A stretch of DNA of 64,000 nucleotides from Phlyctochytrium arcticum. Taxonomy: Eukaryota > Chytridiomycota > Chytridiomycetes > Chytridiales > Chytridiaceae. Every line of letters starts with the position of its first letter. Position 1 is the first letter of the stretch. Position numbers and translations under genes: made by a program. Below, piece after piece: positions 1 through 64,000 of the stretch. The stretch is from assembly GCA_025602905.1 (NCBI GenBank), contig JAHLKI010000007.1:372001-436000 (forward strand), written 5' to 3'. The notes under the pieces are model-generated. The model ran no database searches. It saw only the letters and a list, made by a program, of their open reading frames with translations, and was not told where the DNA came from.

Positions 1-458
1 TTGACCTGCCCCCGCAATTGGGGCCGCGCCCGATACTAGGTTCTGTCTATCCGTCTGTACGGCACTGGTGATCAGATCAGAGGTGCCTCCTTTGCAAAAT
101 GCACACCTACCATGAAGTCTTTGCTATCCAAATTTTGATTCTCGAAAACCGCACGATCCTGGCGACGATGCCGACATTGTCATTGCCCGTCTTGCGCACT
201 CTTGCCGCGTCTTACGACTGCGCCATACACATGACTGGCGGAGCAAGCAGGGAGGTCGTGTGACGGCCAATGTTGTTGAAAGATTTGACATTTCGCTCGT
301 GCATCGCCGACAATCACTGAGAACTATATACCATTGTCTCTGCGCCAATGTCTGCCATAACACGATCATGTTTGCGGGGCTCACTTAGGGTCGGTCTCAA
401 CCAATTATTCATATATGGAACTGCCCACTGATCTCCCATTTGCACACAGAGCACGCGT
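1..458. other. Left-edge stretch with no recognised gene
   Basis: I see no protein with recognisable similarity on either strand. The open frames on the minus strand have no family-like composition. The right part must contain the promoter and 5' UTR of the isovaleryl-CoA dehydrogenase gene that starts at 459. Confidence 0.4.
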
Positions 459-2409
459 ATGTGCACAACTTCCTTGCTCTCATCCCGACGCTACCTCGCA
501 TACGACTCCTATAATGCTCATGTTGCCGGTCTCTCCGACGAGCTTTCCCAGGTAGGCACATGATAGCCTTTGAAGGTCGACACTCTTGATTCATGGGTAT
601 ATAGCTTCGAGAAAGTGTACACGAGTTTGCTCAGAAAGAGCTTGCTCCCCGCGCAGAAGAGATAGATAAAAGCAATAACTTCCCAATGGTAAATGAAAGA
701 CTGATAATTCATGTGCATCCGCTCTCTTGTAAGTCTCATGCGCTTTATTAGGATATGTGGCGAAAGTTTGGAGATATGGGACTTTTGGGAATCACTGCAC
801 CAGGTAACGCGAATGAATAACAACATACCGCGGAACACTTTATTAACGAGTTTTCATATTAGAGGAGTATGGCGGACAAGCCATGGGATACCTCGCCCAT
901 ACGATCGTGATGGAAGAACTCAGTCGTGCTTCGGGCTCTGTGGCACTCAGCTATGGAGCGCATTCCAATCTCGCAGTCAATCAAATCGTGCGCAATGGAA
1001 ATGCCGCTCAGAAGCAAAAGTATCTCCCTAAAGTATGAGCTCCGTGCAGACCGATTTGATGTTCATGAATTGACATGGGAAGTGCAGCTTATCAGTGGTG
1101 AACATATCGGTGCACTGGCAATGAGCGAAGCGGGATCCGGTTCGGATGTTGTCTCCATGAAGTTGCGGGCTGATAAGAAGGGTACGAAAAGAGACTGCCG
1201 AATATGCAATATCTGGTGAAATGCGTCTAACAACAGTGTCAGGTGATCGCTACATTCTGAACGGAACCAAGGTTAGAAACATCTAATTCATATCCACCCT
1301 CCAATGTACTCACTCAGCATTTTTCACAGTTCTGGATCACGAACGGCCCAGATGCTGATACTCTGGTTGTGTATGCCAAGACAGATGTCAAAGCTGGCCC
1401 CAAAGGAATTACCGCTTTCTTGATAGAGAAGGTGCGTTTTCCCATCCACTCTTTGTAAGAGACGCTAACGTTCACAACAGGGTTTTAAAGGCTTCAGCCG
1501 ATCACCTAAACTCGACAAATTGGGCATGCGCGGTTCCAACACCTGTGAGTTGGTGTTTGAAGATTGCGAAGTGCCCGCCGAAAATGTGCTGGGAGAAGTC
1601 GGCAAAGGCGTTTATGTCCTTATGAGCGGACTTGATTTGGAACGATTGGTTCTGTCAGGTGGACCTTTAGGGTAGGTCAATTCAGCAAGGAGGGCGCCCT
1701 CCACCCTCTCATCTTGTTTTCCAGCTTGATGCAGGCGGCCTTGGATATTACGGTTCCTTACGTACACCAGCGGAAACAATTTGGTCAATCCATCGGCCAA
1801 TTCCAGGTAATGCTGTGTCAAAGGCCTCTTGCAAATTGGGCTTCGCATTTACACAACTGTAGCTGATGCAAGGAAAACTGGCTGACATGTACACGAAGTT
1901 GAGTGCATCTCGTGCCTATGTATACGCAGTGGGACGCGCATGCGACGCTGGCCAAATCAGTAACAAGGTTTGCTTTGGTCAGTTTAACATTTTTTGATTT
2001 ATGCTGATCTGGGTTTCAAAGGATTGTGCTGGCGTTATTCTTTACTCTGCTGAGCGCGCGACTGAATGCGCTCTGGATGCTATCCAGTGTTTGGGTATGA
2101 AACTCTTGAAAAATTTCACGTCGCCAAATTAATGCTAATTGTTTGACGTCACAGGCGGGAATGGCTACATTAATGATTGTGAGTAGTTCTTTGCTTGTGA
2201 GATGAAAAGTATATGGCAATAGTGAACTGATGTCCAACAGATCCCACCGGTCGCATTCTCCGCGACGCAAAACTCTATGAAATTGGCGCTGGAACCAGCG
2301 AAATTCGCCGAATGTTGATTGGTAAAAGTGGTAGTAGACAGCACAACTGTGGTCCATTCTAATTAGTAATTTTGTAGGTCGCGAATTCAACAAGGATTTC
2401 CGTGATTAA
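459..2409 (+). CDS. IVD: Isovaleryl-CoA dehydrogenase (14 exons)
   Basis: Mitochondrial flavoprotein of leucine breakdown that oxidises isovaleryl-CoA to 3-methylcrotonyl-CoA and passes electrons to ETF. Exons read as 459-551, 605-688, 752-803, 863-1032, 1088-1181, 1243-1271, 1330-1431, 1481-1671, 1725-1806, 1863-1967, 2022-2094, 2155-2178, 2241-2321 and 2378-2409, giving about 403 residues, near the family's usual size. Family landmarks appear in order: an N-terminal helix with [31 protein letters not shown], the FAD-contacting [35 protein letters not shown], the C-terminal helical part with [16 protein letters not shown], and GAGTSEIRR near the end. The ATG at 459 gives a short leader of Ser/Arg character ([11 protein letters not shown]), plausible for mitochondrial import. 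An extra upstream leader exon cannot be excluded. All splice joins keep the frame and I see no damage. Confidence 0.93.
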
Positions 2410-2650
2410 TTGTTGAGCTAGGTAGTTCGCTAGCCTCTCTAGCCAGACATAATTTGCATTTGTTTCCATGATCAATAGGTCCAAATTTTTATCAATCACA
2501 ATAGATAGAATTAAGAAAGTCGGATACCACAAAATCTGGTAAAGTTGGGTGTTTGCCATATGAGTCGAGTATCGCATCGGTGAGTGATAGATACAAAGTA
2601 TGCGAATCAGACGAAGGGGGGATTGGTTGGAGGAGGCTAAAGATGCTATT

Positions 2651-5600
2651 TTACGATTGAGATTTCATGCGCAAGAAAAATTCCTGCAAAAAGGTATCGG
2701 GTTAAGATTTCGGGCCGCATGCAAGTCATTTAGAATAAACAATTACCTGCAAATACACTCGCAGCGCCTTAGTATCCTTTTCTTGCAGTGCACCAACAAA
2801 CTCTTGGGCAGTCTGCGGAGGGCACCCGATAGACGGCAAGTAAACATTCCTGAGAAAATCGATATACCGCCCGTTTTGCGCGTTCACCAGCGTTTTCTGA
2901 AGATTTGAGATTTCCGACATTACTAGATAGCACTGACCATCCGACTGGTTGAAGCTGGCGCTCATAGGAACTTCAAAAAGGACGGGAAGGATGTTCTCAT
3001 AGATAAATTGGTCAAAACCAGGAAGGGGCGATTTTGGTGCAAAATTGGATACTTTGATGCTGGTTGATGAATGAGCAGCTTTCTTGTGGTTTTTGGCGTC
3101 GACACCCTTCAGATGATTTCCTTCAGCTGCTCCCCAAGAGACAACCATCTTTGAAAGGACTGAGAAGGCCAGCTTTTGAGCTGTTCGATCACCGGTGTCT
3201 TTAACGTAATGAAGGACCGACTGCACTACTGCGTTTAAGCGCGAAGAGTTTGCTACGAATAGCAAGGTAAATCATTAATTTGTCTTGGTAGTACGTGTGA
3301 CAGTCGTCGCGACCTACCTTCACTGACAAGGACCCCTTCCATATCTGCGTTGAAAATAATGGCCAGGAAATTCAGATAAGCTTTGCGGAGTTCCAGCAAT
3401 GACAAGGCATCATCGGTCCCTTCTATCTGTTCATTCAAGCTACTGAAGATTTGTTCCAATAATGGGCCGACCAACTCATTTAAAATTGGGAAAATAGCCG
3501 GCTGAACAGAAAACACTGTAAGTATGCGTGTGACATTGACTGAACAGCAAATGAATTCACCTTGAATTTGTGGGTGATATGTGAGATAAATGGTACGAAA
3601 TCAACCAATTCTTGCCGAGTACTATTTGACAGTAGCCCAGCGGTGATCAAAGGTCCGATCTGATTTAAGATCCCATGACCGAGACTGCCCACCATGCGTT
3701 GAAATGCAAACCGCGTCTAAATCGTATCAGTTAGAAAATTGCGTGGATTGCTAACATGACAAGATGCTGATCGTACCGCATTGCGGATAAGCTCGCTTCG
3801 ATGGAGTTGTTCCAAAACTGCCACAATTGCTGCGAGGGCTTGCTGAAACACGACAGCCCACGCTGGAACATGTCCCTCTGTCTTGCCCTTGAGATCCACA
3901 TCTGGGAAGCCTGGAAGCAAAAATGCTTTAGATACCGCTTCATACTTTGTAGGGGGTTCAGATGTACCTTTGCTGATGTTTCCAATGGCGCGAATTAAAT
4001 GGTCTAGTTGCAAGGTAAAAATGACATTATCCGCCGTATCGTTCTCGTAAAGGCGGTTCTGCATTATTCCCTCAATTTGTCGCACCAGTGGGGTTAGGAC
4101 AGCCTGCGAGCTACATAAGTCGACTCGGTCAAAATGGCAAGGCTCCCTTAGACCCACCGTCAAAAGATCGACTTGCTTCTGCTCGGGCGTCCCGTCGAGA
4201 GAAATCAGATTTCCAACGGCCTCGTATATGAACAGTTGGCTTTCAAAAGTTGACACGGCTCGATCTTCCTCGCCTTCTGCGAGAGGTTGTTTTGGTTCTG
4301 GCAGTTGCACAACTAGCAGGTCCTTGAACAGATGTTGGCTTTAAACGGTGGTTCTAGCTCATGAAGTGTCGCGAAGGGATTTACCTCAATACTTGTCAAA
4401 ATCGTGTCTACAAGAGGGGAAAGTCTCCCTTGTACCTCGTGTACAAACTGACGGAAAAGATAATAAACGCGGCATCGTACAAATACTGCATCATTGTGCA
4501 TGCCCCTGCGACATTTGACATGAGGTTAAGATTTCAATAGAGTTTTTAATCAAAGGTATACCGCTTGTCGACAAAAGCCTCCACAGCAGCCGTGATTTGT
4601 TGGGGAAATGGAGTGAAGAACTTCGCGTAGCGCGTCAAGTTTTCAAAAAAGATTATCGCGGTAGAGATGTGAGGGTACATGGATATATCTGAACATCCCT
4701 GTCAAAGGCCAGCGAGATGATCCCACTGAAATGATACTTACTGCTTGTGAGCATTTTGGTCAGCATCTCTCCAAGAGGCGCTAATGCTCCGGAATCCGTC
4801 ACATATGTCACTGTCACAGCAACGATGAGCAACTCTATCAACTGATCCGGCTGAGGCTACAACTTACTTCGAGCACATTCGCCAAACAGATGGACCAAAT
4901 GTAAAGCCAACTCCGCCTCGGACCATGTAACAGATTGTCGGTTGTTGGAAAACTTGTCGAATGTTGCAATGACGGCGGAAGCGATTATCTCGGTGAACAG
5001 CCCTTCGTCAATCTGTGCGATAGCAATCACATGCTTCTTCATATTCTTCATGCAACCAGAATATTTAGAATAGGTACATTTGTCAAAAGGGGACAGCGAT
5101 ATACATACTTTGCGCATGTCGTGAAATAGTGCATCTAGCTCTCCAGCTTGAGGTCCAAAGTCATGATCCTCTTCTTCATCGTACTTCATCTTCAGAAATA
5201 TTGTTCTTAAGAGAGCCACTAATGGCTCATTGTACTGACTCCGCGCAGCTGATCCCCCACTCTTCATGCATTGCTTGATAACATCTGTGTACGCCTGCAG
5301 ATATGGAAAGAGCAAGGTAGACGTGTCATCATACTCGTTTCCGAGATATTTGACCAAGTGAGGGAACACTTGCTGAAGCAAATTCGCTGATGTATCACGG
5401 GTTTCTGGGGCTTCCCAGCACTTGCATAGTTCAACGCCCAATACATTTATCAGCTTTGCAACCTGCTCCGCGAATTCCTCCTGATCAGACTCCAGCGAGT
5501 TCAAAAGTGAAGTGACGTTCAGGGCTTGAATAAGTGACAGTTTGTCACTTGGTTTCATGCCTTTGCCGACGATCTCTGTCAAACATTCACACGCGGCCAT

Positions 5601-6403
5601 GCGCAAAGGCTCCATACTTAGAAACTGATACAATCCGGAGATAAAGTTCTCATTTACGACCAGATTGATGTCAATCCAGGTGACATAATGAGCGAATATG
5701 GTCAAGCACATGTTTGCGACGTCCGCATCACTTTGGTAGCCCTTCATGAGGATCTCTCCCCACACAGAAACTAACCGCGGAATGGCATTCTCTCGCATAG
5801 TATCCTTGATAAAGGTATTGCGCGCAGTCTCTTTTGTGTCACGCTGTATGAGCAGGCTGGCTACTTCTTCATGAATGGCGGCCGATATCCGGAGGAAAGA
5901 GTCAAGAAAAAGAGAACTTCGGGGTGAACTTGAGGAGGAGGAAAGGGCGGACAGTAGATCATCGAAGAACGATGGCCATTCGGAAGGATACTGAGCGGCA
6001 AATAGAAGCACCAAGACTTGAATAAACTTATTTCGAATAAAAAATGGATCTGTGGGCCCCATCTCGTTCATCATCCAACTCCACAGAGTCTGCCGTAGGG
6101 CGGTCCGATCAGATTGCGAGAGTGTGGCATAGCGCCGACGGATCAGATCTTCCAAGATTTGCAGGCAGAAGAACCTCAATTGATCCGAACTAGAATCAAA
6201 TGAAATTAGTAAAACAGCAAGATGACCTCAAATCGAGTGCTAAATAACCTAGTCGGTGTACGTAGGAATAGTTTTAGGCATGCCTGCCAGCCGTCTGGTG
6301 AGTTACGAAACTGCTCGCAAAATTGCATTGCCTGCTGCCTGAGGGAGGCATCCTGAGAGGGATCTCCCGCAATGGCAACGGCTTGCTCCAGATTGGCCTC
6401 CAT
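2651..6403 (-). CDS. XPOT/LOS1: Exportin-T, tRNA nuclear export receptor
   Basis: Karyopherin-beta family receptor that exports mature tRNA from the nucleus with RanGTP. Translation starts at 6403 (MEANLEQAV). The first exon joins the long exon below about 6190 through an intron with its donor near 6243. The long exon carries the strongly conserved N-terminal HEAT region: FFCLQILEDLIRRRYATLS, PFFIRNKFIQVLVLLFAAQYP (the Xpo1-like domain), then NTFIKDTMRENAIPRLVSVW, YVTWIDINLV and CECLTEIVGKGMKPSDK. These match exportin-T specifically rather than exportin-1 or exportin-5. Several further exons between 2726 and 4840 carry the C-terminal HEAT repeats. The coding end appears to be a 33-nt final exon (2651-2683), because reading through the donor at 2750 gives an unrelated tail. 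The gene is convergent with IVD, 241 bp away, and divergent from RAD52. Interior exon limits are approximate. Confidence 0.9.
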
Positions 6404-6902
6404 CTGTTCCTAGCCCCGCTCTCCCCTACTTTAACACTGTATCTATCTTCTATTGGACCTATAGAAGGACACACAAGTCTGGAGGTCGTAAACACTGGAA
6501 GTTTGGCCTCGATTGACGGACACTCCACAGTAATGTACGGCACTCAAGTAACCTCCTTTAGACTTCTTCTTCTTCAATAGTTGTACGCAGAGTCGTGAGC
6601 GCTAGTTTTGTAAGTGTAGGTGGATAAGATCTAGGACAATATTTGTTTTGGTTGCCACCTTCTTCAAAAGTATTTTTGGCCCTTCGCAATTCGATTTCAC
6701 GGCGAACTCACTCGAAATCGGGTAATGTGCCCTTTTCGGGGGGAAGTGTAACCCCAGCCACATGACACTTCCGCGTTTTGAAGTTTTCCCAGTCCTCAGT
6801 CTCGCGCCAATGGCAAGGCATTAGAGTGATTAACGACTCTTACAACCTGCCAGGAAACCAACTTCAACTACTCCAAAAAGACTGCAACCATTTGCTAGAT
6901 TC
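6404..6902. promoter_or_regulatory. Divergent promoter region between XPOT and RAD52
   Basis: A 499-bp stretch lies between two start codons on opposite strands, so it must hold both promoters and both 5' UTRs. I see no gene and no clear TATA box or repeated operator in it. Confidence 0.5.
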
Positions 6903-8911
6903 ATGAACCAACGGCGGGAGGTTGCTGCCTCTAATTTCGGAGCACAGAACTTTGGAAATCCAGACGAGCAGACAATCGCTCACAAGCTCAGTCAACAACT
7001 TGGACCAGAGTTTATCTCGCAGCGTGCCGGACCAGGAGGATGTAGGTTTTAAGAAGAAGGAACAGTTGTCCTTTGACACTCAACATGTACCAATACATGC
7101 AGCCAAGGTCAGCTACCTCGAAGGTTGGAAAGCAACTCAGATCGCAAATGATATCTTTGGATTCAATGGCTGGGCGAGTACGGTGATTGATATGACGGTC
7201 GATTTTGTAAGTGCACTGTGAACTTGGATAGCACCACATGCTGAAAATGAGGTTTCCAAGGTCGATATCGACAGTGGCCGAGTGAGCATGGGTATATCAG
7301 CAATTGTGCGGGTCACATTGAAGGACGGAAGCTTTCATGAAGTAAGTTCCTAAGAGCGCGTGTAACGAGCTAACCTTTAACCATAAATGTCATAGGATGT
7401 AGGTTATGGCTCCATTGATAATGCCAAGAGCAAAGCGGCGGCATTTGAAAAAGTAAGTTAGGATTGCGACGACGAATGAATGAGGCTTAAGCGGGTCCCT
7501 GTATAGTCAAAGAAAGAAGCGGTCACGGATGCGACCAAAAGAGCGCTCAAGAATTTTGGAAACAGTGTTGGCGCATGTCTTTATGATAAAGACTATCTCA
7601 AGAAAATATCGCGCATGCCTGCGCCCAAGGTAAGTTCTTTTGGCTCTCTCATGGAGATTGTGAACTCATCAAGGACTTTGGCAAAGCCCCACAATCTGGT
7701 GCTGGAAAATCTTTACCGTCACCGAGATTTCGCGGCCCCATCTGGAAATTCACATCATCTTCCCACAAACACTCCACGGACCAATATAAACAATGCAAAC
7801 ATCCCACCACCATCCAACATGCCAATTGGCCAAAATTCGATAAAGAAGGAGTTCGCAAACGTCAAAAATGAAGCCAAGAATGAAATTGAGATGGGAGATG
7901 ATGACATGGACTTGTTGGTCGCTGCAGATCTGGAGAGTATTGATCCCCGTTTGCTCGCTGGTCCTTCGCCGTAAGTCATTTGGCATTTAACCAGCCAATT
8001 GGTCTACCGTTGCCTAACGTCCTTTAGTAGTTCGAAGCCCGGGCCAATAACGGTGCCAGCAGGTCCGACTGGCAACGTCAACGGACAGCAGAGTGCAACG
8101 CCTCCGAATCCAAATCCCACGTCTAAATTACCAGCGAATCAGATGAATAACAATATCACAAACAACCCACACGGCTCAGTGAACAACTTTATGAACCAAT
8201 CTAATGGTGCCGCCCACTCAAACAATACCCAACCGCCCCACTCTCGCGTTCTGAACCCCACAACCAATCTGCAACCATCCCATACCCGTGCTCCGGACAA
8301 TACCAATCAAGGGTCATCTTTTAACAATTCTGTTCGGCCTGGCATGCCCAGTCCAGGTAAACCCAGCTACTCAAAAGGTGCTACTTTATGCATTAACCTC
8401 TGCAATAGCCATCCATGGTCGTACGCCCCAAAATTCTCACAGTGCAGGCCCCAATCATCCATTCCCTAATGCAGCAGGTGCCAGACCCCCACAACCCTCC
8501 ACATTCGAGCCTCCAAGAAGCACGGATTCCAATTTCGCCGCGATGCGACAACCATCGTTACCGAATCTACGTCCTCAATTTACTCCAAATGCTGATGCTA
8601 TTGCGAATTTTGCAAACCGATCAAACAGCGCAGCACCATCCTCTTTTGTGGCACCGGTCAATTCTGCTAACCCAGTGGGAGTAAAACGCCCATTGAATGA
8701 GAATATCATGTAAGAAATCTTGGGTAGACCTTACGAGTATAGCATCATGACCTTCATAAAACGCAGATCCAAACCGGGGAACATGAATGGAAATAATGTT
8801 CCGTTTCAGTTCAAGGGGAGGTCCAACGATGGGAATAATCCAGATGGTGGCTTCCAGTATGCTAATCCTGTACAGAAGAGAACCAAGACAGATATACCTG
8901 GATTTACCTGA
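6903..8911 (+). CDS. RAD52: RAD52 recombination mediator
   Basis: Single-strand annealing and Rad51-loading protein of homologous recombination. The ATG at 6903 opens a normal Rad52 N terminus ([20 protein letters not shown]). After an intron at about 7041-7102 follow [20 protein letters not shown] and NGWAS, the DNA-binding core. Later exons give [40 protein letters not shown] and [20 protein letters not shown], the most diagnostic block of the family. The C-terminal half is Asn/Pro/Ser-rich and poorly conserved, as usual, and ends [11 protein letters not shown]. Introns near 7207, 7341, 7453, 7618, 7972, 8357 and 8709 all rejoin the frame. At 8357 the acceptor that keeps frame is the one immediately before the segment [15 protein letters not shown]. 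Confidence 0.93.
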
Positions 8912-9128
8912 TGCCTGTTATACACGCTACGTCTGCACAACATTTTGCACCTACAAATTATTGCAACTCCCTGGTACAAGTATTCTGTTCACCGCCTGCT
9001 CGCAAAGTAACAGAGTTTTCCTATTCAAAAGCCGAACGCGCCTATTTACATGACGGCTTCTAACTGATGATGCTAAGGTGCTCAAAATCTAGTAGAACAG
9101 AGTGCCATGCTGCTTAGTCCACAGTGCC

Positions 9129-9667
9129 CTAAAAAAGGCCGATGAAGCTCACACCCCCCATGAACAGAAGGAAGACCAATAACGGCGTTAGGAAGCCGTA
9201 CGCAGGCCATAACATAAAACAGGAAGATATCGCAGCGGTCACACCAAACGCAGTTGCGACCTGCACTGGGTGCTTTGCTTGTGTTTCCCATTTCGTCAGA
9301 TCCGGTCGTGTTCCTGTCGAGTAAGGAACGTAGAACTGTAAGTATAAAAATACGAAAATCCATCCAGAGAGAGAGGTGAATAAAAGGTAGTACGGGACGC
9401 TAAGAGACGTCGTTTTGACAACATAAGATTCTGCACTGTCAGAAAGGCGCATTGAGCTTGTTACCCGTAGCCATATTCCTGTAGAGATGTTCGGAGGTCG
9501 CTGTAATATGCTGCTGCCACCGCTGCTGCTATCCAGGCAAAGGATTCCACATAACGGATGGCTTTGGACCTTGGTAGATTTAGAGGATCATCGTAAGGCC
9601 GCTCTTCTGAAGGTAGTGCTGAAGTTCGAGTGCGAGGCCGTAGTGTAGTTCCAGCTCCAGACGACAT
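9129..9667 (-). CDS. TMEM128: TMEM128-family four-helix membrane protein
   Basis: Small integral membrane protein of unknown molecular function, probably ER/Golgi. Two exons, 9465-9667 and 9129-9399, are joined across a 65-nt intron and give 157 residues, close to the animal protein. Visible segments are a polar N terminus with an arginine-rich stretch, TM1 (SFAWIAAAVAAAYYSDL), TM2 with a WIFVFLYLQFYVPY core, a loop with KWETQAKHP, TM3 (VATAFGVTAAISSCFMLWP) and TM4 ending in FLTPLLVFLLFMGGVSF. The FLTPLL-FMGG segment and the tyrosine/aspartate after TM1 are the features that match TMEM128. It is convergent with RAD52. Confidence 0.78.
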
Positions 9668-9916
9668 ATTGGCCGAGTAGTGCGAGTTTTGAATGTAAAA
9701 TGTGGATGTGGGAACACCAGCTCCGGGTCGTTTGGCGGAGTGCCTGGGAGTGCTTGGCGCGTAATCTCGGAGTCTCGGACTCGTCCGAAATCAAATTGCA
9801 GGAAACCCAGATCTCTCGCAAAAGCGACGGGTTTCAAAGCTTTAGACTTGCTCGGCACCAAGGCTTCGACTGCCTTTCCTCAAAATCCTTCGATCCGCGC
9901 GTGATCCGTGGCAATA

Positions 9917-12053
9917 ATGACCACCAGTACCGGCGAACCTGCTGAACCGAGCGCTCTGGACGGTGGGCAGACTTCTAGGGTAACCGAGTTCTTTCCTGAA
10001 GGTTGTAGAGCGTTGGATTGTTCGTAAAACATGTTTATTAACTTCATTTGCCTGCAAGTAGTAAAGCGAACATCGGAACTTTTGAAAGTTGCTACGCTCC
10101 AGATACCAGAAACGTGCAAGATAAAAACAAAGGATGGAAAGGAAGAGAGTCTTCTTGTAAGTATTACTCTTCCATTGACCAAGATGATGGCTCATGTTCG
10201 GTGATCTAGGTTGCCCTTAGACGAAATTGGGTCGAACGGCTGGACCGTCGCGTCAATGGTGAAGAAGGAACAGCAAGGAAGGATGGTTCATTGAAAGATA
10301 CGATCCAAGACCTTCGACAGCAGAGGTGAGAGGACTCAGCCATAGGGTGATTAGGGCACTTGTTGAACAGTATTACTGGTAGTGATGCAATTCAAACTAT
10401 CCGCAAAGATCGAGTCTTTGACGATGAGGTTACGGAAGAGGAAATGGACATTATTCAAAAGCGGGTCGCTCTTCAACAACGACAGGTGTGTGTTCCCGCT
10501 GCCGGACTACTATTGCGTACTTGGCCCTCTGCTTATCATGTGTTAGTTTCAAGAGTATCGACGGCGTGAAGTGGCTCGCAAGTTTGCCAAGATCAGGAAT
10601 ATGTTTGATTATCTGAGGACTGAAGAGATTGAGGAGGCACTTAAAGAAGCAGCAGATGACGAGGTAACTTTCCGCTTTGCAGAACATGATCAAGGGATTG
10701 ATTCTGAAACGATACTCCAAGGATGCGGCGATCCTTAACTTTACGCAACCTCCGTACCTGCTAAAGATCAGGAAGACGATCGCTCTGCGACATCAGCCAG
10801 TTGAGGCAGAGAGTATGTATCATCATGATTTGTCATTCGTGTAATACTCATCGTTTCTGTTGCACAGTGACGATGACGGAAGAACAGCAGCAAGCATATG
10901 AGCGACTGGTTGAGAAGAGGAAACGAATGGCTAAAAAGACAACAACAGAGGAAGCGAAAAAGTAGGCCCTTACAGCTTTTGCTTTTGACGTTTTGTCTGA
11001 CATGTTCTTTTTCAGTCGCTGTATTCGATTTTCGCGGCTTCGGTTGGACGATGCCCTCAGTCAATTGGAAGCAGGGGTTGATCCCGATAAAGTCTTTGAA
11101 GGATGGAGTGATGCTCGAGTTCGGGCTTACCAGCAAATCAAAACCAAGCCAAATTCATATTACTACCGCTTCAACGCCCCTGGCGAGAAGCAACGCAACG
11201 GGGTATGGACGAAGGAGGAGCGTAAGCTTTTTTTCAGCCGATTAGCCGAGGTTGGAGCGGATGGACAATGGGGGATCTTTTCCGTTGCTATTCCTGGGCG
11301 AGTAGGATATCAGGTTTGTGGCCAGCATAAAGTTAGCATACCATCCACCCGATAGCTTACGCGTAGCGGGACAGTGTTCAAATTTTTACCGACATTTGTT
11401 GAAAACCGGCGAAATCAAGGACGAAAACTACACAATGGATGCCAAGGGTGAGCTTCGGTATCTATTCGGCAAAAAAGACGGCAAAGAAGGGGTCATCCGG
11501 CTTCATTCAAAACATGGATCTGGGGGAATGAAAGCGCAAGCTGCCGATAGAAGCACAAATGGCGGAAGCGGGCCAGCACCAGCCAAAAAGCGAAAACGAC
11601 GGGCGGCTCGTCACAGTAGTGATGAAGATGAGGATGGAGATTTGGATGACTTGATTGACCAGGATGATTCTGGGACCTTTACCTGTAAAGCATCCTGGGG
11701 AACGACCCGACGAACTCGCGCGCGAGCCAAGCTGGAGGCGGAGGAGGAAGAAGCGGCCATTGTGCACGATAATCCTCTGCCGAACTTTACCGATCCCATC
11801 AGCCTCGATGAGGTGGTCAAACCCGCTATATCGCCCTACGGACATGTCATGAGTTATGACAGCTGGATACGCTGTCTCAGCTCAGATGAGCGCAAAAATA
11901 TCTGCCCCTTGACGAAAAAACCACTGACAAAGCGTGAATTGGTGGTCTTGACCTTTGACAATATTGAAGAGTACAGGTAAACACCAACTGTTTTAGCCAT
12001 CACCGATTGAAAAATTAACGAAACTCCTTAGGTCCAAAATTGTGAATATGTGA
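9917..12053 (+). CDS. CUE-like + SANT/Myb + U-box-like nuclear protein, function unknown
   Basis: I do not recognise a named orthologue. About ten exons can be joined in frame from the ATG at 9917 to the stop at 12051-12053. The layout is a short N-terminal region; a basic and acidic helical stretch; a CUE/UBA-like module (KIRNMFDYLRTEEIEEALKE, then DEDAAIL after a 58-nt intron at 10664-10721); a linker with a Lys/Arg-rich coiled region; a SANT-like region (GVWTKEERKLFFSRLAEVG to VGYQCSNFYRHLL); a long charged, disordered segment with a KKRKRR nuclear signal and an acidic run; and a C-terminal U-box-like fold (FTDPISLDEVVKPAISPYGH, CPLTKKPLTKRELVVLTFDN) that has no full set of zinc ligands. 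The combination suggests chromatin-associated ubiquitin biology, but that is inference. The last exon (12032-12053) is only 22 nt. Confidence 0.7.
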
Positions 12054-12410
12054 ACGTTACCCATATCAAATGTATCTACTATCTTCAAAACAATGTATCT
12101 ATGCTTAATACCCGATGGCATTCTTTGGCATCCTACAATTTATTTATTCGGTCCCTAATATGATATCCGGTGTTTGCTTGTCTTGCTTTTGATCTTGCCT
12201 GGGTTGCCTGCAGGTTGCCTGGGATCTGCCTCACGTGGTCAGTGACAACACCTTTGAGTGGAGAAGCGATCTGGGCCGGACCACTTACATCTTTTCAAAC
12301 GGGCCGTATAGATCCCATAGACGCTGATCAGGGACTAACGGAGCGGGCGAGGAGACCGCCAATACACTCGGTCAAACACAGTAGTTTCATCCTGCAGCAG
12401 CGCTTCGACT
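12054..12410. other. Intergenic, XRN1 promoter side
   Basis: 357 bp between two plus-strand genes. A GGTTGCCTG motif is repeated at about 12200-12225. Otherwise I see nothing beyond the presumed 3' UTR of the upstream gene and the 5' region of XRN1. Confidence 0.4.
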
Positions 12411-15400
12411 ATGGGAATCCCAAAGGTTTGCAGTTTTGAGTTTTGCCTAATGCTGTGGATGAGTTCGCTTATACCCTCTCCTAGTTTTTCCGCTGGATCA
12501 GCGAACGCTACCCACTATGCAGTCAAGTCATTACTGAGAACCGCATCCCAGAGTTTGGTGAGTTTCAGTTGGTACGGATGATGCAAGGTCACGGCTGACA
12601 CTGCTGCTGTAGACAACTTATATCTGGACATGAATGGAATCATCCACAATTGCTCACATCCCAATGACGGCGATGCCCATTTTCGACTTACCGAAGATCA
12701 GATCTTCCTTGCAATCTTCAACTACATTGATCATCTATTCACGCGTATAAGCCCCAAGAAGCTGTTTTTCCTTGCGGTGGATGGTGTTGCACCTCGAGCA
12801 AAGATGAATCAGCAACGATCCAGACGGTTTCGAACTGCCAAAGATAGTGCCGAATTGCATAAAAAGGCTATTGCAAGGGGAGAAAAATTGCCAGAGGCTC
12901 CTCCATTTGATTCCAACTGTATCACGCCTGGTAACTATAAGAAGCTGATTAGTCAATCAAGTACTTTTACAGACCCATGGCATCATTAGGTACACCTTTC
13001 ATGGCTCGTCTTCAAGAACAATTGAAGTATTTCATCAACAAGAAGATAACCGAGGATGCGTCATGGGGGAAAATTGAGGTGATCCTTTCTGGGCACGAGG
13101 TTCCTGGGGAGGGAGAGCACAAAATTATGGAGTACCTGCGTTTGGCAAAGTCCCAACCCGGATATGATCCGAATGTGCGCCATTGTCTTTATGGCTTGGA
13201 TGCCGACTTGATGATGTTGGGATTGCTCAGTCACGAGCCGCATTTTGCTTTGTTGCGAGAGGAAGTCACTTTTGGAAAAAGCAAGAAGAAGACCAGTGGA
13301 GGTCTCGAGTCTCAGAGTTTTTATCTGATGCATTTATCGCTATTTCGAGAATATCTCGACGCCGAATTCTCTACGTTACGGGACAGCCTGCCGTACGAGT
13401 ACGATCTCGAGCGGATTATCGATGATTTCATCTTGCTCGCGTACTTTGTAGGCAATGACTTTTTGCCCAACTTGCCTGGACTACACATCAACGAAGGCGC
13501 TTTGGCTTCAATGTTCAAGGTGTACAAGACCGTTCTCGTTGAGGGTGGAGGCTACATGAACGATGGCGGCAAACTTCATTTAGAACGGGTTGAGCTATTT
13601 TTGAAAAAGTTGGGAGACCAGGAGCGAGAACATTTTGAGGTGGAAATTGGCGATGCTAAATGGCTTCAATCAAAGAGGTCGGACAGCGGCAAGTCAAAGT
13701 CAAAAAAGTCTGCCAAACCTGCACTCAGGATGAGCCCAGTACAGAAGAAGTATTACGACCAAATCAAGCTTTATGTGTTGGCAGGAAGGAAAAGCGAACG
13801 CTTGATGTTCACCACTGACATGCCCGCCCGCGATCGCGTTTTCATTCTCAACCTCGCTGCAGAGCTGGGTCTGAACCATACAATTGACGCACTTGGAGAA
13901 GGGAAGGAGCTTCCTCAACATCACATAATCTTTGAGATTGACGCTGATGATGATGATGAAGATGACGAGGAAAGCCTGGAAGCACAACAGCGTATTTTGC
14001 GAAAGTGGGATGCTGCGGAAATCATAGATGAAATGGTCGCGGCAGCCCAAGAGGAGGCTGCCGAGAAACAGCAAATTGACGATTATTTCGTTCAATGGAA
14101 GGCTTCCTATTACCTGACAAAAATGGGGATTGATTACCATAAGAACAAGGAAGATCTCCGGAAGCTTGTTTACCACTACGTGGAGGGTCTTCAGTGGATT
14201 GCTTACTACTACTACAATGGCGTCGCATCCTGGGAATGGTTTTACCCATACCATTACGCCCCCAGAATAACGGATTTGACGGACCTTCCCAGTCTGGATT
14301 TGAAATTCGATTTGGGGCAGCCATTCTTGCCATTTGAGCAATTGATGGGAGTCCTACCAGCAGCCAGTAGTGCCCATATCCCAGCAGCATTCCGAGATTT
14401 GATGACGAACCCCAATTCGCCAATCATAGATTTCTATCCCGAAGAGTTTGAATTGGACATGAACGGGAAAAAGGCGGATTGGGAAGCAATTGTCAAGATT
14501 CCCTTCATCGAAGAGAAAAGACTCCTCAAGAGTCTGAAGGCTCGGGAGAATCAACTTACCAAGGAGGAAAAATCCCGCAATCGCGTTGGTGATAGTTATT
14601 CATTTAGCTTGGATGCTGCATCACCGCACAATTACAAGTCTCCACTTCCCGTCACCTTTCCGGATATCAACAATTGTGTCTGCAAAATGTCATTGTATGA
14701 CCTTCCCGTTTTGGCATCCGGTGGATTCCGAAAGGGCTTGTGCAAAGGTGCCCGAACGGGAGTGAAAATGTTGGCGGGTTTCCCATCGCTGCAAACTCTG
14801 TCGCACACTGCCACTTTGGGATACCATGGAGTCACAGTTTTCCAGATTGAGAGTAAGAATGAGAGCGTTGTAGTGAGCCTACACAATCGCTTTGAGGGGA
14901 AATCACCGGAAACAATTGCCAAGCTATTGATTGGAAAAACGGTTTATGTGAATTGGCCGTTTCTCTTGGATGCCAAGGTTGTTTCAATTACGGATGAGCT
15001 CTGCAAGTACAATTTGGTCATGACTGGCGACCGGCAAGATATTGAAAAAGTACCCTTGTCTCGTGATGAGCAGAATCGACACTACAAGTCCTGCGAACGG
15101 ATTGAAGCTCATTATAGCAAGCGTTACGGCACCATCACGGGTCCAATTGAGGTTTTTGTGACTGTCCGTGCGTTGAAGGGCATGAAATTATTACAAAATG
15201 GCGCTTTAATTCGAGATTTTGGAACCGCTAGCGACGAGATTGAGATTGGCCTCCAGACAATTGTCAACCATATTGTTCTAAATGACCGGCGCTACGTGGA
15301 GAAGCCTCCACTTCCACTCAACGAAGAGTTCCCGGCCGGTTCACGGGTCATCTTTCTGGCAGCTCAGGGTTATGGACTCTTGGCGGATCTCATCACCATT

Positions 15401-17231
15401 GAGGATGAGAAGCTTAAAATCAAACTTTTGGTAAGTATCCGAGCATTCACTGTATAAACCTTTTTTTTCATTCTAATTACCTTGATTTTAGAAACCGGCG
15501 GATAACACATTGGCTGAGGGTCTTCACTTTACAAGAACGATCGCGTCGACTGAAGAGAATTCAGAGCGATACGTTCCAAGTTGGCAAGCAGCCAAGCAAC
15601 TGCGTATGTCTGGATTGGCCCTGTCCAAAATAACATCCAGCTTGCATGTCATCAGTACAACCTTGGACCAGCGAATCAACCTCGGTTTGAATTTGAAGTT
15701 TGAAGCTCAAAAGAAGAAAGTTTTGGGATACTCGCGCAAGTCGGACAGCGGATGGGAATTTTCGCAAAAGGCTGTCGCCCTGATTCGAGATTATCAGCAA
15801 AAGTTTCCGGAGGTATTTGCTGCTCTCGAGCGGAAATCGAGGACGGACTTGTACGAAGATGCAGACTTTTTCCCTCCGGCGCAGGCCGCCGAAAAGATGT
15901 CGCAGATGAAGGATTGGCTTAAAGCAGCTGGAGTCAAAGACTTGGAAAAGGTTGCTCTCAACACCAAGGGCTTGACCAAGGGCTTCATTAAACAAATCGA
16001 GGATGCCATCGACCATGTTTACAAGGAAGTGGGCGAACTAAAGACCAAGGCCGTGATTGTTAAAAATGTTCCCCGCGAAGCAGTTCTTAAGCCAGCCCAC
16101 GCCAAGCACCGCCTTTCCCATCAGAAATTTGATTTGGGCGATCGGGTCGTGTATGCTACCGATACCGGAAATCTCCCCGTAGGCATGTCGGGTACCATTG
16201 TTGGTATTGATGAGTCGTATCTGGATGTTGTTTTCGATCAAACATTCATGGGTGGGACGAGCTTGGGCGATCGGTGCACACCCGGTCGGGGATTGACATT
16301 GCATAAAGATGCCTTGCTGAATGTCACGCATATCCAGCCGCCTATTGACGGATGTAAGCCAATCAAGGTGGAGCCCATTAACCGACCTATCCCGAAATTT
16401 GCCATGCGCGCTGGAGGCGGCAATGTGACTACGCAGAAGCAAGAGCCCAATTGGACCGAGAAGGAAGCCAGTGCTGCACCTCCTCCATCGAAGAGTGCGT
16501 GGGGTGAAGGCGTTCCGCCCGAGCTCAACAGTCAAACTAGACGGGTAGGCGCTAATCGTGGCCAGCATGACCAAAAGCAGCAGCAGCAGACGCAACAACA
16601 CGGAAGAGGAGGTGGCCGAGGCGCCCCGAGCGTTGCTGGTCATCGAAATGGAGACCATCATCAGCATCAGCCCCAAGGCGACTACGGTCATAGTGATGTT
16701 CATCGTGTTGGACACGGTCATGTTGGACCGGCTGGCCGAGGGGGTCGAGGCGGTTCTTCTCATGAGGGATATACTGGATACAGTAGTCAGCAACAACTGG
16801 GAGCCTCCTACACGCGAGGCAGTCGTCAAGATGGAGGTTCTGTGCAACAGGGTGGGTACGCCCGAGGTGGTGGTCGTCATGATGGAGGTGGTGATGTCTA
16901 TGCCAACAACCAACAACAAGGTGGTGGGTATAGAGGTGGGTATAACCAACAACAACAACAACAACAAGAAGAAGGTTACGGACGCGGTGGCCAGTATGAT
17001 GGAAACCCCGCTTACTACAACCAGCAACAACAACAACCAAACGGGTCTGGACGGGGTGGTCATGGGAATGCTGCCAGTCATCATCAGTATCAAGAGAGTG
17101 GACGCGGCGGACGGGGTGATGGCGGACTAGACCATGGAAGAGGCGGACGTGGTGCTGGTCGTGGAGGCCGTGGTGGACGTGGTCGAGGCTCATCGCACGA
17201 CGGACCCGTTGTGGCGAACTCAAATTATTAG
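12411..17231 (+). CDS. XRN1: 5'-3' exoribonuclease 1
   Basis: Cytoplasmic processive exonuclease that degrades decapped mRNA. Five exons (12411-12425, 12485-12557, 12613-12930, 12990-15430, 15492-17231) give about 1528 residues. The first exon encodes only MGIPK, the invariant start of the family. Catalytic acids are visible in [58 protein letters not shown] and [12 protein letters not shown]. The later part includes the Xrn1-specific D1 region ([18 protein letters not shown]) and an SH3-like domain ([20 protein letters not shown]), which separate it from the nuclear Rat1/XRN2 type. The C-terminal 200 residues are a low-complexity tail rich in Gly, Arg, Gln and His with RGG and poly-Gln tracts, probably binding RNA or decapping partners. 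The tail's repetitive DNA opens long frames on the other strand that are not genes. Confidence 0.96.
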
Positions 17232-17517
17232 TTGTCTAGCCCTCAATGTACTTTTTTTTGTATTTTGGCATGTGTGTGTTTACACACATAGATGCATGAA
17301 ATAAATTCCAAAGGCACGCAAGTATGAATGTTTCCATTGTCGATAGACAAACTCAAATTAAAAAGTAAAAAAGTAATGTACAGAAAAAAAAAAGTATATG
17401 ACGTACAAAGTAACCAAGGTGTGAATGAGAAGAAAAAAGGAAAAAAGAAAGTCCAGAAGGTGGGTATGGGCAAAGCAAAAAAAAAAATGCGCTTCGTGTC
17501 TATGTATTTGTGTGTCT

Positions 17518-19582
17518 TCAATCTAGCTCGAGGCGGGGCCGGACTTTGGCGGCAGCAGCCTCCATGTCCTTTTTCGTGAGAGCGATTTGTCCGACTCCCT
17601 TGTCAAAGTCTTTTAAACAGACAAACCCAATGGCCAGGGTTCCTAAATTGAGGAGGAGTTGGATGATGGCTAAAAGAGAAGCAAGAGTCAGACAACAGAG
17701 CCTATAAAGAAAAGGATAAAGAGGGGACTTACAGAATGTGAGGAGCCATTTCCGTGTGCTCTGGGTAGTGTCATCGGTCGAAAAGATGGCAATAACAGAA
17801 ACCAGGGCCGCAATGTTGGCGACATAGACGCCAAAAAACGTGTACATGGTAGGCCGATGCGCATTCTTGATGGCATACCAGCCCAAAAAGTAGAAAGAGA
17901 GGGCGGCGATGCCAAAGATGATCATGGAGGGGTAGACCATGAACCGGGACTTGCTTTCGACGGGGGAAAAGCAGTTTTGGGAGTTTTCGGGGGTGTTTGG
18001 ATCTTCACAAGTGCTCATGGAGCGGTGAGAGTAGATGGTGGCAGTGACGATTTGGGCGACGATGCCGATGGCAAAGTAGACGTTGACTTTGAGGAGGAGG
18101 ATAAAGAGGTGGACGCGGCGTAGGATGCGCTTCTTTTGGATACTGGCACCCTGTTCCTGGAAAATTTTCCAACCGTATTCTTGATATACTTTCCACGCGA
18201 CAAATGCCGAGACAAAGACGACGACCACCATGAGAGCGATAATGGCGTGGGTGACCGGTTCCAGTGGACGCAGCCGATCTAGCGCTGCCTGCACGTGCAC
18301 AACCCCATCACGCATATTGAGCACGACGGGGACCGAGATCCATTTTTGGAGTGTTTCACTCCATACGTCAGTTCTCTCGGTGCTACCGTAGGCCTTCATA
18401 CCGAATGGCAAGCCGATACAGCCTGGTGCATTCTGCTTAGAGGTAAAACTGTCGTAGAATCGCATGGTGGATTCGATTGGGCCGTTGCCGTTAATGTTGT
18501 TGTTCCAAAAGCTGACCCATTTGACTGAACAGCTTCGAAGATCCGAGATTTGGTTGGTTTCTATGGTCCGTTTAAGAAAATGGGTTTCTCAGGAAAGGGC
18601 ATCAAGCAATGTACTTACGAATGATGGAATAACCTAATGAAGCAATGTTGAAGACTACCACCGCTATTGTTTGCATGGTATTCTTGTGTATCGTCTATAA
18701 ACAGACAAAGTTTTAGCGTGGGGTTTCATATAACCAAAATTTAGTTTAACAAGTACGTACCGCATCGTAGGTCCAGGCAGCCTGATAGACGAGTGCGAGG
18801 ATAAACAATGAAAAGTAGACATTGACAATGGGCAAAGTCTTTTTGTCGTCATAGGCATCATCCAGGAAAGTATTGACCATGACAATAACGACTACTTCCA
18901 AGACACAAATGACCAGACACTGGATGATGGAGAGTCCCAGGGCGACCCGCGCCCAAGACAGATTGGTCCATTTTTCAAAAATGGATGCTTTGCTGCCATC
19001 CACCAGACCACGGGTTGATTGTTGTGCGCTGCTCTGGACCGAATATGATCTGCTGGGAGAGTCTTTTTGGGTACTCGAGGAACGGCCCGAGACAAAGGGG
19101 GGTGGTGGAGGAGGGGGAGGGGGGTAGATGGATCGAATTGGGGCCATGGACGCATATTCTGGTTGATATGGATGGTTGTTGTAGGGTTGGTTGTTGGGTG
19201 GGTAATACGATGATGGTGCTGCTGGTGGAAAGTCGGCATAGTTATTGCCGTCATGTCGGGGAGGAGGGTGGTTATTTGAGACTGGCGAATACATGTGTGA
19301 AGACGGGGGAGGGTAAGGAGGAGAGTTGGGATAGTCCTGGGCAGCCAGCGGGGATCCAGCCGGAACCGAAGTTAGCTGGAAGCGGTAGTCGGCGGGCGAA
19401 GGAGGGGTGGCATTGGACAGACCCGAGAAGCGGCTGCTGTTGTCCAGGGCAGAGTTTGACGGGGCAAAAGTGACAGCGGGTCGAGCATTGACAAAACGGC
19501 CGGATGGACTTGGGTAAAGACTATTACTGCTGCTGCTTCTTGCCGACCGGTCCCTCTCACCGCCGCCGCCCGACGAGGACAT
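17518..19582 (-). CDS. UPF0658-type Golgi multispan membrane protein
   Basis: Polytopic membrane protein resembling the fungal UPF0658 Golgi family, whose function is unknown. The ATG at 19582 begins a roughly 200-residue cytosolic region rich in Pro, Ser, Tyr and Asn, including a run of ten prolines. Membrane segments follow: ALGLSIIQCLVICVLEVVVI, VYFSLFILALVYQAAW, IAVVVFNIASLGYSI, a lumenal loop with cysteines, THAIIALMVVVVFVSAFVAW, VNVYFAIGIVAQIVTATIY, MIIFGIAALSFYFLGWYAI, VYVANIAALVSVIAIF and a last helix ending in CLKDFDKGVGQI. The segment TRKWLLTF plus a terminal FDKG motif is the part most like UPF0658. Introns near 18715, 18585 and 17700 rejoin the frame. The Pro-rich head is unusually long for the family. 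Confidence 0.68.
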
Positions 19583-19905
19583 TGTTTTATGTTGCTGCTG
19601 CCACCGGAACAGTAGCTACAGAAGGAGTATTGTTATGTGGTCGTTCAGAATATGCAGATTGCCAGTGCCAAAACAATTAATGTCGGCAAAAGACTAAAAG
19701 TTGAGTTGGCACCTTGTGGTCAAAATTTCCCGCCGTGTGGCGGCGGCCGCGAAACTCAAAATAGCCTTTGGCGCAGCAGATGCATTTTGACCCTTTCTGA
19801 CACCTTTTTTTTCCCACTGAATACATATGATTTTGAACGGGCTCCAAATCTTGAGGACTACATCAATCCTATATACTGATACTACGACTAATAACTGAAC
19901 GGGAC

Positions 19906-19990
19906 GAGTAAAGGACACGCTGCACGGCCACCGTGCAATTCTCGATGTTTTCGCCCCCGGCTGAGGCCGGGTGCAATGCTTCCTTTACTT
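19906..19990 (+). repeat. Left arm of an 85-100 bp inverted repeat
   Basis: Starts AGTAAAGGACACGCTGCACG and ends GGGTGCAATGCTTCCTTTAC. Both ends reappear in reverse complement at 20465-20565, with a diverged middle. The first 22 bases also have a reverse-complement copy at 20032-20054, so the left side alone could form a shorter hairpin. Confidence 0.75.
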
Positions 19991-20165
19991 AAAATCTGTC
20001 CGGTACAGTGCCTCCTTTACTTAAACACTCAGGCCGTGCAGCGTGTGCTTTACTTAAAATCTGCCCGGTACAGTGCTTCCTTTACTTAATATCTACCTGG
20101 TACAGTGCCTCCTTTACTTAAAATCTGCCCGGTACAGTGCTTCCTTTACTTAAAATCTGACGGGA
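19981..20165 (+). repeat. Six-copy tandem repeat, 32-bp period
   Basis: Copies beginning with (TC)CTTTACTTAA occur at about 19981, 20013, 20046, 20078, 20110 and 20142. A full unit reads CCTTTACTTAAAATCTG followed by a CCCGGTACAGTG-type half. The third unit has its second half replaced by the inverted-repeat sequence GGCCGTGCAGCG. Each unit contains TTAA. Confidence 0.85.
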
Positions 20166-20226
20166 CTTTATCATAATTCAGACAAAATATAATACAATAA
20201 TACAATCCATTCAACCAATCAAAGGG

Positions 20227-20421
20227 TTAGTCAGAGTAGTATTCCTCATCATCATTAATCTCTTCACTGTCCGACTCTTCTTCATTGTAGTCAGTAGGCA
20301 GATGCGACAGGTCCAGGCCAAGTTCCTTAACCCTCTGAGATGCGGTACTTAGAATACCTCCTGCAGCCGTAACTGTGAGATGCCGTCCATGGTACCGTCG
20401 AATGTGTTCTAAGAGTTTCAT
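20227..20421 (-). CDS. Small acidic-tailed ORF inside the inverted-repeat element
   Basis: From the ATG at 20419-20421 this frame encodes 64 residues: a basic helical start (MKLLEHIRRYHGRHLTVTAA) and an acidic end rich in Asp, Glu and Ser with two tyrosines. It lies between the two inverted-repeat arms, so it may be cargo of the element or the tail of a longer decayed gene. The frame is open a little further upstream (with Phe and Val before the Met), which fits the second option. I recognise no family. Confidence 0.35.
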   Translation of the reverse strand: MKLLEHIRRYHGRHLTVTAAGGILSTASQRVKELGLDLSHLPTDYNEEESDSEEINDDEEYYSD

Positions 20422-20464
20422 GAAGGCCACTCCTCCATTATGGCGAGACTCCTACTAAGGTTAC

Positions 20465-20565
20465 AGATATCAAGTAAAGGAGGCATTGCACCCGGAACTC
20501 CCCGAGCGGAGACTTTCAGAATTGCACGGTGGCTGTGTAGAAGGCCGTGCAGCGTGTGCTTTACT
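20465..20565 (-). repeat. Right arm of the inverted repeat
   Basis: Reads AAGTAAAGGAGGCATTGCAC at its left end and GGCCGTGCAGCGTGTGCTTT near its right end, the reverse complement of the left arm at 19906-19990. The arms enclose about 475 bp, so the whole element is about 0.66 kb. Confidence 0.75.
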
Positions 20566-20763
20566 CTTCCCACACAGGTTCTGCATTCGTATTTCTTGCT
20601 GCCCCCCACGCCCCTTCTTGTTGCGCTCGAAGTCGTCCGGATACTTTTTGGATTGTCCGCAGTTCTTGCACTCGCGTTGCGTCCGGTCGATTTCAGGGAA
20701 AGGGAGGCCTTTTCGAATAGCATCAATAACCTCATCCAGACGACTGGGGTGCTTGCCGAAAGA
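20566..20763 (-). pseudogene. Zinc-ribbon fragment (CxxC...CxxC)
   Basis: On the minus strand one frame reads DEVIDAIRKGLPFPEIDRTQ and then ECKNCGQSKKYPDDFERNKK. After a frame change at a short G run, the second pair of cysteines follows as KKYECRTC. The spacing fits a small zinc ribbon of the kind seen beside nucleases in mobile elements and viruses. It continues directly from the Fanzor-like remnant upstream, but whether it was part of the same protein is not clear. It runs into the right inverted-repeat arm. Confidence 0.4.
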
Positions 20764-21880
20764 CTAAAAGTCCTCTGTCGAAATACGCTTCGAGAGGTAC
20801 GTATGATCCGCAGCAGGATTGTCGAGTGGGGTTGTTATTTGGCTGGGGCCTCTATCGCCGAATTGCTCTGTGCAATAAACTCTGAGTCGGGGTCCCGCAG
20901 AAGCCGTAGGTCTTGGTGGTGTATGCCTCGTCGCCAAGCTCCACCAGTTGTCCTTCGATGAGTTCGGCCTTGCCCAGAAGTGCTTGCTTGAGTGGGCCAT
21001 GATGCCAGGTGAGCATGTCTCGGCGGGTTCGCGCGCGGATACGTCCTCTTCCCTTGCGCCTTTCACCTCCGACAATGATGGTTGGTCGCTCGACCATCCT
21101 GGCAACCTCGAATATTAAGCCGTGAATGAATTGATACTGGCTCGCGAGATGGTTGCGATCTTGTGGATGCATTCTTGTGTCGATTCCTGACTTGCTCATG
21201 GATGCGGAGACGGCGGGTCGTCAGGCGATGGCGGACGTTGAGGGGAAGGTATGATCCGTTGGTGCTATTCTTGTCCAAGAGGCTGTTGATTTGGTCCAAT
21301 CGGTCCTGTTTTGGGCGGAAGGTTTTCTGTAGGTCGATGCTGGTGCCGAAGGATCCCGTTGTCATCCTGGTTGGTAAATAGTAAGTGATGAACGAATTGC
21401 TGCCGGGGTCGAGAGACACCAGTTGTCCCTCGGCCTTTGGCTGGACTTGCTGTTTTCTAACATACAGTGCTGCATGCATGAAAAAGCGCCCAGTCTTGGT
21501 GATCGTAATTTTGACCACACCCGACAGGCCTTCGGGATGATGTGCGACGATGCGGCTTACGTCCCGTCGATAAAACCGGAGACGCCCGCCGTTGGGAAGG
21601 GTTGTCGTGTAGAAGGTCCATTTTGCGCCCCGTCCTTTTGGAGAAGTTTTGAGTTGGAATGGTGATGGCGGCTGGCCTCGTCGCCTTGAGGGAACGGAAC
21701 TTGATTTTGTCGAAAGGGGATCCATTCTCCCATCTGCGGAACGAGTCTGCGTAGGCCATGGACAGCTCTTCGGTCGCCTCCTCGCACTGATTTAGCACGA
21801 GTGGTTCCCGTGATTCCCATCGGTGCCTGCCCCCACGTCATCTCCATCACCACTCTTGTTCGCACCGTAGCGTACACCTG
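20764..21880 (-). pseudogene. Fanzor2/TnpB-like RNA-guided nuclease, decayed
   Basis: Fragments in at least three frames line up in order with the RuvC half of eukaryotic TnpB-like (Fanzor) proteins. They are FDKIKFRSLKATRPAAITIP (about 21620-21740); KWTFYTTTLPNGGRLRFYRR to GVVKITITKTGRFFMHAALY; the RuvC-I motif GQLVSLDPGSNSFIT; then in another frame PTIIVGGERR, RTRRDMLTWHHGPLKQALLG and GQLVELGDEAYTTKTYGFCG. The last is the zinc-ribbon entry motif, normally T-C-x-x-C-G, here with Tyr in place of the first Cys. The second Cys pair and the RuvC-III Asp are not recognisable. Frame breaks near 21630 and 21150, plus the lost cysteine, show it is not functional. The N-terminal domain is hardly visible. 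Confidence 0.68.
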
Positions 21881-22379
21881 CCCAAAAATTGCGGTGGTAC
21901 GTCTGTTTGTCGGAGTCGCGGCCGGGTGCTCGATTACACTGGTCGGCGCCGTGGCCGTCGACGCGTCAGATTCGGCAGATATGAGGGTACCGACAATCGA
22001 CGCGGGTGCAGGTCAGTCGACGTAATACTCGGTGGTGCGGCGGGAGCGGCGAGACCCAGCGTTAGCATGGCGATTATGGGCCGTGCTTGACGCCGAGCCC
22101 CACAGGGTCAGGGGCGTGATGAGGTGGATTTGAGTAAAGGCGAGATCCTCCTGATGGAGAGGATGGGCCAAATTGTTCGCCCAGTGTTTGCTGTGTTTGC
22201 GACGGTCTTGATCGTAAGAATAGACGATAGGCCAGTTGGCATGGCCGGCAAAGTTGGCTTTGCGTTCCGTCTTCTGTTCCACCTAAACAGGGTACAAAAA
22301 GGGGGCGTCAGATAGGCTATTAGTCAACCAAGTTTCTCATCGCGGTATGAAATTCTCCCACGGAGTGAAATTGGTCGTA

Positions 22380-22790
22380 TCAAATATTTCCCATAGCGGT
22401 GGACAGTGCCTGCGCCCGGATGTTGAGGATCCCTTTGAACTGGTCCTCAAGAGCTTTGTAGATGACCGCTGGATTCAACTCGTAGTGATCTGTCTCGACC
22501 GTGAAAGCCTGTCCCCATAGGTAATACTCCAGAGAGCGGACCGCCTAAGCAAATGCCAGTCCTTCTCGTTCGGTATTCGAATAGTTAATCTCGGCGGGGT
22601 CAAGGTTTTGCATAAAAATGGCACTTTTCGAGCTTCACCCGTAACCCAGCCTCTGCTATCCTCTTCAAAACTTGTCCCAATTGCTCCAAATTCAACTCAA
22701 ATGTATCGGAACATACGGTGATATCGTCAATATAGACAAGGCAGAAACTGTATTTCAGGCCAGCCAACACTGCATCCATCACCCTTTCGT
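22380..22790 (-). mobile_element. Ty3/Gypsy-like reverse transcriptase and RNase H remnant
   Basis: The minus-strand frame at 22600-22782 encodes SFCLVYIDDITVCSD, the reverse transcriptase YIDD active-site box, followed by GLRVKLEKCHFY, the standard next block of Ty3-type elements. Downstream on the same strand (about 22400-22560) come the broken phrases NTEREGLAFA and LEYYLWGQAFTVETDH, typical of the retroelement RNase H domain. The stretch between the two blocks is missing, so this is an internally deleted copy. No LTRs are obvious. Confidence 0.68.
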
Positions 22791-22875
22791 CTGTGTTGAT
22801 AAATGACGCAGGCGTTGGTGATTGATGCGTCGATGGCCCAAAGAAAAAGTTTATGATACAAATGTCTCTGGTTCT

Positions 22876-23253
22876 TCACGTGTGCCGTCTTGCCAATCCG
22901 CATATTTCGATCGCGTAATTGGACCCACTCATGCTTTGGTTATAGTCCATAACGGCCTTGGGCAGGTCGACTCGCAGGTTGCGCTTGCGCTCGGCCTTGT
23001 TCCATCTCATACTCACGGACAGCTGGCTGCCCGAATGCTTGGACGTTATCATGTTGAATGAGCGCCGATCAAAGATGCCCATGGCGGTGACACACCATAT
23101 GGCTTGAAGTTGTGGTTTTGCCGGGGAGTGCGGGCCACGAGTTACGTCTATAGGACCAAGCGTGGAAAGATTATGAATAGAAAGCTTGGTCAGGAAATGG
23201 ACGAATGAAAATGTACCTGACGCTTGGATGTTCTTTTCCTCCTGGTTGAGCAC
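22876..23253 (-). mobile_element. PiggyBac-like transposase fragment
   Basis: Contains GIFDRRSFNMITSKHSG and then LPKAVMDYNQSMSG, matching the W-x-D-x-R ... ST-x-H and P-x-x-V-x-D-YN-x-x-MGG blocks of piggyBac (DDE_Tnp_1_7) transposases. The match stops right after the MGG position, so the C-terminal part is gone. The TTAA-rich tandem repeat 2.7 kb away may or may not be related (piggyBac elements insert at TTAA). Confidence 0.55.
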
Positions 23254-23395
23254 TGAGCCAGCTGCTGAAGTTACCAGTTACCTCTCTTGCTGGATTCGCA
23301 ACCAGGTGTCCAACTTGATGGCATTGCGTTTGCCATCATACTCTTTGAGTACAGCTCGAATATTAGCGCGTGCGTCTCTGATGTGCTGGTCTTCC

Positions 23396-23417
23396 GGGGG
23401 GGGGGGGGGGGGGGGGG
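23396..23417 (+). repeat. Run of 22 G
   Basis: An uninterrupted run of 22 guanines flanked by CTTCC and TTCC. It could be a true homopolymer, for example a scar of retroelement insertion, or an assembly error. The length should be treated as uncertain. Confidence 0.9.
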
Positions 23418-24067
23418 TTCCGGTCTGAACCATATCATAGGCTCGACTTGTTTTGAAGCTAAAGTTGGGCGTTAGTGGGTCTGTCCTGAGGTGGGTCCGT
23501 TATGAGAGGGGCGCTGGTCATCCTGGGTGGGGGGCCTGGTTACGAGGACGTTTGCGATAGGTTTGGTAGCTAATCTTAGTCTCCCAGAGACCAAACTTAA
23601 AAGCAATCTCTTCCAAAAGATATGACAAATCGACGAAACCAGAAGCATCTAGCAGATTTTGAGTTATCTCAAATTCCACGTGTCTGGTGAGGTGACAAAT
23701 GTTTGGTTTTCGTAATGACCTTTCCACGTCTCGTTCGGATGACTGGTTATGGTGTTTGCAAACTTCCAATCACCGTACTTGATGATGCATGAATCTTTTT
23801 GTCCGAACGTGACAACAGGTCACCCAGGACTTTCTCTGACGTATCAAGTCCTTGAGTTCAGCTTGGCGCATCCTCCAGTACTCGTACTGTTTGGAACCGC
23901 CAAGACTTGTACCGTAGCCAACAATGCGATCGGCATGGAACCTTCTACTTCTTTCATTTGCCCTTGCCGTTCCCTTCATCAATCTGGCTTTCCCGGATCG
24001 AGAACAACCGGCGCTTCGGGAGTTGTTGTAATGGCCAAACAGGTGCAGGGAGTTTCCGGCAAGGGAC
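23418..24067. other. Unassigned part of the transposon graveyard
   Basis: The only sizeable frame is 83 codons at 23518-23769 on the minus strand. It encodes a charged peptide (DASGFVDLSYLLEEIAFKFG) with no family I recognise. No repeats or RNA genes were seen. Confidence 0.3.
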
Positions 24068-24833
24068 TCACTGCCCGAGCTTCAGTACGCCAATTCTGTC
24101 ACCGCGGGAGATCGGATCCGCCGGATTATCCTTTCCGGTAATGTGGGCCACCCGAACGCTACAAGGATGCCGCAGCGTAAACAACGCCGCATGTAGGTCG
24201 CATGGATCGAGGTCGCACCAAGGGTGTTGAAGGCGCCGACGGTACCTGGCAGTGGCATGCTGCCTGATCGCGTTCACAGACTCTATCAGGGTGTCCATCT
24301 TCTGAATCCTGGATAGCAGATTCACTCAATTTGATTGTCAGATAGGGGTGTCGAATACCTTCATTCTGAAACTTGCGTATAACCTGCTCTTTCGAGGCAA
24401 GTTTCGAGGGACGCGGGTCCGCGACTTGGCGCCTAGTAAGGTAAAACCCGGCTTTGCTGTCCAGGAATTCATGGTCCAGTAGAGTACAGAAGTGGTTGCT
24501 GTGACAAGCCATCTGGGCGGCAAACGATGATTTGCAGTTCTTGCATTTCAACGTTCGGGTCTGGTTCGGATCTTCGCCGTGGCTGTTCCGTTTCAGGGTG
24601 CCGCTCTCAGCCGGACACCGCAGGTTTTTGTCCTTCAGCATCGTATTCGGACATCTCACGCGGCTTGCTAACTCGTCCCAGACTAGATCAAGTGGATAGA
24701 ACTCTAACTTTCTTGCCATATATATATTCTTATCTGCGCGGCAGGGGGATGCGGTCCTGCTCCGCCTCGGCTTCTGCCGAACTTGCACTTGTGCTGTACG
24801 AAAGGAATCGGCTGGGTTACGTGGTGCTACCAT
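24068..24833 (-). mobile_element. Retroelement RNase H tail plus a transposase-type zinc ribbon
   Basis: At 24068-24325 the minus strand encodes LRHPCSVRVAHITGKDNPAD followed by PISRGD, a phrase characteristic of the end of retrotransposon RNase H domains. Upstream, at about 24490-24640, another frame encodes RCPAESGTLKRNSHGEDPNQ, then LKCKNCKSSF. That is a C-P-x-x-G-x-x-x-R-x-G ... C-K-x-C-x-x-x-F ribbon like those at the N terminus of several DNA transposases. The two pieces belong to different element types, implying nested insertions. Neither is intact. Confidence 0.45.
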
Positions 24834-25158
24834 GAGATGAATGGCAACTTTGCCGCTGCCGGGTCTGCATAGCAGCCAGTACTAATAACATGTCTCCCGC
24901 CATCTCATCTTCTTTGAAACGATACTCATCGTCTTCCTCACCATGCCGTCTATCGTCGACCAGTGGCATACTGAAGCACTGTGTGGAGATTACATCTCCT
25001 GTCCCCCCCTCCCCTCCCTTTCTTCTGAGACGGCGTTGGGGCGATGATAGGGCCCACGCGGAATTAAAGAAATCAGCCAGCGCCCGCACGGGCTCTCGAG
25101 GATATGGCTGTCTTGCGCAAGATCGATATCACGATCTTTTACCCCGACGGATCTGTGA

Positions 25159-26016
25159 TCAGATCTTGATGACGCGTGGCATCCGCCAGTGCACTTTCAG
25201 TGTCATTCCTATGGAGCGGTTTCTTATGACGAAGCTGTCGAGGTTGAACAGCCAGGAATGGGCCGGCGAGCCTTCAGCCAGCAAGGTGGGTAAGAGGCGG
25301 ACCATGTGCCAGGGTGGAGTGTCGTGGACAGAACGGATAAGCTCAATCCGTTGCAGCCAGTCAGCGACATCGTCGGCAGGTGTACCGGCGAATAACATTT
25401 CGTTCCAGAACGAGCCAATGCCCCCTCCGACACTACCAAAGCTTCCTGAACATCGAAAGGGAGTCTGCTAAAATCGTGGGACAACCAATCATGAGGGATA
25501 ATATGCGCAGCCACCAAGCCATCCTCCCAAGTGTTTGTTAAAACACAGGTCCGGTCTCTTGTGCCAATCGAAACCGAAAGTTTGCAGCCTCGGCGAGAGA
25601 TCGTGTGGTAATATGCATGGAGCCTAGAGTGTTTGCTAATTCATCCGTTTCTTCATATAATCCGTCGAAGTGGAATAAGGTGGGAACCGACCGGGGCAGA
25701 GTCAATTCGGGCTCCTCCACGCCGTCGAGTGGGACCAATACATAAAGTCGCTGGAGGAGGATGGACAGGGTCAATGGGATAGTGGTTGTTTTTGGCAGGA
25801 CCTCGCGTGTTATACACCCGGTAGTTGCAGTCGTTCCTCCTCGAGATATTTGATCTTGCTGGAAACCATGGTCGCATTGATTGACGTGTGGCCTTCCTCC
25901 AGTGACAGCTCCATCAACTCTTTGGCCACTTCTTCGCATACTTTGAGCTTGAGTTGTCCGCTCGTTCTCAGGCGGCCCACCGCATTCTTCGTCCCGATGC
26001 ACCGGTACCCGGTCAT
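25159..26016 (-). mobile_element. Gag-like remnant of an LTR retroelement
   Basis: The minus-strand frame at 25159-25398 reads FAGTPADDVADWLQRIELI and LLPTLLAEGSPAHSWLFNL, the pattern of a Ty3-type Gag capsid start (F-x-G-x-x-x-x-x-V-x-x-W-L-x-x-I, then a helix with G-x-A-x-x-W). Upstream on the same strand, 25810-26016 encodes a charged helical peptide (SGQLKLKVCEEVAKELMELS) that may be the Gag N-terminal part, with frame breaks between. No zinc knuckle or protease was found. Confidence 0.5.
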
Positions 26017-26192
26017 ATTTGTCCGATTCGATGAGCCAGTTGATTAGGACAATCTCTGGATACCAAAGTTACCGGCAATTCAGGTGAGAATCATGATACT
26101 ACTAAAGATACCGGCGGAGCTGATGATTGGGATGCCGGGGGATTGGTGGCGCCAATGCAGGCATTGTTGCTGAAGTTGTGGCCAAGATAATA

Positions 26193-26229
26193 GGGTGATC
26201 TCCAGGTGATCTCAGGGTGATCTCCAGGG
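26193..26229 (+). repeat. Short GGTGATCTC direct repeats
   Basis: GGTGATCTC(CA) occurs three times in 37 bp, just before the upstream region of the hydroxyacid dehydrogenase gene. Confidence 0.7.
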
Positions 26230-26391
26230 TTTTGCGCTGGGTGTCAATTCAACTGTCAAATTTTGAGATTTGGACTGTCACTCATGGGCAAGCCAGCCAC
26301 CTGTCTCCAAAGATGTGAAACTGGATGTGAAACAGATGTGGATGTGAAAGAAGGCTCCGAACATCACAACCAACAGGCAAACAACAAAAAG

Positions 26392-27398
26392 ATGAGCGTC
26401 CTGCTATGCAGATACCTGCCCCCGCAAGCAGAAGAACGGATCGCCCGCGAGTTTCCGGATCTGGTCCGCACGACCTCAAGCGATCGCGCGGAACTCTTGG
26501 CTAATGTGTCCGGCAAGATTGGCATTCTCGTCAAGCTGACAGACAAAGTCGACGCCGAGTTTCTCGATGCGGCGGGTCCGCAACTCAAAGTCATCTCTAC
26601 AAGTACGGGGGAGGATGTCACCTCTGATGGGATTAGCCTTCTTATGATGGTCATATAGTGTCGGTCGGATTTGATCATATTGATCTCCCGGCGTGCAAGG
26701 CCCGCAATATCCAGGTTGGGTACACTCCAGATGTTCTCACTGATGCTACTGCCGAGTTGACTGTGGCGCTTCTCTTGGCCACTGCACGGCGTTTCGGCGA
26801 AGCGCTTCGGGCCCCCAAAGTGGGAGAATGGACATCATGGAGTCCGACATGGATGTGTGGGTATCAGATGGCCGGCAAGACGGTCGGCTTTGTAGGATAC
26901 GGGCGAATTGGACAGGCTGTTGCCCGACGCCTGTCGACATTCAAGCTCGCTAACGTTTTGTATTCTTGCCCATCACCAAAACAAGATTTGGATCAGCAAA
27001 CAGCGGCAACCCATGTCCCATTTTCGCAACTCCTTACTGAGAGCGACGTAGTCATTGTCACTTGCGCGCTCAACTCTGATACCAAGCATCTCTTCAACTC
27101 TAGCGCATTTACGAAAATGAAACCCACGGCCATCTTCATAAACACTGCTCGCGGACAAATCGTTAAGCAGAGTGATCTTGTCACCGCTCTGCAAAACAAG
27201 ACGATTGCCGCCGCGGGACTGGATGTGACTGATCCCGAACCATTGCCACAGGACCATCCTTTATTACAACTGGATAATGCCTTAGTGCTGCCACACATTG
27301 GAAGTGCGACCATAGAGACGCGTGAAGCCATGGCAGATTTGGCTATTGAGAACTTGGTGCGCGGTGTGCGGGGCGAACCGTTACTGGCAGCCCTTTAG
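26392..27398 (+). CDS. GRHPR: Glyoxylate/hydroxypyruvate reductase (D-2-hydroxyacid dehydrogenase)
   Basis: NAD(P)H-dependent reductase of glyoxylate and hydroxypyruvate. The ATG at 26392 gives MSVLLCRYLPPQAEERIARE, the usual short N terminus. An in-frame ATG further upstream would add a low-complexity head and is less likely. An intron of about 47 nt at roughly 26611-26657 joins KVIST to MSVGFDHIDL. The cofactor motif is VGFVGYGRIGQAVARRL. Catalytic Arg, Glu and His sit in FINTARGQIV, LDVTDPEPLP and LPHIGSAT. Length is about 319 residues, normal for GRHPR. No peroxisomal tail is evident (ends LLAAL), so cytosol or mitochondrion. It borders the transposon graveyard but is intact. Confidence 0.88.
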
Positions 27399-27610
27399 TA
27401 GTCATAGCTCACCTAGATACATACAATAGTCTTTCATGTGTATTCGCAAGTGTATTCGTGCAGAATTTTTAGATCTCTGTGTGGTCATCACCATATGCTT
27501 GCACCATATGGCTGCGCAAATCCATTAATGAATGGCGCAGCACAAGCGCAAGTTGGAAACTCAGCGTTCCCAGTTCCAACACTTGTAAATTCAACGAAAC
27601 ATTTGACAAC

Positions 27611-28010
27611 ATGAGCTACCTGACCTTTGCGTTAAAGTCAATCTTCTATGGAGGCACAATCATCGGGGTAGGAGCCCTGCTTCTCAAGACGACCGTCCCA
27701 TCAACCGAAGACATGCGAAAGGTTGCTTGCCAATGCCCCAAGAACTGCTTGACCGGAACACACTGACACTATATTATAGAAATTGGAAGAGACGGGACGG
27801 GCAAATCCTAATAGAGATCTGACGGAGGAGCAAAAGAAGATGCAGATTTTGTATAAAGTGCTGAAAGAGAATGCGGCTAGTAACCGGCCTGCATGGGATG
27901 TGCGAGGGTGAATGTTTTCTTGGGCGTATCTCTATACAACGCTAGTGATCTAACTCTTTTGGCATGTTACCAGGCTGGAGGAGCTTGAGGCGTTGAACAA
28001 AAAGCAATGA
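27611..28010 (+). CDS. CBP4: Cbp4/UQCC3-family complex III assembly factor
   Basis: Small mitochondrial inner-membrane protein needed to assemble cytochrome b into complex III. Three exons give 91 residues: one membrane helix (IFYGGTIIGVGALLLKTTVP), immediately followed by PSTEDMRKKLEETG, then a charged helix with EEQKKMQILYKVLKENAASN and PAWDVRG. The order TM - T-x-P-(T/S)-E-E-(D/M) - charged helix - W is shared by fungal Cbp4 and animal UQCC3. Both introns (donors near 27722 and 27910) rejoin cleanly. The final exon adds LEELEALNKKQ. Confidence 0.7.
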
Positions 28011-28201
28011 ATTTACCCTGCACTGGGTCAACCTCGACAAACTCTGTATCCACGCTCGAAACTGATTCGCAATTGTAAATACCACGATTATTTAATTTAT
28101 GGGTTGAGAGAAACCCTTCCTGTCGGAGGAGGAGGTACAATGTATATGTACAATAAGGAGGTTCCGTAAGAACACAGTTCTGTGAAATCTCTTGGAGGGG
28201 A

Positions 28202-29172
28202 TTACATTGATAGAGAGCGATGGAAAGCATTCAGCGCACTGGATACGGATAGATTAGAAATGGACAAGTTTGATCCTACGCATCTCCTACGTACCTGTCC
28301 AGATCAAATAAGAGCTGGCGAACTTGGTCCTGTGTCATCTCATCTGAGGCCCTATCGATATTTCGTTATTAGCCATCCGACGTGCATCAGATGCCAATGT
28401 TTCCTACTTCATCTTGTTGAGGGTAATAAGCCAATCTCGAATTTTCGCTTTCCCTTCGTAATCTGGTGGCAGTGTTCCAATCTTATTCAGGCCTTGGATC
28501 AAGTCACTCAAAAGTGGGTGAAGTTGATCTACTGCGACGTAATTCAGTTTCAAAGAGTCCATGAGGGTGATGAAGGATTGGACGGTTTCGGCGACGTTTT
28601 TGGCGACGGATGAGGAGGCTGATGTGTCGTGGGTTGCGTGCTCGACTGTTGCGGGGACGCCAATCTCCATCAGGCGCTGGGAAGCTGCTGGGCAGGACAG
28701 CTATTCACGACAACAAAGGAAGTCAGTCCCGTCCGCCTAAAAAAGAATGCGACAAAAGAGTGGTAAACAAACCTTGTACTCCTTTATGAAAGCCTGCACA
28801 TCGGGAACAATATCGCCCAGCAAATTCATTGCCGTCTTGTACTGCCCAATCAACTTCAAACATGCCGGAGTATACCTATATCATGCCAAGTCTCAGTCAC
28901 TGCCTGGTCCAGCAACTGAAAATACTGATCCTCACTCTTGAGCGGAAATGGCATCACGGATGTAGGCCCTTTCTAGGTGCTCGGTCGTAACGATAATCCC
29001 GTAGAGGTCAGCCATGTTGTCATATTTTTCGCGGTCCCGGTTGGACAATACCAGTTTGACTTCCTGATGGGCGATGTATTAGACATTTGCTGATATCAAG
29101 GGAAAGAGCAAGACAAACCTGGTCAAGCGGGACATCTGTGGTTGCGCTCGTTGGGGAGAAGGACGACTGCAT
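28202..29172 (-). CDS. VPS28: VPS28, ESCRT-I subunit
   Basis: ESCRT-I component that helps sort ubiquitinated cargo into multivesicular bodies, linking Vps23/Vps37 to ESCRT-II. The ATG at 29170-29172 gives MQSSFSPTSATTDVPLDQ. After an intron comes the conserved EVKLVLSNRDREKYDNMADL, then LERAYIRDAISAEE, YTPACLKLIGQYKTAMNLLG and a FIKEYKLSCPAA segment. The C-terminal four-helix domain has MDSLKLNYVAVDQLHPLLSD, LPPDYEGKAKIRDWL and, after two introns, KASDEMTQDQVRQLLFDL then DSALNAFHRSLSM. The two terminal exons are short and were found by frame and family pattern. Total is about 210 residues, normal for the family. Confidence 0.9.
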
Positions 29173-29689
29173 CGTGCATCTCCCGAATAACGAACGACCT
29201 GGCGACACAAGAAGTGACAAACCGTCCGCGGCCGGTTAGGGTTCAGAAATTCAGAATGGCGCTCAATGCTGCATGTAGTGTGCCTATAGGTAGGACATCA
29301 AACGGAGAGCTTTCATGGGCAAACATTTGACCATGCAGGACGGCCAGAATGAAAGTTCAAAAAGTTTGCCTTATTAGGACCTTGTAGAAAACCTGCATCA
29401 CAACCTCGCAAAATAAACAATCTCATGTCTAATACATGAAATGATTGATCCGGATCCCTCACTGGACTCTAGATCAATTATGAAGACCCATCTCTTTCGA
29501 AAGAAGGGGGAAACCCTGTATGTACGATCTGTGATATTCCCAGCATTCACAATTTCAGCTCAAGATCTTGGAATTTGACGCGTCTGACATTTCTCAAAAA
29601 CGTCACAACACTTGCGCGTCCAACTTTTGATTCGACACTACACTCCTCCCACCGACACCTATATCCATACTTTACCAACTCAACTCATC
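29173..29689. other. Divergent intergenic region, VPS28 / SDR
   Basis: 517 bp between genes on opposite strands. A perfect palindrome TCTTTCGAAAGA lies at about 29494. No other element or gene was seen. Confidence 0.4.
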
Positions 29690-30823
29690 ATGCCCGGCCG
29701 ACTCGCAGGAAAAGTTGCATTGATTACGGGTGCCGGCAGGTACGTCCTTCTTCCCCCTCCTCCTCATAAAATCAAAACTAAAAAAAGCAACCACAGCGGT
29801 ATCGGCCTCGAAGCCTCCATCCTCTTTGCTTCCGAAGGATGTAAAGTCGTCTGTGCCGACTTGAATGAGCAGTCCGGACAAGCGACCGTAGCCAAGATCC
29901 AGGAAAAGAGCGGATCCGAAAAGTCTGCCGTCTTTGTCAAAGTCGATGTGGGGAAAGAGGCTGATGTGGAGAATGCAGTCAAGACGGCCGAAAAAGAGTT
30001 TGGTTAGAATCCCTTTCTTGATTCCTTCCTTTTTGGTGCAATGACTGACTGTTTATATAGGCAAACTCAACATCATCTTCAACAATGCCGGAATCATGCA
30101 CCCCCAAGATGACGACGCCCTCTCCACGCCCGAAAAGATTTGGGATCTGACCATGCAAATCAACGTCAAGGGCGTCTGGTTTGGATGCAAGCATGCCATT
30201 GAGGCCATGCGGAGGGCTGGCGGGGGGAGTATCATCAACACGGCCAGTTTTGTGGCAGTCCGAGGGGCGGCCACCCCGCAGTTGGCTTGTAAGTTTTGCA
30301 TTAGACGAGGTTGTTCGTTCACCTCACTGATTCAACTTTCTTCTCGCAGACACAACCTCCAAAGGCGCTGTATTGGCCATGACGTGAGTATACCAAGCAG
30401 CATGGAAACCTGCAGCAACAGACACTAACGGCTCCTAAATAGTCGAGAACTGGCGGTGATCCACGCCCGCGAAAACATTCGCGTCAATGCGCTTTGCCCA
30501 GGTCCACTGCGCACCCCGCTCCTGATGGATTTCTTGAACACGACAGAGAAGCAGCAGCGGAGGTTGGTCCATGTGCCCATGGGTCGATTCGGTATGTTAC
30601 AAGTTCCTTTTTCAACAAAACTTGCATTTACTCACACTCTTGTGAATTTTTCCCAGGTGAAGCGATCGAGCAGGCCTATGCCGCATTGTTTCTGGCTTCC
30701 GACGAATCAACATACATTACAGGCACGGATTTCTTGGTGGATGGAGGTCTTACGGCCGCATATGTTACCCCAGAAGGACCGAGCAAGAGCGTAGCCGTGT
30801 TCAAGAACGCTTCTGGCGTATAG
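29690..30823 (+). CDS. Classical short-chain dehydrogenase/reductase
   Basis: NAD(P)-dependent oxidoreductase of the classical SDR family; substrate unknown. The ATG at 29690 opens MPGRLAGKVALITGAG. A 59-nt intron sits inside the cofactor motif and splicing restores T-G-A-G-S-G-I-G. Also visible are the acidic residue after beta-2 (VVCADLN, favouring NAD over NADP), NNAGIMHP, the SDR serine region NTASFVAVRG, the catalytic YTTSK (Tyr-x-x-x-Lys, itself split by an intron), NALCPGPLRTPL and the terminal YITGTDFLVDGG. Six exons give about 270 residues. The C terminus has a short extra tail (YVTPEGPSKSVAVF). Confidence 0.85.
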
Positions 30824-31076
30824 TTTTAGATTATCCCTGAATGTAAATTTGCCACAACAATATACTTGATCAACAGCAAGGTTGCGATAAGGAAATGCTA
30901 TTAAAAGAGATTCGCCATAAACACATTGCGGTAACGGACGTCGAGGGAAACAAAAAAGAAATTACACAAGAAGAGAAACACAAAAAAAAACGACAACAAA
31001 AACTTATTATCCACAAGTTGGCTTGGGTTCATTTGGGGGGGAGTGGATACTGCAAACAAAGACTTTTGAGCTCCGT

Positions 31077-34000
31077 TTACATGTAATACATGGTGTACTT
31101 GTCCATGGTGGGTTTGACCTTCTTGAGCGAGAAGGCACCTTCGATGCCAGACTTTCCGGCAGAGGTAGACGCAGAGTTGCTGCTGTTGAAGTCGCCTTCG
31201 ATAAACATGCGACCGTCTAAGAAAAAGAATTGAGTAAGAAACGGATTCATAATAAAACAAGAAAGCGAAAGCTCAACACTTACAGAAAGCAGCCAAATGA
31301 GCACGGTAAGCAGGCGCGACCATGTTGATAGATCGGGTGGCTCGCTCGGCCAAGAAGCACAAGTTGTAGCAGAGTTGTTGCAAGACGTTGGAACCCATCT
31401 TGATCTCGTCGTGGAGCACGTGGTAGATGGTGGGTCGGGAAGTTCCCTGGAGACCAGCGTGGGACAACAAAACAAAGTTGTATTCGCTAGGGTGGGTGAT
31501 AACGGTGTCAACGGTGGTTCCGGGTAAACTGTTGCCAGATCGGTCTTGGGTGCTCTGGTCCGTGGGGAAGAATCGGATGTGGTGACGCTTCTGAACGACA
31601 ATGAAGGTGACGGGGCAGTTGAGCTTCATCTTGGCCAAAGCCTTCTTGATGGCGTCAACCTCAACCTCGCGCACTTCTCGGAACTGACCAGACGACACAC
31701 CATCACGGAAAAAGATGAGACGTTGGGGGAACGTGCCAACGGCAGCCTTGAAAGACTCGACAGCTTCAGTCATGATGCGCTCAAGGTCCTGAACGATCTC
31801 AACTCGTGATCCTTGGGCAGAGAGGAACGTACGGTATCGTGTCGCTTGAGCATCCAGAGAGGTGACAACAGCGGCAACAGAAGGAGCGCCGGATCCGGGC
31901 GCGGCGTGGGTAACATCAGCACCAACAATGAGAGTGGGCTTATCTTCGAATATGGGAAGTTTGTCAACGTAGTTGGTGGCACCACCCATCTTCACGTTGA
32001 CCTTCAACGCAACATTCTCGGAGTAGGTATCCTTAAGACCGCCCAGGTTGACCTTGTCGTAGCACATGCACTGAGACAAAACATCCATGTCGGTAAGCGT
32101 GACGCGCTTGACCTCTTCGTAGAGAGACTTGGTTTGCGACTCAATTCGGGCGGATCGCTCGATAACGGTGAAGATGATCTGGCAAGTCGACTTGTAGGTA
32201 CGGTTGGCTTCAGTACCGGCATCGTACAACGCTTGGCGCACGCTCTGAGCTGCCTCGGGGTTTTGGATACGAATAGGGCAAGGAGCAGTAGATCCGAACT
32301 GGATACCAACGCGGCCGAAAACGTTGAGAAGACGTTTGGAAATTTCTCGGGCATCTTGGTCGGATACGCGAACAAAGAAAACGAAAGCGTAACTCATAAT
32401 CTTGGACGCTTTGGCGAGACTTTTACCCAAACGCCATTGACCATCCTTTCCGCTGGCCATTTGACCCTTGCCAAAAACGACGTTGGGGGCGGGCAAAACG
32501 CGTGCGGGCACAGTCATGGGCTTTGAGTCAACCTCGACACCGAATGCCTTCAAGTACGGGTTTTCGCCGTAGTTGAGCACAGAAGCCACAGCGGAAGCAA
32601 TACGACGCTGACGGTCGGCCGGCTTTTGGACCGTAGCACGGATCATCTTGGCAGTCTGGTCACCGTTCAACTTCTTCTCGAAACGTTGGGAAGGAACCAT
32701 ACGAAGAAGTTCCATGGGGAAGGCAGATTTTCCGTTAGGCTAAAGTAAAATGGTTAGTAACATTGCACAGGAGAGCATTACAGCGAAATAAAACCAACCT
32801 TGAGAACAACTGGGAAGTTGGGGTACTTGAGAGTAATGTTGTACTGATCCTTAAAGTATTGCGCAAGAGACTTTCGGACGCCATCAACCTCGAAAAAGTA
32901 GTTGTTGGCATCTTCACGAGAAAAGCTGCCAATCTTGAAACGCATCTTCATGTCACCTCGGTGAGTGGTGCACACGTTGGCGCCCTTGAACTCTGTGACT
33001 AGTTTAGCACGAAGTGCGTTTGGAGTCATTCGGGAAAGAGCATCAACATTCGGGGCGCGCAAAACTTCGGCGGCAAGGTCCAGCAAGTCAATACCTCCCT
33101 GACGGAACACGGTAGCGGCAACGTCAATGTTGACACCCAAGTGGCCAGCCATCATGGCGCGAACATTTTGGTGGTAACCACGCCAGATTTCAAGACCTCC
33201 AGGAATGTGAATACGCTCGACCGGAGTGAAGAAATTGGCACCAACCGAGACGTAACTCATAGCAGGGACGTGACGAAGGAGCACATTGAGCGCAGTAGTG
33301 GCGTGCAAGACATGGTCGGTTTCGGGTGCTTTACCGGCCATGAAAAGCATGAGCTCATGGAAATCAATTTTAGCAGTCTACAGAGAATTCATAGGTTAGA
33401 TATACTGCAAGTCATAAAGGAAAGTGTGAGCGACTAACCTGTTTCAAGGTGATGGTAAACTCTTCCGTCTTGCCAGACCCGCTGGCAGGTGCGGTAGGAG
33501 GGGGGCGCTGAGGGGGTGGGGAACCACCTGGGCGACCTCCGTTTCCTCGGCCTCCGCCGTAACCTCCGCGGTCGCTACCGCCTCCGCGTCCACCGCGGGC
33601 TCCACCACGGCCTCCACCGCGACCACCACCGGCGTTCGCGGGTTCACCAGTGTAAGCGGGATAGAAGTCCTCGTAGTCCTTGTCAACCAAGACATCGAAG
33701 GACATGTTGGGGAAGGAGACGGTGGAGAAGGCATTCTTTTTGCCATCGAAAACCATGTAGGCTTTGGGGTCCTTTTTGCGCAAAGCAGCCTCTCCGGCAG
33801 CCCAGACACGCTTGGCAACAGGAGGCGGGATAGCCTTGGAGAACACGACGTCGTATTGGTAGGCAATAAGACCAGCAGTCATTCTGAAAAAAAAAGCAGG
33901 CGTCAATACCGACCACTTACAGTGAGGAAGTGGGACCAAACTTACTTGAGAGGGTAAATGTTGGTTTGGACCTAGGGAATGGTACAGGGGGAGGGAAAAG

Positions 34001-34132
34001 CAGCATCAGTGTCTCAATTCCGACGGGAGGCGGCTCTCCAAAACGACAATGCCTTACCTGAATGGCCCGGCCGGTGGTTCCGCCCTTGTCGGGGCGGAGC
34101 GGCAGTTCAGAGACTTTGATGGGAGTGCTCAT
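31077..34132 (-). CDS. AGO: Argonaute (PAZ/PIWI) with intact slicer tetrad
   Basis: Small-RNA-guided silencing effector. The ATG at 34132 gives MSTPIKVSELPLRPDKGGTT. A tiny second exon (about 33950-33975) supplies VQTNIYPLK. The next exon carries the N domain (MTAGLIAYQYDVVFSKAIPP), interrupted by a Gly/Arg-rich insertion of RGG and RGGA units and then a Pro-rich run. After that come the linker (HVPAMSYVSVGANFF), PAZ (FKIGSFSREDANNYFFEVDG and NITLKYPNFPVVL), MID, and PIWI. The DEDH tetrad is complete: Asp in LIVGADVTHAAPG, Glu finger in SRVEIVQDLERIM, Asp in IFFRDGVSSGQF, His in RPTIYHVLHDEIK. The conserved VVQKRHHIRFFP is present. An intron separates the terminal exon (KPTMDKYTMYYM). About 900 residues. 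It is probably catalytically able. Confidence 0.93.
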
Positions 34133-36254
34133 GGTCGGCTGGTTGCTGGACGTAGGACGATGAGCGGAAATGCAATGGGCAGCCCGGAGGGCTACGGAGC
34201 GGCAGCTAATATAGGTGGTGGGCCAGTGGCAAGTGGCTGTGCTGCGGTTGCCCTGCGTGCATGGCTGTGCCGCTGTTGCGCGCCTAAAACGGGTTTCTGC
34301 TGGCTATTTTTGGAAACCGCGTTGAAACGCGTTATAATCGCCCGCCAAAAGCTACGAGATCACCGCTATGTAGCTACTTTGGGCGAAATTGGCACGAGCC
34401 TCCCTGCAGCTGCGCAGCTTTTTGACAGAGGAAGTTTTCCAGTTTTTGGCCGTCGGGCCTTGGCCCCAGGGGCTCTACTCGTCTAACTACAAACTGCGAA
34501 ATGGTGAAGAATTCTCAGATTCGCTTTCGGCCCGAAGGTACCTTCTCAACAGATACATTTGTTTGCGCAGGTTTGACCCCAGATTTGACCCTGGGGTGAA
34601 GTCATCAACATTGATCGGTACGCTGTGATTGGCCCGGGTTGGAAGACACTTGGGGAAATGTGAACAAGACACTTGGGGATTTGTTTCATGAGAAGATGAG
34701 GGTTGATATCAGTAATCCGTTGATGAGCGAAAAATTGTTGATTGTGCGTCAATATTTGTTGAGGGCAAGTGGTACCTCAGTGTCTTTGAACTATCGACGC
34801 GTTATCCTCTTATTCGATGTGAAGGACGCCAGTATGGTGGCTGGGCAGCTCGTATTGATATCGAGGAGGATAGTCGGACGAATGATGTTGCTTATGGGCA
34901 TCATGCTTGCCTGACTGGTCCAGGATGTCTTCATCGTCGATAGCTTTCTGCCCCAACCTTGGTATTCTCACAACCACTATCCCGCATGGTTTTCCAAGGT
35001 GTGCATCCATCTCGAGTAGAGTTCTCTGCTACTGCTTAGCGCCTCCATTTCCACGTTGAGCGGATAACCTCAACCGGGTCCAATATGAAAGTCGTCAATA
35101 ATGAATGCAACGGCCAAGTTTTTAACGAAATGCAGTGGTCTCATGAAATGCTGCAGATTTAATATCGATGGCCAAGCATTGAAGCATTCCTCTCATCATA
35201 TTTTGGTGATTGGTCAAGACCGTAAAACACTGTCCGGTAGGGTCGTCTCAAAGGCCAAAGGAATTCAAATGACTGGTCCATAGTTTGGTTCGTCAAGTGG
35301 GTACATAATCATATTTCCATTCGCTCAAAGCTGCGTCGTAATTGTCCATGATGCTCGGTCGTGGCGAGGCACGAAAACCCCAACGATAAAAGATACAGTA
35401 ATGGCCATACGAAGGTCGTAAGAGAAAAAGTCTCACGCTTTGCGCAGCACCACGCGCTGGGGCTCACTCATGTCAAGCAATATATTTTCTAAAGTATATG
35501 TATTGTTAAGCACAACAAGTATACGATTCTGTCAGTAAAATGGCAACATCAGATTTTATTTAAACAAGCTTTCTGATTCAATGATTTGACCTTCTGCATA
35601 ACACCGGGACAATCGATTTGTTGATGTGGAGGCGGTCGAAGGATCTGTGCTTACTATGACATCTATCGTCGTGGCCGTGACAACTCTTTCCCCTTCGCAT
35701 CCCACACCAGTGACTATTTCATCCTCGGAATCTTGAACGCTATCAATTGCCCTGTCATTAGCTGCTGCCAGTTGTACCGTACAGAGTCCAGTCGATAGTA
35801 TACATAATCACGGCAAACCAGTCAATATCTACCGGGAGTGGTTGTGGTCGGGAATGTGGGTCATATTCTGAAAAGCAAGGAATTAGAAAAAATTTCAAGG
35901 TCACGGCGTTCGCCGGCTGTAGGTCCTGTATGACCGGAAGTGTCGCCCTGTCCTTTTCAAGACCGTGAACCACCCGGACCTTCTCCTTCAATCACGATTG
36001 CAGAAGTTGTTCCATTTTGTGCAAATTGCTCCTGCTGCGTGGCATCATCAGCCAGATATTCCTCAATGTCCGGCCGGACCCTGGTGATAATAATCCGCAA
36101 GAGGAGGGAGCTTGAGCATGGGAAAGATGAAGTCGGAATTGGTCGGGTCACCGTGGATAAATAGGTAGACTTGCACTTTGCGTCTGCCCCTTTGGTTCAA
36201 ACCATGATGGCCAAGGCTGTTGGAGACGCGAAAGCCACAGATGGTGTTGTAAAT
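34133..36254. other. Gene-poor region downstream of the Argonaute promoter
   Basis: The first few hundred bases hold the Argonaute 5' region. The rest has only short frames without family resemblance on either strand. A minus-strand peptide at about 35960-36260 (PDIEEYLADDATQQEQFAQN) looks coding-like in composition but has no identifiable family and no clear exon structure. Confidence 0.35.
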
Positions 36255-36500
36255 GATTGGGTCCACATAATGTGAATCAAACTATGGACGACTTTAGTTT
36301 TTTCGGAGATCTTCGAGTTCAGGCCAAATTGTGGATGCTTGGGTCAACGTAATATGAATCTAACTATGGATGACTTTGGTTTTTTTTGGTAATCTTCGAC
36401 TTGGAGCCAAATTGTGAATGGTTGGGTCGACGTAATGTGAATCCGACCATGGACGACTTTGGTCTTTTCTGTAATCTTCGAGTACAAGCGAGATTTTCCC
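36255..36500 (+). repeat. Three-copy tandem repeat, about 82 bp
   Basis: Units start GGGTC(C/A/G)AC(A/G)TAAT(G/A)TGAATC at 36259, 36341 and 36424. They share (G/A)ACTATGGA(C/T)GACTTT(A/G)GTTTTTT, then GATCTTCGAG-like and GCCAAATTGTG(G/A)ATG(G/C)TT segments. The copies are about 80-90% alike. The array overlaps the end of the copia-type remnant. Confidence 0.85.
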
Positions 36501-36720
36501 CTCCAAGCGAATGAAATGATGTCTGACATCAAGATGCTTGGTCCTATGTGAGATCTTGTTGTTGTGAGCTAGGTCTAAAGCATTTTGGTTGTCGGCGTGA
36601 ATGCTGATTTGACGCATTTCTTCGGCGTTTGGGGCACGTAGGTATTCTGCACCAAACACGACTACCATTGTATTGCGAAGAAAATTGCGAGAGGTCTCAT
36701 TCTGCAATGCTCTCCACTTA
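36344..36720 (-). mobile_element. Ty1/copia RNase H remnant
   Basis: The minus-strand frame encodes ISIHADNQNALDLAHNNKIS followed by HRTKHLDVRHHFIRLEGKI. This is the diagnostic end of copia-type polyproteins (D-N-x-x-A-I-x-L-A-x-N ... H-x-R-T-K-H-I-D-V-x-x-H-F-I-R). The preceding NETSRNFLRNTMVVVFG corresponds poorly to the usual A-E-Y block, so the upstream part is degraded. The end runs into the 82-bp tandem repeats instead of the usual AD-x-x-TK-x-L ending. Confidence 0.7.
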
Positions 36721-37595
36721 CATCGGCACCCGTACCGTATGCAAGCATACGCAATACCGCCTCGTCATCGGTTTTGCTGAGGCGTGGGACTGTAGCTACA
36801 GGTTCCGTGTCTGGAGGGCCTGACTTCCTACAGCCATCCTACTAATCTTCGCCGTTCTATTCGTTTGCTCCTTCTGTCTGGCACATTGAACATAAGCCGG
36901 ATTTCTCTCTTTTAGTGCTGTTACCTATTATTTTGTTCCCACGGGAAGAGGCATGCTAATTGGCGCTGAGGTTGACGAGCAACATTTTTTGCATCCTGAA
37001 TTTGACAGGTAATGGACCTGGGGAAACCCCCACTTTGCACGGCGGACATGCTAATATATGATCCAAGAGCTTTTCGGGAGCTTTCGTGTTGACCGGCCCA
37101 TCATACTTGCAGCCAAAGTAGTCAAACGGGAAGCATTGGTTGAAAGTAAGCGCTCGTTCACTTTCCGTGTTCTGCCCTTTCCCGATTGATGCACAAAGAG
37201 GGACTTGAATCCTGGTCTCCAGCAGAGATTGGTGAACATCGTCTCTTCCAAGTTGAAGTAATTTCAAATAGATTGTCCTCTTGCAAATCGGTGGGTCTTT
37301 TCCGGGTTCACGATTCGTCCGAGCGGAATTGCAGATCACGGCGGAAGAAGTCAAGTTGGCTGGGACCCATAGTTCAGGTATGGACATCCTTCCGGGTCTC
37401 GGCCTGGATAGAGGCGCCTGTGTCCCTCTGAAAGATATCCAGAGTCTACCATTCTTCCAAGGGTATTTGAGCTGATCTGGCAATTCGATTCAGCGTGTTG
37501 AGAGGTTCAGATCGTCTGGCTAAGCCCACAGCAAATGGGCAGCATTGTCAAAATCAAAGTGCTGATCCAGCTTGAAATAAATTAGTGCAACGACA
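36721..37595. other. Unassigned stretch before Cactin
   Basis: A 175-codon minus-strand frame (36956-37483) has several cysteines and a C-x-F-P-F-D-Y-F-G-C ... H-x-x-x-C-P-P-C arrangement near its end. I know no family for it, and it begins without a clear promoter. It may be old transposon or host sequence. The region also contains the Cactin 5' end. Confidence 0.3.
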
Positions 37596-40006
37596 ATGCC
37601 ACGAAGAGACCGCTCGCCGGAAAGGTCTGGCCGTTCAAGAAACCGTTCTGTCTCAAGAGACCGAGATCGATCACACTCTGACGGACGTAAAGGACGCAGT
37701 GCCCGCTCCCCTGAGCAAAGAATTCAGCGCAAAAGCTCAAGTCGAGGGCGGGACGAAGGTCGACGATACAAAGATCGATCAGAGTCAATAGACGCCGGCC
37801 GTTCCCTGCCAAGAGGAAGAGACCTTAGTCGTGAAAATAGCTCTGGACGCCGCCGCGGTCGAGATAGCATTTCACCTAGTCCACGACGGCGTTCAAGTCG
37901 GGGTAGCCCCGAACGCTCGCAGAAAAGGTCAAGGAGTCGAAGCCAGCGGCATCATGGCTCATCAGAGAGTGAATCAGATCATGCGCCCAAACGTAGCCGT
38001 AAAGATAAAAGCTCATCCAAAAAGAAACGGGAAACATCTGAAGAGCGTCGAGCTAGAAAGGCGGAGCGTAAAGCAGAAAAAAGGCAATTGAAGGACGACC
38101 TAAAGGCGCAAAAAGAATCACAAATTGCTGCACAAATGTCTGCTTCATTGGGATACTCAAACACTGAAAATCCTTTTGGAGACAGTAACTTGTCTTCCAA
38201 GTTTGTTTGGTTAAAGAAAAGAGAGCGGGAGGCGAAAGATGGTTTACGGGCAACTGATCGAGTCAAGCGAGATGTTAACCGACGTGAGGAGATTGATACG
38301 GAACTGGACAAACTCAAGATGCGACGCACAGAACGCGAGTATGAGCAAGAGCTACGTGAACAGGAGCAAGCGAGACTGCAGCGAGAACAAGATCAGATAG
38401 CGTTGGGTGATTGGGAAGCCAAAGAGAACGAATTCCATCTGGAGCAAGCCAAAACCCGCGCTCAGATCCGTATCAAAGAATCCCGGGCGAAACCCATCGA
38501 CATTCTGGCTATGAACTTATCCCTAGCAAGTGACTCCAAACTTGCGGAAGAGTTTGACATGCTGGGCCTGGAAATGAGCATTGAAGAGCCTTACTTGATT
38601 TTCCGTAATCTGAGTTTACAGGAAGTGGAGGAACTGCACAAGGACATTCAGCTGTACGTTGGTTTGGAAAAGAATGAAGAAAATCGCAAATTCTGGGATG
38701 CTATGATGGTGGTTTGTGATGACGAGCTGTCCCGGCATCGGGCCGCGATTGATGGTGGCGCATACACGGGTGTCAATCACGCAGTTGCAGAGGATATTGA
38801 GAAAATGTTTGCCAACAAAACTCAGGATCAATTAAACCTGCTGCAGAAGCAAATAGAGAAAAAGCTGCGTGAAGGTGGCCCGGTGGATGTCGATTATTGG
38901 GAAACGGCCATTAAAGCTTTGATTGTCTGGACGGCCAAAGCAAAGCTTCGTGACATGCACAGATTCTTGTTGCGCAAACGTCTGGAGCGATTGAAGGAGG
39001 AGAATATTGAAGCAAACCAAAATGCCAAGCCTATCACGTACCAACGAGAGCGACCGCAAGCCGTTGTCTCTACTGTAGGTCCTGATTTACCTCAAGTTGA
39101 TGAGGGAGAGGTGGAGACCGACGGCGAATATGAAGAGTATGACCCTCGAATGAGCCCTGTCATTACAAACAGGATTCAACGCAATGATATTGACGTCTAC
39201 GAAGTGGTTACCGAGGAGGCAGATCTCCGGCAATTGGTAGGTTGCCTTTGAAAATACTACGACAAGGGTGATATCTAACTCAAAAATCTCTTATTCTAAA
39301 GGCGAATGCGCGGGAGAAGGTTCTGCAGAGCGAACTCGGCATGTTGGGAACTATCGACGCCGAACAGTCACTTATACTGACGGGTGAAGCGGAATCATTG
39401 GAAGACCTTGCCGAACAAGCGTTCTTGCGCGAAGCTGCTGAGAGTATGGGAATGGAGGAGACTGCCTTTAACGAAGAGACAATCATCTCAGCATCGCAGC
39501 CGGTAAGTCGTTATGCTTGTATCGCTCAATCTTTCTGTCTTCCTAACTTTATTCTAGGAGGCATATCTGTGGCACGACAAGTACCGTCCAAGAAAGCCCC
39601 GATACTTTAACCGTGTGCACACTGGATACGAATGGAACAAATACAATCAGACCCATTATGACAGTGACAATCCTCCTCCCAAGGTGGGTCATTCATATCA
39701 CCTGTACGATGAGACGCATTACTCATTCGCTCTGCTTTCTAGGTTGTTCAAGGCTACAAGTTTAACATCTTTTACCCTGACCTGATTGACAAATCAAAGG
39801 CGCCCACGTACGCCCGAGAAAAAGATGAAGGATACCCAGACACTGTCATTTTGCGCTTCAAGGCTGGACCGCCGTATGAGGACATTGCGTTCCGGATCGT
39901 GAACCGCGAATGGGAGTACTCACATAAGAAAGGGTTCAGGAGCTCATTTGATCGCGGAGTCTTACAATTATGGTTCCATTTCAAACGTCATCATTATAGG
40001 CGTTAG
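37596..40006 (+). CDS. CACTIN: Cactin, spliceosome-associated protein
   Basis: Conserved nuclear splicing cofactor. The ATG at 37596 begins an RS-type head of about 130 residues rich in Arg, Ser and Asp (MPRRDRSPERSGRSRNRSVS), then a Lys/Glu-rich coiled region and the Cactin mid domain: NPFGDSNLSSKFVWLKKRER, KPIDILAMNLSLASDS and a helical part with DVDYWETAIKALIVWTAKAK. After introns at about 39239, 39502 and 39684 comes the C-terminal CactinC_cactus domain: LWHDKYRPRKPRYFNRVHTG, YEWNKYNQTHYDSDNPPPK, KFNIFYPDLIDKSKAPTY, then FKAGPPYEDIAFRIVNREWE and GVLQLWFHFKRHHYRR at the end. The C terminus is nearly invariant across eukaryotes and is complete here. Confidence 0.95.
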
Positions 40007-40255
40007 TGTATCTAGACATCGCAAAGTATTTCAGATATCGCCTTTCTCCTAATGTAAATAGTTAAACGAAGACGACCGGACGTGACCAACCACATCGGAT
40101 TCCCGAATGTAATCTCCGTATCATGCATGGGAAGGATTGTCCACATTCACACCTGCCTTTGTCTTTGTTTGTAACCACACGCGCAGCACTCGTTACGTGA
40201 TCTCTAATTCATTTCTGAAGCAAATCTGTAAAATAATCGACGCGTACGCACAAGA

Positions 40256-42517
40256 ATGACAATAATAGGAGCAGACGAAACCCATGAGACCCAAGACGCG
40301 CAAATCAAGGTCCTTGCCAACGAGTATGAAAGTGCTTTGCGGAATACGGCAGGCTACTGGACTTTCATGAAGGCTACACGCGTAAGTGTTTGATTCGAGG
40401 GAAAAACAGTGTCAAATTCTAGTATTTACGCGTGGTTACAGAAGAAGATTTTGCAATCTTTAGAAAATCAAAATGACGGCGAACCTTGTGATATGGCGGA
40501 TCTGGCCCGTACATTGATGAATCAAGGTGGTGAAGTATGCCAATTGGTGCAGAACAGCGTGGCGATGGCGCACGCCCGGCGTAAACAATGCGGACTTGCC
40601 AGCTCCGATCATTCAGTGCAGGGAGCCTTGGCCAAGAATCCGGGGGGTGGAAAGGTTCCACTGACGACGCGGGTGCTTGGGTGGAGTGGGAACGATGTGG
40701 TGGCATCGGTTGAAGCAGGGCGTAAAAAGCTAGAGTCGACTGCTAAAAAACGCTTGAATCGTATCGCGGTGGATATGGGCATGCCGTTAGTTCGACGGGT
40801 AATGTCCTTGACTTCCACAACGCGTTCGGGGGCCTTGTCGCTAACATACTCGGGTGTGATAGCGTACTGCGCACGAAGAAGCGATGATTTTGTCCCCAAA
40901 GCACGAGCATGCTGATGATGCCCTCGCCACTCCGCCATGTCTGGGTCTACCTTCCAGAGGAGTTCGGGATCCGGAGCGGATCTGTTTACAGGATGACCAG
41001 GACATACTCGAGGCACTCCAATCCATTCCTGCCCCCCACGATGAAGCGGACCATCCTTGCTATGGGTAAGTTCTGCCAGCACATTTCCTTTCATGTCCGT
41101 GGCGAGCAGCATTCGTCTGTACTGCCCTGGCGCAACCTCAGTCATACCAATCCAACTTTGACGCTTAGTCTTCCTGCAGAGTTTACGAAATTTTGGACCA
41201 AAGTGCCGGCTCTGCTTACCGGTGGCGAGGACCTGATTGCCCGACTTCGCAAACACTTTGCCAACTTGAGTTCCCACCACCCCCATGTGGGCGTTGACGA
41301 CTGGATTGCCGAGGAGTCTGGTATGCGAGACACCGTATACCGAATGCTGCGCAAATTGACTTGCGATTCTCGCAGCATTATCTGTTTCCTCAGAGGCGTT
41401 CTTGCAAGTCAAGGTGGAGGAGGCCGAGAAGATACTAGCGTGTCGCGACCTGGAAGCAGCGAAAGACTTTGCCCAGCGTGGCATCCCTGCTTGCATCCGT
41501 AGTAAGTTATGGGATCTTATCCTGCAATCTGATTTTGTAGAGTCTCAACAACAGCATGTACGTCTCCTGCCATGTCGGTTGATGGAGTATGACCTACTAA
41601 ATCCTACCAAAAGACAAAGTCATACTGCCGCCAGCTCAAACTCTCGATTGCTCGCCACGAACTCCTCATCGACCGGATCATCCAGGTCGACGCCCGTCAA
41701 TGCCGCAACGAAGATTCTTATTTCGTCTTCGAAGACCTGCTGCGCAATGTCATGATGTATTGGATCCGCGACGAGTGGATAGCTCGGCGGATTGGAGTGA
41801 TGCCGAGTGAGCCTGTGCTGGGTGGGCCTCCGGACAGCTCGAAAGAGAACTCGGGCATACGACGCGCAGATGCCAAAGCGTACCCACCCAACGGCGTGCT
41901 CCCTACTTGGGGTGTATCATGCTTTGCCATGCCATTTTGCTACCTACATGATACAGCCGAAGCTGTCTACATGACCTTTCGCGAATTTTATGTTCGGTAG
42001 GTTCTTCAATTGACCAGCATATCGATAACGAGCACTGAACGGTTCTTCAAGCTATTTTCACGACCTCCATACTCTTTCCGTTAATCCTCAGTCACCCACG
42101 CTTCCCACGCTATGCAAGAGCTTTGAATCCTTACTAAAACAACAAGAGCCATATCTGTTTTTCCATCTCACGCATCACCTCAACCTCCCACCCATCTCAT
42201 TCGCTGCCCGATGGATCATGTATGCATTTGTCGGAGTCCTGGATGTTGAGCAAGTGCTACTGCTATGGGATCGGATTTTGGGTTTTGGGACGCAGGGTTT
42301 AGAACTTTTGGCAGTGGCTGCGGCAGCCATTTTCATGTTCAAAGCTGACATGCTACTAAAGGCAAGGCATCCACGCGACGTGGAGGTAAGAAACTATTGC
42401 CCCAAATCGAAACGTATGCTGACAGAATCCATTTCCCACACCTAGTATGCTTTTTCAGATTTCGGGGCGATACGAATCATTCCACTGCTCCAGCACTTTA
42501 TTTTCGATACTGTATGA
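40256..42517 (+). CDS. TBC1D19: TBC1D19-like Rab-GAP
   Basis: Predicted GTPase-activating protein for Rab-type GTPases. The ATG at 40256 starts a first exon (MTIIGADETHETQDAQIKVL) that joins KKILQSLENQNDGEP after an intron. The middle includes LTLSLPAEFTKFWTKVPALL, matching the linker of animal TBC1D19. The TBC domain runs EAAKDFAQRGIPACIRSKLW, SYFVFEDLLRNVMMYWIRDE, AYPPNGVLPTWGVSCFAMPF and CYLHDTAEAVYMTFREFYVR, then SFAARWIMYAFVGVLDVEQV and LLLWDRILGFGTQGLELLAV, ending PLLQHFIFDTV. YPPNGV-P and the LLLWDRILG block are specific to TBC1D19. The usual TBC Arg/Gln finger motifs are not standard in this subfamily, so GAP activity is uncertain. Exon limits at 40800-41500 are approximate. Confidence 0.82.
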
Positions 42518-42765
42518 TTTGATCCATTATGTAACGATTGAATTATGCGAGCAAATACATAAATATTAAAGAAACAGAATGAGGGAGTGTTGAAGGTATA
42601 GGAGGGGTGAGTGCATGCGGATTGGTTGTAAATACACGGCCGGAGAAGGTGCGGCGCGAATCTAGAGGGACGTGCGGGGTAAAGGAAATAGAGGAATTTA
42701 AGGGAAGGAAGTGGATTGGGTTGAAAGGGTGAGGAAGGGAAGGCACGGGATCGCTGGGCCTGGCA

Positions 42766-43580
42766 TCAGCAGATAATACAAGCCTTGTCACGCGATCGTC
42801 GTTTGTAGCTTTCCACAAACTTGAGTTGGCGCGCATTGATGGCACCGCGACGTCGCTCACGTACGTAGATTACCGCGTCTAGAGGTGCCATTCCTGCTTC
42901 AATCAAGGCCATCGTAACCAGTACTGGTGCCCTGCAGATGAAACCATCAGCCCAAAGCCTTTTACATTATGCAAATATGGATTTTTTGCTTACCTTCCCA
43001 AACCAGCGACACAATGAACCCCAATGCAAGTCTTTGGTCCATCAGACACAAGTTCTTGTTCAGAGCTCGAGGCCTTCTTTTGAGGGTTTCCAAAGCGCGC
43101 CGACACCAGATTCAAAAAGTCTGTAACAATCTGGCTTGGTGGGGGATCTCCGTCGGGAAATGGCCAATCCTAAGCAGGAGAGCATTAGACGTCTATCTTG
43201 CCGCGTAATACTTGACCGGGGCAACACTTACATGAACCTTGATGTTGTGCTCCTCCATGAACTTCTTTTCGTAGGTTGGGTCACAGACACGAACAACATC
43301 GGTGACATTTTGCTTTTCAAGCTCCTGCAAGATATTTGTGAGCAGATCTGATCTTTAAGCGAGTGCTGGCAAAACCTACCCCCAGGTACATCGGCAACGT
43401 GCGGTCCGAAGGTGCATCGAAAATCAAGAAACGCATGTTCTTATACTCTACCAGGGATGGTTGATTGGGTAATCTCTGCATGACTGCTTCCTTGTTTGAT
43501 GATCCCTGCCGCTGCGCGCGTATTCCTCCAACTTGCATTTCGTGAGTTCCGACTCTGCCTCTGTCTTCTGCTCTGATCAC
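42766..43580 (-). CDS. PTP4A: PRL/PTP4A-type prenylated phosphatase
   Basis: Dual-specificity-like phosphatase of the PRL family, membrane-attached through a prenyl group. The conserved core starts at [20 protein letters not shown]. Later exons supply [24 protein letters not shown] (general-acid Asp), and the catalytic loop [13 protein letters not shown], whose Cys and Arg are present and which is split by an intron within the GR codon pair. Then come [14 protein letters not shown], a basic [17 protein letters not shown] segment, and a polybasic tail ending KACIIC, a CAAX-type terminus. The longest frame starts at 43580. Internal ATGs at 43538 and 43481 would give N termini nearer the usual short PRL length, so the true start is uncertain. 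A Ser-rich insertion ([13 protein letters not shown]) precedes the catalytic loop. Confidence 0.85.
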
Positions 43581-44218
43581 TCCTCAGTTGGATATCAAAT
43601 GATTCGTGCAGAGAATGGGTATAATATGCAGTCCTAGTCCATCCAGAATGCGATAGCCTAATAGTGTTGTATGTGATATCGTACGCTCGAGTTCCGACTG
43701 TTCCAAATTATGTTATAGTTTTAAAACTCCTCTTGAGAGACAAAGGAACCCAATCCGGTGAATAATGTTGATCTAAAGAGTCCTCCGAAGCGTGCTGGCT
43801 GACACAGATTGGATGTGTTTATAGGCGACGTCAGCCAGGATCCAGCAACGGGGGTGCGACGAATACTCCAAAACCGGCCAGTCTTGAAAGATTACTTGGA
43901 GAGTCAGCAGCCACTTGTGCGCTACGACTCGGGGGATCGGCACGGGAAGATATACACCTGCGCTATTTTGCTGCAATAGCTGTCGCTGTGGAAGCAAGTA
44001 GATGGACGGTCGGGGGGCAATAATGACAAAAAACCCGAAGTTTACGCTGAGGCTGCGTCGAACCGCCGCAATCAAGCATCGTGGCGCAGTCTTACGTTAT
44101 TCTGGCAACGTGCGAAAATTAATGTTTCAATGCGTTGATTTCTCGGCAAGGACTGTATGTACAAAAGGTTGCCGGTGATATGTGCAAAAGGGTATAGCAG
44201 GCCAGATTCATAGGGATG
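43581..44218. other. Intergenic, nothing recognised
   Basis: 638 bp with only short frames and no repeats or RNA genes that I can see. It includes the PRL promoter and the 3' end of the next minus-strand gene. Confidence 0.4.
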
Positions 44219-46694
44219 TCAGCGGTGAATGGTGGATGTTCCCTCTTCATACAGATGAAATAATCCACATCGTTGCAATCTATGAGATGAGATTAGAGGG
44301 TGTTCAGCAAGATCGCAAGAGTAGCCCAAATACCTTGAAACAAACTCGCCCACATTTTCCATCTCAGTAACCACGGGGAGCTGATCTTTGCGACAAATCT
44401 TGCGCCAATCTTGGGCATTTTCAACATCAAACTCTTCTTCAGCTTTTACATTGAGCTGTTGCCACCGCATACTCTGTAGGAAAACAGAGATGAGCTTCTC
44501 TAGATGGTTGTGTTGTAGAAAAGGACGAAACGCTACCTTTACGCGTCGAACAAACTCCTGAACTGCATCTGTGCTTCCCTCTACAAGAATGAACCCTGGG
44601 AACCCAATCTTGCAAACCACTATGTAGTTGACAGATTAGCACTTCTATCAAAAGATCAACAGATGCCTTGGCTCATCACATACGTCCCAACTCCAACTCT
44701 AGAGCCCAGGCCCGCATGTTTTTCCGCTCTATTTCCGCAATTAACACTATGCTCTCAGTTTGACAAGAATGACATTTCTTACTCTCAGTGCTTGCGATAT
44801 GGTGACTTTTGATAAAGCAGCGACGCCCCATAGTTGGAACATTGATATCATCAGACTTTTGAGCCGGAGTGCTACTCACTTTTGGCTGTGCAGTTTTTGC
44901 CGCGGCAACTACTGAAGACATACTATCCAACGCATCCATAATCGAGGCATTGACTATGGCATAAATGTGGAAAAGAGAATGCGAGTATCCTTCTTCTTCG
45001 TCCGCTAAATACAAAACACTCTTATAAAATGGTCGCACAACAGATGGATCCAGTGATAACTTACGAGTTAGCTCCGATTCTGCCTTACGTATCTCCGCAT
45101 TGATGGCTTTTGCTACATGTGGAAACTGCTTTTTCTTTAGTTATGTTTAGGTGTTATAGAGCAAGTAGAAAATCATACCTGCTTGTTGCATGAGAATTCG
45201 ATGAGCGCCGGCTCAAATGGGTATCGGGGTGGTAACTGGAAGTGCAATATGCAGGGGTCTATACTTGAGTTGAGTGCTTACGTCTCGTGCAAATAGATGG
45301 CTCAATCGCACCCAGGTTATTCGGTTCGTCACCTGTGACTTTAATGCTGAACTTAAGAATCTGTGATTCGCCAAAGGCGCACGATGCCGCCACTTGTTCC
45401 AATGCGGCGTCCAGTTGTACGCAGTTCTGCAGAAAACGTCCCGTTCAGTTGCTTGTGACAAAAATGTCCAACTCTTTCACGCGCAAACCTCCAGGCCCGG
45501 TGTCACCCATTCAATCTCTCCTTCCCCAGGAAACATGGAATTAAGGAGTTGCAATTCGTCAATTTGCCTTTTGCGATAAGAATCAGACTGAGCGATTGGT
45601 CGAGTGTCCTGCTTTTCAGGTGAAGGACTCCTTTCTGGCTCATTAACCTGGGCGGTCTTCCGTGCCGCGCGTGCCACGTCTATGTTCATAACTTGCCCGG
45701 GCTTAGCCGGTGTATTTACAGCCACGGCTTTGAAGCGAGCAGCCAGTGCAAATGGATCCACCTTGCCCCCCTGATTGCTTTCAATCGAACCTCCTGCCTT
45801 CTTGGCCGGCACTTGGCCAGGGTATGTTTTCTGCGTCGGAGTACGGGAAGTTTTGTTGTCCAAGCTGGGACCGGCTGATTGCACTTTTGGCTGATTGGCT
45901 GGGCTCTGCCGAGTACGGTCAGCGTAGCTAGGCCCTGGGCTCGGTTGACGAATAACTGCCTCATTTGAAGATACCGCCTTAGGAAACTCGCGCTTGATCT
46001 TGGGTTGCGCATCATCTCTACTCGCATGCTGTCTTAGATTTGATGTTTCTGCCTCAAATTGTGATGAGACTTACATAAATATTTGATTTATTTGGTCTTT
46101 GATCTGAAAATTCAATAAAGTTTAGAGTCTTGCCTCTTCCCCATTTCCCCGGCAAAATACCAACTACAGTACCTGCTGCTTGGGAGGACTTGATGCTTCC
46201 CCTTGCGCAGCTAGTGCCTGCCACTGCTGGACTTTTCGTGACCTTTTAGCCGCGCTCTGGAAATGCGAGCAACCATCAATAAAAGTCCTTCCGGAATAGT
46301 ATCTCACTTCAAAAAGGCTCACCTTTGGTGAAATCGTCTTCTTCGGCGGTCCTGGCACGGGCACTGGTGCTGGTGCTGGTGCTGGTGCCGGTGCTGGCGG
46401 CGGTGGTTCAAAGTCCAGAAAGGAATCTTGATACTCCTGTATGCAGTGTTTACAGCGCCGGCGATCGTCTTGCCGTACCTGGACCTTTGAGTAGCCGTCG
46501 CGCTTGACCATTTTCTCGCAAGTCGCACACTGGAGTCGCTCCGAATATCCCGGGGGTGGGACGGGGGCAGCACCAAACCATGAGGGATCAATCGGCTTCT
46601 TCTTCTTCTTCTTCTTTACGACATAGGGGGCGAGGTTGCTGTCACCCGTGCTTTCGACAAAGGTGGTATACTCTTGTTCTTTGTCGGCGAGCAT
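44219..46694 (-). CDS. Composite gene: Stc1-like zinc finger + RWD + DUF1115 (RWDD2-type)
   Basis: From the ATG at 46694 (MLADKEQEYTTFVESTGD) the protein has a poly-Lys stretch, then a C-x-x-C ... C-x-x-C finger (LQCATCEKMVKRDGYSK, RRRCKHCIQEYQDSF) resembling the Stc1 domain, then a Pro/Ala run. Exons continue through SAAKRSRKVQQWQALAAQG and a Ser/Pro-rich linker of about 170 residues into an RWD domain (IDELQLLNSMFPGEGEIEW, then ILKFSIKVTDPCILHFQLPP and RYPFEPALIEFSC after a 74-nt intron). The DUF1115 part of RWDD2 follows (RRCFIKSHHIAST-EKRKNMRAWA, KIGFPGFILVEGSTDAVQEF). The only in-frame Met in the linker is at about 45691, so two separate genes remain possible. Fusion is favoured by an open linker and compatible splice sites at 46160-46020. 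The molecular role is unknown. Confidence 0.62.
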
Positions 46695-47088
46695 CGTTGG
46701 AAAATAGATTTGGCAGGAGAATGTGATTGCGCAAACTGCCAAACTTTCCCACGTCGCTGACGAACTCACGTGTCCGTCGTCGTTATGTTTTGGCGGCTAC
46801 TTTTTGACCTTTTGACTTTCATCTACGGCATTCGCATACAAAGTCAACCTCGGCCAGTAGGGGGGAAAGGAATGTGCGGTGTTTTTCAGAACTCGTTGTG
46901 TTCACAATCACCTGTGACACACACGCTTTCCTCGTTGGCCTGTAGTTTTAGAATATCTCTCTGTACGTAAAGTTGCTGAAAAATGATTATTGCAAGCAGA
47001 AGCCCATTTTATGCTCGATGAACCAAATGAACCATTGGCCATTTTGAGACGAAAAGCAGGTTATCAGTAAGATTGACAGCTATTTATC
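46695..47088. other. Intergenic, nothing recognised
   Basis: 394 bp between two minus-strand genes. No further ORF, repeat or RNA gene was recognised. Confidence 0.4.
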
Positions 47089-49743
47089 CTATGATACAAT
47101 TGGTTCTGCATGCTCCACTTTCCCCTCTCCCTCTGCCGCGCTCAGATTCTCTTGATTGCGTAGCTTCTCCCTCAGTATCTCTCTCACTTCGCGTGCCCGC
47201 TGCATCTTGAGCAACTTCCGCTGCTTCTTAGTTAGCGGAGTTTCAATCTCAACTTCCGGATCAAATCCTGGTTCACCAACAGTAGGCCGTGGGCGTCCAG
47301 TCGTCGCTCTGAGCTGTGGCTCGTTCTCTTGCTCCACCCATCCGTTCTCCTCCAGTTTCTCCGCCGGATTCTGACTGTCCTGCAACGCCTCTTGGATGGC
47401 CTCGACGGGTCGTGGTAGAGGCGTGGTTCCAACTGTTTTGACGACCATGGGAATGCGCGTATTAAGGGAACTCATCAGACGCTCAATTCGCTCCCGAAAG
47501 CGGCGTGAAGACTTGTCCAGATGGTACCCACGATGAATAAACAAAAGAGCACGATTCCATTTTACCAAGTCGATGGCTTGGGTGCCCTTGAAAGGGTTGG
47601 CGGCAAACTGTTTACTGACCTTTTCAGTTTCTGATGGTTTGTCGACAATCAATGCGTATGAAGTTGCTGATGTGCCTTGCTTGGCGGCGGTGGTGGTTGA
47701 CGCAGAAGAGCTTGTGCGTCTAAAGTTGGAAACAGGTTCTGCAGAGATCCAATTATCCTCTCCTGTATCCTCTATAACTCTGCCAACTCCCAAAGCCCGG
47801 CGGATTGTCAGTAACATTTCCGGCTCATGCCATCGGATAACGGCATACCCCCGCGGTCCATCCATCGACACACGCAAACGTCCTCGAGCTTCGAAAAAGC
47901 CCGTGATGTATGAATCCAACTTTCGTAGAGGGCCTTCCGGCAATCCAAAGAGTTCGGGGTGCCCCAATTCGGTGCAAAGCCGGCGTAACTGGGATTGCCG
48001 ATCGGGAACACGAGACTGACCTTTAAGCATTCGGCACATACGAAGCAACCCTGCAGGATCCGTGCACCGCCAAACAAGGTGGTCATCTGGAATGTCGCGC
48101 ACAACACTATACCGCATCATCATTTTGATATAGTAAATAGAATTGAGCTCCGACTTTGGTAGCGTGATTTCCCAAATATGTCGAGGGCCTTCTCCAGAGT
48201 CATTAAAGTAAATCCGTCCTGCGGCATCGTTCAGCCCACCCAGCCAATGAATGAACTTGTTGGGGTCACCGCCAAATGCGTCAGTCAGCTTGGAGAATAG
48301 CAGCTTGTGCGGCTTATCGACGGTCAACGGGTCAACTTGCTCAATAGGAATGTCACCTTGCCATGGGAGCTTTCGCACCTTGCGGACATGCGGTTTAAAG
48401 TATTGTTTCTCGAATAGATCATCTTTTGTGGTGAGGCGACCTTTCAGCTTCTCAGGCTTCTTGAGGACAGTGCCTACATTTGGTTTAGGAGTCTGGATCT
48501 GATACTCGGGTTTGATCGCGTTCTCCACCCTGATTTTCTCAGCCTTTTGTTCTGGCGTGAGAAGCCACGGTTTGTATTGGTTGCGGGGTCGAAAATCATC
48601 AGAGCCTGGGGGCGTTTCCCACTTGCTTTGTGGCGACCTGCGACCTCTGGCCCCATCACTTGATCCATGGTCCTTCTCGAAATGTAGATTCTCGTCGTAT
48701 GAATGTTCTGGTGTATGAGATGACTTTGGTGAATAGGGACGGTTGGTGCGGGATTGATCGTCCCCAAGCCTTGCTTGTCCCTGCGAACTTCGCGCGCTCT
48801 CACTTCGATCATATCGGTCAAAATTGTTGGTAGCTCCTCTTTGCCCACGATCTGACTGAGGATCCTGTCGGCGGTCATATGATCGTTCCGAAGAGTAAGA
48901 TGACTTCGGGGAATAAGGTTGGTCGTCCCCACGTCTTGTTCCTCCCTGTGACCCTCGAGCACTCTCGTTTCTAGCATACCGATCAAAGTTACGTGTGGCT
49001 CCTCTTTGCCCACGATCTGACTGAGGATCCTGCCGGTCATATGGTCGTTCCGAGGAGTACGAGGACATGGGGGGAAAATGTTGCTTGGTCTGCGGTTGTT
49101 CTTTTCCAAATCTTGCTCCTTCCAGTGACCCTCGGGCACTCTCGTTTCTATCATACCGATCAGAGTAACTAGTGGTTCCTCGTTGCCCACGATCTGACTG
49201 AGGAGCCTGTTGGCGGTCGTATGAGCGTTCTGACGAGTAAGATGACTTGGGTGGATAAGATGAATTGGTCCGGGACTGGTCGTTACCGAGTCTTGTTCCT
49301 CCCTGTGAACCTCGAGTATTCTCGTTTCGATCATACCTATCAGAGTAATTAGTGGGTCCTCGTTGCCCAAGATCTGACTGAGAGGCCTGTCGGCGGTCGT
49401 ATGATCGTTCGGAGGAATAGGATGGCTTGGATGATGCAAAAGATGAATTGGATGGAGGGGATGGGTCGGTCAGGGAATATATGTCCGCAAACACTCCGCG
49501 TTCAGGACGTGATGCTTTGCGATATCCAGCCTCCCCAGTTCTGTCGTCTTCTTTATTGTTGAAGGATTTTTTTGACTGATCAGTTCCTGGAGCGTCGTTC
49601 CGATACGAGCGACCCTGACTGGCAACAAGAAGACTTGTGCGGCTTTTTGCGTTGAGACAAGAAGCACTGGATGACCTTCCTCCCACATACTGCTCCCATT
49701 TGATCCAAAACAGCCCACGGCTGGCCGTCCCCAGTCTGTTCAT
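47089..49743 (-). CDS. Nuclear-encoded LAGLIDADG-fold protein, probably mitochondrial
   Basis: Single-exon gene. I chose the ATG at 49743 over the frame's first ATG (49938) because it gives an Arg/Ser-rich, acid-poor leader (MNRLGTASRGLFWIKWEQYV, later SQGRSYRND) typical of mitochondrial import, and because the upstream ATG would overlap the start of PSF2. Length is 884 residues. The middle is four to five copies of a roughly 60-residue repeat (SSYSSERSYDRRQ, QSDRGQRG, DRYDRNESARGSQGG). The C-terminal half has a double LAGLIDADG arrangement: FIHWLGGLNDAAGRIYF and, about 120 residues later, LDSYITGFFEARGRLRV, each followed by the usual strand pattern. Position 8 of the motif, the metal-binding acid of homing endonucleases, is Ala in the first and Arg in the second, so DNA cleavage is unlikely. 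A role as intron maturase or RNA-binding factor is inference. The tail is basic and coiled (KKQRKLLKMQRAREVREIL). Confidence 0.72.
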   Translation of the reverse strand: MNRLGTASRGLFWIKWEQYVGGRSSSASCLNAKSRTSLLVASQGRSYRNDAPGTDQSKKSFNNKEDDRTGEAGYRKASRPERGVFADIYSLTDPSPPSNSSFASSKPSYSSERSYDRRQASQSDLGQRGPTNYSDRYDRNENTRGSQGGTRLGNDQSRTNSSYPPKSSYSSERSYDRQQAPQSDRGQRGTTSYSDRYDRNESARGSLEGARFGKEQPQTKQHFPPMSSYSSERPYDRQDPQSDRGQRGATRNFDRYARNESARGSQGGTRRGDDQPYSPKSSYSSERSYDRRQDPQSDRGQRGATNNFDRYDRSESARSSQGQARLGDDQSRTNRPYSPKSSHTPEHSYDENLHFEKDHGSSDGARGRRSPQSKWETPPGSDDFRPRNQYKPWLLTPEQKAEKIRVENAIKPEYQIQTPKPNVGTVLKKPEKLKGRLTTKDDLFEKQYFKPHVRKVRKLPWQGDIPIEQVDPLTVDKPHKLLFSKLTDAFGGDPNKFIHWLGGLNDAAGRIYFNDSGEGPRHIWEITLPKSELNSIYYIKMMMRYSVVRDIPDDHLVWRCTDPAGLLRMCRMLKGQSRVPDRQSQLRRLCTELGHPELFGLPEGPLRKLDSYITGFFEARGRLRVSMDGPRGYAVIRWHEPEMLLTIRRALGVGRVIEDTGEDNWISAEPVSNFRRTSSSASTTTAAKQGTSATSYALIVDKPSETEKVSKQFAANPFKGTQAIDLVKWNRALLFIHRGYHLDKSSRRFRERIERLMSSLNTRIPMVVKTVGTTPLPRPVEAIQEALQDSQNPAEKLEENGWVEQENEPQLRATTGRPRPTVGEPGFDPEVEIETPLTKKQRKLLKMQRAREVREILREKLRNQENLSAAEGEGKVEHAEPIVS
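48690..49440 (-). repeat. Tandem coding repeat, about 175-180 bp unit
   Basis: Four good copies and one partial copy within the LAGLIDADG-protein gene, each encoding a Ser/Tyr/Arg/Asp/Gln-rich unit of about 58-60 residues. The copies differ by substitutions and by small in-frame gaps, so the array is not very recent. Confidence 0.85.
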
Positions 49744-49928
49744 TGCGATCAATGCTTGCTTTGAGGTTGACCATTGTCGGAATTTTGAATTCTTGAGACT
49801 TGAAGGCCCACAAGCCACTTCCGACGCATTTACCCCTTTTGAGACAAATGAAGTTTCCAGTCGGACTTGCCCCAGGAACCCTCCGCTTTCAAAATTCAGT
49901 TTTCCACCACTGTGATCGGGACCACGAC
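49744..49928. promoter_or_regulatory. Compact divergent promoter, LAGLIDADG gene / PSF2
   Basis: Only 185 bp separate the two start codons. The minus-strand coding frame stays open across it, so a longer LAGLIDADG-protein N terminus overlapping the promoter cannot be ruled out. Confidence 0.45.
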
Positions 49929-50781
49929 ATGTCTTCATACGGACGACTTACTCGCAATGGATTTACTCCAGCTGAAGTCGAGTTTCTTGCCGAGAACGAA
50001 ACAATAACGATTGTACCCACGCAAAAGATGGGCGCTGTTCATTTGATAAATGTAACTTGATAATTGTTTATTCCCAACTTGTGATTGCAATATATAACAA
50101 CCAAACGTTCGCAGGGAACATATGGACCATTCAAGCCGCCACATAAACAGGAAGTTCCATTATGGGTCGCCATAACCTTGAAGCGGAAACAAAAGTGTCA
50201 GATTGCGGCCCCAAGTTGGATGGACGTTGGTGCGTACTACATAGGAACTTTTGTTGATTGGGGGAACATCTTGTTAAATGTTTCTCATTGTAGAGGAGTT
50301 GCGGGAAAAGATAGAGGAAGAAAAGGCCAATCCCCTTTTTGTGAAGATGCCGTTCCACTTTATGGAGGTTGCACATGCAATACTGGACTGGTAAGGAACT
50401 AGCTTGCTCCTTCTGATGTGGGATGTAGCAGCTGACAGTTGAGTACACAGTGCGTCGGATGACATTCCACAGGCCGATGAAGTGCGGACTTTGCTCAAAG
50501 ATCTTCGGGAGTGCCGGCAAGCAAAGGCTCGCAAGGGTCTGGAAGCTTTAGATCATTACTACCTTCAGGTATGATGACTCTGCCTCGATTCGAGCGTTTC
50601 CGTACTCACACCGTGAACGCAGATGAATAACCTTGGGGCTATGGAAATCAACGAGATTCGCCCCTTTTTCACCCGTGCCTTTAACGAACTCCGACGTCTC
50701 CAATCTACACAATCAAGCGACGATTCCCAATCCGCAACACCCGCGCCCACCTTTAGTTCTGGTCGGACACTATACGATTGA
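49929..50781 (+). CDS. PSF2: GINS complex subunit Psf2
   Basis: Subunit of GINS, part of the CMG replicative helicase. The ATG at 49929 opens MSSYGRLTRNGFTPAEVEFL and AENETITIVP, the Psf2-type N terminus. Later exons give GTYGPFKPPHKQEVPLWVAI, TLKRKQKCQIAAPSWMDV, KMPFHFMEVAHAILD, an alpha-helical DDIPQADEVRTLLKDLRE, and the conserved NNLGAMEINEIRPFFTRAFN. The C terminus is a short Ser/Thr-rich tail. Introns (donors near 50053, 50231, 50390 and 50570) all rejoin cleanly. About 205 residues, normal for the family. Confidence 0.92.
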
Positions 50782-50844
50782 AACAGTACTCTGCATTGGC
50801 GTATATTGTTCTTATTTTTGGAAGCATGTATATATACACAAATA

Positions 50845-52083
50845 TTAGATACCCTCTGCGGGCCAGAGCCACCCGTAGTCCCTCCAGCCTTCCAGTTCAC
50901 CCGACTGCAAAGCTCGGTACGTGTCATGAAGTTGCCGGAAACCAGCAAACGTTCCAGATGGGTTGGCTACTTTGACGACTTCAGTGTGAATGTCTTCATC
51001 GTCTTCATCATCTTCCCAGATGTCATCGGCATCCCGTTTCGTCTTTTTGGCGGTAGCTTTAGGTGTGCCGTATTCCCGATGAATCTCGCCAACGGGTGTG
51101 ATGATGACAGCTGTACCACAAGCAGCGATTTCTTCAAATTTGCCGGCCTTGACTTCTTCCCACTCTACCAAACGCCGTTCTACAGACCAACCAAAGTGTC
51201 GGCGCGCGAGCTCACACAGACTCCGGTTCGTCACTGACAGGAGCGCGCTGGTTGATTTCGGGGTCACGTATGTTCGCTTGCCATTTGCGTCTGCTGGAGT
51301 CAAAGCGGCAAAGTTGGAAGATGCGAATTCATCGACGTATTTGTTCTCTCGAGAGTCCAAAAACAACAAAATGCTGAATCCGTTTTGCTTCGCTTCAATA
51401 GAGGGTTTGAGAGATGGGGCGTAGTTGCCGCCAGCCTTGACCTGCCCCGTTCCGTATGTAGCAGCACGGTCAAACTTGTGTTTGATGAGAGCCTTGGTGG
51501 GAGTGCCCATGCCACCTTTGTAAAACTCGCCGACAGGGTAACACATGACGATAAAGGTGTATTCTGTTGCTGGTGCGAGACCTGCCTGAGGGCCTGATCC
51601 AAAGACCAAAGGGCGGATGTACAAAGTGCCGTTTGATTCGGAAGGTGGGACATATTCAGCATTGGCTTTGACAGTTTTCCGGACAGCTTCCAAGAACAAT
51701 TCTTCGGAGGGGGCAGCCATGCCTAGCTGCTCACAGGATCTTATCAAGCGACGAGCATTCAATTCTGGGCGGAAACTTCGAATCTTGCCATCCTTCATCT
51801 GGAACGCCTTTAGTCCCTCAAAGCACGACTGTCCGTAATGCAAACCGGTTGCTGTAAACGATTTCAAAAAAATAAGTGACTGCTTCAGACACGACCAATG
51901 CCAATCCCATAACATACCACATATGTCCAGGGTAATCTTAAAGTCGGTAACAAACTCTTCTTCACTCCACTTGCCGTCCTTCCAAACGTACTTGTAATAC
52001 CCGTTTGTTTTTCGGTACGAGAATCCCAAGTTGGCCCAATCCAGGGTACTTGGATCCGCACGATCCTGGATGTTGCTAACCAT
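50845..52083 (-). CDS. BAT: Branched-chain amino acid aminotransferase
   Basis: PLP enzyme interconverting Val, Leu and Ile with their 2-oxo acids. The ATG at 52081-52083 gives MVSNIQDRADPSTLDWANLG, with no obvious mitochondrial leader, suggesting the cytosolic form. One intron (donor near 51915) joins DIC to ATGLHYGQSCFEGLKAFQM. Other family blocks are SFRPELNARRLIRSCEQLGM, GTLYIRPLVFGSG, and the PLP-lysine region GTGQVKAGGNYAPSL, then ENKYVDEFASSNFAAL and FEEIAACGTAVIITPVGEI. Near the C terminus an acidic insertion (DADDIWEDDEDDED) sits where most family members have a short loop. Leucine breakdown links it functionally to IVD at the other end of the window, but nothing suggests co-regulation. 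Confidence 0.92.
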   Translation of the reverse strand: MVSNIQDRADPSTLDWANLGFSYRKTNGYYKYVWKDGKWSEEEFVTDFKITLDICGMLWDWHWSCLKQSLIFLKSFTATGLHYGQSCFEGLKAFQMKDGKIRSFRPELNARRLIRSCEQLGMAAPSEELFLEAVRKTVKANAEYVPPSESNGTLYIRPLVFGSGPQAGLAPATEYTFIVMCYPVGEFYKGGMGTPTKALIKHKFDRAATYGTGQVKAGGNYAPSLKPSIEAKQNGFSILLFLDSRENKYVDEFASSNFAALTPADANGKRTYVTPKSTSALLSVTNRSLCELARRHFGWSVERRLVEWEEVKAGKFEEIAACGTAVIITPVGEIHREYGTPKATAKKTKRDADDIWEDDEDDEDIHTEVVKVANPSGTFAGFRQLHDTYRALQSGELEGWRDYGWLWPAEGI

Positions 52084-52187
52084 CTTTTTGTTTTGAGTTG
52101 TTTGTTTGTCGAGTAAGGATATGTGAGAGGGATCCAGGCGGTGGAAAAGGTTAATGGAGAGGAGGAAAGAAGGAAGTGGGGAGCCTT

Positions 52188-52195
52188 ATTATATA
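52188..52195 (-). promoter_or_regulatory. TATA-like box upstream of the aminotransferase
   Basis: TATATAAT on the minus strand, 105 bp upstream of the start codon at 52083. Position and sequence fit a core promoter element. There is no other support. Confidence 0.35.
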
Positions 52196-52535
52196 GATTC
52201 GAACGCGCAGCCAGCAGGTGGCTGTGCTGATAATTGGCATGGCAACAAAAGATCATCTTGCAATGACCGTGATGTTGCACAAGATCGAAGGATCGAAGCC
52301 CTGTGCCACGAGTTTCCCACGCTGGGGCCTATTTCCCCATTGGGATATTTATTAGCAGGTTTCTTTTGGAAGTATAAAATTGAGTGTATAAAATGTTTAT
52401 GGTCGCGCAAGTAAATAGACGGCGAGAGTAAGGGATATATATGGATGTGAGAAATCGGTCCGGGTGGCAATGATATAGAGGGAATGAGGATCTATCTACA
52501 AAAAAACTAAGTCTACAGGATCAGAGAACCAGCAC

Positions 52536-54322
52536 TCAAGCACGCAAAACATTCTCCAAATGTCCTTTGACTGCTCCACCGATATTGACCAGATCAATCA
52601 AGAATGTGTCGTGGCCGTACATGGCATCCAGCTCATAGTACGTGACATTCTTGTTGCCGCCCTTCTTGAGGCAATCTGCAATCTCTTTCTGCTGCCAAAA
52701 GGGAAACAGGATATCCGACTGCACGCCAAGAACCAGGGTCGGCATCTTGAGTGGTGCAAGGCCTCGAATTAGCGCGGTTTCACTAGACTCTGACGACGAG
52801 CTGTCCAAAGTAGACGCATCCGACTCTTCAGATCGCTGCGGGACGGCGCACTCTGCTCCGGTGCTCTTGGATGTAGAATTGAGTGATGCAAAAGGAGGTA
52901 ATGGTATATCACCCATATCAAACATGTCCATAGCTTTTGAGATATACAAAAGCGAGTTGGGGTCGTACTGGAGGCAAAATCGGTCTCCCTAAAAAAGAAA
53001 CGTGGTGGTGGGTCGTGCAGCCAACAAATGTAACCCAAGAATAGGCGTACCTGATGGTCGAGGTATGTCTCGATCAGAAAATCAGGGCACAAGGCAGGAG
53101 TCTGCTTGGGATTGCTGCGTTTTCTGCCAAAACGCTGTTCCCATTCCGGACCAGAACGGTAACTAAACTATATATAAGCGCTCCGCGCATGCATTCAACA
53201 CTGGGAAAACCTACCTAATGGTGGCTATTTGACGCGCAAGCTAGTGGAAAAGGAACTGTGTCAGAGCAGTATAAACAAAGAACGCAAAATCAAGATTGTG
53301 AGCTTACTTTCATACCAACATGAGGTGGTATACCTCCGTAGTAAAACCCTTCCTTCCAATTTGGATCCGACATAAGGACTGTAATAATCTCGTGAGACCC
53401 GCGTTTCAAACCCAACAAACACTCTGCTCAACTACTTACCTTGCCGCTGGGTATGTCGTAAGGCTATTGAATAAGGATGTGACCGAGCTGCTGCAGAAAT
53501 GGAAATCACCCGACCCACACGCTCAGGAAACAATGCCGCCGAGGCTAGCGAAAGCATTCCCCCCATAGAGCTACCCACACTTGCATGGAGCTTGTTGATT
53601 CCCATATCGTCCAGCATCCGAAACTGGGCGCGCACCATGTCCCAGATGGTAATAATCGGAAAGCGCGTTGCGTAGCGCTCCCCGTTCACTGGATCGATGC
53701 TAGAGGGACCCGTCGAGCCATAGCATCCACCCAATACGTTGGTACAAATGACGTGGAATTTGTTGGTGTCTATCGGGTATCCTGGTCCAATAAAGCGTTC
53801 CCACCAGCCATCTTTGGGATTCTTTTCGTGACTCTTGGCGTGGGAGCTGGCGCTGAGCCCGGTATGAAGAAGAATCACATTGTCTTTGGCCGCATTCAGC
53901 TCTCCCCATGTCTCGTATGCAATGTCAAATTCGGGCAGTACTCCTCCATGCACAAAGTTTAAAGGCTGGCTATTGTGGTAAAGGTTGTACCCAGAGACAA
54001 TTTTGTCATAAGCCGGCTCAGGGCCCCCATCGAGCGACCTTTCGCGTTCAGCATTCCGTTCAAGGCAGGGAAATTGCAGAGCGGGGTTGGAGGAAGCGGG
54101 AGCTGTGGAGGTGGATAGGTGGTGGTTGCTCGACTTGAAAACTTGGGAATTTGACGGAGCGCGTGCCGTAGCAATCGTCGAGGAGTATGCACGCGGAAAA
54201 CGACCGAAACTTGACCGTAGGACGGCTCTAGCTGGAACCTTCATCGCTGCGTTATAACTTTTTGGGAAGCCTATGAAATGCGTAAAGCGAAACTTCCTCT
54301 TAAAGGACGAGGGAAATGCCAT
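52536..54322 (-). CDS. cys2: Serine O-acyltransferase of the MetX/Cys2 type, mitochondrial
   Basis: Alpha/beta-hydrolase of the homoserine/serine acyltransferase family. It resembles the fungal Cys2/CysA group, which acylates serine in cysteine synthesis, more than Met2: [90 protein letters not shown], nucleophile Ser in [14 protein letters not shown], and [16 protein letters not shown]. Introns from about 53450 to 52980 lead through [18 protein letters not shown] and [15 protein letters not shown]. Catalytic Asp and His appear as [12 protein letters not shown] and YGHDTFLID. The head is Arg/Ser-rich and acid-poor, indicating mitochondrial import. An alternative start at 54244 ([20 protein letters not shown]) looks even more like a presequence. 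A Ser-rich insertion of about 40 residues lies before the C-terminal catalytic part. The acyl donor cannot be told from sequence. Confidence 0.8.
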
Positions 54323-54786
54323 GGGATGAGCGGGTTTCCGCCAAATCTGCTTTCAAAGCGCGTCACGTGTCCCGCGATCGCGTCTTTGAGAGCGAATGAA
54401 ATTCCATTTTGATTTTGACAGTAGATCAAACTATGAAAAGAACGGCAGACCCCTCCTCCATAACGAATAGATTTGGTAAAATGTTACATATACAAGGGAT
54501 ATACCTCTGGTACCTCCAGCAGCAACGTAAAGTATCCCCCATATCACACGGCGTAAAGGCGGACGACGATGAAACAAAGTAGTATTAAAATCGATGATGG
54601 GAATCGACTTGAAAATACAGAGCAAGAATACTTCCCTCCAGTCCAGGATAAGCGGTAGTACATCTAGTCACGTCGCTTGCAGATGTATTGAACAGGAAGG
54701 AAATAATGGTCAGAAACGGACAGATAGTCGCTGGCTTTGTTGCGCCTGAAAAAGATACCCCGAATCTCACGGCACCCCCGCAGAGC
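54323..54786. other. Intergenic, Cys2 promoter side
   Basis: 464 bp between two minus-strand genes. No ORF of interest, repeat or RNA gene was seen. Confidence 0.4.
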
Positions 54787-55551
54787 TTAATTCGGTATAA
54801 AGACATGCTTTCCCCGTTGTTGAAACTGAGTCATTGGCTTGCCGCTACCGATAACGCCGACTTTGGCCATGGGATCATCTGGAGTAGCAAAAATACTTGA
54901 CTTCTTTAATGGTGGCTTTACAGTACTCAAACCCCCACTAGCCTTGCGTTTCTTACTGTCACCCCCAGCAAATGACAGCCAGGCTGCCTGCTTTTCAGTC
55001 TGCTCCTTATCCCGCTTGGATACGTGCCCTTCCTTGGGTCGAAACTTCTTCTTTTTCTTGTTGATGTCCGGATTTGTAGCTGCCAGCGTAGCTGCAGTGA
55101 CGGGTGCCGAGGTTCGTTTTTGGGAAGAGAAGGGGCGAACATCTGTTGGAGGGACGGCCTCTGTGATACTGTATTCCTTGAAAGTTACTGTGTAAAGCCC
55201 TTCTTCTGGGTCTCCGGGCAAAATGTTGACTACTGCCTCATAAAAGTTTCCGTCACCTGGGTGCTTTGCCAGGACCGTAGCTCCCACTGGAAAAAGCCTG
55301 ACCGTAGATTGGGCAGACGTTTCAGATTTTCTGTTGCTGCCACCGCCGGCTTTTGCTTCTGCAAATTTGCTCTTCTTCTTGGACTCACTATTTGATGATG
55401 ATGCTTGCTGTTTTGCCAGGTCACTATACAGAGTAATCAGCTCGGTGATACTCTCACGAAGTTTGTGCAGCTCTTGATTCTCGGGATCCTTGGCTATGGC
55501 CTCGTCCACTTGCTCCAGCTGAAACTGGTACTGAGCAAGTTCGTGAGCCAT
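54787..55551 (-). CDS. SMNDC1: SMNDC1/SPF30 splicing factor
   Basis: Tudor-domain splicing factor needed for tri-snRNP joining. The ATG at 55551 gives MAHELAQYQFQLEQVDEAIA, aligning with the family's coiled N terminus. The frame stays open another 88 codons upstream to 55815, but that head has no SMNDC1 similarity and lies in the divergent promoter. The N-terminal coiled coil (NQELHKLRESITELITLYSD) is followed by a Ser/Lys linker, the Tudor domain (LFPVGATVLAKHPGDGNFYE, GLYTVTFKEYSITEAV) and a Lys-rich tail with KREKQ-like segments, ending TPDDPMAKVGVIGSGKPMTQ and FQQRGKHVFIPN. 254 residues, single exon; animal SPF30 is similar in length. Confidence 0.9.
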   Translation of the reverse strand: MAHELAQYQFQLEQVDEAIAKDPENQELHKLRESITELITLYSDLAKQQASSSNSESKKKSKFAEAKAGGGSNRKSETSAQSTVRLFPVGATVLAKHPGDGNFYEAVVNILPGDPEEGLYTVTFKEYSITEAVPPTDVRPFSSQKRTSAPVTAATLAATNPDINKKKKKFRPKEGHVSKRDKEQTEKQAAWLSFAGGDSKKRKASGGLSTVKPPLKKSSIFATPDDPMAKVGVIGSGKPMTQFQQRGKHVFIPN

Positions 55552-55977
55552 TTCGTTGCTGTATCTGTTTTGTCGCTGGCCGAAATTCGCTGCAATAGTT
55601 TTCTTCAGGGCTCTTTCTGCGACAGTATGGGTGGTGTGGAGAAGGCTCTTTGCTGAATCTGTGCCAATGTAAATGGAAGTGGAGAAGGAAATTTTGGAAG
55701 AATGTGCCAAAGCTGCAAACAACGCCCAAAACCCCTTGTGCACGTGACCGCTGATTCGTTCAACCCGTTCAAATTCCGCCCCGACAAATCTTGTCAAAAT
55801 CACGGACGACTTCACGCGTCAGCTATACTTTGAACCTCCCTACGACCATAATCGCCCAGGAACTTGTGTAGTCTCACCTGTGAAACCTCTGCAAGATTTT
55901 GCCCTGCCGTCCATCTCGGACGAGGTGTTCGCAACTTCATAAATACAAGGGCCGTAAAACAGTTTTACAGCAGGCAG
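55552..55977. promoter_or_regulatory. Divergent promoter region, SMNDC1 / MST kinase
   Basis: 426 bp between start codons on opposite strands. No clear TATA or repeated motif. The open minus-strand frame here is discussed under SMNDC1. Confidence 0.45.
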
Positions 55978-58308
55978 AATGGCAAGTACAAGGCCATCTC
56001 TCTTGTCGGCGGACGACCTTGCCGCCGACCCAATGGAGGTGTTTACCATAGTCGGAAAGCTGGGTGAAGGGTGAGCATTCAGCTTGAATTGGCGTTCCCG
56101 CTCACAAGAGCAGCTACGCGTGGGAGTAGGAGAGCAGATGGATTAATTATGCCTATGGTCAGGTCATACGGATCAGTGCATAAGGCGCTGCATAAACGGA
56201 CTTCAACTGTATGTGCCATCAAACTCATACCCGCCGAGAACGACATGGACGACACTGTCAAGGAAATTAACATCATGAACGGCTGTGACTCCCGATACGT
56301 TGTTCAATTCTACGGAAGCTACATCAAGGAAGGTTACCTTTGGGTCAGTGTTGCATTTCACAATATCTCCACATAAGTGCTGATAACCCTCCCAGATTGT
56401 TATGGAGTACTGTGGAGCGGGGTCTGCATCGGATATTATCAAAATCTGCGGGCGCACATTGACGGAAGGGCAAATCGCTGTGATATGTCGGAATGTTCTC
56501 GAGGGTCTCAAGTACCTGCACGAACGACGCAAAATCCATCGGGACATCAAAGCTGGGTAAATTGGATAACGTTACCCGAGATTGGTCGACATCTACTCAA
56601 AATGATTCTCTTGCAGCAATATTCTTCTCAATACGCAGGGCGAAGCAAAACTGGCGGATTTTGGGGTGGCCGGGCAACTTACAGACAATCAGGCAAAGAG
56701 AAACACCGTGATTGGAACCCCTTTCTGGATGGTATGTTGGACCAAAACGCGATTGGCAGGAGTTCGTGCCTCACCTTTCTTTCCTTCAGGCACCAGAAGT
56801 CATTCAGGAAGTAGGCTACGGAGTTTTGGCAGATATCTGGTCCCTAGGCATCACGTGTATCGAAATGGCAGAGGGGCGGCCACCTTATCATAAGATACAT
56901 CCTATGCGTGTGAGTAGCAGAGACCTTTACCACTTCCTTGGAATTCTCACGAGTTGATCGGAATGATTTTCAGGCTATATTCATGATTCCGACCAAGCCG
57001 CCTCCAAAACTCGAAGATGAATCTAAATGGGCACCAAACTTTATCGATTTTGTTGCACAATGTTTGACCAAAAACCCCAATTCCCGCCCGACTGCTGAAC
57101 AACTGTTACAGGTTCGTCTTTGTCCATTGCGATTTTGAAGTTCCTGCTAATCTTATACATGTTTAGCATCCCTTCATAAAAGGAGCACCAACTCTTGCCG
57201 TTATGGGCGAAACTGTGTCAGAGGTTATGGATCTCATAGCCAAAGGGGCTTTAGAGGATGTAAGTACCTCCTTGATCCGAAGATGGACAACCGTTACTGA
57301 CCTTTTTCATAGGATGAAAGCGATAATGATGCATCAGACGATGAAGCCGTAAGTCTTTCAACAATCCGATATGATCAGAGAGTGGGACTAAATGGAGTTT
57401 TCTTTAGCCACCAATGGACACGGTTCGTCTTTCTGAAAGCACAATGAAGCAAGTTCGGCCGGGCATCGAAGCGAACCGCAAAGCAGCCTTCGAAGAACTT
57501 CCCACGGTCGGGCCTCAAGCTGCCGCCAGAAAAGCCCAGGATCTCCGTGATCGTCAATCTGACAGTGAAAGCTCGGAAGATGAAGAGGGTGCTTCCGGAA
57601 CGATGAAAGTGATGAAGAAGCCAGGTCGGAAGAATAACGCGGGGGCAAAAGTTGTGGAAGATTTCTTTGATTCTTACGCTACTGGAACGATGGTGCCAGT
57701 TCAAGGCGGTGATACTGGCACTATGGTCATTGGTAGTGGAGATACGGGCACCATGTTAACTGGCTCACCAAAGAGTGTAGATACTCCCGGATCAAAACGT
57801 AGGTTTCTTCTCAGAGATCAGTTTTGTGTTGCAGAATGGTTTTATGACCTTCTTCTTTTTAAACTTTGACAGAAGACTATCAGCCTGCATTCATGAACTT
57901 TTTGCGTCGCGGTAAAGACTCAAAAGCAAGCGCACAGGAAGAAGCCTATGACTCTACCCTTAAACCATCACGTAACGCTTCCCCTACCGCTCAAGGACCA
58001 CCATCGGGCAGCAGCCAACAGCCGGCTCGCGCAGCAGTAAGTTCCACGCCTCCATACTGAATTCAAAACGGCATCTAACAGTATAATGTTGTAGAGCTTA
58101 AGATCTGCATCACTCAGTTCGCAAGATCTTGTGTCTAAAAACCCAAGTCTTGACTCATTGCAGGAGCTCCTGGATCTTCTTGAAACTAGTATGGAAAAAG
58201 AACTGGAAGCTACACGTATCAAATTTGAAATGAAGCGCGGACCAATTTTGGATGCCATAGAAGCTAAAAAGGCAGCGTTGGCGGCGGCAACAAGACCTGC
58301 ATCGTGAC
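55978..58308 (+). CDS. MST/hpo: MST/Hippo-type Ste20 kinase with SARAH domain
   Basis: GCK-II kinase, core of Hippo-like signalling. The ATG at 55978 gives [20 protein letters not shown] and [11 protein letters not shown]. After an intron, [20 protein letters not shown] (VAIK lysine as CAIK) follows. Other exons give [40 protein letters not shown] (catalytic HRD), [49 protein letters not shown] and [21 protein letters not shown] linker rich in Asp, Glu, Ser and Gly-Thr-Met repeats ([16 protein letters not shown]) precedes the C-terminal SARAH domain: [20 protein letters not shown] and [20 protein letters not shown], the last phrase nearly identical to animal MST1/2. Introns near 56070, 56340, 56555, 56735, 56910, 57112, 57258, 57348, 57797 and 58036 were placed by frame. 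Confidence 0.9.
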
Positions 58309-58549
58309 CAGTCGGCACGACAAGCGGCTTGTTTTTTTTTTTTGGTTAAAGACGATTTTTGGAGAGATGCGCTCTCATTTCCCCCCAAACGCATCTAGTA
58401 ACCTTTCCCCTTTTATGTAAATACCATACTCAAACATCGACAGTGAGTCTAACTTTTTTTTTCAAATGTACAACAAGGACGAAATAAACAAAGAGTACAT
58501 AAGTGACAGAGGTGGGTGTCTGGTCTACCATGCGTGAATAGCGATGGAA

Positions 58550-60082
58550 TTATGCCTTGAGAGCAGTGAGGATTTCAACTCCTGTTTCCGTAATGAGGAG
58601 AGTTTCCTCGAATTGAGCAGAGCGTTTGCCGTCCTGCGTGGTTGCAGTCCAGCCATCTGGCCAGTGTACATCCTTCCAAACACCTTCTGAAATCATGGGC
58701 TCAATCGTAAACTAAGAGCATTTTCTGTAAGCCAGGTTGCAGCGATTTAAAAAGAGGCAAAGTGAATGACGTACAGTATGTCCTGGCTTCATTATTCCCA
58801 CTGCCTTGTTGCGCGCATAATGTGGTACGCTTGGCGCCCCATGGAATAAGCGATTTATGCCGTGTCCGCAGTAAGTACGAACAACCGAAAATCCTTCCGA
58901 ATGCGCATGTTTCTGAATGACATTTCCAACGTCTCGATATAGGACGCCCGGTTTGCCTGGTTGCGCGGGCAAATAAGAAAACCGTCTCATGATACACCAC
59001 AATACCCTTCAACTTACACATTGCAATAGCCTTGTCCAAACACGCTCGAGAATTTGCAACCAACTTTCGACCAATAGGGTCGACGTTGCCAACACAGACC
59101 GTTTCGTTCATGTCTCCGTGGAACTCATTGTAATAACATGAGACGTCGATATTGACAATGTCTCCATCCTGGATTTCGTATCGGTCCGGGATGCCTTTTT
59201 CAAAATGTCAACTCGAGGAGCCACGCAAAACGCGAATGAATCACCAACCATGGCAAATAACCTCATTGACGGAAACGCAGCAAGATTTGGGAAAGCCATT
59301 GTAGTTTAGTGGAGAAGGGTACGCGCCGCGTTCTGTGAGCGCACATATGTAAGCTTCGTCCCTAAACATCAAACCCAAAAAGTTGCCCATACCGATTGTA
59401 GCTTCATGAACCACGCGATCAATCTCATCTGTTGTAACTCCGACTTTGATAACTTTCTTGCCGGCCTCCAGCACTTCGCGGGTGATCTGCGATACACGCA
59501 TCCTTAGCAGCAGTACGGCGGCTTTGATGCAATAAGGTTGTAACTCACGCGACACACATCCCTCATCGCCTGTATCTCTTCTGGCTTCAATACATCGATT
59601 GTTGAGTCTCCCCGTCTTGCGAGTTCACTATATGGCCGACCTACATCCCATGACGGGCCTTATTACCACCAGATGCGAATGGTTCTGTAAAGAACTAACC
59701 TACCGTCTGCAACATAGTCGGGTCTTGGAATCGATTCGGGAACTGAGCGGGTAGGAGTAAGGGGATATACAGGTCGTAGCTTTCCTGTATAATCATGATT
59801 TGGCCAAGGGTTGAAGCTTTTGCTAACTACAAAGATTGAAAAAGTGTTGTCAGAGACTGCTTGAAAACCATCACTACCACCCATGTACTAATTCAGTATC
59901 TTACCTCCATTAGAAGCCGCTTCGGTCCCAGACTTGTGTTTTGCTTTGTGCTCCCCCCAGCTCTTTTTGAAGCATTCTTGCCCGCAGAAATGTGATCCAT
60001 CAATCGCAAGCTTCATGCAGGTTGGACAACGGAGTTTGGCTGGCTGGCCGCAAGCCTCGCAGACATGACCGTCCCCGTTCAT
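58550..60082 (-). CDS. MAP1: Methionine aminopeptidase 1, copy A
   Basis: Cytosolic enzyme removing N-terminal methionine from nascent proteins. The ATG at 60082 gives [20 protein letters not shown], the C6H2 zinc finger that docks MAP1 on ribosomes (then [19 protein letters not shown]). The catalytic domain follows: [78 protein letters not shown] (substrate His), [20 protein letters not shown] (metal Asp pair), [13 protein letters not shown] (metal His), [10 protein letters not shown] (metal Glu), and [20 protein letters not shown] (metal Glu). All five metal ligands are present. Introns are short and include one splitting CHG/IPD. It lies head to tail with copy B, 351 bp away. Confidence 0.9.
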
Positions 60083-60433
60083 ACTTGTCAACGAATATGG
60101 GGCTCAGTGTACTTTTTGGCAGGTCAGAAATGTCAAACGTTCTGAAGAGGTGAACTTTCAAACCCTAGCCCGCTGCGCGAAAAATGTGGGAATATTCAGG
60201 TGCTGGAAGGATATGATGATGTCTATACTAGCTCCTTTAACAAGTATCTGGAGCAGCGGCTAAGTAATTCTATGAAACTATACATGTGCTACGTGGGGAC
60301 CGTCCCTGCTGATCTATCTCAGCACCCAAAGCCAGTATGTTTCGTCTGCGGAAAAAGAACATTCCATATTGGTGTAGTGTGTGGGTGTACACCTGGATGT
60401 TCACTGGAGCAAAGTGGATTGCTCAAACCCTTC
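60083..60433. other. Spacer between the two MAP1 copies
   Basis: 351 bp holding the copy B 3' end and copy A promoter. A plus-strand frame of 142 codons crosses it but is the antisense of copy B exons and has no family likeness. Confidence 0.45.
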
Positions 60434-61926
60434 TTATTTGATGGGAGCAGTCAAAATCTCTACGCCCGTTTCAGTAATCAAGAGCGTCTCTTCAAATTGA
60501 GCAGAGCGTTTGCCGTCTTGCGTGGTGCATGTCCAGTTGTCGGGCCAATGCTCGTCGCGCCAGACACCCTCCGAAATCATTGGTTCAATCGTAAACTGCG
60601 GGTTTCTATTAGCACTTCTCAGAAATAAAGGTTGCGTTCGCGATACATACGGTGTGTCCTGGTTTCATCACGCCCGGAGTCTTGTTCCGGGCGTAATGCG
60701 GGACGTCTGGTTTACAGTGAAACAGGCGATTTATGCCGTGCCCACAGTACGTTCGTACAACGGAAAAGCCTTCAGAGTGCGCATGCTTCTGAATCACGTT
60801 TCCTACTTCGCGATAGAGTACTCCTGGTTTGCCTGACAAATAAACAAATGAGTTCTATTGCGTACCCAACCCGTCAACGTTTAGTAAACTTACACATTGC
60901 AATGGCCTGGTCCAGGCAAGCACGAGCATTCGCAACCAGTTTACGTCCCACGGGGTCGACGTTTCCGACGCAAATAGTTTCGTTCAAGTCTCCATGGAAT
61001 CCATTGAACATGCAGGAAACGTCCAAGTTGACAATATCGCCATCCTGGATCTCATACCGGTCCGGAATACCTAAAAGAGCTGTTAGATATAGCTTTTGGA
61101 ACTAGTGAAATAGGCGGCATACCGTGACAAATGACCTCGTTGACTGAGATGCAACACGATTTGGGAAAATTGTTGTAATTCAATGGTGATGGGTACGCGC
61201 CACGCTCTGTAGATCAAGTGTCAATAAGACTGTAACTCGAGACGATTTCATCGTATACGTACTGATGGTAGCTTCGTGAACTACTCGGTCAATCTCATCC
61301 GTCATCACGCCGACCTTGATGGCCTTCTTCCCTTCTTCTAATACCTCGCGAGTAATCTAAGTCCAATGTCAGAAAGGACCACATCTGCATACAGCAGGGA
61401 AGAGACCATAGCTTACACGACAAACGACCTTCATGGCCTCAATCTCATCAGCTTTGAGCACCTCAATTTGAGTGCTCCCCCGTTTTTCCAACTCACTATA
61501 TGGACGCCCTACACATCCAAAAGTTAGATCTCAGACACCAACATCAGTCAGAAGTGAGGTACAACCATCAGCAGCGTAGTCTGGGCGTGTTATAGATTCA
61601 GGTACAGTACGGGTGGGAGTGAGAGGATAGATAGGTCGCATTTTGCCGGTGTAGTGAAATTTTGGCCAGGGATTGAAGCTCTTGACAACTACCAGTCCCA
61701 ATAAATCATAAATATACAGTTTCCAGATCCCTCAGCCGGAAAACCTACCGCCATTGGATACTGCCTCCAGTCCCGTTTTGTGTTTGCTTTTGTGTTCTCC
61801 CCAGTTCTTCTTGAAGCATTCTTGGGTGCAAAAGTGTGATCCTTCGATGCCCAGCTTCATGCAGGTTGGGCAGCGAAGCTTGGCGGGCAGCCCGCATGCC
61901 TCGCAAGCATATTCCTCGCCGTCCAT
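60434..61926 (-). CDS. MAP1: Methionine aminopeptidase 1, copy B
   Basis: Paralogue of the neighbouring copy A with the same layout: zinc finger ([39 protein letters not shown]), then [154 protein letters not shown] and [16 protein letters not shown], ending TAPIK. All metal ligands are kept. Residue identity to copy A is high, yet exons differ at many silent and some replacement sites and the introns differ in sequence, so the duplication is not recent. The ATG at 61926 is 130 bp from the divergent phosducin-like gene. Confidence 0.9.
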
Positions 61927-62056
61927 GCCTTGAAAACTTCGAGAATGCCCGAAGTGAAAGTCTCGAAATTTGCGGGACAGCCAGAAGGAGCCCTAGCCAC
62001 AGCCAAAACCCCGAATTCCAAGTCGCGCGAAGGAAACAACGATCTACACATCCAAA

Positions 62057-62899
62057 ATGTCTGAGGATACAGGTAAACTACCAATACTGTAGCAATCTTG
62101 AAGGCTTACTGATATGATCGTCTTAATGACTTTCAGAATGGAACGATGCTCTGCGCAAACAAGGGATCATTCCCGCCAAAGAAGTGGAAGTCACAGAAGA
62201 CGACATCAATGATATGATAGACAAGGCAATACAGTCCAAGTACGGAAGCAAGCCTCTAGAGGAACGAGACCTTGACGAACTGGACGAGTTGGAAGATGAA
62301 GAGGATGACCGAGTCTTGGAGTAAGGCTCGCATCTTGGAGTGCGGTGACAGAAGAGGGGGCATTAACCAACGGATCTAGGTCTTACCGCCGCCAACGTAT
62401 GGCCGAAATGAATTCTGCAGCCCGTCTCGAAAAGTACGGATCCGTCCCGCAGATCTCAAAGCCGGATTACCAAGCTGAAGTGACAGACGCGAGCAAGCAC
62501 ACCTGGGTCATCCTTCATCTCTTCCAGTCACACATCCCTGCCTGCAAACTCATCAACGGAATCCTGGATCGTTTGGCGCACAAGTACCCCGCGACCAAGT
62601 TTCTAAAGATTGTGGCAGATCAATGTATTCCGAATTACCCTGACAAGAACACGCCAACTCTGCTGGTTTACGGAGAGGGCGACCTAAAGCGGAACTTGGT
62701 GGGAATAGATTCATTGGGTGGAATAAGTACCACCGTGGACCACCTTGAGAAGATGCTCAAGGCTGCGGGGGCAATCAAAGATACGGTCTTGACACGGAAG
62801 GATGACAGTGAGGATGAAGAGGATGATCGGTCTAGGGGTGGATTCCGACTTAACAAAGTGGGAAAGTCTAATGACGACGATGATTCAGATTGGGATTGA
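62057..62899 (+). CDS. PLP2: Phosducin-like protein 3 / Plp2
   Basis: Thioredoxin-fold co-chaperone that helps the CCT chaperonin fold actin and tubulin. The ATG at 62057 encodes MSEDT. Joined through an intron are EWNDALRKQGIIPAKEVEVT and an acidic stretch (DLDELDELEDEEDD), then SYRRQRMAEMNSAARLEKYG, VPQISKPDYQAEVTDAS, and the thioredoxin-like core: TWVILHLFQSHIPACKLING, KYPATKFLKIVADQCIPNYP, KNTPTLLVYGEGDLKRNLVG. The tail is acidic (DDRSRGGFRLNKVGKSNDDD). Residue pattern and length (about 238) match PDCL3/Plp2 rather than PDCL1/2-type phosducins. Confidence 0.92.
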
Positions 62900-63122
62900 T
62901 GTGTCTGGCATGTTTCCGTGGCGTGTTTTTTGTAATGTAAATAGATCAGTAAAAGATTTGATGTCTGCTGCAACCCTTTTTACAGAATGGAACAGCACGA
63001 ACAATGATAGAAAGCGTGTTTCGGATTGTATGGATGTGAACAAAAATTATGACTGGGTTACATGAAATGTGGGCAATGTAGGGACAACCAAAAATGGAAA
63101 GACATTCGCTTAAGATGCCGAG

Positions 63123-64000
63123 TTAGACTGATGCAGTTGTAGGGTACTGGTATCCGTTGCGAACATAAAAGCACATGTATCTATTTGTCGTGTAAGGACT
63201 ACTTTCCCTCTTTCCAAGCAAACAGGAACTTACCCATGACCTTCTGACACGTCCTTTGGATTTGCAATAGTGACATTGTGATCATCAAAGGCAAACCACT
63301 GATGTAACGCTATTAATCACTCGGAGCATGTCAGCATGCGAGAGTGCGCTATACCTGTTCGCGTTCTCGCGCATATGTGGTGTAATGCCCAGTATCTAGC
63401 CGCCCGGTATGGCTTACGACAGCAAAGAGCGAGTACTTGTACGCAGGAATGCCATCCCTTAACATAAAACATGATTATGAAAAAGTCGTCTGTAGTGGGG
63501 GGTGTAAAACTCTTACATGGATGAATCTGCCATCATCCCTCGTGACTGCTTTTTTCCGCCCATATTAAGCTTTAGCTTGTGCCGAAGTTTGATTGCGCGG
63601 GTTGTATAGGGTGTCATGTCGAGTTCGGCGGGTACTTTTACCATGGTTTCAATTTTGGACGAGCTAGACGAGCGGGCAGAGTGCTCAAAGCGCTGAGTAC
63701 GCAGGTGTTAGCGACAAGCCTTGAGTTCATAACAAGCTCTAGTAACTACCTTGAGCTGTATGCTTAGTACAGGAGGGAGTTTCTTGAATGAGATTTGTTT
63801 GGTAGCCTATACAAAAAAATGAGTACCGAGTGGTCAAATCTCAAGGTGATCAGACTGACTTTGCTTTCTTTGCAATGACTGCAATTGTAATCCAACTTTT
63901 CTGGTATGGTAAACCTGGATGCCAGAATACAGTCAGATTTCCAGTCGGGTTCAAATAGGCAACTTGTCTCACCGTTCAAGACAGTCTCCCAGAGTACATC
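63123..64000 (-). CDS. UBP8/USP22: Ubp8/USP22-type deubiquitinase, 3' part only
   Basis: C-terminal half of a ubiquitin-specific protease resembling the SAGA module enzyme (H2B deubiquitination). The gene continues past the right edge, so the Cys box is not seen. Exons give FEPDWKSDCILASRFTIPEK, YNCSHCKESK (one C-x-x-C of the USP zinc site), FKKLPPVLSIQLKRFEHS, KVPAELDMTPYTTRAIKL, YKYSLFAVVSHTGRLDTGHY (catalytic His in GHYTTYAR), WFAFDDHNVTIANPKDV (Asp box), and YMCFYVRNGYQYPTTASV at the end. LKRFEHS and LDMTPY match Ubp8/USP22 well. A KQSRGMMADSSM loop sits before the His box. At least four introns. Confidence 0.8.

Follow-up and report, generated by a model that had tools for sequence, protein, structure and literature searches.

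A disarmed LAGLIDADG-fold protein encoded in the nucleus of chytrid fungi, a possible domesticated mitochondrial maturase

The DNA analysed here, a 64,000-nucleotide stretch of the Phlyctochytrium arcticum genome (the window), comes from contig C7 in a 31.5-Mb assembly, and its minus strand contains at coordinates 47089..49743, stop codon included, an open reading frame encoding a predicted nuclear LAGLIDADG-fold protein of 884 amino acids. The ORF is present on the strand and at the coordinates given for it in an earlier reading made from the letters of the DNA alone (the sequence-only reading), and the description of the gene as nuclear and intronless is true of the predicted ORF. The minus-strand frame extends further upstream (47089-49938), being open for 949 codons from its first ATG at 49938, but that ATG falls within the first exon of a Psf2 gene that is oriented divergently to the LAGLIDADG-fold ORF, has its own ATG at 49929-49931, and matches the Pfam family PSF2_N in its first two exon stretches (E values of 3e-10 and 2.1e-13). 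We therefore prefer the start at 49743, the product of which is identical to the database protein P0002, and consider the 949-codon extension to 49938, which overlaps the start of Psf2, to be unlikely; residue numbers below nonetheless refer to the 949-residue frame. The neighbouring genes encode Psf2, a class IV aminotransferase, and an Stc1-domain protein, showing that the contig is nuclear, and the ORF stands free between nuclear genes rather than within an intron or an intein. It is a single-copy gene, with a protein search of the genome returning one match, which is the gene itself.

The Stc1-domain gene lies at window positions 46164-46769 on the minus strand (Pfam E value of 1.7e-5), and in fission yeast Stc1 connects RNA interference with heterochromatin. 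Approximately 13 kb from it, at 31273-32715 and also on the minus strand, is a frame that by eye resembles the C-terminal part of Argonaute.

The double-motif LAGLIDADG domain occupies 47449..48300 (minus strand; residues 547-830), and contains motif 1 (LGGLNDAAG, residues 566-574, 48217..48243, minus strand) and motif 2 (ITGFFEARG, residues 678-686, 47881..47907, minus strand). The motif sequences are those quoted in the sequence-only reading, although they are 112 residues apart and not about 120. That reading had also called the eighth position Ala in one motif and Arg in the other, in place of the metal-binding Asp of I-CreI and its relatives, and these residues are Ala573 and Arg685. The same Ala and Arg are present in both relatives identified in Spizellomyces (see below), such that all three family members lack an acidic residue at this position in either half. 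We compared these with 89 LAGLIDADG_1 enzymes, among which position 8 is Asp in 85 at motif 1 – the exceptions being Asn (two), Gly (one), and Arg (one) – and in all 89 at motif 2, with none of the 89 lacking the Asp in both motifs. Both family motifs align with both motifs of a set of 24 enzymes, and three columns that are Lys in 24, 22, and 23 of these are occupied in the three family members by Gln/Arg, Arg, and Gln, at residues 641, 647, and 787, respectively.

A nuclease that remains active through rearranged active-site residues would be compatible with the Asp and Glu retained at motif position 6, and some enzymes of this family are described as having an active-site Glu (in the titles of PDB entries 6uwg and 6bcn). 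However, with Ala and Arg at position 8 in all three members and the three near-invariant lysines replaced, we regard continued cutting as very improbable, and our reading of these alignments is that DNA cutting has been lost while the fold and its basic character are kept.

Profile and structural comparisons support an origin from double-motif homing endonucleases. None of the three family members matches a LAGLIDADG model in Pfam at E≤10. A profile-profile comparison of the three-member family with the 89 LAGLIDADG_1 proteins using hhalign gives a score of 51.3 and a probability of 88 with both motifs in register (the E value of 3.1e-6 applies to this single comparison), whereas 100 column shuffles reach no more than 25.2 and reversing the family yields 16.2, so that the similarity is more than chance. 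A PDB profile search points to the same descent, and the duplicated alpha-beta-beta-alpha-beta-beta-alpha fold is found in two structural models, one built without any endonuclease row in its alignment and the other with endonuclease rows, which makes the latter partly circular. The endonuclease-free model is of low confidence (pLDDT of 41, pTM of 0.25), and its matches have query-normalised TM values of 0.12-0.16 with an rmsd of 16.5-23.4 over their length. All three approaches thus favour the LAGLIDADG fold that was proposed for this protein.

The surface that contacts DNA in the enzymes appears to have changed. Summed over those parts of the sheets that make up the DNA saddle, the net charge is -3, +1, and +4 in the three family members compared to +5 to +10 in the 24 enzymes, with the caveat that one family strand aligns with nothing in the enzymes and that the highest family value (+4, in Spizellomyces 'palustris') is only one unit under the enzyme minimum of +5. 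The third and fourth strands in each half account for most of the gap, which arises in two of the four hairpins, the others overlapping with the enzymes. The domain as a whole stays basic, with charges of +12, +16, and +15 in the family and +11 to +23 in the enzymes. Canonical DNA binding is thus probably weakened, as judged from these residues.

A disarmed LAGLIDADG domain could serve as a sequence-specific, non-cutting DNA binder of the mitochondrial nucleoid or the nucleus, comparable to the use of bacterial WhiA in transcription. WhiA/DUF199 is a case of a LAGLIDADG domain in the service of its host, and the structural matches to the chytrid protein include WhiA chains. WhiA is a bacterial transcription factor with an additional DNA-binding domain, and no WhiA-type C-terminal DNA-binding domain is matched in the chytrid family by Pfam at E≤10, a search that also misses the LAGLIDADG domain here. 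We consider a role of this type to be distinctly unlikely.

A search of 5.8 billion proteins identified, besides the query, only two relatives, both from Spizellomyces: SPPG_08533 of S. punctatus (610 aa; 52% identity over 80% of the query region) and a 615-aa protein of S. 'palustris' (51% identity over 83% of the query region), whose entries are named only 'uncharacterized' and 'hypothetical protein'. With the query itself, these were the three proteins at E≤0.01 among 4,124 candidates in a word-based search, which divergent relatives can escape, and using the alignment as query at E≤10 returned the same three (7,991 candidates scored). The matches place the host among chytrids akin to Spizellomyces. 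The family evidence thus consists of three sequences from one lineage.

Conservation is unevenly distributed along the protein. Relative to S. punctatus, 83 of 134 residues are identical in the first half-domain, and parts of the second half-domain have 31/62, 13/27 (the insert), and 33/77 identities, compared to 26/91 where the disordered N-terminal region can be aligned and 8/40 across the linker. At 33/77, the final part of the second half is barely above the C-terminal tail, an acid-rich segment of 107 amino acids without a known domain (47092..47412, minus strand), in which 41 of 107 residues are identical. The insert, a Ser/Thr-rich segment of about 30 residues with low pLDDT that precedes the last strand of the second half (47668..47757, minus strand), is common to all three members and longer in those from Spizellomyces. 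Read with the standard code, the frame is uninterrupted in all three species and contains no in-frame TAG.

Selfish endonucleases are thought to evade decay either by constant homing or by acquiring a host role, and we asked how well the gene fits a decaying nuclear insertion of a mitochondrial endonuclease gene with no host function. Endonuclease genes do go through invasion, degradation, and loss, as outlined in PMC3943268. However, three species have an uninterrupted standard-code frame at about 50% identity, the first half-domain is clearly more conserved than the N-terminal region, and the position-8 residues are identical in all three. A decaying insertion would not be expected to look like this, and such an origin is scarcely credible. 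We conclude that retention of a disarmed endonuclease as a host gene is nearly certain. As far as sequence comparison can tell, three chytrid genomes so far encode a LAGLIDADG protein that has been disarmed and domesticated in a fungal nucleus and is most similar to the I-OnuI type.

The sequence-only reading had also described a leader of mitochondrial type and a large repetitive disordered domain. The N-terminal 45 residues (49609..49743, minus strand) are basic and Ser-rich and form a candidate leader, with six Lys or Arg and a single Asp or Glu within the first 40 residues, and this composition fits the description. However, the P. arcticum N-terminus is not amphipathic, with a moment of 0.29 that is equalled or exceeded in 95% of 1,000 shuffles, whereas the Spizellomyces N-termini have an amphipathic basic helix with moments of 0.63 and 0.67 (2.6% and 3.0% of 1,000 shuffles as high). 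Mitochondrial import is therefore likely for the family as a whole, and weakly supported for the P. arcticum protein, from these N-terminal sequences.

The repetitive domain is real, with a Ser/Arg/Asp/Gly-rich low-complexity region of approximately 60-aa repeats at 48589..49473 (minus strand), within which Tandem Repeats Finder (TRF) reports an in-frame array at 48920-49451 with a 180-bp unit, three copies, and an 80% match. It is missing from both Spizellomyces relatives, and is therefore not part of the conserved protein. Because it is found only in this species' protein, we view the region as a lineage addition that provides no argument on function.

Contig C60 (61,168 bases; loci L006-L009) is mitochondrial DNA and contains a recurring unit of 32,811 bases that is partly duplicated, with seven of eight sampled points in the first 40 kb recurring at that distance. 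It carries rnl, rns, and tRNAs, and its respiratory genes are open when TAG is read as Leu. Seven putative intron sites with approximate boundaries were read by eye, three in cox1, two in cob, and one each in nad5 and nad1, the continuity of exons being judged against expected protein sequences. An ORF in frame within the nad1 insert matches NUMOD1 and NUMOD3 and, below threshold, GIY-YIG. The second cox1 insert (C60:18784-19792) still encodes two LAGLIDADG motifs, each with its acid, but in different frames, a break that a sequencing error could have caused; among named relatives of its second part, the best-scoring one comes from Powellomyces hirtus, at 56% identity over 87%. The second cob insert has only LAGLIDADG_2 fragments, and thus both of the LAGLIDADG ORFs found in the mtDNA are broken. 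The nad5 insert and the first cob insert are short and without a recognisable ORF, and contain group I-like R (GACTA) and S (TAGTC) sequences spaced by 61 and 41 bases, respectively; GACTANA occurs only three times in the 32,811-base unit, and the other five of the seven inserts lack one or both patterns. The group I class of these introns is putative, since the Rfam group I model matches nothing at E≤1 over 40,000 bases of the mtDNA, and nothing at E≤0.001 in the genome, where 26 of 978 candidates were scored.

Several other features of the mtDNA were observed. A fragment of a DNA-dependent RNA polymerase is present at L007:4403-4978 (C60:14403-14978; PF00940, E value of 2.9e-6), and a frame at L006:1144-2271 resembles by eye a plasmid-type DNA polymerase, though without a Pfam match; together these are possible remnants of a linear mitochondrial plasmid. 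Several microRNA-precursor models match both strands at L006:646-747, which is probably an inverted repeat rather than a microRNA.

The sequence-only reading had suggested inspecting the mitochondrial genome for group I introns lacking their own maturase, and introns without a recognisable ORF together with two broken LAGLIDADG ORFs are present, albeit without a match to the Rfam group I model. These introns are therefore plausible substrates for a trans-acting splicing factor, and are compatible with the maturase idea without singling it out. A fixed, disarmed nuclear copy coexists with mtDNA whose own LAGLIDADG ORFs are broken.

In proposing that the gene encodes a domesticated mitochondrial maturase, the sequence-only reading was borne out as to the protein, its fold, the loss of the acids, and the nuclear location, is plausible in its general direction, and fares less well as to import, for which evidence is weak in this species. 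We consider it likely that the protein acts in mitochondria, and by analogy with known systems the foremost role proposed for it, as yet unproven, is intron splicing. The gene for a monomeric, double-motif, I-OnuI-like endonuclease would have moved to the nucleus in an ancestor of Spizellomyces and P. arcticum, lost both catalytic acids, and been kept as a gene for a host protein. Once imported into mitochondria, this protein may bind structured intron RNA via a basic surface distinct from the old DNA saddle and chaperone group I introns in trans, standing in for decayed intron-encoded proteins. Taken as a whole, from nuclear transfer and disarming through host retention and import to group I splicing, we give this explanation about an even chance. 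Somewhat more doubtful is the fuller version in which the LAGLIDADG gene of a mitochondrial intron was transferred and disarmed in an ancestor of the Spizellomyces lineage, and its product now acts in trans to splice several mitochondrial group I introns, freeing them to lose their ORFs; we know of no earlier nuclear-encoded, endonuclease-derived maturase in fungi. Fungi are known to splice such introns with unrelated nuclear factors, which counts against a splicing role.

The disarmed fold might instead contact rRNA or mRNA rather than introns, as a mitochondrial ribosomal protein or as a ribosome-assembly or RNA-stability factor, a role also named in the sequence-only reading. The basic domain, the leaders in Spizellomyces, and the conserved insert and C-terminal tail that extend beyond the endonuclease fold are all consistent with this. 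Weighing lightly against it, the PDB sequence search at E≤10 brings up no ribosomal chain, and no LAGLIDADG component of the mitoribosome is named in the titles and abstract openings of the few papers listed by literature searches. We consider this main alternative rather unlikely. For the splicing role, I-AniI, intron proteins with maturase function alone, and OTP51 provide the precedents.

The best structural matches are monomeric double-motif enzymes of the I-OnuI/I-SmaMI type (LAGLIDADG_1), with two alpha-beta-beta-alpha-beta-beta-alpha halves and both motif helices in register. The chytrid protein differs from these in the loss of both position-8 acids, a lower saddle charge, and its free nuclear gene, and it adds the insert and the tail, plus the disordered repeats in P. 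arcticum only. Yeast HO endonuclease is like the chytrid protein a domesticated member of a homing element family in a fungal nucleus; HO is intein-related and still cuts DNA in mating-type switching. The bifunctional endonuclease/maturase I-AniI (PDB 1p8k) is also among the structural matches, at rank 44, but is active and intron-encoded, whereas the chytrid protein is nuclear and its cutting residues are gone. According to PMC3943268, I-AniI has separate surfaces for DNA and RNA with separable activities, an example of this fold promoting group I splicing, and PMC8393795 indicates that some intron proteins may retain maturase function alone.

Plant OTP51 is a nuclear LAGLIDADG protein required for organelle splicing (PMC2758277, PMC8393795), and PMC2758277 describes it as lacking residues thought important for endonuclease activity, making the parallel drawn in the sequence-only reading an apt one. 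Both OTP51 and the chytrid protein are encoded by nuclear genes, have two LAGLIDADG motifs, and lack the endonuclease residues. However, OTP51 carries PPR repeats and its targets are group II introns of the chloroplast, whereas Pfam finds no PPR in the chytrid family at E≤10, a search that very divergent repeats could escape. Set against each other by description and not by sequence, the two likely arose independently, and if the splicing role is true, the chytrid protein would be another case beside OTP51 of a mobile intron enzyme that became a host RNA factor.
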